Part shown: positions 1 through 39,597 of the stretch, piece by piece
Position numbering within the stretch: position 1 is the stretch's first letter
How the letters are laid out: the number at the start of each line of letters is the position of its first letter
NCBI GenBank assembly: GCA_017656185.1
Contig: JACDOK010000020.1
Coordinates: 1 to 39,597, forward strand
Direction of reading: 5' to 3'
DNA from: Peptococcaceae bacterium
GTDB lineage: Bacteria > Bacillota > Desulfotomaculia > Desulfotomaculales > JACDOK01
DNA: 39,597 nt
The notes under the pieces: model-generated
The model's database searches: none
Told to the model about the DNA's origin: nothing
What the model saw: only the letters and a program-made list of their open reading frames with translations
Position numbers and translations under genes: made by a program

Positions 1-61
1 TTGCCGTGAGTCTTTATTTTCCTGCGCTGCGGCAATTAATTTTACAACTTACCGACATAAT

Positions 62-86
62 AACGGTAGCCGTCACACCGTTTTTC
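62..86 (+). terminator. possible terminator of a gene upstream of the window
   Basis: A weak stem pairs AACGGT (62-67) with ACCGTT (77-82) around a 9-base loop and runs into five Ts (81-85). It would end a gene lying left of the window. The stem is short, so this is tentative. The first 60 bases hold nothing else I can name. Confidence 0.3.
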
Positions 87-138
87 TATCTTTACTTTAT
101 ATTACATTTTAGGACTTGATACAAGGGGGCGTTTACAA

Positions 139-465
139 ATGTTAAATACTTTTCGCAAAGTTATGCTGATGAGTATCGGAGCGGTGTCACTTACTAAAGA
201 AAGGGCCGAACAGATCGTCAAAGAACTTACCGATAAGGGTAAGGTAAACACCAAGGAGGCGAAATCTTTCGTACAGGAACTGATAGACAAGGGTGAAAAC
301 GAACGCAAGGCCATACAGAAACTTGTTTCCGAAGAGGTAAACAGGTTTTTTGACGAAATGGGCCTGGTTACTAAAAAAGATTGGGAAGAACTTAACAGTC
401 GTCTCTCCAGGATAGAACAATTGCTGGCGCAAGGGGATGACAGTTCTCCAAACAATAACGTATAA
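139..465 (+). CDS. phasin-like small coiled-coil protein
   Basis: A 108-residue protein that is highly charged and almost wholly helical. The first 18 residues are mildly hydrophobic and the rest alternates Lys/Glu in heptad-like fashion, with a C-terminal coiled-coil segment ending in an acidic, Asn-rich tail. This pattern is typical of the 'polyhydroxyalkanoate synthesis regulator / phasin' family (PhaF-like) common in anaerobic Firmicutes. The family name does not prove a role in PHA granules, and no PHA synthase is in the window. The ATG at 139 has an AAGGGGG Shine-Dalgarno about 10 bases upstream. It stands alone, 92 bases before the next gene. The family call is moderate and the function is unknown. 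Confidence 0.7.
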   Translation: MLNTFRKVMLMSIGAVSLTKERAEQIVKELTDKGKVNTKEAKSFVQELIDKGENERKAIQKLVSEEVNRFFDEMGLVTKKDWEELNSRLSRIEQLLAQGDDSSPNNNV

Positions 466-557
466 AGTCAGATTATGCGTCCATAAATTGGTATAATTAA
501 GACCTGCCCCTGAGTATAGTTATTATAATCATCTGCTTGACCAGGGGGATGGTCTTG

Positions 558-1700
558 ATGCTGTTTAGGGACGCGAAAACGGTTGTTTGCTTTTTGTTAT
601 TGCTTATTCTTTTTCCATGGACGGCCTTTGCGACAGCCGCAGATGAAAAAGAACCGTCTTCTCAGAAGAAACCGCAATACAGTACACAAATTTACTACAT
701 AGTAATTGACGGGCTGCAGGGTTCAGCATTAAAACAGGCGCAGGCTCCTAACATTAACGGTGTTGCTTCATCCGGCATTCGCATCAATTATGCCATACCG
801 GTTTTCCCGCCTTCTGTCGAAGCTTCTGTTGCCAGTTTGCTTACAGGCAGCGAACCCTCCTTACATAAGTTTCCAGGAAAGGAACTGGCCGGGACAACCA
901 TTTTAGATCTTCTACACAAGAAAAAACTCAAAGTGGGCTTCTGGGACGGTACGGGCCGCCTTAAACCTTTGGCCAAGGGTGGCAGTTACCGGAAGGTTGA
1001 AGGTGACGATAAGGCAGTAATTAAGGCCGCCATTGAGGACATTAAAAAAGACAAACCCTACTTCAGTCTGATTGTACTGGACGATTTACGGAAAATCCTG
1101 GACAATTCCGGTCCTAACAGCCAGGCTTACTTGAAAGCGCTGACGCAAACTGATAATAATGTGGGTATTCTGTTGCATTACCTTCACCAGGAGGGAGTTT
1201 TTGAACAGTCCTTGGTAGTGATTGCCGGGACTACAGGGAAACCACCGGTAATAATTAAAGGTCCCCGGTTCAAATGTGGTGCAACTCTACCCCCTATCAG
1301 TTTGATCGATGTGGCACCTACTATTGCCAACCTACTAGGTGAAAAAATGCTTGATGCTTCCGGGCTGGTGCTGTGGAATGCCTTCGATCCCGGATCTTTT
1401 CAAGACGGGCTGTATTTGATGGAGCAACGTATCAAGGACCTTAGCAACGCACATGTGCTGGCATTTGAAAAGATACACCAACTACTTAGGGATAAAAAAG
1501 AGGTAGAGGAGGAACAGAAGCGCATTGCCAGGGAGAAGGAAAATACCACGCGCGCTATAGAAGAGCGTGACGCCAAGATCGCTCATCTGGAACAGAAAAT
1601 AAATTTTCTGAAGATAGTTATTCTAGTGCTGATTGTTCTTTTTACCTGCGGGTATTTCGCAGAATACCGGTATCTCAGGAAAAAGTTCCTGTTATTCTAA
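558..1700 (+). CDS. membrane-anchored alkaline-phosphatase-fold protein, catalytically degenerate
   Basis: About 380 residues: an N-terminal signal/anchor (LLLLILFPWTAFA), a type I phosphodiesterase / alkaline-phosphatase-like domain starting at YYIVIDG, a charged coiled coil near residues 300-350, a transmembrane helix (IVILVLIVLFTCGYF) and a short basic tail. The first metal-ligand motif (VIDG) and the PxxFPP...SLLTG strand are present. The usual Thr nucleophile position reads Val/Ser (FPPSVEAS), the D..GH motif is not recognisable, and the late DHG motif reads AGTTGK. I infer a pseudoenzyme or binding protein exposed outside the cell. The start is taken at ATG 558 because AGGGGG at 543-548 lies 9 bases upstream; in-frame TTG 537 and ATG 549 are worse placed. 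It ends at a strong terminator. Confidence 0.7.
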   Translation: MLFRDAKTVVCFLLLLILFPWTAFATAADEKEPSSQKKPQYSTQIYYIVIDGLQGSALKQAQAPNINGVASSGIRINYAIPVFPPSVEASVASLLTGSEPSLHKFPGKELAGTTILDLLHKKKLKVGFWDGTGRLKPLAKGGSYRKVEGDDKAVIKAAIEDIKKDKPYFSLIVLDDLRKILDNSGPNSQAYLKALTQTDNNVGILLHYLHQEGVFEQSLVVIAGTTGKPPVIIKGPRFKCGATLPPISLIDVAPTIANLLGEKMLDASGLVLWNAFDPGSFQDGLYLMEQRIKDLSNAHVLAFEKIHQLLRDKKEVEEEQKRIAREKENTTRAIEERDAKIAHLEQKINFLKIVILVLIVLFTCGYFAEYRYLRKKFLLF

Positions 1701-1711
1701 TGATGCCAACG

Positions 1712-1738
1712 GCCCCGGGTCCTCCCGGGGCTTTTTTA
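1712..1738 (+). terminator. Rho-independent terminator after the phosphatase-fold gene
   Basis: A perfect 8-bp stem, GCCCCGGG (1712-1719) and CCCGGGGC (1724-1731), has a 4-base loop and six Ts (1732-1737). It lies 12 bases after the stop codon and separates this gene from the acs cluster. Confidence 0.93.
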
Positions 1739-1788
1739 TTCCGCGGGGATGAGGAGTGAGGCGTAACTTATATAGAACGTAGGGCGGT

Positions 1789-1822
1789 GCCCAGCACTCA
1801 GGGCTGATTACCATAAGTAAGG
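1789..1822. repeat. dispersed intergenic repeat, copy A
   Basis: About 34 bases beginning GCCCAGCACTCAGGGCT match a stretch at 35239-35272 with roughly 27 identities by eye. Both copies lie in gene-free DNA upstream of a gene. The surrounding 1741-1866 shows no other gene or structure I can support. Confidence 0.5.
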
Positions 1823-1866
1823 GCGCTAAGAGTCGAGTTATGTAAACAAGAAGGTCGCTTTTGGAC

Positions 1867-1895
1867 TTGAAACATGCGCTTCCTTTCTGTATTCT
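1867..1895 (+). promoter_or_regulatory. probable sigma-A promoter of the acs cluster
   Basis: TTGAAA (1867-1872), a 17-base spacer and TATTCT (1890-1895). Transcription would begin near 1902, giving a leader of about 45 bases before acsC. It is the only well-spaced candidate between the terminator at 1738 and the gene. No riboswitch or operator is visible in the leader. Confidence 0.45.
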
Positions 1896-1946
1896 TAAAT
1901 TTAATTGGTTTGAACACCATATTACAAAGGTAAAAGGGGAATGCCC

Positions 1947-3284
1947 ATGGGTTTGACCGGCTTGGCTATTTATAAAATGTTACCCAAAACAAACTGCAAG
2001 GAATGCGGCCAGGCTACCTGCCTGGCGTTTGCGATGCAGCTGGCGGCTGGTAAGACTTCGCTTGACAAGTGTCCATACGTTAGTGATGAGGCATGTGAGG
2101 CTTTAGGCGCAGCCTCTAAACCGCCTATTGCTCTCATTACCGTAGGTACCGGTGAACGGGCAGTGGAGATTGGTAATGAAACCGTTTTATTCCGCCATGA
2201 CAAACGCTTCGTGCATCCAACGGCAATAGCCGTAACGGTATCTGATACAATTGGTGCAGATGAATTACGAGACCGGATTAAAAGAATAAACAACCTTTTT
2301 TTTGACCGTGTGGGCCAGGTCTACGGTGTTGACCTGGTGGCTGTACGCAATGATTCGGGAGATCCCGTACAATTTGCAAAAACCGTATCCATTACCCAAA
2401 AAGAAACCCCGTTACCCCTAGTGCTTCTCAGCGAAAATACGGCAGCGCAGGAGCAGGCGCTGGCTGTATGCGGTCACAACCAGCCTTTGATATATGCCGC
2501 TAATGCGGATAATTATGAGGCGTTCACTAAACTGGCAATACAACACCAAGCTCCTTTGGTCGTAAAGGGTGACGGTTTAGATGAACTGGCTCAAGTCGTG
2601 GGCAAGGTGCTTTGTTTAGGACACGGCCAGATTGTTTTGGATTCGGGAGCACGTGAAGTGCTTAAAGTTCTGGTGGATCAAACCCAGATAAGGCGGCAGG
2701 CCTTAAAACGGCACACAAAGTCGTTTGGTTTTCCCACGATTTGTTTTGCCGGGGCCCATGGTACGCCCGGGACAGCCCTAGATGCCGCCGTCTATATTGC
2801 CAAATACGCTGCTGTATTGGTGCTGGAAAGTACTGACCCTGCCGAGGTATTGCCGCTGGTTACCTGGCGGCTGAATGTCTATACCGATCCCCAAAAGCCG
2901 ATCGCAATAGAACCTAAAGTATATGCAGTAGGCAACGCGGGCCGCAATGCGCCGGTCATCCTTACTACCAATTTCTCGCTCACGTACTTTTGTGTGTTGG
3001 GCGACGTCGAAGGTGCCCGGGTGCCTTCGTACATTTTGCCGGTTGATACAGACGGGACATCGGTTCTTACCGCGTGGGCAGCAGGAAAGTTAGCCCCAGA
3101 AAAGATTGCCGCTTTTATTAAGGAATGCGGGATTGAGGATAAAGTGGACCACCGTCGCCTGATTATTCCCGGAGGATTGGCAATCCTCCGGGATAAACTG
3201 CAGGAATTATCGGGATGGCAGGTGCTGGTCGGCCCGCACGAGTCGGCGGGGTTACCTTCTTTCTTGCGCGATCAGTGGACATAA
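1947..3284 (+). CDS. acsC: corrinoid iron-sulfur protein large (gamma) subunit
   Basis: Large subunit of the corrinoid Fe-S protein (CFeSP). It carries the methyl group from methyl-THF, delivered by AcsE, to acetyl-CoA synthase. The N-terminal domain holds a [4Fe-4S] motif CX2CX4CX16C (TNCKECGQATC, then KCPY), followed by the TIM-barrel and the C-terminal cobalamin-binding domain. The length, about 445 residues, matches Moorella AcsC. ATG 1947 is preferred over ATG 1941: AGGGGA (1935-1940) is 6 bases upstream, and the protein then begins MGLTGL, matching the family start MPLTGL. It heads the cluster acsC-acsV-acsD-acsE-hdrA-mvhD-metV-metF. The CODH/ACS catalytic genes acsA/acsB, often adjacent, are absent from the window. 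Confidence 0.95.
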   Translation: MGLTGLAIYKMLPKTNCKECGQATCLAFAMQLAAGKTSLDKCPYVSDEACEALGAASKPPIALITVGTGERAVEIGNETVLFRHDKRFVHPTAIAVTVSDTIGADELRDRIKRINNLFFDRVGQVYGVDLVAVRNDSGDPVQFAKTVSITQKETPLPLVLLSENTAAQEQALAVCGHNQPLIYAANADNYEAFTKLAIQHQAPLVVKGDGLDELAQVVGKVLCLGHGQIVLDSGAREVLKVLVDQTQIRRQALKRHTKSFGFPTICFAGAHGTPGTALDAAVYIAKYAAVLVLESTDPAEVLPLVTWRLNVYTDPQKPIAIEPKVYAVGNAGRNAPVILTTNFSLTYFCVLGDVEGARVPSYILPVDTDGTSVLTAWAAGKLAPEKIAAFIKECGIEDKVDHRRLIIPGGLAILRDKLQELSGWQVLVGPHESAGLPSFLRDQWT

Positions 3285-3351
3285 ATCTTGTACTATTTCT
3301 AATGCTAAATTACGTTAAAGTGGGTAATTAGGAGTTTTTATGTATTTCTTT

Positions 3352-3386
3352 AGGGTCACCGGGAGCCCACAGAGGGGCTCCCCTAC
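3352..3386 (-). repeat. REP-like palindrome, copy 1
   Basis: GGGAGCCC (3361-3368) pairs with GGGCTCCC (3375-3382) around a 6-base loop. Read on the minus strand it has the form TAGGGGAG-(arm/loop)-CTCCCGG-tg-ACCCT, the same frame as copy 2 but in opposite orientation. It lies 68 bases after acsC. Confidence 0.6.
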
Positions 3387-3414
3387 AAATCTGCTAAGTA
3401 GCTTTTGTACAATA

Positions 3415-3445
3415 TAGGGGAGGGTTACAAACCCTCCCGGACCCT
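3415..3445 (+). repeat. REP-like palindrome, copy 2
   Basis: GGGAGGGTT (3418-3426) pairs with AACCCTCCC (3430-3438) around a 3-base loop. The ends read TAGGGGAG and CTCCCGGACCCT, matching copy 1 in inverse orientation. There is no T-tract, so it is not a classical terminator. Confidence 0.6.
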
Positions 3446-3474
3446 GAAGGAATACTACCCGGGAACAAACAATT

Positions 3475-3510
3475 GTATATTCAACCGTGTATTCCATCGT
3501 ATATTCCATT
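3475..3510. repeat. three tandem 12-bp repeats
   Basis: Three consecutive units, GTATATTCAACC, GTGTATTCCATC and GTATATTCCATT, lie between palindromes 2 and 3. They also give a repeated Met-Glu-Tyr-Thr reading on the minus strand, which I regard as incidental. Confidence 0.6.
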
Positions 3511-3516
3511 GTAATC

Positions 3517-3546
3517 GTAGGGGTGGTGTCTCTGTGCCCGCCCGGA
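3517..3546 (+). repeat. REP-like palindrome, copy 3 (degenerate)
   Basis: It begins GTAGGGG and ends GCCCGCCCGGA, so the outer edges match copies 1 and 2 while the inner arms pair poorly. It lies 37 bases before acsV. Confidence 0.4.
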
Positions 3547-3583
3547 ACTTTAGGGGAATACTCTTAATTTAAATCTTGTAAGT

Positions 3584-5485
3584 GTGAGTGAAAGCATGGC
3601 TTATTCGGTTACCTTTCTTCCCGATAATAAAGAGTACAGGATAAACAGCGACAAAGAAACAATTTTGGATGGTGCAGCCCGTACAGGGATCGTCCTGCAG
3701 GGTATGTGTGGCGGAGCAGGGACTTGTGGGAGATGCAGGGTTATACTAAAGGGCGGTTCCGTGCGCCTGGACAATGGTGAGATTGTGTTTGCCGGTTCGA
3801 CGGCCGCCCAAAATGTTCTGGCCTGCAGCGCCTATCCCATCGAAGATGTCGTGATAGAAGTTCCGGAAACATCGCGCCTGAAGGAACATCAAATAAAGGT
3901 ATCCGATGATTCTTCGTGGGCCGACGATACTTCTCTCACGTTGGACTCCTTAGCACCTTTATTCCACTGGATACCTCTTAAGGTACCCGAGGCAACCCTC
4001 GACGATTTCGAGGGTGATTGGGAAAGGTGCCGGCGGCAGCTGGTAAAAGAAAGAGGTAGGGCCGTTCGAATTGAGCTAGAAGCACTGCGTAAATTGCCTG
4101 TTGTCCTGCGGCAAGGTGATTGGCAGATAAGCTGCGGGGTATTTGGTAATGAAAATGTACCGGTGGTGATTGATTTTGCCCCCGGTGTAAACCCGCCTTT
4201 ATCCTGCGGGCTTGCGGTTGATGTGGGTACTACTTCGATAGTTGCCCAGCTGGTAGATTTGAAAACGGGCTGTGTTCTGGGTACAGCGGGGACTTTTAAC
4301 CGCCAGGCAGCTTACGGTTACGACGTAATCAGCCGGATCGTTTACGCCGCTGAAGTACCAGGAGGGACCCGGCGCTTGCACGAGGCGGCGGTTGACACTA
4401 TCAACAACTTAATCACCGGGCTTATCAATCGTGCCGGCGTTGCTTACGAAGACATCAAGGTGACAGTATGCGCCGGCAATCCGGCCATGACCCATTTGCT
4501 GGCAGGTGTTGACCCCTCGCACATCCGCATCGAGCCCTATATTACGGCTGCTAATTCATGGCCGGCTTTAGATGCCAAAGACTTGGGGTTGCGAATGTAC
4601 CCGGCGGGTAAGGTCGTACTTTTGCCCGGAGTAGCCGGATATGTAGGCGGGGATATCGTGGCAGGGGCCGTGGTGGCAGGTCTAAACCGTAGTGAGCAAG
4701 TTAAACTGCTCATCGACATCGGTACCAACGGTGAAATGATAATGGGTAACAACGAGTGGATGGTGGCCTGCGCCTGCTCTGCCGGGCCGGCATTTGAGGG
4801 CGGCGGCATCGGCTGCGGTATGCGGGCTATGTCCGGTGCCATTGAGAAAGTCGAGATCCATGACGGGGGAGAACACGTTCGTTATCAAACCATCGATTGC
4901 AAGCCACCTGTAGGCGTCTGTGGTTCCGGCCTTATTAACGGGCTTGCGGCGCTGCATCGCGCCGGTCTCATCGACCGCAGCGGCAGGCTTGTCAGGCACG
5001 CGGCACCGTCCCGCATGCGCCGGTCAACGGCGGGGTTGGAGTTTGTACTGGCCTTCGCCGGAGAAACCGGTCACGGTAAAGACATTGTTATCTCACAGAG
5101 CGATATTGACAATCTTATACGGGCCAAGGCTGCCATTTTTGCCGGGATTCAGACGATGCTTAATCTCACGGGTTTGAATCTGGAGGATATTGACCGCGTC
5201 ATGGTGGCGGGTGGGTTCGGGCGGTATCTCGGTTTAGAAGACGCTGTCGCCATAGGAATGCTGCCCCCGCTGCCCCGCGAGCGTTATGAATTTATCGGCA
5301 ATACGGCTCTGAAAGGTGCACGGCATGCCCTGCTTTCACGGGTCATACGAAAAGAGATGGATACATTGGCCCGGCAGGTTACGTACCTGGATTTAAGCAG
5401 CGGTAATGAGTTTATGGAAGCCTTTACCGCCGGGCTGTTTATCCCTCATACCGATTTGTCGTTATTTTCATCTATTGGGAAGTAA
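3584..5485 (+). CDS. acsV: corrinoid activation protein: 2Fe-2S ferredoxin plus ASKHA ATPase
   Basis: Reductive activator of the corrinoid Fe-S protein (RACo/AcsV type). It uses ATP to drive an electron into Co(II)-CFeSP that has slipped out of the catalytic cycle. An N-terminal plant-type [2Fe-2S] domain has C42, C48, C51 and C81 (GMCGGAGTCGRC, then LACSA). Next come a linker, the ASKHA ATPase with its phosphate-binding loop AVDVGTTS near residue 213, and a second IDIGTNGE motif near residue 378. The last part includes VCGSG and VAGGFGRYLGL. The length, 633, fits the family (about 630). The start is uncertain: GTG 3584 and ATG 3596 (MAYSVTF) are both possible and neither has a good Shine-Dalgarno. 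Its position between acsC and acsD supports the role. Confidence 0.92.
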   Translation: MSESMAYSVTFLPDNKEYRINSDKETILDGAARTGIVLQGMCGGAGTCGRCRVILKGGSVRLDNGEIVFAGSTAAQNVLACSAYPIEDVVIEVPETSRLKEHQIKVSDDSSWADDTSLTLDSLAPLFHWIPLKVPEATLDDFEGDWERCRRQLVKERGRAVRIELEALRKLPVVLRQGDWQISCGVFGNENVPVVIDFAPGVNPPLSCGLAVDVGTTSIVAQLVDLKTGCVLGTAGTFNRQAAYGYDVISRIVYAAEVPGGTRRLHEAAVDTINNLITGLINRAGVAYEDIKVTVCAGNPAMTHLLAGVDPSHIRIEPYITAANSWPALDAKDLGLRMYPAGKVVLLPGVAGYVGGDIVAGAVVAGLNRSEQVKLLIDIGTNGEMIMGNNEWMVACACSAGPAFEGGGIGCGMRAMSGAIEKVEIHDGGEHVRYQTIDCKPPVGVCGSGLINGLAALHRAGLIDRSGRLVRHAAPSRMRRSTAGLEFVLAFAGETGHGKDIVISQSDIDNLIRAKAAIFAGIQTMLNLTGLNLEDIDRVMVAGGFGRYLGLEDAVAIGMLPPLPRERYEFIGNTALKGARHALLSRVIRKEMDTLARQVTYLDLSSGNEFMEAFTAGLFIPHTDLSLFSSIGK

Positions 5486-5524
5486 GCCATGCAAGAAATA
5501 GGATGAAGGAGACGGTTGGTAAGA

Positions 5525-6460
5525 ATGAGCGTACAGCTTGTTAGAGAGCGATGGAATGGTTCGGCACAGGAAATGACTTTGGGCCGCCACCCGCACGCCG
5601 TTAAGGTCGGGGGTGAAAGCACCCTGCCTTTTCTTCACTTTGAAGGATCGATGCCTAATAGACCGGTTTTGGCCCTGGAGGTTACTGACACTTCGCCGCA
5701 GGATTGGCCCGGTGTTCTCAGCGAACCATACCGGGAGGTAATGGGAGATCCGGTGCACTGGGCCATGGCGTGCGAGAAGGAAGGGGCAGACCTGGTGGCC
5801 TTAAAACTTGACAGCTGTCATCCTGAAAAGGAAAATGCCGACCCGGAACAGGCCGCCCGGACTGCTGCAGCGGTGGCGGAAGCAATCAACGTACCTTTGA
5901 TTGTGCTCGGGTGCGGGGATGAGAGCAAGGATGCTGAAGTCCTTCCCATCGCGGCCAAGGCTTTGCAGGGGCACAACTGCCTTTTGGGTACGGTGACCGC
6001 CGATAATTACAAACCTGTTGTGGCAGCGTGCATTGAATATCACCATAATGTTGTTGCTACCAGCCCTTTAGATATCAACCTGGCCAAGCAGCTCAACATT
6101 CTTATCAGCGATATGGACCTGCCGCTGCATCGCATTGCTATGGACCCGTCCATTGGGCCGCTCGGATACGGCATCGAATACGCGTATTCCATCATCGAGC
6201 GCATGCGTATCGGTGCCCTCACCGGAGATATAATGCTGTCGCCTCCGGTTATTTGTATGGTAGGAGAAGAGGCCTGGAAGACAAAAGAGGCCCAGAGTTC
6301 CGACGTCCCTGAATGGGGTGACTGGAAACGGCGGGCTGTGCTTTGGGAAGCGGTTACGGCTTCAGTATTGCTCCAGGCCGGAGGCCACATAATGGTTCTG
6401 CGGCATCCGGAATCTCTAGCGCTTGTCAAGGCACAAATTGACGACCTCATGCGTAAATAG
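5525..6460 (+). CDS. acsD: corrinoid iron-sulfur protein small (beta) subunit
   Basis: Small CFeSP subunit, a TIM barrel that pairs with AcsC and helps bind the corrinoid. The sequence has the family signatures LPFLHFEG, NRPVLALEV, LIVLGCGDE, SPLDINLAKQLNILI, DPSIGPLGYGIEY and VTASVLLQAGGHIMVLRHPE. About 311 residues, the usual length. ATG 5525 gives MSVQLVRER, aligning with Moorella AcsD (MAVQILRDR). In-frame TTG 5516 is closer to the AAGGAG at 5506-5511 and cannot be excluded. It lies 39 bases after acsV and 50 before acsE, in one evident operon. Confidence 0.95.
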   Translation: MSVQLVRERWNGSAQEMTLGRHPHAVKVGGESTLPFLHFEGSMPNRPVLALEVTDTSPQDWPGVLSEPYREVMGDPVHWAMACEKEGADLVALKLDSCHPEKENADPEQAARTAAAVAEAINVPLIVLGCGDESKDAEVLPIAAKALQGHNCLLGTVTADNYKPVVAACIEYHHNVVATSPLDINLAKQLNILISDMDLPLHRIAMDPSIGPLGYGIEYAYSIIERMRIGALTGDIMLSPPVICMVGEEAWKTKEAQSSDVPEWGDWKRRAVLWEAVTASVLLQAGGHIMVLRHPESLALVKAQIDDLMRK

Positions 6461-6507
6461 GTATACTTAAAAGCGAACCGTTTTGGATTAACAGCATGGA
6501 GGTATAA

Positions 6508-7305
<798 letters not shown>

Positions 7306-7332
7306 GACCCCCACCTGATGAGGTGAATGGAT

Positions 7333-10311
7333 ATGGGTGTTGAAAAATCAGGCAGGGTAATGGTCGTAGGGGGCGGAATTGGGGGCATTCAAGCGGCATT
7401 GGACCTGGCTCAGGCCGGGTTTTCTGTTTATCTGGTTGAGCAAAGATATGCCATTGGCGGAACAATGCCGATATTATCGCGTACCTTTCCTTCCAACGAA
7501 TGTTCCCTGTGCAATATTTCTCCCAGGCTGGTAGAGTGCGGTAGGAAACCCGGCGTTACGGTAATGACCGGCACCGAAGTGCTTGCGGCCGAAGGCGAAC
7601 CGGGAGCCTTTAAGGTGCGGCTTTTGGAGCATCCCAGAAGCGTTTTGATCGATCGCTGCCGGGCATGCGGGGATTGTGCCGGGGTTTGCCCGGTGGAAGT
7701 TCCCGATGAATTTAATCAAGGATTGGCAAAAAGGAAAGCAATCTATCAACCGTACCCGCAGGGGTTTCCCAAGGCGTATGTGGTTGACAGGACGGCCTGC
7801 CTTGAATGCTCCGCCTGCGAAGCGGTTTGTAAACCGGAGGCCATAAATCGCGCGCAAAAACCGAGAGAGATTATGTTAGACGTAGGGGCCATTGTCCTGT
7901 GTCTCGGGTTCCAGCCGTTTGATCCGACCGGCCTGCAGCGATATGGTTACGGCAGGATCACTAATGTCATTACCAGCTTGGAATTTGAACGCGTGCTGAG
8001 TTCCGGAGGTCCTTCTCACGGTCGCCTCGTAATGCCGGACGGTAAAGTGCCCGGGAAGATAGCCTGGGTGCAGTGTGTGGGTTCACGTAAAAACAGTGAC
8101 GGCCAACGGCACTGCTCATCGGTATGCTGTATGGCAAGCATCAAAATGGCACTGGCGGCCACCGAGCAATCCGAGGTGGCTGTGGAAGCCGTTATCTTCC
8201 ACCAGGACGTGCGTACCTGGGGTAAGGGATATGAACGCTATTACCGCCGGGCACGGGACCAGGGCATCCGTTTCGAGCGTGCCGCCGTCGAGCGGGTGGA
8301 GGATGCAGGAGCCGGTCAGGTGCGAGTTGTGTTCGCCGGAGAGGACGGTAAAACACGGTATGAAAATTATGATCTGGTAGTGCTGGCAGTAGGAATGCAG
8401 CCTCACGACGACTTGCCCCGCCGTTTGAATTTAAAACTGACCGAGGACGGTTTTATTGCTACCGGCACCGGCAGCCTTGTCACTTCCCGCCCGGGTATTT
8501 ACGCCGCCGGCTGCTGTACCGGACCTAAGGATATTTCCGGTACCGTCACCGAAGCAGCCGCGGCTGCTTCCGAGGTAGCCGTGTTACTTGGCGGCGCGCG
8601 GGGAACAAACAGCAATAATGCTAAGCACGCTGCCTCCGAACGGGACGTTCGTGCCGAAACGCCCAAAGTAGGCGTGTTCGTTTGCCGCTGCGGCGTTAAC
8701 ATTGGCGGCGTGGTTGATGTTCCGCAAGTGGTAAGTGAAGCTAGCAAGATGGCCAATGTGGTCGCAGCCGAGGAGTTAACGTACGCTTGTTCACAAGACA
8801 GCCAAAACTATATCAAAGAGGTCATTCGTAAAAAGGGCCTGAACCGTCTTGTCATTGCCTCCTGCAGCCCTAGAACACACAAGTTTCTCTTTCAGAACAC
8901 TTTGCGCGAAGCCGGTATAAACCGTTATTTGTGTGAAATGACCAATATCCGTGACCACTGTGCCTGGGTACACGGGTCTGAGCCGCAAAAGGCTACCGCC
9001 AAGGCCGCCGGGCTGGTGCGGATGGCCGTGGCCAAAGCCCGTACGCTCGAACCGGTGGAAGAAATTACAGGTGCGGTAGTACCGTCGGCACTGGTAGTCG
9101 GGGCCGGCGCGGCAGGTTTATCGGCCGCTTTGGGACTGGCCGAGCAGGGTTTCGAAGTGCATCTTGTGGAAAAGTCGGATCACCTGGGCGGGTACGCTGC
9201 GCGGACCTATTTTGATCCCAGTGTGCCCGATTTACCTGCCTTTATCAGTAAGTTGATTGACCGGGTTATGACCCATCCTTTGATCTTTGCCCACCTGCAG
9301 CGCCAGGTGGCCGAAGTTCGAGGCCACATTGGAAATTTTACCAGTGTATTGGATAACGGAGATACGATCAAACACGGAGTGGCCGTGCTCGCCCCCGGAT
9401 CGGCAGAGTATCGCGGCGACGAATATCTGCCGGGAGACCCCGATGTGCTCACGCTGTCCGAGATGGATTCCCTTCTCGGGCGCGGCAAGGGTAATTCACT
9501 GCACAATGTGGTTTTCATACAGTGTGTGGGCTCTCGCAATGAGACACGGCCCTATTGCAGCCGTTCTTGCTGCACCCGCAGCTTGGACCTGGCACTGCAG
9601 GTTAAAGTGCAGTCTCCCGCGTGTAATGTCTACATTCTTTATCGCGATATGATGACCTTCGGCAGGTATGAAAAGCTCTACCAACGTGCACGCGGTGCCG
9701 GGGTGGTCTTTATCCGGTTTGACCCGGAAAAGAACAAACCCCGCGTTATTAGAAATGAAAACAACCTGACCGTTTCGGTTCCCGACCACATTTTACGGCG
9801 CACGCTCATTATCGACTGCGACAAAGTGGTACTGGCAACGGCAACTGTGCCGGATGACGTTAAAGCACTGGCCGGTTTGTTCAAAGTGGCGGCCGACAGC
9901 GACGGCTATTTCCTGGAAGCGCACCACAGCCTGCGGCCCGTCGATTTCGCAGCGGCAGGGATTTATATGTGCGGGGATGCTCACGCACCCAAAACCCTGG
10001 AGGAAAGTATCCTGCAGGCCAAGGCCGTTGCCGCTAGGGCCGGTGCCGTTTTAAACCGCGGGGTTGTCGAAGCGGGCGGTGTTTTCGCCCGGGTTGACCC
10101 CCAAAAATGTGTCACGTGTTTGAACTGTACTCTCATCTGTCCTTACAACGTACCGGTCATCAGAGAAAGGTACTCTGAAATCGAACCCATCCAGTGCCAG
10201 GGATGCGGTATTTGCGTGGCGGAATGTCCCAACAATGCCATTGACCTGGTAGGCTACCGGAAGGACCAGATGGCGGCCCAGGTGAGAGCGCTCTTACGGG
10301 GTGAGGTGTAA
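7333..10311 (+). CDS. hdrA: double HdrA-like flavin/iron-sulfur protein
   Basis: An electron-transfer flavoprotein of the heterodisulfide reductase A family, but with two HdrA cores in one chain (about 992 residues). Counting from ATG 7327: core 1 has GGGIGG (15-20), two [4Fe-4S] sites (C111/114/117/121 and C158/161/164/168) and a CxxxCC motif near 263-268. Core 2 begins with the canonical HdrA N-domain (FVCRCGVNIGG near 451), then VGAGAAG (591-597), a second CxxxCC motif, and a C-terminal 2[4Fe-4S] ferredoxin (C928/931/934/938, C957/960/963/967). It is followed by mvhD and the metV-metF pair. I infer it feeds methylene-THF reductase, possibly by flavin-based electron bifurcation. HdrB and HdrC are missing. 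ATG 7333 has AGGTGA 6 bases upstream; ATG 7327 has none. Confidence 0.9.
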   Translation: MGVEKSGRVMVVGGGIGGIQAALDLAQAGFSVYLVEQRYAIGGTMPILSRTFPSNECSLCNISPRLVECGRKPGVTVMTGTEVLAAEGEPGAFKVRLLEHPRSVLIDRCRACGDCAGVCPVEVPDEFNQGLAKRKAIYQPYPQGFPKAYVVDRTACLECSACEAVCKPEAINRAQKPREIMLDVGAIVLCLGFQPFDPTGLQRYGYGRITNVITSLEFERVLSSGGPSHGRLVMPDGKVPGKIAWVQCVGSRKNSDGQRHCSSVCCMASIKMALAATEQSEVAVEAVIFHQDVRTWGKGYERYYRRARDQGIRFERAAVERVEDAGAGQVRVVFAGEDGKTRYENYDLVVLAVGMQPHDDLPRRLNLKLTEDGFIATGTGSLVTSRPGIYAAGCCTGPKDISGTVTEAAAAASEVAVLLGGARGTNSNNAKHAASERDVRAETPKVGVFVCRCGVNIGGVVDVPQVVSEASKMANVVAAEELTYACSQDSQNYIKEVIRKKGLNRLVIASCSPRTHKFLFQNTLREAGINRYLCEMTNIRDHCAWVHGSEPQKATAKAAGLVRMAVAKARTLEPVEEITGAVVPSALVVGAGAAGLSAALGLAEQGFEVHLVEKSDHLGGYAARTYFDPSVPDLPAFISKLIDRVMTHPLIFAHLQRQVAEVRGHIGNFTSVLDNGDTIKHGVAVLAPGSAEYRGDEYLPGDPDVLTLSEMDSLLGRGKGNSLHNVVFIQCVGSRNETRPYCSRSCCTRSLDLALQVKVQSPACNVYILYRDMMTFGRYEKLYQRARGAGVVFIRFDPEKNKPRVIRNENNLTVSVPDHILRRTLIIDCDKVVLATATVPDDVKALAGLFKVAADSDGYFLEAHHSLRPVDFAAAGIYMCGDAHAPKTLEESILQAKAVAARAGAVLNRGVVEAGGVFARVDPQKCVTCLNCTLICPYNVPVIRERYSEIEPIQCQGCGICVAECPNNAIDLVGYRKDQMAAQVRALLRGEV

Positions 10312-10745
10312 TGAGTTCCTTTAAACCCAAGATTATTGCCTTTTGTTGCTATAACTGCGCCTATGCGGCGGCAGATTTGGCAGGGACGATGCGTTTGCAA
10401 TATGATCCCTGTGTTTCGGTAATAGGTGTGCCCTGTACCGGTGCAATAGATCTGACAACCGTTTTAACAGCTTTCGAAGAGGGTGCCGACGGGGTTTTTA
10501 TTGCCGGGTGCCTTAAGGGCGAATGTCATTATAAGGTCGGTAATCTGCGCGCTTTAGAGCGTGTCAAATATTTAAAGAGGGTCTTATCCGAAGCGGGCAT
10601 TGACGGTGACCGTTTGGAAATGTATTTTCTTTCTGCCGCCATGGGTTCCCGTTTTGCCGAAATTGCTAAAGAAATGACCGATCGTATCAGAGGGATGGGG
10701 CCGCTGCCGTTGAATGGCTGTCCTGAAGAGGGTGAGGGTAAATGA
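10311..10745 (+). CDS. mvhD: MvhD-like hydrogenase iron-sulfur (delta) subunit
   Basis: A 144-residue [2Fe-2S] electron-transfer subunit of the MvhD/FlpD family. It usually links HdrA to a hydrogenase or other dehydrogenase. Signatures are FCCYNCAYAAADLAGT at the N-terminus, GVPCTGAID and GCLKGECHYKVGN. The ATG overlaps the last base of the hdrA stop (TAATG), so the two are probably translationally coupled. No hydrogenase large or small subunit gene is nearby, so its partner here is likely HdrA with MetV/MetF. Confidence 0.92.
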   Translation: MSSFKPKIIAFCCYNCAYAAADLAGTMRLQYDPCVSVIGVPCTGAIDLTTVLTAFEEGADGVFIAGCLKGECHYKVGNLRALERVKYLKRVLSEAGIDGDRLEMYFLSAAMGSRFAEIAKEMTDRIRGMGPLPLNGCPEEGEGK

Positions 10746-11410
10746 TCGTGGCCGAAAGGAAACCGTTGGCCGAGATTGTGGCGGCGCTCGGGAAGTGCCG
10801 CAAAGTACTGGTGGTATCCTGTTCCGGGTGCACAGCGGTATGTTTTACCGGAGGGGCAAAACAAGCCGAGGTCCTGGCATCGTCCATACGTATGCATTAT
10901 CGAGTTGCCGGTGTCCCTGTTAATACAGGGACGGTTGCCGTGACCCGGCAGTGTGATCGTGAATTTCTGCAGCCTATCGAACATCGCTTAACCGGCGTTG
11001 ATGCTGTTGTATCCCTGGCGTGTGGCGTGGGCGTGCAGTTTTTGGCCGAAGCCTTTGCTGATTTATGGGTGGTGCCGGCACTTAATACCCGATTTGCCGG
11101 GGGGCGTGTGGGTACCACGCTTTGGGAGGAAAGGTGCCGGATGTGCGGAGACTGCATTCTTCATCTCACCGGGGGTATTTGCCCTGTAACCCGGTGCAGC
11201 AAGTCATTGCTGAACGGGCCTTGTGGTGGGGCTGCCGGGGAACACTGTGAAATCGACTCCTCGATCCCGTGCGCCTGGATCCATATCTACGAGCGCTTGA
11301 AAAGGGCCGGTAGACTGGAGCTTTGGCAGAAGCTGCAGCAGCCGAAGGATTGGAGCCGTGGAAACGCGGGAGGCTTGGGCCGGTTGGCAAGGGAGGATTA
11401 TTCAGAATGA
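10742..11410 (+). CDS. metV: methylene-THF reductase partner subunit (zinc/Fe-S)
   Basis: MetV of the MetFV-type methylenetetrahydrofolate reductase. Cysteine clusters are at C27/C30/C34 (SCSGCTAVC) and, C-terminally, C132/C135/C138/C147/C152/C161/C169/C177 (CRMCGDCILHLTGGICP...). These suit the iron-sulfur and zinc sites of the family. The 222-residue length is typical. It starts in ATGA, overlapping the mvhD stop by 4 bases, and its own stop overlaps the metF start in the same way. Such coupling suggests a stable HdrA-MvhD-MetVF complex, as described for Moorella (there with HdrB and HdrC). Confidence 0.93.
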   Translation: MIVAERKPLAEIVAALGKCRKVLVVSCSGCTAVCFTGGAKQAEVLASSIRMHYRVAGVPVNTGTVAVTRQCDREFLQPIEHRLTGVDAVVSLACGVGVQFLAEAFADLWVVPALNTRFAGGRVGTTLWEERCRMCGDCILHLTGGICPVTRCSKSLLNGPCGGAAGEHCEIDSSIPCAWIHIYERLKRAGRLELWQKLQQPKDWSRGNAGGLGRLAREDYSE

Positions 11411-12324
11411 AGGCGGGAAGCCGGCTGAAACAGGTGCTTCAAAAGGGCCATTTTGCCGTTACTTGTGAAATGGGACCTCCCAAATCCGCCCAAATACAGG
11501 GCATGCTTGCCAAAGCACGGGCGGTGAAGGGATATGTGGACGCTGTAAATGTTACGGATTGCCAGAGTGCGGTAGTCAGACTGTCAAGTCTCGCCGGGGC
11601 GGTGCACCTGCTGCGCGAGGGACTGGAGCCGGTGCTGCAGGTAACCTGCCGCGACCGCAACCGCATTGCGATACAGAGCGACTTGCTGGGAGCGTACAGC
11701 TTGGGTATTAGGAACGTACTCTGCCTGACGGGGGATCACCAGCGTTTTGGTAACCACCCGACGGCCAAGGGTGTCTTCGATCTCGATTCGGTACAGCTCG
11801 TGAACATTGTCAAAGGTTTTTCCGAGCGTCGTATCTTTGCTAACGGAGAACCGATTAAAGAGGGGGCGCCGGATTATTTCATCGGGGCGGTTGAAAATCC
11901 TTTTTCAGGCCCGCTGGAGCTGCGCGTGCTGCGCTTGGAAAAGAAAATCAGGGCGGGTGCCGCCTTTATCCAGACACAGGCCGTATTCGATTTGGAACGT
12001 TTCAAGCGTTTTATGTCCCTGGTGCGCGATCGGGGTCTCGATGAGAAATGCTTTATTTTGGCCGGTGTTATCCCCCCGAAAAGTGAACGCGCGGCAATCT
12101 TTATGCGGGATAAGGTACCCGGAATATCCGTCCCCGATGATATTGTTACCCGCCTGCGCAATGCCGCTGACCCTAAACAAGAAGGGATCCGGATTGCCAA
12201 AGAATTGATAAGCGCCGTTCAGAGTATTGAGGGTGTCAGCGGCGTACATATCATGGCCATAGGGTGGGAAGAAGTAGTACCGCAACTGGTTTCGGAAACG
12301 GGATTATACCCCCGTCCCGCGTGA
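11407..12324 (+). CDS. metF: 5,10-methylenetetrahydrofolate reductase
   Basis: Reduces methylene-THF to methyl-THF, the substrate of AcsE. A 305-residue FAD TIM barrel with VTCEMGPPK (family EixPP motif), DAVNVTD, VLQVTCRDRNR (folate-site motif), GIRNVLCLTGDH and FIQTQAVFD. An in-frame ATG at 11323 would add 28 residues inside metV. ATG 11407 is preferred because it forms the ATGA overlap with the metV stop and has GGAGG (11392-11396) 10 bases upstream. It is the last gene of the operon, closed by a terminator 3 bases later. Confidence 0.95.
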   Translation: MKAGSRLKQVLQKGHFAVTCEMGPPKSAQIQGMLAKARAVKGYVDAVNVTDCQSAVVRLSSLAGAVHLLREGLEPVLQVTCRDRNRIAIQSDLLGAYSLGIRNVLCLTGDHQRFGNHPTAKGVFDLDSVQLVNIVKGFSERRIFANGEPIKEGAPDYFIGAVENPFSGPLELRVLRLEKKIRAGAAFIQTQAVFDLERFKRFMSLVRDRGLDEKCFILAGVIPPKSERAAIFMRDKVPGISVPDDIVTRLRNAADPKQEGIRIAKELISAVQSIEGVSGVHIMAIGWEEVVPQLVSETGLYPRPA

Positions 12325-12326
12325 TA

Positions 12327-12350
12327 AAAGCGCCCAAAAGGCGCTTTCTT
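12327..12350. terminator. shared terminator between metF and gap
   Basis: The 8-bp stem AAAGCGCC (12327-12334) / GGCGCTTT (12340-12347) with loop CAAAA lies between the convergent metF and gap stop codons. T-rich flanks on one side and A-rich on the other let it work in both directions. Confidence 0.8.
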
Positions 12351-13407
12351 ACTTTCTTACCCTGGCGTATTCTCTTACCTTGTCCCTTGCTTGTTCCCCA
12401 AGGGTTTCACTGAAGTGCATATAAAGGACAATGTCCAGGAGCCGGTTACAGAATCCCCATTCATTATCGTACCAAGCTACTACTTTAACAAAATTGCCGT
12501 CAATAACAAAGGTAGACAGGCCGTCCACAATGGCCGAATGCGGATCTCCGGTATAGTCACGTGAAACCAGCGGGAGCTCTGAATAGGCAAGAATACCTTC
12601 TAATTCCCCTTCTGCCGCCGCCCGCAGCGTATCGTTAAGCTCCTCTTTAACGGTTGAGGTGTTGAGTTCGGCCACAAAGTCCACGATGGATACATCGGGC
12701 GTCGGTACCCGGAAAGCCAGACCGGTAAGTTTTCCTTCTAGATCGGGAATGGCCTGGCTGACGTTTTTGGCAGCGCCTGTAGTAGTTGGAATAATGGACA
12801 TGCCGGCAGCCCTGGCGCGGCGCAGGTCGCGATGGGGCAGGTCCAGCAGCCTCTGGTCATTGGTGTAGGAATGCGCTGTGGTCATAAAGCCTCTCTTGAC
12901 TTTGTACTTTTCGTGCAATACCTTAACAATGGGCGCCAGACAGTTCGTGGTACACGACCCGGCGGAGATAATATGATGTTCTCCGGGTTTATACCGGTGT
13001 TCGTTAACGCCCATAATTATCATGATATCTTCACCAGTAGCCGGTGCCGAAATGACGACTTTTTTAGCCCCGGCATCCAGGTGTTTTCTGGCATCATCGG
13101 CTTTGCGAAAACGCCCTGTAGACTCAATAACGTATTCTACGCCAAGCTCCCCCCAGGGGAGACGGGACGGATCCGCTTCGGAAAAAACCTTGATCTCCTG
13201 GTCTTCGACCCAAAAGCTGTTTTCTTGGGCACGTACATCCGGCGGAAAGACGCCGTGCACCGAGTCATACTTCAGGAGATGTGCCAGGGTGGCGGCGTTA
13301 GTAAGGTCGTTGATGGCTACCACCTCGATGTCGTGATGGTCATAGACCACGCGCAGGAAATTACGGCCAATGCGGCCAAAACCGTTAATGCCGACCTTAA
13401 TAGCCAT
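12349..13407 (-). CDS. gap: glyceraldehyde-3-phosphate dehydrogenase
   Basis: Oxidises and phosphorylates glyceraldehyde 3-phosphate in glycolysis/gluconeogenesis. The N-terminal Rossmann motif is INGFGRIGR. The catalytic Cys is C152 in SAGSCTTNCLAP (the family usually has SNASCTTN) and the base is H179 in TTAHSYTND. D34 in NDLTN and the Leu-Pro pair in LLDLPHRD favour NAD over NADP. About 352 residues, slightly longer than usual because of the C-terminal tail. The ATG follows AAGGAGGAG. No pgk, tpi or cggR is adjacent. Confidence 0.96.
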   Translation of the reverse strand: MAIKVGINGFGRIGRNFLRVVYDHHDIEVVAINDLTNAATLAHLLKYDSVHGVFPPDVRAQENSFWVEDQEIKVFSEADPSRLPWGELGVEYVIESTGRFRKADDARKHLDAGAKKVVISAPATGEDIMIIMGVNEHRYKPGEHHIISAGSCTTNCLAPIVKVLHEKYKVKRGFMTTAHSYTNDQRLLDLPHRDLRRARAAGMSIIPTTTGAAKNVSQAIPDLEGKLTGLAFRVPTPDVSIVDFVAELNTSTVKEELNDTLRAAAEGELEGILAYSELPLVSRDYTGDPHSAIVDGLSTFVIDGNFVKVVAWYDNEWGFCNRLLDIVLYMHFSETLGEQARDKVREYARVRK

Positions 13408-13485
13408 TGCTAAACTCCTCCTTCAGTTGGGAAATGATATCAAAATATTTGGTATGTGTACACTAATAACTTGGTAAAGTCTTCA

Positions 13486-13498
13486 GGGTATTATACCC
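13486..13498. promoter_or_regulatory. 13-bp palindrome between divergent gap and ttcA
   Basis: GGGTATTATACCC is a perfect palindrome about one central base in the 147-bp divergent intergenic region. The inner ATTATA is AT-rich and could overlap a -10 element. It could be an operator for either gene. No regulator binding is known. Confidence 0.3.
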
Positions 13499-13554
13499 GC
13501 TTTAATTTCGTTTATACTGTTGCTTGTGAAGCACAGACCGGCAATTTGGAAAGG

Positions 13555-14295
13555 ATGAAGCGATATCTTATGAGAAACCGCCACAGCTGGTTTTTAACCA
13601 GGGTAAAACGTGCGATCAAAGATTACGATATGATTCCAAGAGGTGCAAAGATCCTCGTGTCTGTGTCGGGGGGCAAGGACAGCATATCACTTTTGTATAT
13701 CCTCTTTCTGCTGCAGCACTACTCGCATTTAGACTTCCAGCTGGAGGCCGTCCATATCAATTTGGGGTGGGGTGAGGTAGATACGGGTCCTTTGGAGGCC
13801 CTGTGTACAAAGCTGGACGTGCCCCTGTACCTGAAATCCTATCCGGTTGCTTCCATTATTCAGAAAAGAGGGGAAAAAAGTCCTTGCGCCCTATGTGCCA
13901 AGTTAAGATCAGGTATTGTCAACAGCATCGCTTTGGATGTCGGTGCCGGCTTGGTGGCTACCGGCCACCACCTCGATGATGTTGTGGAAACCTTTTTCCT
14001 TAACATGATTTTTGCGGGACAGTTAAAAACGTTTTTACCCAAGACCTATTTAAGCAACACGGGCCTGACCTTGATTAGGCCCCTGGTATATGTAACCGAA
14101 AAGACTTTGGCATCCCTGCGGGAAAAAGAAGGCCTGCCGCTGATACATAACCCGTGTCCCTACAACGGAAACACTAAGCGCGAAGAAATGAAGGATCTTG
14201 TGTCTTCGATTACCCAACGCTATCCCGATTTCTACGACAAGTTTCTCACGTCGCTGCAAAATGTCAGCTTTGAAAACCTGTGGAAACAGCGTTAG
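13555..14295 (+). CDS. TtcA-like PP-loop tRNA thiolation ATPase
   Basis: A PP-loop ATPase of the TtcA/TtuA superfamily that adenylates a tRNA base before sulfur insertion. The ATP loop is SVSGGKDS, followed by CALCAKLRSG (a CxxC that would bind the cluster in TtcA), ATGHHLDDVVET, and a third Cys in NPCPYNG. Specificity for tRNA C32 is inferred, not shown. The longest frame opens at GTG 13456, but that region has no Shine-Dalgarno. ATG 13555 and ATG 13570 lie just after or within GGAAAGGATG and suit the family's short N-terminus better. The 3' end overlaps the convergent capA by 32 bases. Confidence 0.8.
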   Translation: MKRYLMRNRHSWFLTRVKRAIKDYDMIPRGAKILVSVSGGKDSISLLYILFLLQHYSHLDFQLEAVHINLGWGEVDTGPLEALCTKLDVPLYLKSYPVASIIQKRGEKSPCALCAKLRSGIVNSIALDVGAGLVATGHHLDDVVETFFLNMIFAGQLKTFLPKTYLSNTGLTLIRPLVYVTEKTLASLREKEGLPLIHNPCPYNGNTKREEMKDLVSSITQRYPDFYDKFLTSLQNVSFENLWKQR

Positions 14296-15481
14296 GGTCA
14301 GATAACATATGCAAGTACGGGCGATCCAAAAGCTGCTGCAATTCTTCCCGGACCTGTGTCATACGGTGATAGTCCTGCGGGGTTAAAAGCGGATCACGAC
14401 CGTTTTCACAGGCGGCAATGGCCTGGGTTACCGGTAAAACACGGTACTGTTTTTTACCGCCACGATAAAACGTATCAACCCAGACCGGAACGTAATTTAC
14501 TTTACTGACAACCACCTTGTCCCGGTAATGATCCTTAGAAATTTGCAATACCAGTATAATGCCACTGTCGGAATACCGCCAGCGCTGGTCAGAAACGAAG
14601 TTGCCCAGGGAATAGGCAATATAGCAGTTTCTAACCCGGTCGTCCTCGACAACCTGCATAAGTTCAACGGGCTGTACAACGTGCGGGTGCGTACCTATGA
14701 TTACGTCTACGCCCTGCCGGCATAATTCATGCGCGATATCGCGTTGGCTGCGGCTTGGAGTACGCTGATACTCAATGCCAAAATGGAGAAAAGCAATAAT
14801 AACGTCGGGATTTTCCGCCTTGAGAGCGGCAATATCCTGAGACACGGCATCAAGTTCCAGAATATTGACGGCATAGGGATGCTCTGGCGGAAGAGGTAGA
14901 CCGTTAGTGAAAGTGGTATAGTTCAAACACCCGATTTTTATGCCGTTAACCTCCGCGATAAAAGCACGACGCCGCTCTTCCGGGCTGCGGTTGGTTCCGA
15001 TATGATGCAGGCCGACCCGCTCCAGACATTCAATGGTGTTTACAATCCCCTCCCATCCCCTATCCAGACTATGGTTGTTGGCGGTGGTTACCAGGTCGAA
15101 ACCGGCGTTTTTGAGGGCATCTGCGAGCTCATCCGGGGTGTTGAAACAGGGATAACCTGAAAAGCCCAAGGAACGTCCCGCCAGGCGTGTCTCAAGATTC
15201 GCCACGGCGTAGTCAACACCGTTGATGTAGGATTCCACAGGGCTGAAGAGGGGCTCAAAACGGTAGTTACTGCCTTCTTTGGCTGCATTGACAATAGGCA
15301 TATGCATAAGTAGATCTCCCACGGCACAAAGGGTTATTGTCGTCTCAAGCCTGGGTTCAGGAGGTATTGCCTTTCCCGGGTGAGGTACCACTTCCCCGGT
15401 CATAACACCTGCTGAACCGGCAATACCCCACAAAAAAACCATTACGCCCGCGAGGTATAAGTTCAGGGCCAGTTTTGGCAT
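14264..15481 (-). CDS. CapA family protein (PgsA-like metallophosphatase fold)
   Basis: A cell-surface protein of the CapA/PgsA family, about 405 residues. An N-terminal hydrophobic signal/anchor (near residues 5-25) is followed by the calcineurin-like fold with LCAVGDLLMH, NLETRL, TTANNHSLDRG, FLHFGIEYQ, IGTHPHVVQP and YSLGNFVSDQ. The family is linked to poly-gamma-glutamate or capsule work, but capB and capC are absent, so the substrate is unknown. The start is set at minus-strand ATG 15481, preceded by AAAGGTGG at 5 bases, rather than the longer frame at 15523. Confidence 0.85.
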   Translation of the reverse strand: MPKLALNLYLAGVMVFLWGIAGSAGVMTGEVVPHPGKAIPPEPRLETTITLCAVGDLLMHMPIVNAAKEGSNYRFEPLFSPVESYINGVDYAVANLETRLAGRSLGFSGYPCFNTPDELADALKNAGFDLVTTANNHSLDRGWEGIVNTIECLERVGLHHIGTNRSPEERRRAFIAEVNGIKIGCLNYTTFTNGLPLPPEHPYAVNILELDAVSQDIAALKAENPDVIIAFLHFGIEYQRTPSRSQRDIAHELCRQGVDVIIGTHPHVVQPVELMQVVEDDRVRNCYIAYSLGNFVSDQRWRYSDSGIILVLQISKDHYRDKVVVSKVNYVPVWVDTFYRGGKKQYRVLPVTQAIAACENGRDPLLTPQDYHRMTQVREELQQLLDRPYLHMLSDPNAVSTGFQS

Positions 15482-15617
15482 GTTTACCACCTTTAGCCAG
15501 TATTCGACCCGGGCTGAGAACATCCTGCTTGTTTACCGGGGTTGCAGTTAAATCACAAGAAGTTTAAACTTAGTTCTAAGATGTCTTGGTAAATAAGGGT
15601 AAATGGGGTGATGTGTA

Positions 15618-16400
15618 ATGATAGCTGCCGGTATAGATGTCGGTTCATTGTCTGCAGAGGCAGTTTTGATTAAGAATCGCAAGGTATTAGGATATAGTGT
15701 CGTCCCTACCGGCGCGGATAGCCGTAAAGCGGCGGAGGCGGCACTTGAAGCCGCGCTTTCAAAGACTCCGTATACTAAACAGGATATCGGTTTTACCGTT
15801 GCTACGGGATATGGGAGAATTAACGTACCCTACGCCGACCGCCAGGTAACTGAAATCACTTGCCATGCCCGCGGGGCGATCTACGAATACCAGGATACCC
15901 GCACGGTGATTGATATCGGCGGCCAGGATAGTAAAGTTATTAAGCTAGATGCCTCGGGGATGGTGGTTGACTTTACCATGAACGACAAGTGTGCCGCCGG
16001 CACCGGTAGATTCCTAGAGGTAATGGCAAGAGCTTTGGAGGTAGACCTGGAAGATTTGAGCACACTGGCCCAAAAAGCCCGCCGGGCATCAAATATCAGC
16101 AGTACTTGTACCGTCTTTGCCGAGTCGGAAGTGGTTTCTTTAATTGGAAAGGGTACGCCCCGGGAAGAAATTGCGCAGGGGTTGATAAACTCCGTGGCAG
16201 ACAGAACCGTTAATATGGTTCACCGGGTAGGGCTTACTCGGGAAGTTACTATGACGGGTGGCGTGGCAAAAAATGCCGGCGTGGTTAGAGCTATCCAGGA
16301 ACGCCTTGGCGTTGAAGTGCGGGTACCGCCCGAACCGCAGATTATAGGGGCCCTGGGAGCTGCTTTGTTGGCGTGGAATGAGGTTAGTAAGCGGCTATAA
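15618..16400 (+). CDS. acyl-CoA dehydratase activase-like ATPase (BadF/BcrAD/HgdC family)
   Basis: A 260-residue ASKHA ATPase resembling the 'archerase' component A of 2-hydroxyacyl-CoA dehydratases and benzoyl-CoA reductases. Such proteins use ATP and a [4Fe-4S] cluster shared by a homodimer to inject a low-potential electron. AGIDVGS, TVIDIGGQDSK, and the two cluster cysteines C125 (NDKCAAGTGRF) and C164 (SSTCTVFAESE) are all present, as is the TGGVAKN motif. The length matches HgdC (260). No dehydratase alpha/beta subunit is in the window, so the target enzyme is unknown. The ATG follows a GGGGTGA site. The 3' end overlaps the convergent DUF456 gene by 17 bases. Confidence 0.85.
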   Translation: MIAAGIDVGSLSAEAVLIKNRKVLGYSVVPTGADSRKAAEAALEAALSKTPYTKQDIGFTVATGYGRINVPYADRQVTEITCHARGAIYEYQDTRTVIDIGGQDSKVIKLDASGMVVDFTMNDKCAAGTGRFLEVMARALEVDLEDLSTLAQKARRASNISSTCTVFAESEVVSLIGKGTPREEIAQGLINSVADRTVNMVHRVGLTREVTMTGGVAKNAGVVRAIQERLGVEVRVPPEPQIIGALGAALLAWNEVSKRL

Positions 16401-16863
16401 AAAACCAGGTGATCATAATTGCGGCCAGGACCAGTTTTAAAGCCGTAGCACCAAGGAAACCGACCAAAGTACCTATTCCTACCCTTATTGCTTGTGGCAG
16501 TGACCGGCGTACGACCAGCTCCCCGGCTACCGCACCGGCAAAAGGGCCAAGGATAATACCGAAAGGACCGAACAGAAAGATTCCCAATAAGATACCGATC
16601 ACACTGCCCCAGAGGGCCGCTGCCGAACCCCCGAAACGGCGCACGCCCCATATGTTGGCGGCATAATCCACTAAAAAGGCCAATAGGACGGCAGCGGCCT
16701 GACCAATGTAAAACACCGGGCCGAGGTTTTTAAAACCGGTCAAAAAACCGAAAACGAGCGTACCGATCCATATCATCACTACGCCCGGCAAAACGGGAAA
16801 GAAAATCCCGGCGACACCTGCAATAAAAAACAATAAGGCTGCTATTAGCGCTAGGGTATCCAA
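16384..16863 (-). CDS. DUF456 membrane protein
   Basis: A 159-residue, very hydrophobic, Gly-rich integral membrane protein with about four to five helices. The pattern GIFFPVLPG at the start and the GxxxGxxxGPFGIILGPFAGAVAGE segment are typical of DUF456. It has a Leu-Ala-rich N-terminal helix and a C-terminal helix ending WFFIAAY. Its function is unknown, and no transported substrate can be read from it. It converges on the activase gene with a short 3' overlap. Confidence 0.8.
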   Translation of the reverse strand: MDTLALIAALLFFIAGVAGIFFPVLPGVVMIWIGTLVFGFLTGFKNLGPVFYIGQAAAVLLAFLVDYAANIWGVRRFGGSAAALWGSVIGILLGIFLFGPFGIILGPFAGAVAGELVVRRSLPQAIRVGIGTLVGFLGATALKLVLAAIMITWFFIAAY

Positions 16864-16944
16864 AGTTATCCCTCTTGCCTCAAAAAGTTGTGGGCATTAT
16901 AGCGGTAATTTGTGGATGCAGTCAACTAGGGTAGGAGCGTGAAT

Positions 16945-17226
16945 ATGCGCATAGGAATATTAACCGTAGAGCTTTTTTTAGGTGAAGCTATGTCATTGAA
17001 AGACAAGAGAAAAGTTCTCAAAAGTCTTGTAACCCGCCTGAGGAGCCGCTTTAATGTTTCGGTCGGTGAAACGGGCTACCAGGATACATGGCAACGTTCT
17101 AAATTAGCTGTGGTCACGGTTAGCAACGAGGCGAGTCACGTTGATGCCGTCCTGAGTACGGTTCTTAAATTTATCGAAATGGCGCGTGGCATAGAGGTCA
17201 CTGCCGTAAAAACTGAAATATTATAG
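16945..17226 (+). CDS. DUF503 (YlxP-like) protein
   Basis: A 93-residue cytoplasmic protein of the DUF503 family: IGILTVELFL, SLKDKRKVLKSL, RFNVSVGETGYQD and a ValValThrValSer strand. B. subtilis YlxP, near infB/rbfA, belongs here, and the biochemical role is not established. The start is set at ATG 16945, where TAGGAG (16932-16937) is 7 bases upstream; the GTG at 16939 is only 1 base from it. It has its own short leader and is followed by a 115-bp gap before dnaD. Confidence 0.8.
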   Translation: MRIGILTVELFLGEAMSLKDKRKVLKSLVTRLRSRFNVSVGETGYQDTWQRSKLAVVTVSNEASHVDAVLSTVLKFIEMARGIEVTAVKTEIL

Positions 17227-17289
17227 ATAAAGTTACTGGATAAGATAGAGTAATCGGTAGCTACTTTTCCCAATCGGCGTGTTGGCGTG

Positions 17290-17319
17290 TTGGACAAACC
17301 TGACTGTTAATCATAAAAT
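17290..17319 (+). promoter_or_regulatory. possible promoter of dnaD-dnaC
   Basis: TTGGAC (17290-17295), an 18-base spacer and TAAAAT (17314-17319). The spacing is one base long, and the start point would fall near the Shine-Dalgarno. Tentative. Confidence 0.3.
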
Positions 17320-17341
17320 GGATACGGGAGGAGGAGCTACC

Positions 17342-18133
17342 ATGCCAGGCAACAATGGCCAAACCCTAAAGAAATACCGCGCGGGCAACATTACCGCGGC
17401 ATTTGGCAGCGACCTCTTTCTGCAAGGGTTAACCACTATCCCCAGTCTTTTAATTAAGTATTATAAAACTATGAAGCTTACTGAGAGCGAGGTAATGCTT
17501 CTTATTCACTTGCTGCGCTTACGACAGGAGGAAGCTAATCTCTACCCGTCGGTTGACGTGCTGGAGCAATATTTTTCGGGAGAAAAATCTGAAGTTGAGC
17601 GTAACTTGAAAAGCCTGTTTGAAAAAGGCATGTTGGCCGTAACCCAGTACTATCATCAAGATCTGGAAATAGTTACTGAAGGGTATGATTTTGAACCTCT
17701 TTTCGAGAAGATCTCGGAAATTTGGGCCTGCTCCAAATTAAAGGAAATTCAGAAAATGCAAAACGTCGTTTCCCCGGCGTCCGGAGAAAAGGAAGACAGT
17801 TATGACAACGTGCTGTATGAAGAGTTTGCGCGGGAGTTTGGGAGGCCTTTATCACCGATTGAAATTGATCAAATCAGTTTATGGCGGGAAAAGGTCAGTC
17901 CCGAATTAATAAGGGAAGCCCTGCGAAGAGCCGTTCTGATGGGAAAACATAATTTTAAATATATTGACAGCATTCTGCTGGAATGGCAGAAAAACAATAT
18001 CCGAACGGTTAACGAAGTAATTGAATATGAAAAATACTTCCAAAGACGCCGGGAGCAAAAGTTAAGGAAGAGGGCTGCGGGAAAGAATAGAACATCTAAG
18101 GAAAAAGAGTTGTTGAAAAGCTTGTATCTTTAG
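17342..18133 (+). CDS. dnaD: DnaD-family replication/primosome protein
   Basis: About 263 residues. The N-terminal winged-helix domain carries a segment like IPSLLIKYYKTMKLTESE, and the C-terminal DnaB_2/DnaD domain contains FGRPLSPIEIDQISLWREK and the YIDSILLEWQKNNI motif near residue 215. A Lys/Arg-rich tail ends it. DnaD remodels DNA during primosome assembly at replication start. The start is ATG 17342, with GGAGGAGG about 7 bases upstream; the longer frame from 17279 has no such site. The DnaC-type loader ATPase follows 35 bases later, a common pair in Firmicutes. Confidence 0.9.
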   Translation: MPGNNGQTLKKYRAGNITAAFGSDLFLQGLTTIPSLLIKYYKTMKLTESEVMLLIHLLRLRQEEANLYPSVDVLEQYFSGEKSEVERNLKSLFEKGMLAVTQYYHQDLEIVTEGYDFEPLFEKISEIWACSKLKEIQKMQNVVSPASGEKEDSYDNVLYEEFAREFGRPLSPIEIDQISLWREKVSPELIREALRRAVLMGKHNFKYIDSILLEWQKNNIRTVNEVIEYEKYFQRRREQKLRKRAAGKNRTSKEKELLKSLYL

Positions 18134-18168
18134 AGATTAAGAGATCACTCGTGTAAGGAGAATATTCC

Positions 18169-18906
18169 GTGGCAGCCTGCACCAAATGTCAGGACAGCGG
18201 TATCATTTTTGACGGTAAAGTAGCTGTGCGGTGTGACTGCATGAAACAAAGAACTTTGACTAGGAAATTGGAAGCCGCACACCTGAGCCCGCAAATGCGC
18301 AATTTCACTTTTGAGCGATTTGATTTGCGTTATTATTCGGCATTTGTTTATGACGAGGAGCGTTCACGCAGCTACCTTGAAACGGCCCGTTTAGCCCTTC
18401 ACACTGCCCGGAATTTTGTAAGAAGTTTTCTCAATAATGAAGCACCGGAAGGTATTCTATTTACAGGACCTGTCGGTAGCGGCAAGACCTTCTTGGCGTG
18501 CTGTATCGTTAACGCTATAGTTACCTCGCCGGGACAGCAAGTATTGTTTGTTGTAGTGCCGGACTTCTTGGATCAGATCCGGGCTACCTATGATGACAAC
18601 AATGATTATACCGAACAGCAGCTCCTCGACTCGGCCAAAACCATCCCATTACTGGTTTTGGACGACCTGGGAGCGCACCACTATTCGGAATGGGCTCTGC
18701 AAAAGATATACTCGATACTAAATTACAGGCTTAATTACTCATTACCAACGATTATTACCACCAATATCAGTCTGGATGAAATGCAGGAGCATTTAGGAGA
18801 AAGAACCGCTTCACGTATTGTACAGTTATGCCGGCCGGTGCGGCTTTTAGTTGATGTAGATATTAGAATTGCCCGGCGCATGCAGAACGGCACTATGGGA
18901 AGATAG
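18169..18906 (+). CDS. dnaC: DnaC/DnaI-like helicase loader ATPase
   Basis: An AAA+ ATPase of the DnaC/DnaI/IstB group, 245 residues. A short N-terminal zinc-binding motif (C4, C7, C22, C24), Walker A GPVGSGKT at 100-107, Walker B LLVLDDLGAH, and sensor-like TIITTNIS and ERTASRIVQLC motifs. It is expected to load the replicative helicase together with DnaD. GTG start 18169 has AAGGAG (18155-18160) 8 bases upstream. The gene is a replication factor rather than an IstB transposition helper, since no transposase is near. Confidence 0.9.
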   Translation: MAACTKCQDSGIIFDGKVAVRCDCMKQRTLTRKLEAAHLSPQMRNFTFERFDLRYYSAFVYDEERSRSYLETARLALHTARNFVRSFLNNEAPEGILFTGPVGSGKTFLACCIVNAIVTSPGQQVLFVVVPDFLDQIRATYDDNNDYTEQQLLDSAKTIPLLVLDDLGAHHYSEWALQKIYSILNYRLNYSLPTIITTNISLDEMQEHLGERTASRIVQLCRPVRLLVDVDIRIARRMQNGTMGR

Positions 18907-18937
18907 AGCGCCGAAAAAAGGAAAACAGTTTCTTTTT

Positions 18938-18966
18938 AAAACGCCTTAAACAGGCGTTTTTTATTT
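18938..18966 (+). terminator. terminator after dnaC
   Basis: The 9-bp stem AAAACGCCT (18938-18946) / AGGCGTTTT (18952-18960) with loop TAAAC is followed by further Ts. Confidence 0.9.
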
Positions 18967-18996
18967 AGAGTATACCAAAAATGTATAAATGTGGTT

Positions 18997-19027
18997 GAAT
19001 AAGAGGCATCCTATAAAATGCATAATA
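18997..19027 (+). promoter_or_regulatory. possible sigma-G promoter of sleB
   Basis: GAATA (18997-19001), 19 bases, then CATAATA (19021-19027), against the forespore sigma-G consensus gmATR-N18-CATnmTA. The -10 matches fully and the spacer is one base long. The role of SleB in spores fits forespore expression. Confidence 0.4.
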
Positions 19028-19049
19028 TGCCCTTGGAAGGGAGGAGACA

Positions 19050-19673
19050 ATGAGAACTCACTGGGGCTTGGTCTTAATACTGACCCTGTTGATTTTTGTT
19101 TGGTGTCCGTTACCTGCAAGTGCGGAACCCGAACCTATTTATTATACGGTCAAAAAAGGAGATACCCTTTACGATATTGCCCAAACGTACAACTTATCAG
19201 TGGGAGCCCTTAAATCCGCAAACAGGTTGACAGATCATATTATTTACCCTGGCCAAATACTTACCATTCCAACACAGGCCATATTTTCAAGAGGTTACAT
19301 TTCCAGGGACGATTTGTTATTGTTGGCCAAAATTATTCACGCTGAGGCCAGAGGAGAGTCTTTTGCAGGGCAGGTTGCCGTGGGAGCGGTAATTCTAAAT
19401 CGCTTGGCAAGCCCCTATTTCCCCAGCAGCCTGCGGGACGTGATTTTTGAAAAAACAAACAACGTCTATCAGTTTTCCCCGGTCGGGGATGGCACAATCA
19501 ATCTGCCGCCTGACGAGAAGGCCATTAAGGCGGCCATGAATGCCTTGATGGGACATGATCCCACCGGAGGCGCATTATTCTTTTACAATCCCACGATTGC
19601 CAGGGACCGCTGGATCCGTTCATTACCGGTGGTAACACGTATTGGTAACCACGTCTTTGCAACAATGTTTTAG
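19050..19673 (+). CDS. sleB: spore cortex-lytic hydrolase with LysM domain
   Basis: A secreted peptidoglycan hydrolase, 207 residues. It has a signal peptide (residues 1-26, ending ASA), a LysM wall-binding domain (about 31-75, VKKGDTLYDIAQTYN) and a Hydrolase_2 (SleB/CwlJ) domain from about 88 to the end. The likely catalytic Glu is E99 in IHAEARGE. In spores such enzymes cut the muramic-lactam-containing cortex during germination. It lacks the usual N-terminal PG_binding_1 module of B. subtilis SleB and has LysM instead. ypeB, the usual partner, is not adjacent. The Shine-Dalgarno GGGAGGAG fits ATG 19050. Confidence 0.88.
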   Translation: MRTHWGLVLILTLLIFVWCPLPASAEPEPIYYTVKKGDTLYDIAQTYNLSVGALKSANRLTDHIIYPGQILTIPTQAIFSRGYISRDDLLLLAKIIHAEARGESFAGQVAVGAVILNRLASPYFPSSLRDVIFEKTNNVYQFSPVGDGTINLPPDEKAIKAAMNALMGHDPTGGALFFYNPTIARDRWIRSLPVVTRIGNHVFATMF

Positions 19674-19707
19674 CATTCTTGGCTGGGGTGTTTTTGCATG
19701 AGAAGGA

Positions 19708-19737
19708 TTGACAGCTTTAGCAGCGAAATTGTATGGT
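19708..19737 (+). promoter_or_regulatory. possible sigma-A promoter of the acyl-CoA synthetase operon
   Basis: TTGACA (19708-19713), an 18-base spacer and TATGGT (19732-19737), about 60 bases before the TTG start. The -35 is perfect and the -10 is weak. Confidence 0.45.
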
Positions 19738-19797
19738 AATCGTAACCATGATAACCTTTGGCAATGCGGTTGGAGACTGACTAAGAAGGTGACACTT

Positions 19798-21903
19798 TTG
19801 AGTGAACTGGCTTCTCTTTTTAATCCGGCCTCAGTTGCTGTCGTCGGTGCTTCGCGCAACCGTAATAAGGTTGGTAATATCATTTTGCGAAATATCATAT
19901 CTTCGGGATACGCGGGCCGCATTTTTCCTATCAATCCCAAGGAGAAGGAAATAGAAAATTATCGTGCCTATCCTACCGTAACGGAAGTTCCCGAGCAAGT
20001 AGACCTGGCGGTGATCTCTTTGCCGGCACAAAAGGTACTGGAGGCTGCCGAAAGCTGCGGCCGGGTGGGGGTTAAGAATCTTATTGTCATTAGTGCCGGT
20101 TTTAAAGAAACAGGAAAAGAGGGACTTGATCGTGAAAAGCAACTGGTCGATATTGCCAGGCAATTCGGCATGCGCGTATTGGGACCAAACTGCGTGGGGA
20201 TGATGGACACGCATACGCCTTTAAACGCTTCTTTTGCGGCCGGCTTCGCCAAAAAAGGGGAAATTGCCTTTATATCGCAAAGTGGCGCGATGCTTGTGGC
20301 AATTTTGGATTGGAGCTTTAAGGCAGGGCTTGGTTTTAGCAAATTTGTAAGCTTAGGCAATAAAGCCGATCTTAACGAAGCGGATTTTATTGCGAATGCT
20401 GCTGAAGATCCTTTTACGAAAGTTATCCTGTGTTACATAGAAGATGTCGGGGATGGGTCCCAGTTTTTAGAGATAGCGTCTCAAGCCAGCCGTAAGAAAC
20501 CCGTTGTCATTCTCAAATCCGGCAGTAGCCAGGCCGGAGCACAGGCAGCGTCATCACATACCGGAGCTCTGGCAGGCAGCGACTTGGCTTATGAGGTTGC
20601 TTTCCGCCAGTCGGGCGTCATCCGTGCGCGGGATATGGCCGAATTATTTGACCTGGCCATAGCCTTTTCCAGCCAACCGATTCCCGGTAATGACCGTGTT
20701 GCGGTCGTTACCAATGCCGGGGGTCCCGGTATTATAGCGACGGATATGATTGAGAAGCGTGGCCTGGATATGGCCCGTTTCAGTAAGGATACCATTAAAG
20801 CGCTGCAAGAAAATCTGCCGCGCGAAGCGAATATTTATAACCCCGTTGATGTGCTGGGCGACGGCAAAGCCGATAGATACGAGTATGCTATGAATAAGGT
20901 TTTAGAAGATGAAAACGTGGGCAGTATGGTGGTTCTCGTATGTCCTACCGCTACGGCGGAACCAATACCCACCGCCGATGCCATTATCAAAGCCAAGAAA
21001 ACGTTTCCCGAGAAGCCCGTCTGTGCGGTTTACATGGGCGGGAAAATAATGGACGAAGCAGTTTGCAAGTTATCGGAAGCAGGCGTTCCAACTTACACCT
21101 TCCCCGAGGTGGCTGTTTCATCTATAAAGGGGCTAGTAACTTACGCGGAGTACCGGTCAAAGCGTCCTGATGAAGTCGTAACGCCTTTGCCAGACATTGA
21201 CCGTGATAAAGTTAAAAAGGTATTTCAGTACGTCAAGCAGGATGACGGCCGTGTTGTGCTTTTGGGAAGCGAGGCGGCGGAAGTAGCAGAAGCCTACGGT
21301 ATTCCCGTGGCACCGACACGCCTGGCGACGAAGCCGGAGGAAGCCGTGGCCATTGCCGAGGAAATAGGCTATCCCGTAGTACTGAAAGTTGCTTCGCCCA
21401 AAATTGTCCACAAGACCGATATCGGTGGCGTGCGTATTGGTCTCCAATCCCCGGCGGAGGTAATGGCCGGTTACTGGGCCATTATGGGGAATGTACAGCG
21501 GTCTTTGCCCAATGTTGTTATTTACGGCATCGAAGTACAAAAGATGGCACCCAAGGGCACCGAACTTATCATTGGAATGTCTAGGGACGTTACGTTTGGT
21601 CCCTTAATTGCCTTCGGCCTGGGCGGTATCTATGTGAATTTGCTGAAAGATGTGGCCTTCCGATTGGCGTATAAGTTAAACCGGGAAGAAATTAAGAAGA
21701 TGATTTTTGAGACCAAGGCCTATACCCTTTTACGCGGATACCGGGGAGACAAACCTGCGGATTTGGATGCCATTGAAAACATTATCCAACGAGTTGCAGC
21801 TTTGGTGGTTGATTTTCCTGAAATAGCTGAAATGGACATTAACCCGGTTTTTGCCTATCCCTCGGGGGCCACAGCGCTGGATATAAAAATAACCATTTCG
21901 TGA
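19798..21903 (+). CDS. ADP-forming acyl-CoA (acetyl-CoA) synthetase, fused alpha-beta
   Basis: Converts acetyl-CoA (or another acyl-CoA) + ADP + Pi to acid + CoA + ATP, which yields one ATP by substrate-level phosphorylation. It has a CoA-binding Rossmann domain (VAVVGASRNRNKVG), succinyl-CoA-ligase-like domains with the phosphohistidine H254 (SSHTGALAGSD), and a C-terminal ATP-grasp domain (PVVLKVASPKIVHKTDIGGV). At about 701 residues it is the fused single-chain form. The start is set at TTG 19798 because AAGAAGGTGA is 5 bases upstream and the family begins MSxLxxLFxPxSVAVVGAS; a longer frame from 19708 has no site. It is followed by the DRTGG gene. Substrate choice cannot be read from sequence. 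Confidence 0.9.
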   Translation: MSELASLFNPASVAVVGASRNRNKVGNIILRNIISSGYAGRIFPINPKEKEIENYRAYPTVTEVPEQVDLAVISLPAQKVLEAAESCGRVGVKNLIVISAGFKETGKEGLDREKQLVDIARQFGMRVLGPNCVGMMDTHTPLNASFAAGFAKKGEIAFISQSGAMLVAILDWSFKAGLGFSKFVSLGNKADLNEADFIANAAEDPFTKVILCYIEDVGDGSQFLEIASQASRKKPVVILKSGSSQAGAQAASSHTGALAGSDLAYEVAFRQSGVIRARDMAELFDLAIAFSSQPIPGNDRVAVVTNAGGPGIIATDMIEKRGLDMARFSKDTIKALQENLPREANIYNPVDVLGDGKADRYEYAMNKVLEDENVGSMVVLVCPTATAEPIPTADAIIKAKKTFPEKPVCAVYMGGKIMDEAVCKLSEAGVPTYTFPEVAVSSIKGLVTYAEYRSKRPDEVVTPLPDIDRDKVKKVFQYVKQDDGRVVLLGSEAAEVAEAYGIPVAPTRLATKPEEAVAIAEEIGYPVVLKVASPKIVHKTDIGGVRIGLQSPAEVMAGYWAIMGNVQRSLPNVVIYGIEVQKMAPKGTELIIGMSRDVTFGPLIAFGLGGIYVNLLKDVAFRLAYKLNREEIKKMIFETKAYTLLRGYRGDKPADLDAIENIIQRVAALVVDFPEIAEMDINPVFAYPSGATALDIKITIS

Positions 21904-21913
21904 GGTGGCAAAA

Positions 21914-22969
21914 GTGAAGAGCCTCTATCTTATTGGTACACCCGGCAGCGGGAAAACGGCCATAGCATTGGGATTAGCCCTTAAGTTCCGCAAAGAAGGA
22001 CTGAACGCGGGGTATTTTAAGCCGGTGGGAAGTACACCGGGAGTAGCGGCGGCACATGATGAAGACGGTATTCTGATGAAAGAAGTTCTTAAACTCGATG
22101 AAAGCTTGGATACCCTTGTCCCTCTTACGGCCAGTTTGTTCTACGTTTCGGCATTCAAGGACCCCAAATACTGTCAGGAGAAGGTTTTGAATGCGTATCA
22201 AGCCATTGCTGCCAAGTACGACCCGGTCATAATTGACGGCAGCAGCTTTCCGTGGGTAATGGCCGGTTTTGGTCTTGATGCTCCAAGCATCGCTCGTTTG
22301 ACGCAGTCCGCAGTATTATGCACGATCAAGGTAGATAACGATTTCACTTTTGATGAAGCCGTCTTCATAAACAACTATGCCTCAATGATGGGCGTTCCTA
22401 TGGTAGGTACGGTCTTCAATAACGTGCCGCGACCATTGTTGGCCAAGACTGAGGGGCCTTATGCAAGCTTGCTGGCATCATTTGGTTACCGGTGGATGGG
22501 TACTATTCCAAGACGCAGGGAAATTCACGCTCCTACCGTGGCAGAATTTTTCGAAGTCCTGGGCGGTGAAATTTTAACTGGAGAGGACCGCCTGGACCTG
22601 CTGGTAGAAGACGTCCTGATTGGAGCTATGACCATAGAAAGCGCTATTGATAACCTGCGCCGCTCTCTCAACAAAGCGGTGATTACCGGCGGTGACCGGG
22701 CCGACTATGCTTTGGCGGCCCTTGAAACAAGCACCTCGGTTTTAATCTTGACAGGAGGGCTGTATCCTAATGTCAATGTGGTAGCACGCGCCAGCGAAAA
22801 AGGTGTGCCGGTAATCTTGGTTCATTACGACACTTACACTACCATTGAAAAGCTATCAGCCGTCACCAGGCGCATCCGCCCGGGTGATGACCGGGCTATA
22901 GGCATGGCGCTTGAGAATATTGAACGGTACTGCAACTGGCACGAGATATTGGAAAGCTTAAAGGTCTGA
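21914..22969 (+). CDS. BioD-like P-loop / DRTGG-domain protein
   Basis: About 351 residues. An N-terminal P-loop NTPase of the dethiobiotin synthetase-like (AAA_26) type has GTPGSGKT and FKPVG, and a C-terminal DRTGG domain (near residues 210-320) contains AVITGGDRADYALAA. The same two modules sit at the N-terminus of long phosphotransacetylases, here without the Pta catalytic domain. It directly follows the ADP-forming synthetase (10-base gap) and probably senses or regulates acetyl-CoA metabolism; this is inference. GTG 21914 has GAGGTGG 5 bases upstream. The earlier GTG at 21905 lies within that site. A terminator follows. Confidence 0.85.
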   Translation: MKSLYLIGTPGSGKTAIALGLALKFRKEGLNAGYFKPVGSTPGVAAAHDEDGILMKEVLKLDESLDTLVPLTASLFYVSAFKDPKYCQEKVLNAYQAIAAKYDPVIIDGSSFPWVMAGFGLDAPSIARLTQSAVLCTIKVDNDFTFDEAVFINNYASMMGVPMVGTVFNNVPRPLLAKTEGPYASLLASFGYRWMGTIPRRREIHAPTVAEFFEVLGGEILTGEDRLDLLVEDVLIGAMTIESAIDNLRRSLNKAVITGGDRADYALAALETSTSVLILTGGLYPNVNVVARASEKGVPVILVHYDTYTTIEKLSAVTRRIRPGDDRAIGMALENIERYCNWHEILESLKV

Positions 22970-22990
22970 CAACCTGCGGCTTAATTATTG

Positions 22991-23022
22991 AATTCCGCCT
23001 GAAAATAGGGCGGAATTTTTTT
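22991..23022 (+). terminator. terminator after the DRTGG gene
   Basis: The 9-bp stem AATTCCGCC (22991-22999) / GGCGGAATT (23009-23017) is followed by a T-run. Confidence 0.92.
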
Positions 23023-23037
23023 GCCCAGAATTTTTCG

Positions 23038-23065
23038 GTATATTGAAACCTATTACTCATATATA
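23038..23065 (+). promoter_or_regulatory. possible sigma-E promoter of spoIVA
   Basis: GTATATT (23038-23044), 13 bases, then CATATATA (23058-23065), against sigma-E consensus kmATATT-N13-15-CATAcahT. Mother-cell sigma-E drives spoIVA in Bacillus. Transcription would start near 23072, leaving a leader of about 125 bases. A weaker alternative -10 (CATAAAT) lies at 23154-23160. Confidence 0.4.
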
Positions 23066-23198
23066 TAGTAGAGATAATAACTGTCTGGAAAATAATTCAA
23101 CCTTAAGGGACTACCCCGGGGGGGATGCGTAGGATAAATACATTTACGTTTGACATAAATGATTTTTTTCCTTGGAAAACAAAAGGGGGGAAAGGTTT

Positions 23199-24677
23199 AT
23201 GGAACAATTTGATATCTTTCGTGATATTGCGGAACGGACCGGTGGGGACATCTATATCGGTGTAGTGGGGGGCGTCCGGACGGGGAAATCTACTTTCATT
23301 AAGCGCTTTATGGAATTATTCGTGATTCCCAATATTGAAAACGTTTATGACAAAGAGAGAGCACGGGATGAACTACCGCAAAGTGGGTCAGGCAGAACCA
23401 TAATGACCACGGAACCAAAATTTGTGCCCAATGAAGCAGTAGAGGTCTCCATAGGCGAAAGTATTAAGATGAAAATCCGTCTCGTTGACAACGTCGGCTA
23501 CCGCGTGGAGGGAGCCTTGGGTTACGAAGAAGAGGACGGACCCAGGATGGTAATGACCCCCTGGTCAGACGAACCGATGCCGTTTGAAGAAGCCGCGGAA
23601 ATGGGCACCCGGAAAGTAATCGCCGATCATTCAACCATAGGTATTGTTATGACCACCGACGGTACCATTACCGACATTGACCGTGAAAACTATGTAAATG
23701 CAGAAGAACGTGTCATAGAAGAACTAAAACAGCTTAACAAACCTTTTATCGTTATTCTGAATTCTACCCGGCCCCACGCTCTGGAAACGCAGAAACTTGC
23801 GGCTGAACTCCAGGAAAAATACGATGTCCCGGTACTACCATTGGATGTTTCCGAGTTATCACAAGGCGATGTTGTAACATTAATCGAAGAGATACTTTAT
23901 GAATTCCCGGTTACAGAGGTTAAAATTGCGATCCCACGATGGGTTGAAGAACTGGACCGTACGCATTGGTTACGAGAAAAGTTTGAACAGTGTGTCCGGG
24001 ACGCTGTGCGGAACATTCAACGCGTACGGGATATTCGATCCACAACGGACCAGTTAGCCGATTATGATTTTATAGAAGAAGTCGACCTGCAAGAACTGGA
24101 TATGGGAGTCGGGACGGCATCTGTTAATTTAAAAGCGCAACCGGAACTGTTTTATCAAATTGTATCCGAGGAAACCGGATTTAAAGTTGGCGGCGATCAC
24201 GATGTTTTCCGCCTTATGAAACAGCTGGCCGTGGCCAAAAGGGAGTATGACAAACTTGCAACAGCTCTTGAAGAAGTTCGTGAAAGCGGCTACGGTATGG
24301 TAACGCCGCGGCTGGATGAAATGAACCTGTTTGAGCCGGAACTAATCAGGCAGGGGAATCGTTTTGGAGTTAAGTTAAAAGCCAGTGCACCATCCCTCCA
24401 TATTATTAAAGCCGATATTACTACTGAAATCACTCCTATTATCGGCACCGAAAAGCAGTGTGAAGAGCTGGTGCGCTTTATTCTCAATGAGTTTGAAGAA
24501 AATCCCAAGAAAATTTGGGAATCACAAATTTTCGGTAAGTCTCTACACGATTTGGTACGCGAAGGAATTCAAAATAAGCTTCATAGAATGCCTGAAAACG
24601 CTCAAGTCAAACTGCAGGAAACGCTACAGCGTATTGTTAATGATGGCAGCGGGGGACTTATCTGCATTATTATCTAA
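23199..24677 (+). CDS. spoIVA: stage IV sporulation protein A
   Basis: A morphogenetic ATPase that polymerises on the forespore surface and anchors the spore coat. 492 residues, equal to the B. subtilis protein. Walker A GGVRTGKS at 24-31, DNVGYRVEGALGYEE, STIGIVMTTDGT, VILNSTRP and the C-terminus ending in GGLICIII, the membrane-anchoring tail that binds SpoVM. ATG 23199 follows a strong purine-rich site (AAAGGGGGGAAAGG). It is monocistronic: a terminator lies upstream, and a palindrome and a gene-free region lie downstream. It shows that the organism forms endospores. Confidence 0.97.
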   Translation: MEQFDIFRDIAERTGGDIYIGVVGGVRTGKSTFIKRFMELFVIPNIENVYDKERARDELPQSGSGRTIMTTEPKFVPNEAVEVSIGESIKMKIRLVDNVGYRVEGALGYEEEDGPRMVMTPWSDEPMPFEEAAEMGTRKVIADHSTIGIVMTTDGTITDIDRENYVNAEERVIEELKQLNKPFIVILNSTRPHALETQKLAAELQEKYDVPVLPLDVSELSQGDVVTLIEEILYEFPVTEVKIAIPRWVEELDRTHWLREKFEQCVRDAVRNIQRVRDIRSTTDQLADYDFIEEVDLQELDMGVGTASVNLKAQPELFYQIVSEETGFKVGGDHDVFRLMKQLAVAKREYDKLATALEEVRESGYGMVTPRLDEMNLFEPELIRQGNRFGVKLKASAPSLHIIKADITTEITPIIGTEKQCEELVRFILNEFEENPKKIWESQIFGKSLHDLVREGIQNKLHRMPENAQVKLQETLQRIVNDGSGGLICIII

Positions 24678-24702
24678 GATGAGATCGATATCAGATTACA
24701 CA

Positions 24703-24732
24703 AGAAACCCTTCTCAATTGAGAAGGGTTTCT
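24703..24732. terminator. 30-bp perfect palindrome after spoIVA
   Basis: The arms 24703-24717 and 24718-24732 are exact inverse complements (AGAAACCCTTCTCAA and its mirror). It is 26 bases after the spoIVA stop. There is no clear T-run on either side, so it may be a terminator of weak type, an RNA-stabilising hairpin, or the edge of the structured region that follows. Confidence 0.6.
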
Positions 24733-25140
24733 ATGTTAAGAGCCCGTAATGACCTTCACTCCGACCGTTACAAATCTCTGCATAACCTATGATAACCTTT
24801 CGGCTACCGTAGATCATTACAAGACCTGTAACGATCTTTGCTCGACCAAGGCAACTATCTAGGGACCTGCTGGCAGTCTCTCGACCACCAACAACCCCAA
24901 CTTTGTATAAACAAAGTTTCCGACAGCAACCTTGATCTTAGCTCGAACAATAAGCTTCTTTTAGGACCTATAGACAGTCCTTCGGACTGGCTATAAGCCG
25001 GTCAAAAAACTTATTGCTCTTCCCTCCGGCTAATATCGAGCCTTTTGACCCGATATTAGCCTTCGGCCGACTGCTATCGAGCCCATCTTAGACCCGATAG
25101 CAGTCTTGGCTCGGCCATTACGAACCCTTGCTTGATCATA
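24733..25140. ncRNA. candidate structured RNA: multi-hairpin gene-free region
   Basis: About 400 bases with no plausible reading frame but dense pairing. From left to right: a 5-bp stem-loop near 24746-24771; GATC-TTAC/GTAA-GATC (24812-24836 region); an 8-bp stem at 24899-24906/24911-24918; and a three-tier hairpin closed by CAATAAG (24947-24953) and CTTATTG (25010-25016), with an inner CAGTCC-TTC-GGACTG. Two perfect 11-bp hairpins follow, 25028-25038/25051-25061 and 25069-25079/25095-25105. Both of these read ATCG-AGCC-(4 or 7)-GACC-CGAT across the loop. GCTCGACC-like linkers recur at about 24840, 24881, 24941 and 25109. Strand is unknown. Alternatives are a decayed repeat array or a mobile-element remnant. 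I recognise no known RNA family. Confidence 0.35.
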
Positions 25141-25315
25141 GTATAACCACATGCTCTGATAATATTAATAAATTATTTGGTAATTAATGGAACACACTCA
25201 TTCTTTAAAGCGATAAAGAAATTAAAAAATTGTCCTCATGGGTAGTTATTTAGTTATTAACAGATACAAAACTGTACATACTAACAGGTAAATTAGTTCT
25301 TAGGAGGTAATGCAA

Positions 25316-25621
25316 ATGCTTAACAATCTTTCTTCATCACTTAGCGAATACTTCGTACAAGTAGGGAACCGCCTGCCTGATGAGGCCATAAGAGTGCTGA
25401 AGGCTCTTGAGAATCACGGGCGTATGAACAAAGAGGAACTTTCCTTAACATCCCGGGTTAAACGGGCCGTTCTGGACCATGTCATAATGCAGCTTTACGC
25501 TTTAGGATTAGTTGATGTTACCGCTGAAGGGAAAAGCAAAATCTGCAGTATGACCAAACTGGGCGAAGAGTTTATTGAACTAAAGAGCAGTATTAGCGAA
25601 GAAGGTAATCTGGTACAGTAA
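25316..25621 (+). CDS. small winged-helix protein
   Basis: A 101-residue protein with the layout of an archaeal/bacterial winged-helix DNA-binding domain: helices around DEAIRVLKALENHG, the segment MNKEELSLTSRVKRAVLDHVIMQ as a likely helix-turn-helix, a wing near LGLVDVTAEGKSK, then LGEEFIELKSS. It is not assigned to a named family and no target is known. ATG 25316 is 7 bases after TAGGAGGT (25301-25308); ATG 25310 is too close. It lies alone between the structured region and recJ, preceded by 175 bp of AT-rich DNA, and ends at its own hairpin. It could act on the nearby structured region, which is speculation. Confidence 0.65.
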   Translation: MLNNLSSSLSEYFVQVGNRLPDEAIRVLKALENHGRMNKEELSLTSRVKRAVLDHVIMQLYALGLVDVTAEGKSKICSMTKLGEEFIELKSSISEEGNLVQ

Positions 25622-25648
25622 AACGGGCCGTAAGGCCCGTTTCTGTTG
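25621..25648 (+). terminator. terminator after the winged-helix gene
   Basis: The 9-bp stem AAACGGGCC (25621-25629) / GGCCCGTTT (25634-25642) with loop GTAA starts on the last base of the stop codon. It is followed by a broken T-tract (TTTCTGTTG). Confidence 0.75.
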
Positions 25649-25674
25649 TCAGGTTGATTGATAACCCTTATAAT
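25646..25674 (+). promoter_or_regulatory. sigma-A promoter of the recJ-rel operon
   Basis: TTGTCA (25646-25651), a 17-base spacer and a perfect TATAAT (25669-25674). The start would be near 25681, about 30 bases before recJ. Confidence 0.7.
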
Positions 25675-25709
25675 TGATTGGATAGAGAAAATTTTTCCGG
25701 GAGAGGATT

Positions 25710-28355
25710 ATGCGGGAAGACAATTTACGCTGCCTAATTCAACCTGACGACCAGCTTTTGCAAAAGTTAATCGCTCGCGAATGCGGCATCTCGGAATTTT
25801 TAAGTCACCTGCTTATCGTCCGCGGTATTCGTTCCAGCGCTGATGCCCGCCTTTTTCTCGAAGGGACTTTAAAAGATCTATATCCACCCTATTTGCTCAG
25901 GGACTTATCAGAAGCTGTAAATAGGATCAAAAAAGCGATTTCTAAAAAACAAAATATCTTAATTTACGGTGATCACGATGTTGACGGTATGTCTGCCACC
26001 GCATTGTTAATCAGAGCTTTTAAGCTTTTGGGGGTTGACGTTAAATACTATATCCCGGAACGAGAAGACGGTTACGGCCTTCACTGGCCGGTTATAGAAC
26101 AGGCCAGTGACGAAGGGATCAACCTGATCATTACCGTAGATTGCGGAATTAATGCCGTACAGGAGGTTGCCGGGGCAAAGGCCCGCAGTATCGACATCAT
26201 TGTGACAGACCACCACCAACCCCAGGCTGAAATGCCGCAAACCCTGGTTATTAATCCTAAACGAGCGGATTGTTTATATCCTTTTAAAGATCTTGCTGGT
26301 GTTGGCGTAGCCGCAAAGCTGGCTGCCGCACTTTTGGACGAGTACGACATTCCTTTTCCCGACGACCTTGTGGTACTATGCTGTCTTGGTACTATTGCCG
26401 ACATAGTTCCTTTGACCGGGGAAAACCGTATCATTGTACGGCACGGCATACCACAACTGAAAAGTATAGTTGGAGTGGCCGCCCTTGCTGATGCGATAGG
26501 TTTTAAAGATAACCCGACCGTTCGTGACATAGCTTGTCAACTTGTGCCGGTTATTAATGCCGCCGGAAGAATGGGCCGGGTTAAACTAGGAGTGGATTTG
26601 CTGGTCAGTGATGATACCTATGAAGTGAAGATATTGGCTGAGGAACTAATTGACTTGAACCGGCGGCGGCAAGACCTGGAAGCGCAGGTACTAACCGAAG
26701 CTTTAGCCGAAATCGGTTCCTGGACTCAGCCCCCTCTAATCCCCGTTTTACACGGGGAAACATGGCATCCCGGGGTGGTTGGTATTGTCGCCTCAAAGCT
26801 CGCTAAAAAGCTGGGACGGCCCGTAATGGTGATGGCTGGTACCGAAGATGAGGTCAGGGGCTCAGCACGTAGCATCCCTGGTTTCAATATCTTTGAAGCT
26901 CTGGAAATTCACCGGGAATTACTCATTGAATTTGGCGGTCACCCGCAGGCAGCCGGCTTTTCACTTGCTGCAAAAGATATTCCCGAGATCGCTAAAGCTA
27001 TAAACGAATACGCGGCTTCACAGGAAAGCATCAAAAGAGAGACAGAAACAGAATACATTATTGACGCTGTTTTGCCGCTAGGGAAGTTATCTCCCGAGCT
27101 GGTACACGATATTGACAGGCTGGCACCTTTTGGTACCGGTAATCCCGAACCGTTGTTTTTAGCACAAAATGTAAAGTTTAACGGTTATCGCGAAGTTGGG
27201 AAAAACAAAGAACATCTTCAGGTGCAGCTAAGACAGAATTCATATTTCGTAAAAGGTATCGGATTTAATATGGCGGCTGACCGCGAAGCGATGGAAGAAA
27301 GTAAAGAGTTAGACCTGATCTATGCTCCCATTCTCAACCAATGGAACGGCCGCTGCAGCGTGGAGTTGAAGCTCTATCGCTGGACTAAAGGTGGTTCCGC
27401 TAAGTGTTTCACTTATCCGTCCGGGCCTTTTGACACGCTGCGTGACGAGTTTCTGCAACTGCTTGAAACGGAGCCTTTTATCCTGCCTGATTCCTTACGG
27501 TGGGATTTAAGCGGCCAAGAACCGGTAGAATATACTTATCCCATAAATCATTCCGGCTTGCTGGCTGACTGCCGCCGCCTGCGACATAAAGATATTATCA
27601 GGCGGTATATTAACCGTAATCAAAGAGTGCTTGTAATCACTACTAATCCGGAGCAGGTTGTTGAACTGTTTTTAATGCTAAATAAGGAACAACCCGAAGA
27701 TGCAGGCGATATTTCCTATTTACACCCGGCAATGGATAAGGAGAAACACGGCCGAATAGTAGAAACGTTTAAGAACGGGGCCGTAAAAACGTTAATTGCC
27801 ACCCCACTTCACGATATACAGCTTAATCCGGAAATTGTAATAGTTTCCAGCCCGCTGTATACCTGGGCGGATTGGTGCTGGGTGGCATCTCTGGGCGCCA
27901 AACTAACGGTGATGTGTTTTGGCGAGAATGAATATCGATTAAACCGGCGCCGTCTCAACAGCCTGGCCCCTAATAGAACGATAATGGCATACATATATAC
28001 TTCACTTAAAAACATGGGCCCGCGTACGGCAGCAATCGACACTGAAAAATTTGCGCACTATTTACGCAGATTAGGGTTTAGGGAAACAGGTTCCTGGACG
28101 GTGCAGGTTGCACTAAGGATACTCCAAGAACTGGGTTTTATTTCCTTTGAAGTAACCGGCGGAATTTATTATACGACCGTTTCACACGTTAAAGAAAAGA
28201 AATTCCTTCCCCAGTCAAACACTTTTGTTAAGGTGCACTCGTTTAAAAAGTCTTCTGCTCGATGTCAAAAATTCTTCCTGGAAGCCACACCCGGTGATTT
28301 AGCTTTGTACTTCAATTGTGATATACTTTCCTGGGGTGCTGGTTATGCCTTATAA
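25710..28355 (+). CDS. recJ: single-stranded-DNA-specific exonuclease RecJ
   Basis: A 5'-3' single-strand exonuclease for recombination and repair. DHH phosphoesterase motifs: GDHDVDG (D88, H89, D90, D92), D144 in VDCG, DHH at 167-169, and LGTIADIVPL. The DHHA1 domain has GHPQAAGF. An OB fold and a Firmicutes-type RecJ C-terminal extension follow. At 881 residues it is about 100 longer than B. subtilis RecJ (about 786). ATG 25710 has GGGAGAGG 4-5 bases upstream. The stop overlaps the start of rel by 11 bases. In Bacillus apt stands between these two genes; it is missing here. Confidence 0.96.
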   Translation: MREDNLRCLIQPDDQLLQKLIARECGISEFLSHLLIVRGIRSSADARLFLEGTLKDLYPPYLLRDLSEAVNRIKKAISKKQNILIYGDHDVDGMSATALLIRAFKLLGVDVKYYIPEREDGYGLHWPVIEQASDEGINLIITVDCGINAVQEVAGAKARSIDIIVTDHHQPQAEMPQTLVINPKRADCLYPFKDLAGVGVAAKLAAALLDEYDIPFPDDLVVLCCLGTIADIVPLTGENRIIVRHGIPQLKSIVGVAALADAIGFKDNPTVRDIACQLVPVINAAGRMGRVKLGVDLLVSDDTYEVKILAEELIDLNRRRQDLEAQVLTEALAEIGSWTQPPLIPVLHGETWHPGVVGIVASKLAKKLGRPVMVMAGTEDEVRGSARSIPGFNIFEALEIHRELLIEFGGHPQAAGFSLAAKDIPEIAKAINEYAASQESIKRETETEYIIDAVLPLGKLSPELVHDIDRLAPFGTGNPEPLFLAQNVKFNGYREVGKNKEHLQVQLRQNSYFVKGIGFNMAADREAMEESKELDLIYAPILNQWNGRCSVELKLYRWTKGGSAKCFTYPSGPFDTLRDEFLQLLETEPFILPDSLRWDLSGQEPVEYTYPINHSGLLADCRRLRHKDIIRRYINRNQRVLVITTNPEQVVELFLMLNKEQPEDAGDISYLHPAMDKEKHGRIVETFKNGAVKTLIATPLHDIQLNPEIVIVSSPLYTWADWCWVASLGAKLTVMCFGENEYRLNRRRLNSLAPNRTIMAYIYTSLKNMGPRTAAIDTEKFAHYLRRLGFRETGSWTVQVALRILQELGFISFEVTGGIYYTTVSHVKEKKFLPQSNTFVKVHSFKKSSARCQKFFLEATPGDLALYFNCDILSWGAGYAL

Positions 28356-30480
28356 ACAACTTATCGATACGATCCGCACGTACAATCCACAAGTGAATGA
28401 GGAGCTGTTATACGAAGCATTGCATTACGCGGCGGAAGCACATTGCAATCAAAAACGCCGTTCCGGTGAGGATTATATTAGTCATCCCTTGGCCGTGGCC
28501 CAAATCCTGGCTGATTTGGAACTCGACCAGGAAACAATTATGGGGGCTTTTCTGCATGATGCTGTGGAAGATGGCGGGATTGACCTGGAAACTATTAAAG
28601 AAAAATTCGGCAATGAGGTAGCCCTTCTTGTCGACGGTGTAACCAAGTTAAATCGCCTCGAATATCGCTCCAAAGAAGAACAACAGGCTGAAAACCTGCG
28701 TAAAATGCTGTTGGCCATGGCTAAGGATATCCGGGTCATTCTTATCAAACTCGCCGATCGTCTCCATAATATGCGCACGCTGGATTTTCATTCTGCCAGC
28801 AAGCGCAAGGAGATTGCGCAGGAAACCCTGGAAATATACAGTCCTTTAGCTCATCGCCTTGGTATTTACCGCATCAAGTGGGAACTTGAAGACTTAGCCT
28901 TTCGGCACAAAAATCCTGACAAATACTATACCTTGGCCAAGGAGATAGCTCAGACCCGCTCGAAAAGAGAAGAACTTATTAATGAAGCTATTCAAATTAT
29001 TCAAGATAAGATAAAGGCTATGGGCATTAAAGCCAAAATTGAAGGGCGCCCGAAAAATCTATACAGTATTTACAATAAAATGGTAACACAAGGCAAGGAT
29101 CTTAATGAAATATATGATGTTATGGGGATCCGGGTAATAGTGGATACCATCAGGGATTGCTACGCAGCCCTGGGAGTTATTCATACCCTTTGGACACCTG
29201 TTCCGGGCCGTTTTAAAGATTTTATTGCCATGCCCAAGTCAAATATGTACCAATCGATTCATACTACCGTTGTTGGTCCGCGGGGAGACCTGCTTGAAGT
29301 CCAGATACGCACGTGGGATATGCACCGTACCGCTGAATACGGTATTGCCGCTCACTGGAAGTATAAGGCAGGTGCTCGTACCGATAAGGAGTTCGACGCC
29401 AAGTTGGCGTGGCTTCGCCAGTTACTGGAATGGCAGCATGAACTCCGGGACGCCCGGGAGTTTATGGAAAGCTTGAAAATCGACCTCTTTGCCGACGTAG
29501 TTTTTGTATTTACACCCCAGGGAGATGTAATAGAATTACCTGCCGGGTCGGTCCCGCTGGATTTTGCCTATCGCATCCATACCGAAATCGGTCATCGCTG
29601 TATAGGGGCTAAGGTTAACGGGCGCTTGGTACCACTGGATTATAAACTCCATAACGGCGATCGGATTGAAATTATTACTTCCAAGCAGTCTAATCCCAGT
29701 CGTGATTGGCTTACACTGGTTAAAACTTCCCAAGCTAAAACAAAGATAAGGAGCTGGTTCCGCCGCGAGCAGCGTGAAGAAAATATCGCGCGTGGACGCG
29801 AATCCCTAGAAAGAGAAGCTAAGAAACAAGGTATCGACAACGAATTACTGCGCAGTGAAAAGATGCTTGATATTGCCAAACGGTATTCGTTCCAGACCCT
29901 GGATGACCTTTATGCGGCGATAGGGCTGGGATCGATGACGGCGTCTGCCGTCATAACTAAACTGAAGAATCAAATTCCCGGGCAAGAAAAAATACCGGAG
30001 GTTGTTTCGGATCCCAAGAAGTGGTCCAAAACGGCTGCCGGTATAAGGGTCAAAGGCATAGAAAATGTTTTGGTCCGCCTGGCGCACTGTTGTAATCCTG
30101 TTCCTGGAGACGCGATTGTAGGTTATATAACCCGCGGCCGTGGGATATCGGTACACCGTACCGACTGCCGTAATGCCAAATCATGGCAGAATAAAGAACC
30201 CGAGCGCCTGGTAGAAGTAGCCTGGGATCAAAGTTATAACGCCCCGTTTCAGGTAAAAATCGAGGTCATAGGTATGGACCGGCCGGGATTGCTGGGAGAT
30301 GTTATGAATGTCCTGGGTGAAATGAAGGTAAGTGCCAACCATGTCACGGCCAGGGGGCACAAAAGCCGCTATGCCAGTATCGACCTGTTGATAGAGACGG
30401 GAACCTTAGACCAGCTTAACTATTTAATGCAAAAACTCCATAAGGTAAGAGATGTTTTTGAAGTAAAGCGGGTGATATAA
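28345..30480 (+). CDS. relA: bifunctional (p)ppGpp synthetase/hydrolase
   Basis: Rel/SpoT-type stringent-response enzyme, 711 residues. HD hydrolase domain with H71-D72 in FLHDAVEDG and [13 protein letters not shown]; synthetase domain with [13 protein letters not shown] and the RFKD motif (289-292, the basic RxKD form found in bifunctional Rel enzymes); TGS domain (about 385-445, [16 protein letters not shown]); a cysteine/His-containing zinc-finger-like part ([11 protein letters not shown]); and a C-terminal ACT domain. The longer frame from 28318 lies inside recJ. ATG 28345 has GGGGTG at 6 bases and gives the expected start MPYKQLI. Confidence 0.96.
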
Positions 30481-30481
30481 G

Positions 30482-30931
30482 CTGCGCGCTGTAGTCCAAA
30501 GGGTGACCAAGGGGTCCGTCACCGTTGGTTGTTCAACAGTAGGTCAGATAGGCAAAGGCCTGGTAGTATTGCTGGGGGTAGGATGCGAGGACACTTCTCA
30601 GGACGCGGTTTATCTGGCCGAAAAAATAGCGAACCTGAGGATTTTCGAGGATAAGGAAGGAAAATTAAACCTTTCTGTACGCGACATTGAGGGAGAAGTG
30701 CTGGTCGTTTCCCAGTTTACCCTTTACGGGGATTGCCGCAAGGGACGGCGTCCCAGTTTCAGTACGGCGGCACCGCCCGAAAAGGCGGAAGCCCTCTATA
30801 AGGAGTTCATTGCCCATTTAGAACGTTTAGGCTTGAGGTGTGCCCAGGGCAAGTTTCGTGAACATATGATGGTAGAAATACATAATGACGGGCCGGTGAC
30901 GCTGCTATTGGACAGTGCCAAGCTCTTTTGA
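30482..30931 (+). CDS. dtd: D-aminoacyl-tRNA deacylase, apparent CTG start
   Basis: Removes D-amino acids mischarged on tRNA. The signature motifs are SQFTLYGD and NDGPVTL. Conventional start searches would find GTG 30503, which loses the family's conserved first strand. Reading back in the same frame gives CTG 30482, followed by [14 protein letters not shown], exactly the usual [15 protein letters not shown] start. A stop (TGA 30473-30475) lies just upstream and no ATG/GTG/TTG lies between. AGCGGGTGA (30467-30475) is about 6 bases before the CTG. The 149-residue length fits the family. It starts one base after the rel stop, so coupled translation could help the weak start. Confidence 0.93.
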
Positions 30932-30946
30932 TGGGAGGTATTTTGG

Positions 30947-31576
30947 TTGCTTTTAGAAGTGCTGCCGGTCGGCGCCTTGCAAGCTAACTGTTACATTATT
31001 GGTTGTGACAAAACCAAACAAGCTTTTATTATTGATCCGGGGGACGAACCCGAAAAAATTTTGGCGGCGGTACGGAGCCTCGGCGTGACCGTTGCCGGCA
31101 TCTTGCTGACCCATGGTCACGCTGATCATATTGGGGCAGCATCCGCCGTTAAAAAGAGTTTAAACTGCCCCGTTTACATTCACCCGGAAGACAGCGCGAT
31201 GTTGACGGATAGTAAACTGAACCTTTCATCTTTTCTGGGACGTGACACCGTATTGGAAGCTCCCGACCATACTCTGACAGACGGTCAGGGCTTGCATGCC
31301 GGAGAGATGGAACTGACGGTTGCCCATACGCCCGGGCATACCGCGGGTGGGGTATGTTTTATCGCAAATGGCGTTATCTTTTCCGGAGATACTCTTTTTG
31401 CCGGCTCCATAGGACGTACCGACCTGCCGGGGGGCGAAATGGAAACCCTGATTGCGTCCATAAAGAACAAGCTTCTGGTGTTACCCGATGAAACCAGGGT
31501 TTATCCGGGACACGGTCCTTTAACGACAATAGGGGAAGAAAAAAGAAACAACCCTTTTTTAAATGAAGACTGGTAA
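30947..31576 (+). CDS. metallo-beta-lactamase-fold hydrolase (glyoxalase II-like)
   Basis: A 209-residue MBL-fold hydrolase like B. subtilis YqgX/YrvJ neighbours. The metal motif is THGHADH, followed by HTPGHTAGGVCF, GDTLFAGSIGRTDLPGG and YPGHGPLTT, the set of glyoxalase II-related enzymes. The physiological substrate is not clear. TTG 30947 is the start: GGGAGGT (30933-30939) stands 7 bases upstream and the residues LLEVLPVGALQANCYI fit the family. It lies 15 bases after dtd, the last gene before the next promoter. Confidence 0.88.
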   Translation: MLLEVLPVGALQANCYIIGCDKTKQAFIIDPGDEPEKILAAVRSLGVTVAGILLTHGHADHIGAASAVKKSLNCPVYIHPEDSAMLTDSKLNLSSFLGRDTVLEAPDHTLTDGQGLHAGEMELTVAHTPGHTAGGVCFIANGVIFSGDTLFAGSIGRTDLPGGEMETLIASIKNKLLVLPDETRVYPGHGPLTTIGEEKRNNPFLNEDW

Positions 31577-31595
31577 CCCGCTTTATAAGGAAATG

Positions 31596-31624
31596 TTGAC
31601 AATCTAAAGTGTTTGGCATAAAAT
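31596..31624 (+). promoter_or_regulatory. sigma-A promoter of hisS-aspS
   Basis: TTGACA (31596-31601), a 17-base spacer and TAAAAT (31619-31624). The start would be near 31631, giving a leader of about 60 bases, too short for a T-box. Confidence 0.8.
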
Positions 31625-31637
31625 CTCACAAGAAGTG

Positions 31638-31663
31638 CTCCCAACCTGGAACACGGGTGGGAG
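31638..31663 (+). promoter_or_regulatory. leader hairpin upstream of hisS
   Basis: CTCCCA (31638-31643) pairs with TGGGAG (31658-31663), extended by CC/GG after one mismatch. It is followed by TTTAATATT. It could be an attenuator-like hairpin or only a 5' stabiliser. Confidence 0.35.
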
Positions 31664-31690
31664 TTTAATATTGGACAGAGGAAGGTCATT

Positions 31691-32947
31691 ATGCTTACGT
31701 CTAAACCTCGCGGTACTAACGACATTATCCCTGGGGAAACAGAGTTATGGCAAAAAATTGAGGCCATTATAACATCTTTAGCGCGTAATTACGGCTACCG
31801 GGAAATTAGAACCCCGATATTTGAGCATACGGAACTTTTTCTTAGAGGTGTGGGTGAGAACACCGACATTGTCGATAAGGAAATGTATACTTTTGAAGAC
31901 AAGGGTGGCCGCAGTCTAACCTTACGTCCCGAAGGTACTGCCGCTGTTGCCCGGGCCTATCTCGAAAATAAAATGTATGCCTGGCCACAACCGGTAAAGA
32001 TGTATTATTTAGGACCAATGTTCCGGCATGACCGGCCCCAAGCGGGCCGTTATCGCCAGTTCCACCAGTTTGGGGTCGAAATTTTTGGAACCAGCCACCC
32101 TGCCTCAGATGCCGAGGTTATTCACCTGTGCATGGCATTTTACCAGCTGATAGGCCTAGAAAATCTGGAACTGCACATTAACAGTGTGGGATGTCCTCAA
32201 TGCCGCGAAATCCTGCGTCAGAAATTGATGGCATATTTTGAATCCCACCGGAACGACCTCTGTTCTATTTGTCGTCAACGTGTTGAACGGAACCCTCTAA
32301 GAATCCTGGACTGTAAAAATAAGATTTGTCGTGATGCAGGGAAGGATGCTCCGACGCCTCTTGACTGTCTCTGTCAAGAGTGTCGCGATCATTTTGCCTC
32401 CGTGCGCCGCTACCTGGATGTCCAGCAGATTGCCTACATAGTCAACCCGCGCCTCGTAAGGGGGTTGGATTATTATACCAAGACCGCTTTTGAAGTGATA
32501 GCACCCGATATCGGCGCTCAAAGTGCTATTGGGGGCGGTGGACGTTACGACGGTCTCGTAGAAACCTGCGGCGGGCCCCACATACCCGGGGTAGGATTTG
32601 CCATTGGTTTGGAGAGGACAATATCTGTAATACGAAAGCAGGGGCTGGAGCAAGAAACACACCGGCTTATGGCGTTTGTAGCAATGGCAGGGGACACGGA
32701 AGATGTAGCGACCCGTATCATTTACACATTACGCCAGGCGGGTGTTTCCTGCGATCGTGACTACATAGGACGAAGTTTGAAAGCCCAGATGAAATACGCC
32801 TCCAAGATCAATGCTAAATATGTCGTCATTGTGGGCGAAGATGAACTGGCCCGCGGAAACGTCACACTCCGCGATATGGATACTGGAAAACAGTATGAGG
32901 TTGAACTGGACAAACTTGTTGCGGAGATTAAAAGCAATACCTGTTAA
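31691..32947 (+). CDS. hisS: histidyl-tRNA synthetase
   Basis: Charges tRNA-His. Class II core: PRGTNDIIPGE (N-terminal HisRS motif), motif 2 region FRHDRPQAGRYRQFHQFGVEIFG, HisRS signature LVRGLDYYTKTAFEV, motif 3 region GGGRYDGLVE, and a C-terminal anticodon-binding domain. 418 residues, the normal length for HisS rather than HisZ, which lacks the last domain. ATG 31691 follows GAGGAAGG. aspS is 27 bases downstream, the Bacillus-type pair. Confidence 0.97.
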   Translation: MLTSKPRGTNDIIPGETELWQKIEAIITSLARNYGYREIRTPIFEHTELFLRGVGENTDIVDKEMYTFEDKGGRSLTLRPEGTAAVARAYLENKMYAWPQPVKMYYLGPMFRHDRPQAGRYRQFHQFGVEIFGTSHPASDAEVIHLCMAFYQLIGLENLELHINSVGCPQCREILRQKLMAYFESHRNDLCSICRQRVERNPLRILDCKNKICRDAGKDAPTPLDCLCQECRDHFASVRRYLDVQQIAYIVNPRLVRGLDYYTKTAFEVIAPDIGAQSAIGGGGRYDGLVETCGGPHIPGVGFAIGLERTISVIRKQGLEQETHRLMAFVAMAGDTEDVATRIIYTLRQAGVSCDRDYIGRSLKAQMKYASKINAKYVVIVGEDELARGNVTLRDMDTGKQYEVELDKLVAEIKSNTC

Positions 32948-32974
32948 GGTACATTTTGATGGGGGTATTTGGTA

Positions 32975-34753
32975 ATGATTAATACGATGGAGGGACTACA
33001 GCGCACCCATTTTTGCGGGGTATTGTCACCTGCCGAAGCCGGCCAAGAGATTACTGTTATGGGTTGGGTTCAGCGCCGGCGGGACCACGGAGGTCTGATC
33101 TTTATCGATTTGAGAGATCGTTCCGGTCTTGTTCAAGTGGTTTTCAGTCCCGATACGGCTCCAGATATTTTCCACGATGCCGAAAAAGTACGCGGAGAAT
33201 ATGTCCTGGCAGTTAAAGGATATGTTCGGCGGCGGCCTGAGGGTACTGAGAATCCCAACCTCAAGACCGGGGAAGTGGAAGTGGTAGCACAGGATCTCAG
33301 AATCTTAAATACGGCCAAAACGCCGCCGTTTTACATTGAAGATGGTATCGACGTTGATGAAAACTTGCGCTTGAGATATCGTTATCTGGATCTCAGAAGG
33401 CCTGAAATGCGCAATGCCCTCGAACTGAGACACAAGGCAGCTAAAGCGGTAAGGGATTTCCTGGATCAGAAAGGTTTCTGGGAAATTGAAACCCCAATGC
33501 TTACTAAAAGCACTCCGGAAGGAGCACGCGACTATCTGGTGCCTAGCAGGGTCCATCCGGGCAGCTTTTACGCTTTGCCTCAATCACCGCAACTGTTCAA
33601 GCAAATCCTTATGGTTTCCGGGGTAGAAAGATACTTCCAGATCGTGCGCTGTTTCCGCGATGAAGACCTGCGCGCCGACCGGCAGCCCGAGTTTACGCAA
33701 ATTGATATGGAGATATCTTTTGTTACGGTCGACGATGTTATCAGGATCAGCGAAGAAATGATCCAGCATGTCTACCGGCAAACAACCGGAGAGGAACTGA
33801 ATATTCCTTTTCCCCGGCTGACCCATGCCGAAGCCTGGGAGCGTTACGGGTCAGACAAACCTGATATCAGGTATGGTATGGAACTGTCCGATATTTCCGA
33901 TATTGCTCGCCATTGCAAGTTTAAAGTGTTCCGCGCCGCCGTGGAAAACGGCGGCAGGGTCAAGGGCATCTGTGTACCGGATGGTGCCAAATTTAGCCGC
34001 AAGGAAATAGATGACTTGACGGTTTTCGCGATAAATCAGGGTGCCAAAGGCCTGGCGTACCTTTTGCTTACTTCCGAAGGAATAAAATCCCCTATCGCCA
34101 AATTTTTCACCGAAGGTGAACTACAAGCGATCATAGACCGTTTGAAGGGGCAAACCGGCGATCTTTTGCTGTTTGTGGCCGATAGTGATGATACGGTGGG
34201 CACTACTTTAGGCAGGCTGCGCGAGCACCTGGCGCGGAAACTGGACCTGGTACCGCATAATACCAACAAATTTGTGTGGATCGTTGACTTTCCGTTATTG
34301 GAGTATGATCCCGAAGAAAAGCGTTATGTAGCCTTGCACCATCCCTTTACGGCACCTAAAGAAAGTGACCTGCCCAAGCTTGCTAGCGACCCGGGAAGCG
34401 TAAAGTCCAAGGCTTATGACCTGGTTTTGAATGGTGTTGAAATCGGAGGCGGCAGCATCCGTATTCACCGGCGCGATATTCAGGAAAAAGTGTTTGCCGC
34501 CATAGGTATTAGCGAGCAAGAGGCCAGGGAGAAATTCGGGTTTCTCTTGGATGCTTTCGAATACGGCACACCTCCACACGGCGGCATCGCCTTTGGTTTT
34601 GACAGGCTGGTTATGTTACTGGCACGTTGTAATACTATCAGGGATGTGATAGCTTTTCCGAAAACCCAAAGCGCAACAGATTTAATGACACACGCTCCGG
34701 GTCCCGTAGATGCCAAGCAACTGAAAGAACTGCATATTAAAACGACAATTTAA
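32975..34753 (+). CDS. aspS: aspartyl-tRNA synthetase, probably non-discriminating
   Basis: Charges tRNA-Asp, and perhaps also tRNA-Asn. N-terminal OB-fold anticodon domain (GWVQRRRDHGGLIF), class II core with SPQLFKQILMVSGVERYFQIVRCFRDEDLRADRQ-type motif 2 (split here), a GAD insertion and motif 3 GIAFGFDRLVML. 592 residues, the bacterial type. H38 in RRDHGG and G90 in RRPEGTEN match the residues found in Pseudomonas non-discriminating AspRS (H31, G83) rather than Leu and Lys. This points to AspRS that also makes Asp-tRNA-Asn for GatCAB. ATG 32975 has GGGGG (32961-32965) 9 bases upstream; TTG 32969 is too close. Confidence 0.95.
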   Translation: MINTMEGLQRTHFCGVLSPAEAGQEITVMGWVQRRRDHGGLIFIDLRDRSGLVQVVFSPDTAPDIFHDAEKVRGEYVLAVKGYVRRRPEGTENPNLKTGEVEVVAQDLRILNTAKTPPFYIEDGIDVDENLRLRYRYLDLRRPEMRNALELRHKAAKAVRDFLDQKGFWEIETPMLTKSTPEGARDYLVPSRVHPGSFYALPQSPQLFKQILMVSGVERYFQIVRCFRDEDLRADRQPEFTQIDMEISFVTVDDVIRISEEMIQHVYRQTTGEELNIPFPRLTHAEAWERYGSDKPDIRYGMELSDISDIARHCKFKVFRAAVENGGRVKGICVPDGAKFSRKEIDDLTVFAINQGAKGLAYLLLTSEGIKSPIAKFFTEGELQAIIDRLKGQTGDLLLFVADSDDTVGTTLGRLREHLARKLDLVPHNTNKFVWIVDFPLLEYDPEEKRYVALHHPFTAPKESDLPKLASDPGSVKSKAYDLVLNGVEIGGGSIRIHRRDIQEKVFAAIGISEQEAREKFGFLLDAFEYGTPPHGGIAFGFDRLVMLLARCNTIRDVIAFPKTQSATDLMTHAPGPVDAKQLKELHIKTTI

Positions 34754-34787
34754 GTAAATGCCAGGACTAACCAATATTACCATCCCT

Positions 34788-34813
34788 GGCAAGTAGCGTT
34801 TTCGCTACTTGCC
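34788..34813 (+). terminator. hairpin after aspS, overlapping the 6S promoter
   Basis: The perfect 11-bp stem GGCAAGTAGCG (34788-34798) / CGCTACTTGCC (34803-34813) has a TTTT loop. There is no T-run, so termination is uncertain. An alternative stem GCCAGG (34760-34765) / CCTGGC (34785-34790) would compete with it. Its right arm contains most of the 6S -35 box. Confidence 0.6.
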
Positions 34814-34837
34814 AAAGGACCTGGCCTATGCTAATAT
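34809..34837 (+). promoter_or_regulatory. sigma-A promoter of the 6S RNA gene
   Basis: TTGCCA (34809-34814), a 17-base spacer and TAATAT (34832-34837). It predicts a start near 34844. Confidence 0.75.
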
Positions 34838-34843
34838 ATGTGT

Positions 34844-35045
34844 AGTCAATGCAAACCCTGCTTTGTCCGTGGCGAACCTTGAAGTTCTGAGCCAACACCA
34901 ACACATAGGGAGCCTGGACTCTGGTTGTGGAATGCAGGCCTTCGGAGAAAGAAGGAAACAAGAAGCAACCAGGAGGGCACCCACCTGTCGAGACAGGGTT
35001 CAAGAAACTTTAGGGCGCCAACGGCACAGTGGGGTTTATCTGTTT
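34844..35045 (+). ncRNA. ssrS: 6S RNA
   Basis: About 200 bases between a good promoter and a strong terminator, directly downstream of aspS, where B. subtilis 6S-1 (bsrA) also lies. The ends pair in the closing stem: AAACCC (34854-34859) with GGGTTT (35032-35037), and TGTCCGT with ACGGCACA just inside. The 3' side has the family pattern ACCTG...CAGGGTTCAAG...GGGCGCCAACGGCA, comparable to E. coli 6S (GGGTTCAAGGGTTACAG). A central CCTTCGGAGAAAGAAGGAAAC segment resembles E. coli CCGAGAAGCCTTAAAAC. 6S mimics an open promoter and holds sigma-A RNA polymerase. The exact ends are estimated. Confidence 0.88.
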
Positions 35046-35065
35046 TGATTATAGACTACCGCCTT

Positions 35066-35090
35066 AAAGCCGCCTTCGGGCGGCTTTTTT
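35066..35090 (+). terminator. terminator of the 6S RNA gene
   Basis: The 9-bp stem AAAGCCGCC (35066-35074) / GGCGGCTTT (35079-35087) with a TTCG loop is followed by further Ts. Confidence 0.93.
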
Positions 35091-35115
35091 ATTAAGCAGT
35101 TTACCCACTTGATAT

Positions 35116-35144
35116 TTGACGGTAAATTCTTCCTGTGATAAATT
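35116..35144 (+). promoter_or_regulatory. probable promoter of the cysteine desulfurase gene
   Basis: TTGACG (35116-35121), a 17-base spacer and TAAATT (35139-35144). The start would be near 35151, about 280 bases before the gene, so the leader would contain the repeats at 35239-35417. No riboswitch family is recognised in it. Confidence 0.45.
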
Positions 35145-35238
35145 ACATCCGAATGGTAATTGGCAATGAAGGAAATCAGTGAGCAGTAAGCAGTTTTTCA
35201 TACCGATTTACTAGTACCACGAAGGATAAAAACGTGAC

Positions 35239-35339
35239 GCCCAACACTCAGGGCTCATAATCATACGTAGGAGTATAAATGGGAACTATGGATAGCTAAA
35301 ATGGTCATCTAAGCTTCGTATTGTTCACTGAGTGCTGGA
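35239..35339. repeat. inverted-repeat-flanked element (dispersed repeat copy B)
   Basis: The left end GCCCAACACTCAG (35239-35251) and the inverse complement of the right end CTGAGTGCTGGAC agree at 11 of 13 bases. The left part also repeats 1789-1822. The size, about 100 bp, and the end symmetry recall a small non-coding mobile element. No target-site duplication is clear. Confidence 0.45.
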
Positions 35340-35368
35340 CGGCCGGTCCGCATTGGCAACGGATGACT

Positions 35369-35417
35369 GTTAACTATTAATCGTTAACTGTTAATTGTTA
35401 ATTGTTAACTGTTATTA
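35369..35417. repeat. seven tandem heptamers
   Basis: GTTAACT, ATTAATC, GTTAACT, GTTAATT, GTTAATT, GTTAACT, GTTATTA in uninterrupted register, ending at the Shine-Dalgarno of the next gene. A related heptamer run (CAGTGAG CAGTAAG) lies near 35177-35190. Confidence 0.8.
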
Positions 35418-35429
35418 GGAGGGAGATAT

Positions 35430-36572
35430 TTGCGTTACGTGTATCTTGACCACGGAGCTACCACACCGATTAACACAGAGGTTCTCAACGAAATGATGCC
35501 GTATCTTACTGACCATTTCGGTAACCCATCCAGCGGTCACGCGGTGGGAAAAACCGCGCGGGAAGGCATTGAAAGAGCGCGCTTGAGGGTGGCAGAGGGT
35601 ATCGGTGCCCGGTGTGATGAAATTGTTTTCACGAGCGGCGGCAGTGAGGCTGATTACCTGGCCATACGCGGTACGGCATATGCCAACCGCCACCGCGGCA
35701 GGCATATCATCACGTGTGCTATTGAGCATCCGGCCGTTCTGGAAACCTGCCGTGCGCTGTCCGAAGAGGGATATCTCATAACGGAAGTGCCGGTCGACCG
35801 GTATGGCTTGGTGGATCCCGAGCAGGTGAGACGGTCCATAAGGCCGGATACAATACTTATCACCATAATGCTCGTAAATAATGAAGTCGGTACCATCCAG
35901 CCGGTTAAGGAAATAGCTCATATCGGCCACCAGTACGATATTATTGTGCACTCTGACGCGGTACAGGCGGTAGGCAAAATCCCGGTAGACGTTAATGAAC
36001 TGGGAGTAGACTTACTCTCCCTGTCGGCTCATAAGTTATACGGGCCTAAGGGTGCCGGCGCTTTGTATATACGGCGCGACACGCCATGGCAGCCGCTTAA
36101 CCGCGGCGGAGGGCAAGAGGGTGGTCGCCGGCCGGGTACGGAGAACGTTCCCGGTATCGTGGGCTTGGGCAAGGCCGTTGAGCTTGCAGTGAAGAGTTTG
36201 TCCCCGGAAGCAAAACGGCTATCTTCCCTGCGCGACTATATTGTCGAAAGAACGCTGGGCGAGATTCCAGGAACGTCCTTGAATGGCCATAGATTGCAAC
36301 GGGTTCCTCATAACGCCCACTTTTTAATCGAAGGAGTAGATGGCAAGGAATTATTGACCGCACTTAATAAAAGAGGTATCGCCGTTTCCGGTGGGGCGGC
36401 CTGTCACGCCGGGACTTCGAGTCTGTCACATGTTCTGCAGGCCATGATTGGCTGTCCCGCGGGGCCTGTAACCACCCTGCGCGTAACATTGGGAAGTGAA
36501 AACACGGCAAATGACGCTGCATTTTTTGTTGACACACTTAAAGAGCTCGTTTTACAACTCCGGAAAACCTAA
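35430..36572 (+). CDS. cysteine desulfurase (NifS/IscS family)
   Basis: A PLP enzyme that takes sulfur from cysteine for Fe-S clusters or tRNA thiolation. YLDHGATTP at the start (usual YLDNAATTP), H100 in EHPAV, PLP lysine K202 in SAHKLYGPKG, RPGTEN, and active-site C325 in GGAACHAGTSSLSHVL. 380 residues, normal. The loop after C325 is short (class I-like in sequence, AxCHAG rather than SACTSG), so its partner is not obvious. TTG 35430 has AGGAGGGAG about 6 bases upstream. No iscU or iscR is adjacent. The zinc-ribbon gene follows after 112 bases. It could supply sulfur to the TtcA-like enzyme or to the homocysteine genes opposite; this is inference. Confidence 0.92.
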   Translation: MRYVYLDHGATTPINTEVLNEMMPYLTDHFGNPSSGHAVGKTAREGIERARLRVAEGIGARCDEIVFTSGGSEADYLAIRGTAYANRHRGRHIITCAIEHPAVLETCRALSEEGYLITEVPVDRYGLVDPEQVRRSIRPDTILITIMLVNNEVGTIQPVKEIAHIGHQYDIIVHSDAVQAVGKIPVDVNELGVDLLSLSAHKLYGPKGAGALYIRRDTPWQPLNRGGGQEGGRRPGTENVPGIVGLGKAVELAVKSLSPEAKRLSSLRDYIVERTLGEIPGTSLNGHRLQRVPHNAHFLIEGVDGKELLTALNKRGIAVSGGAACHAGTSSLSHVLQAMIGCPAGPVTTLRVTLGSENTANDAAFFVDTLKELVLQLRKT

Positions 36573-36684
36573 AAATACCTATTTCCTAACCGCAAAACCG
36601 CGGCTGTAACGCATACCATCCATAATATTTTTAAATCGTGGCAATAATGAGGATAGGAGAACTATAAAGCGAGGAGGATACCTT

Positions 36685-36858
36685 GTGAACTGCCCGGTTT
36701 GCGGTGGAAGAGCCACGGGAAAGGTAGGCGTTGATCAGTATTACTGTTGGGATTGCTGCGTCGAGTACCGCATTAACAAAGAAGGCGTTCAAGTTTTTGA
36801 CGTTGACGAAGACGGTACTTTAATAGCTATGGACCCTAACAATGAATCTTTGTATTGA
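36685..36858 (+). CDS. 57-residue zinc-ribbon protein
   Basis: A small gene, GTG start at 36685 with GAGGAGG (36671-36677) 7 bases upstream, stop TGA at 36856-36858. The product begins MNCPVCGGRATG and continues with YYCWDCCVEY, giving two CxxC-type knuckles (C3/C6 and C21/C24/C25) that should bind one zinc. The second half is acidic (VFDVDEDGTL). No family is recognised and the function is unknown. The good ribosome site, codon pattern and both CxxC motifs argue that it is real. It faces the UPF0280 gene with only 18 bases between stops. Confidence 0.75.
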   Translation: MNCPVCGGRATGKVGVDQYYCWDCCVEYRINKEGVQVFDVDEDGTLIAMDPNNESLY

Positions 36859-36876
36859 AAAAAATCGCTGTTAAGA

Positions 36877-37623
36877 TCAGCTGTAAGGAACAAGTTCAAC
36901 TTCACCCCACGCCGCTAATTTATCATTTTTTATGGCCAGGACGCCCCGGACCCCCTTGATTTCGGCTGCAAAAGCAGTTGCCGCCTGAAGGTCTTCGGGG
37001 CGATTGATCTTGTTGGCAGTGGCCGTAGCCACGGCATCGGCAAGGATTGATGTTTCAGCCAACACTGTAACGGCGTCCGCTTTTCCGAAACTGAGAGAAT
37101 GCCCTACCGTTCCCGATGAAGTGCATATTCCCAAAGGAGAAAGATAAGGCGGTACCTTAACAGCAATCCTACCGCTAAAAGGCGAATTTCCCGCAAATAT
37201 ACCTATCAAGCGCGGCTTTGTGGTTTGTAAATAAATATCTCCCCCATTTTCGACGATAACTTCGGTATAAGAATTTGCAAGATAACGGCCGACAAGCTGC
37301 GCAAAAGCTCCAGCGACAGCAGCCATGGGACCAACGCCGCACGCTGCGGCAGCTTGAACCATGTCCCGGATCATTTTTGGCGCGTCAGGATCAGGCGTTA
37401 CCGGTTCAAGAGACTCTTTGAAACCAGGATGAAATTGAAGGTATTGTTCCATATCCCGTCGCGCTTTCAGCACAAGATCATAAACTTCTTCCGCCAATTC
37501 CGGGGTGAAGCGGTCCCGCGGTACACCGATATAAAGATCGGTTTCTTTTACAACCACCTGGAAGAAGTGCAACTCGGTTTTTTTGAAACTTTCGCGGTAC
37601 GTTCTTTCACGGTATTCTGGCAA
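36877..37623 (-). CDS. UPF0280 (COG2122, ApbE-like fold) protein
   Basis: About 248 residues. Family signatures are RTYRES near the N-terminus, GVGPMAAVAGAFAQLVGRYL, VIVENGGDIYLQ, GICTSSGTVGHSLSFGKADAV, and the DAVATATANKI motif. It resembles the FMN-transferase ApbE fold. In Methanosarcina a COG2122 protein is reported to promote sulfide assimilation into cysteine and homocysteine. TTG 37623 follows the NIL-ferredoxin stop by one base; GGAGGT lies 11 bases upstream inside that gene. It is last in the SAM-riboswitch operon, consistent with a sulfur-amino-acid role. Confidence 0.88.
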   Translation of the reverse strand: MPEYRERTYRESFKKTELHFFQVVVKETDLYIGVPRDRFTPELAEEVYDLVLKARRDMEQYLQFHPGFKESLEPVTPDPDAPKMIRDMVQAAAACGVGPMAAVAGAFAQLVGRYLANSYTEVIVENGGDIYLQTTKPRLIGIFAGNSPFSGRIAVKVPPYLSPLGICTSSGTVGHSLSFGKADAVTVLAETSILADAVATATANKINRPEDLQAATAFAAEIKGVRGVLAIKNDKLAAWGEVELVPYS

Positions 37624-37624
37624 C

Positions 37625-38023
37625 CTAGAACCTGACCTCCATGGCCCCTACCGGGCAAGCTTTGACACACATCTGACACACTACGCACTTGTCCCCTTCA
37701 AAAGTTACTTCCATTGACGGCCTTTCCATATGTAGAGCACCGGAAGGACACACAGCGGTACAGGCGCCGCAGTGGGTACATTTCTGCTCGTGACGCGCTA
37801 TCTCTTCCGCCAGTGACTGTACCGTAATACCCAGACTTCTAAGGTATTGCAGGCCTTCTTCATATTTGGAACCCGTAAGTTCAAGGATCATGGTCCCCTC
37901 TTTATGGGGGTTTATGTTGGCTTTAAGGATGTTAACCTCTAAATCATAACTTTTCACAAGGTAATAGATGATGGGTTTATCGGCACAGGTATCCGGAAAA
38001 CGTAATATAATTCTTCCTGTCAT
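37625..38023 (-). CDS. NIL-domain 2[4Fe-4S] ferredoxin
   Basis: 132 residues. An N-terminal NIL domain (about 1-75, the ACT-like module also found on MetN methionine transporters) is fused to a 2[4Fe-4S] ferredoxin with C82/C85/C88/C92 and C113/C116/C119/C123. In methanogens such a protein works with COG1900 (DUF39) in reductive homocysteine synthesis. ATG 38023 is preferred: AAGGAG of the preceding gene end is 8 bases upstream, while GTG 38032 overlaps the DUF39 stop. It is tightly coupled to DUF39 (6 bases between stop and start). Confidence 0.93.
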   Translation of the reverse strand: MTGRIILRFPDTCADKPIIYYLVKSYDLEVNILKANINPHKEGTMILELTGSKYEEGLQYLRSLGITVQSLAEEIARHEQKCTHCGACTAVCPSGALHMERPSMEVTFEGDKCVVCQMCVKACPVGAMEVRF

Positions 38024-38028
38024 AAGGA

Positions 38029-39240
38029 TCACTCCTTCGGTCCATTAATGTTCAAGCACTTGGCCTTTATCCCGGCATCGGGACCCGGCAGCAGCGCTAC
38101 GGGTTCGGTAAGTAAAAACTTTCCGGCGGCAATCCATTCTTTGAGTTTTTCGGCAATAATCCTGGCTTTGGCATAACTTGACATGGAAGCAGTGGGGACT
38201 TTCTTGCCGCGGATCGTTATGCTGCCTGATTTTAGCTCAGCGTAACTTACCATTCCCAAAGACTCGGAAACACGATTGGGGTAAGCGTCCCCGTAATCCA
38301 TTATAGGGGCATACAATTGTTCATCAGAGAGAGAAGCCCAATATAAAATATCTTCGTTTAAAACCGGAATGGGAATACCCACACCAACGAAAAGACTGAC
38401 ACCATATCCCGAAATACTGGCTCCTACAATCCAGTCAGCCGACATCTGCTTTAAGTCCCCGATAAGCGTCAAAGTCCCGCCGGCAGGGAGATACGTGTGT
38501 TCTTCAGGCCCGTCCTGCAGGGAGGGGAAGTGTTGAGTACCGTGCCATGCCACGTAACCGATACCGCCCCCCAAGAAAATACGTGTACCTATACCAATAG
38601 TTCTAAAATGCGGATCCTTCAGTAAAGGGCTGAGCTGCCCGCTCGTTGAATAGTGAGCATTACCCAGATGCGGTTTTAGAATCCCCATATACGTGTATAT
38701 GGTCTTGGAGCTAAGATTAACGGCAACATTATAGTTCTGGTATGCGTTACGGGGGTTAAACAGTACCGCCTCATTGAGATCATCCAAAGTAATATAGGTC
38801 TCAATTTCACGGCGTGGGTAACAGTCCGTCGGATACCCGGTAGCGCGAAACTTTACCGCTTTACCGGCAAGAAGATCTTGAATTACGTGACCTCCGCCAT
38901 ACTTAAATTCACCGGGATAACTGGAATTCAAAGGGTCATCATCAGGCAGCGCGGTAGCTCCCAGATAAGCGTCAACAGCAGCCAGTCCCCCATAAGCCGG
39001 AACACCGTTTAACCAAATTTTGGTGGCCCTGATGCGCGGGGCACTATGACCGAAGTTGAAGTATATGCCGGATGAACACATAGGGCCGAAAGTACCCGTA
39101 GTGACGACATCAACATCGCGAGCCACTTCTGAGGTTCCCTTTTCTTTGACCATAGCTGCTACTTCCTCGGCCGTAACCACGACTGCTTTACCTTCTCGTA
39201 TACGTTCATTAATTTCGCTGTAGGTTTTATGGACACCCAC
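38029..39240 (-). CDS. DUF39 (COG1900) homocysteine biosynthesis protein
   Basis: 403 residues of the DUF39 family, which in Methanosarcina and Desulfovibrio is required for homocysteine formation from aspartate semialdehyde and sulfide. Signatures are KTYSEINERIREGKAVVV, DVVTTGTFGPMCSSGIYFNFGH, LNGVPAYGGLAAVDAYLGA, KYGGGHVIQDLLAGK and a Gly-rich GIGTRIFLGGGIGYVAWHGTQH. The start is set at minus-strand GTG 39240 (GGAGGT 9 bases upstream). The longer ATG at 39273 lies just after the riboswitch T-run without a ribosome site. A SAM-I riboswitch lies upstream, so SAM would shut the operon off. Confidence 0.93.
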   Translation of the reverse strand: MGVHKTYSEINERIREGKAVVVTAEEVAAMVKEKGTSEVARDVDVVTTGTFGPMCSSGIYFNFGHSAPRIRATKIWLNGVPAYGGLAAVDAYLGATALPDDDPLNSSYPGEFKYGGGHVIQDLLAGKAVKFRATGYPTDCYPRREIETYITLDDLNEAVLFNPRNAYQNYNVAVNLSSKTIYTYMGILKPHLGNAHYSTSGQLSPLLKDPHFRTIGIGTRIFLGGGIGYVAWHGTQHFPSLQDGPEEHTYLPAGGTLTLIGDLKQMSADWIVGASISGYGVSLFVGVGIPIPVLNEDILYWASLSDEQLYAPIMDYGDAYPNRVSESLGMVSYAELKSGSITIRGKKVPTASMSSYAKARIIAEKLKEWIAAGKFLLTEPVALLPGPDAGIKAKCLNINGPKE

Positions 39241-39278
39241 TAAAACAACACCTCCCGAGTTGTTCTCTCTCATAAACT

Positions 39279-39306
39279 AAAAAACCTCTTCATCAATCGG
39301 AAGAGG
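39279..39306 (-). terminator. riboswitch-controlled terminator
   Basis: The 7-bp stem CCTCTTC / GAAGAGG (39300-39306 and 39285-39291) on the minus strand is followed by six Ts (39284-39279). It forms the off-state expression platform of the SAM riboswitch. Confidence 0.85.
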
Positions 39307-39321
39307 CTATGTTACACCATG

Positions 39322-39444
39322 CCTCTTATCTCTCAGAAGAACTTAATCTTCTGCTGGAATTGGCACCTGAGTCACGGCATTAGACCTGCCGCGACCGGTT
39401 GCCGGGTTTCATTGGGCCAGTCCCTCCACCTCTCTTGATAAGAG
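39322..39444 (-). promoter_or_regulatory. SAM-I (S-box) riboswitch aptamer
   Basis: Read on the minus strand: CTCTTATCAAGAGAGGTGGA at the start, then GGGACTGGCCC, AUGAAACCCGGCAACC, a GC-rich hairpin, GGTGCCAATTCC, and closing GATAAGAG. These are the core motifs of the SAM-I class (P1 5'/3' strands pair CTCTTATC with GATAAGAG; kink-turn and pseudoknot strands are present). Bound S-adenosylmethionine should favour the terminator at 39279-39306. Confidence 0.97.
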
Positions 39445-39488
39445 CACACCTAATGAGGATATTTTTAGTTTGTCTTCACGTTGAAATC

Positions 39489-39517
39489 AGTCTAGCAGTT
39501 GGGCTATCGCGTGTCAA
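39489..39517 (-). promoter_or_regulatory. sigma-A promoter of the DUF39 operon
   Basis: On the minus strand: TTGACA (39517-39512), a 17-base spacer and TAGACT (39494-39489). The start would be near 39482, some 38 bases before the aptamer. Confidence 0.75.
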
Positions 39518-39597
39518 GAAGTATTTTAGATAGACCCTCTTCTCGTAGATTGCAAGTTTAATTGCCTTACATATTATGGCAAACCCCTGTTTTATGC

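Follow-up and report, generated by a model that had tools for sequence, protein, structure and literature searches.

The window, a stretch of 39,597 nucleotides from a Peptococcaceae bacterium (contig JACDOK010000020.1), carries spoIVA and a small winged-helix gene separated by a gap of 630 bases, and it is inside this gap, on the minus strand, that an RNA gene is found (Table 1). The region 24733-25140 can almost certainly be taken as the gene for a conserved, stand-alone noncoding RNA of about 400 nt. The original prediction had delimited the same interval; the RNA does lie inside it, but the promoter on one side and the terminator on the other had been left out. The terminator may also end spoIVA because it is palindromic. 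The winged-helix gene stays beside spoIVA in several related genomes.

Table 1. Features of the RNA locus and of its surroundings (positions are those of the window; for the shortened members, those of the loci named)
Feature	Position	Strand	Evidence or remark
spoIVA, convergent with the RNA gene	23172-24677	+	TIGR02836, E 2.7e-251
Intrinsic terminator hairpin, palindromic	24702-24732	-	Terminator-like hairpin right after P1 in nearly all copies
Large structured noncoding RNA, about 390-410 nt	24733-25138	-	z -18.7; 75 distinct homologs, 149 pairs, 107 double-sided
P1 closing stem, 3' strand GGTCATTACGGGCTC	24740-24754	-	99.5% paired
Arm E, two-tier, GAAA apical loop (71/75)	24763-24836	-	98.5% paired
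Arm D, two-tier, GNRA (mostly GAGA) apical loop, internal segment of variable length	24844-24937	-	98% paired
Mini-helix M2 under arm D, 5' strand (partner 24840-24842)	24940-24942	-	Pair count on alignment and coordinates
Arm C, two-tier	24945-25019	-	97-98% paired; double-sided change in 27/33
Arm B hairpin	25028-25061	-	98.4% paired; double-sided change in 11/15
Mini-helix M1 under arm B, 5' strand (partner 25021-25023)	25065-25067	-	83.6% paired
Arm A hairpin	25069-25105	-	98.6% paired; double-sided change in 13/15 pairs
Mini-helix P2, 5' strand (partner 24758-24759)	25109-25110	-	98% of cells paired
P1 closing stem, 5' strand GGGTTCGTAATGGCC	25113-25127	-	99.5% of cells paired
Forespore-type (sigF/sigG-like) promoter AATATTATCAGAGCATGTGGTTATACTA: -35 nATA, 17 nt, -10 GGTTATACTA	25139-25166	-	Logo from 75 copies
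Small winged-helix protein gene, between the RNA and recJ	25310-25621	+	Weak PF02002 match
6S RNA	34852-35039	+	RF00013, 104.7 bits
SAM-I riboswitch	39323-39444	-	RF00162, 94.1 bits
Shortened members, mostly one-tier arms	L243 4985-5270; L262 5001-5293; L264 5001-5316		

The minus strand of 24733-25150 folds with -218 kcal/mol (z -18.7), a stability that was reached by none of 100 shuffled sequences, whereas the plus strand reaches -118 kcal/mol (z -5.5), so that the many strong stems described earlier are a large excess over chance. The gap in fold energy between the strands arises because many G-U pairs form in the minus-strand RNA only, and the same strand was the more stable one in all of the distant homologs (42/42), with a mean of -208 kcal/mol against -113 kcal/mol for the complement. 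An RNA on the plus strand, the strand on which the locus had been read, was ruled out by the fold energies and the asymmetry of the wobbles. Regulation in cis, with spoIVA or the winged-helix gene as the target, was also rejected, as the RNA is antiparallel to both genes and its neighbours vary between families.

Conservation and fold of the RNA

Relatives that were 66-79% identical, many of them over the full length, were detected by BLASTN in the majority of 100 genomes belonging to the same order, and iterative nhmmer searches on homologous loci yielded 94 full-length matches (some of the loci overlapping) that were reduced to 75 distinct sequences. In the resulting alignment (A1, 505 columns), RNAalifold found 12 helices with 149 pairs. 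The cells of A1 were paired in 97.8% across these pairs, against only 31-41% in slid controls, and 107 of the 149 pairs underwent double-sided changes (1302 such cells versus 342 in shuffles). In a weighted G-test with average-product correction, the 20 top-ranking column pairs all belonged to the structure, as did 38 of the first 40. The percentage paired is biased in favour of the structure because the latter was derived from A1 itself; this bias is weaker in the slid controls, in the ranking by covariation and in the folds of single sequences. Compensatory base changes among homologs, the criterion for a structured noncoding RNA, are thus present.

The architecture predicted from the alignment, and shown by covariation, is a six-helix star in which the closing stem P1 and the arms A to E surround a junction with three-fold pseudo-symmetry. 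This symmetry follows from the mini-helices GC/GC, GCC/GGC and GCU/AGC, which lie under P1, B and D, with none under A, C and E; M1 is the weakest helix, one of its pairs being unpaired in 31 of the 75 sequences. Two covariance models were used, R1 for the 5' 110 nt and R2 for the 3' 101 nt, both with E-values from a short calibration. The middle arm is matched by R2 as well, in many cases with 40-60 bits, and this shows the arms to be related modules. The two perfect hairpins of the original prediction exist exactly as claimed and correspond to arms B and A, its hairpin closed by CAATAAG/CTTATTG is arm C, and the repeated GCTCGACC-like linkers that it listed correspond to the GGUCGAGC-type segments joining the arms. 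The letters AGCC...GACC, which had been taken for a loop, form a stem in the RNA (GGGUC/GGCUC) that includes G-U wobbles. Because these letters are held in conserved stems, the proposed pseudoknot with GGCT at 25109-25112 is left unsupported, the GGCT bases being located in the mini-helix at the foot of P1.

Nine rods of about 15 bp can be distinguished, each with wobbles at bp 3, 12 and 14, where the pairs are counted from the junction in P1, A, B and the lower tiers of C, D and E, and from the apical loop in the upper tiers of C, D and E; arm E fits this register only with one extra pair left open in the consensus. Of the 149 pairs, 20 are wobbles in more than 85% of the sequences, and every one of them occupies one of the 27 sites at bp 3, 12 and 14 (p 3e-19, with the sites defined post hoc). 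An independent check on these sites is provided by the distant copies that were folded singly, in which the wobble fraction was 0.61, 0.60 and 0.58 at bp 3, 12 and 14 versus 0.10-0.31 elsewhere. Pair 13, which lies between two of the wobbles, is a U-A pair in 100, 100 and 96% for the lower tiers of arms C, D and E, respectively, and G-C or C-G elsewhere. One turn of an A-form helix separates bp 3 from bp 14, so that the wobbles are lined up on a single face of every rod.

A scan of Rfam 15 by cmscan, one of the checks proposed beforehand, gave no match over the RNA, whether the window, the segment 24650-25320 (up to E 10) or 20 homologous loci from distant genomes were scanned, and of the known classes (OLE, ROOL, GOLLD, HEARO, raiA, 6S, RNase P, SRP, tmRNA and introns) none was found there at its gathering cut-off. 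No description of the RNA was encountered in open-access papers, and the genera that carry it are not mentioned in the main text of comparative RNA-discovery papers; supplements and subscription journals were outside the scope of both searches. The family, absent from Rfam and apparently unreported, would therefore be new, the main threat to this statement being a homology to Bvs196/S357 (see below), for which there is no sequence comparison. Within the papers searched, the central claim of an undescribed RNA under selection for its structure has held up, supported by massive compensatory change, and the suggested BLASTN search and an analysis of covariation gave the homologs and the double-sided changes described above. 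The 6S RNA, one of which is encoded in the same window, is also a bacterial regulatory RNA, but is unrelated to the present one. The raiA or ModT RNA is another conserved, structured RNA of Bacillota that is tied to sporulation and growth (PMC11706538). It differs in that the present locus matches no Rfam family. The raiA-motif RNA is also smaller.

Distribution, promoter and the link to sporulation

R1 matched in 74 of the 100 order relatives and R2 in 87 of the 113 genomes of the class, and across the phylum the 5' domain (R1) was recognised in 153/398 genomes at E <= 0.1, most matches being far below 1e-9. At distant loci the R1 and R2 matches were nearly always on the same strand and about 400 nt apart. 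Short members of about 290-316 nt (L243, L262 and L264) were also found, and these, with their mostly one-tier arms, possibly represent the ancestral six-rod form. A scan with a DNA pattern matched 47 contigs, the carriers including Pelotomaculum, Desulfotomaculum, Desulfotruncus, Desulfofundulus, Desulforudis, Desulfoscipio, Desulfocucumis, Carboxydocella and Dethiobacter. SASP-bearing relatives of families f11 and f14 (g14, g24) had no RNA by either R1 or R2, which reflects either loss or strong divergence.

A genome contains one to about five copies, at times in tandem, and the source genome of the window contains one. Tandem copies a few hundred to a few thousand bases apart were seen at L036 (5995-6894), L182 and L212. 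Neighbouring genes are common only within families and differ between them (neighbours were clustered and not all were named), and clustering of the flanking genes revealed no neighbour conserved across families; the genes next to the RNA appear to be spoIVA, ileS, lspA, upp, thiC or spoVT, depending on the family, and all but spoIVA and spoVT were named by reading the sequences. In a tree, the copies of families f16 and f4 group across species and would thus be old paralogs with mostly vertical inheritance. With its own promoter and terminator and no fixed neighbour, the RNA meets the description of a stand-alone gene, as far as sequence evidence alone can tell, and it does not meet that of a mobile element, for which a linked transposase and patchy inheritance would be required, since there is no conserved neighbour and the paralog groups are vertical. 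A mobile or viral origin was ruled out, the RNA having been found in none of the plasmids and viral contigs searched and its paralogs being old. The inverted repeats and the multiple, partly tandem copies could still be thought of as an element acting at the level of DNA (a cruciform, a recombination or terminator array) or as a mobile repeat that is not an RNA at all, an idea that is hardly credible and already contradicted by the strand asymmetry, as the pairing depends on the G-U wobbles of one strand; the fixed promoter and terminator sites, the vertical paralog groups and the lack of matches in the viral contigs and plasmids searched also speak against it.

In nearly all copies a -10 element, GGnCATAATA or variants of it, is located about ten bases upstream of the RNA, and about 17 bases upstream of this element there is a near-invariant ATA (A 95%, T 97% and A 83% among the 43 copies whose -10 is strict). 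The consensus of the forespore factors sigF and sigG consists of a GYATA-like -35, a spacer of about 17 nt and a -10 of GGnnAnAnTA or CATnnTA. SASP genes of the same genomes served as an internal control and have promoters of the same layout, e.g., AGACATAATCAATTGCAGCAGGGCCATAATAAGA. A relaxed form of the pattern occurred in 57/75 copies from the order and 26/42 distant copies, compared with 2-3% of shuffles; for the SASP controls the figures were 20/29 versus 50/2900. When a promoter matrix was trained on SASP genes only (19 SASP promoters, with 1508 control windows), 52 of the 75 order copies scored above the 99th percentile of the controls, and the 95th was exceeded by 31 of 41 distant copies. 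The window's own promoter, with a score of 8.3, lies between the 95th and the 99th percentile of the control windows and would therefore be a good one, not among the best. The architecture shared with SASP promoters of the same genomes satisfies what is asked of a promoter of the sigF/sigG regulon, and the RNA is very probably forespore-specific, where the promoter rests on sequence comparison and the expression is inferred, without transcript data.

The distribution of the RNA leads in the same direction, a link to sporulation that was absent from the original prediction. In the order sample, SASP (PF00269) are encoded in 98/100 genomes, and the two genomes without them (G048 and G056) lack the RNA by both models. 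In the phylum sample, SASP occur in 345/398 genomes, all 153 RNA-positive genomes among them, and none of the 53 SASP-negative genomes has the RNA (Fisher p 7e-13, uncorrected for kinship). There are 192 SASP-bearing genomes without a match (some perhaps missed by the filters), which means that sporulation in general can do without the RNA. At L052 and L054 (around 6000-6470), the RNA is situated 57-76 nt after an alpha/beta SASP gene on the same strand, and in family f16 it is often directly downstream of spoVT. SASP gene products serve as an amino-acid reserve. The RNA, which is multi-copy with a forespore-type promoter as SASP genes are, might by analogy store nucleotides or phosphate in bulk for the spore, without any specific role that depends on structure; this is very improbable, because the compensatory changes and the invariant wobbles and loops imply selection on the exact structure.

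A possible structural RNA of the endospore

According to the mechanism proposed here, an RNA polymerase of the sigF/sigG type would transcribe the RNA in the forespore and stop at the RNA's own terminator, and the wobble faces would then dock against other rods by minor-groove packing, within or between molecules, or alternatively bind repeated copies of one forespore protein. Packed into the spore, the resulting compact and abundant RNA or RNP could support dormancy, resistance or outgrowth. This role as a multivalent scaffold, like the docking, is inferred and tentative, at best approaching an even chance, and the whole chain, comprising the conserved RNA, its transcription in the forespore and the scaffold role, is likewise held with somewhat less than even confidence. 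Neither a protein partner nor a conserved neighbouring gene gives a clue to the mechanism. The RNA could still be catalytic or act by antisense pairing, although little conserved sequence is free, which makes antisense regulation less likely.

The nearest published thing to the present RNA is Bvs196/S357, a 294-nt sigF/sigG-dependent forespore RNA of Bacillus, the loss of which lowers the heat and UV resistance of the spores (PMC9147052). Both have forespore sigF/sigG control (inferred for the present RNA), an independent gene with its own terminator and a conserved secondary structure, and the size of Bvs196 is near that of the shortest present members. Bvs196, in contrast, comes from a single locus between hinT and ecsA, has been reported from Bacillus, is proposed to act in an antisense mode, and folds with -82 kcal/mol over 294 nt versus -218 over 418 nt for the present RNA. 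That the latter, in the manner of Bvs196 (called S357 in B. subtilis), is also a forespore regulator, which pairs with or sequesters mRNAs or a regulator protein, is suggested by the promoter class and the inferred compartment, by the spore-resistance phenotypes of Bvs196, itself a structured RNA (PMC9147052), and by the versions of about 290-316 nt within the present family. It is nonetheless rather unlikely, given that nearly all nucleotides are in helices and the conserved parts that remain free, short purine linkers and tetraloops, offer a poor antisense surface; antisense pairing would also hardly explain the wobble register.

OLE, ROOL and GOLLD, too, are large, stand-alone and highly structured bacterial RNAs the biochemical role of which is unknown (PMC12286853). 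The present RNA differs from them in size and topology, is not matched by their covariance models and goes with sporulation genes. OLE is tied to membrane proteins, and ROOL and GOLLD largely to phages. The size of the present RNA, its conserved GNRA loops, its internal loops and its repeated, symmetric architecture would be compatible with a ribozyme or with an ornate RNA that forms an RNA-only oligomer (a cage or a bundle), as ROOL, GOLLD and OLE assemble without protein (PMC12286853), but with no Rfam match to these three and no recognisable catalytic core, this explanation looks unlikely.

The scaffold reading has a more specific form, a new class of endospore RNA in which a six-helix RNA of three-fold pseudo-symmetry, built of repeated 15-bp rods with a fixed G-U register, made in the forespore and often multi-copy like SASP, would form a structural part of the spore core, either by self-assembly or by organising a spore protein. 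This remains a possibility that the evidence permits more than it favours. Only few large structured RNAs are known from bacteria, and with every new class new biology has come to light; to our knowledge, no large structural RNA is known in endospore formation. The RNA described here is found across the phylum, and its promoter and distribution tie it to endospore formation. The regular register of its wobbles suggests a new principle by which RNA helices are packed or decorated, and with this RNA, endospores may prove to have an RNA component that had not been seen before.
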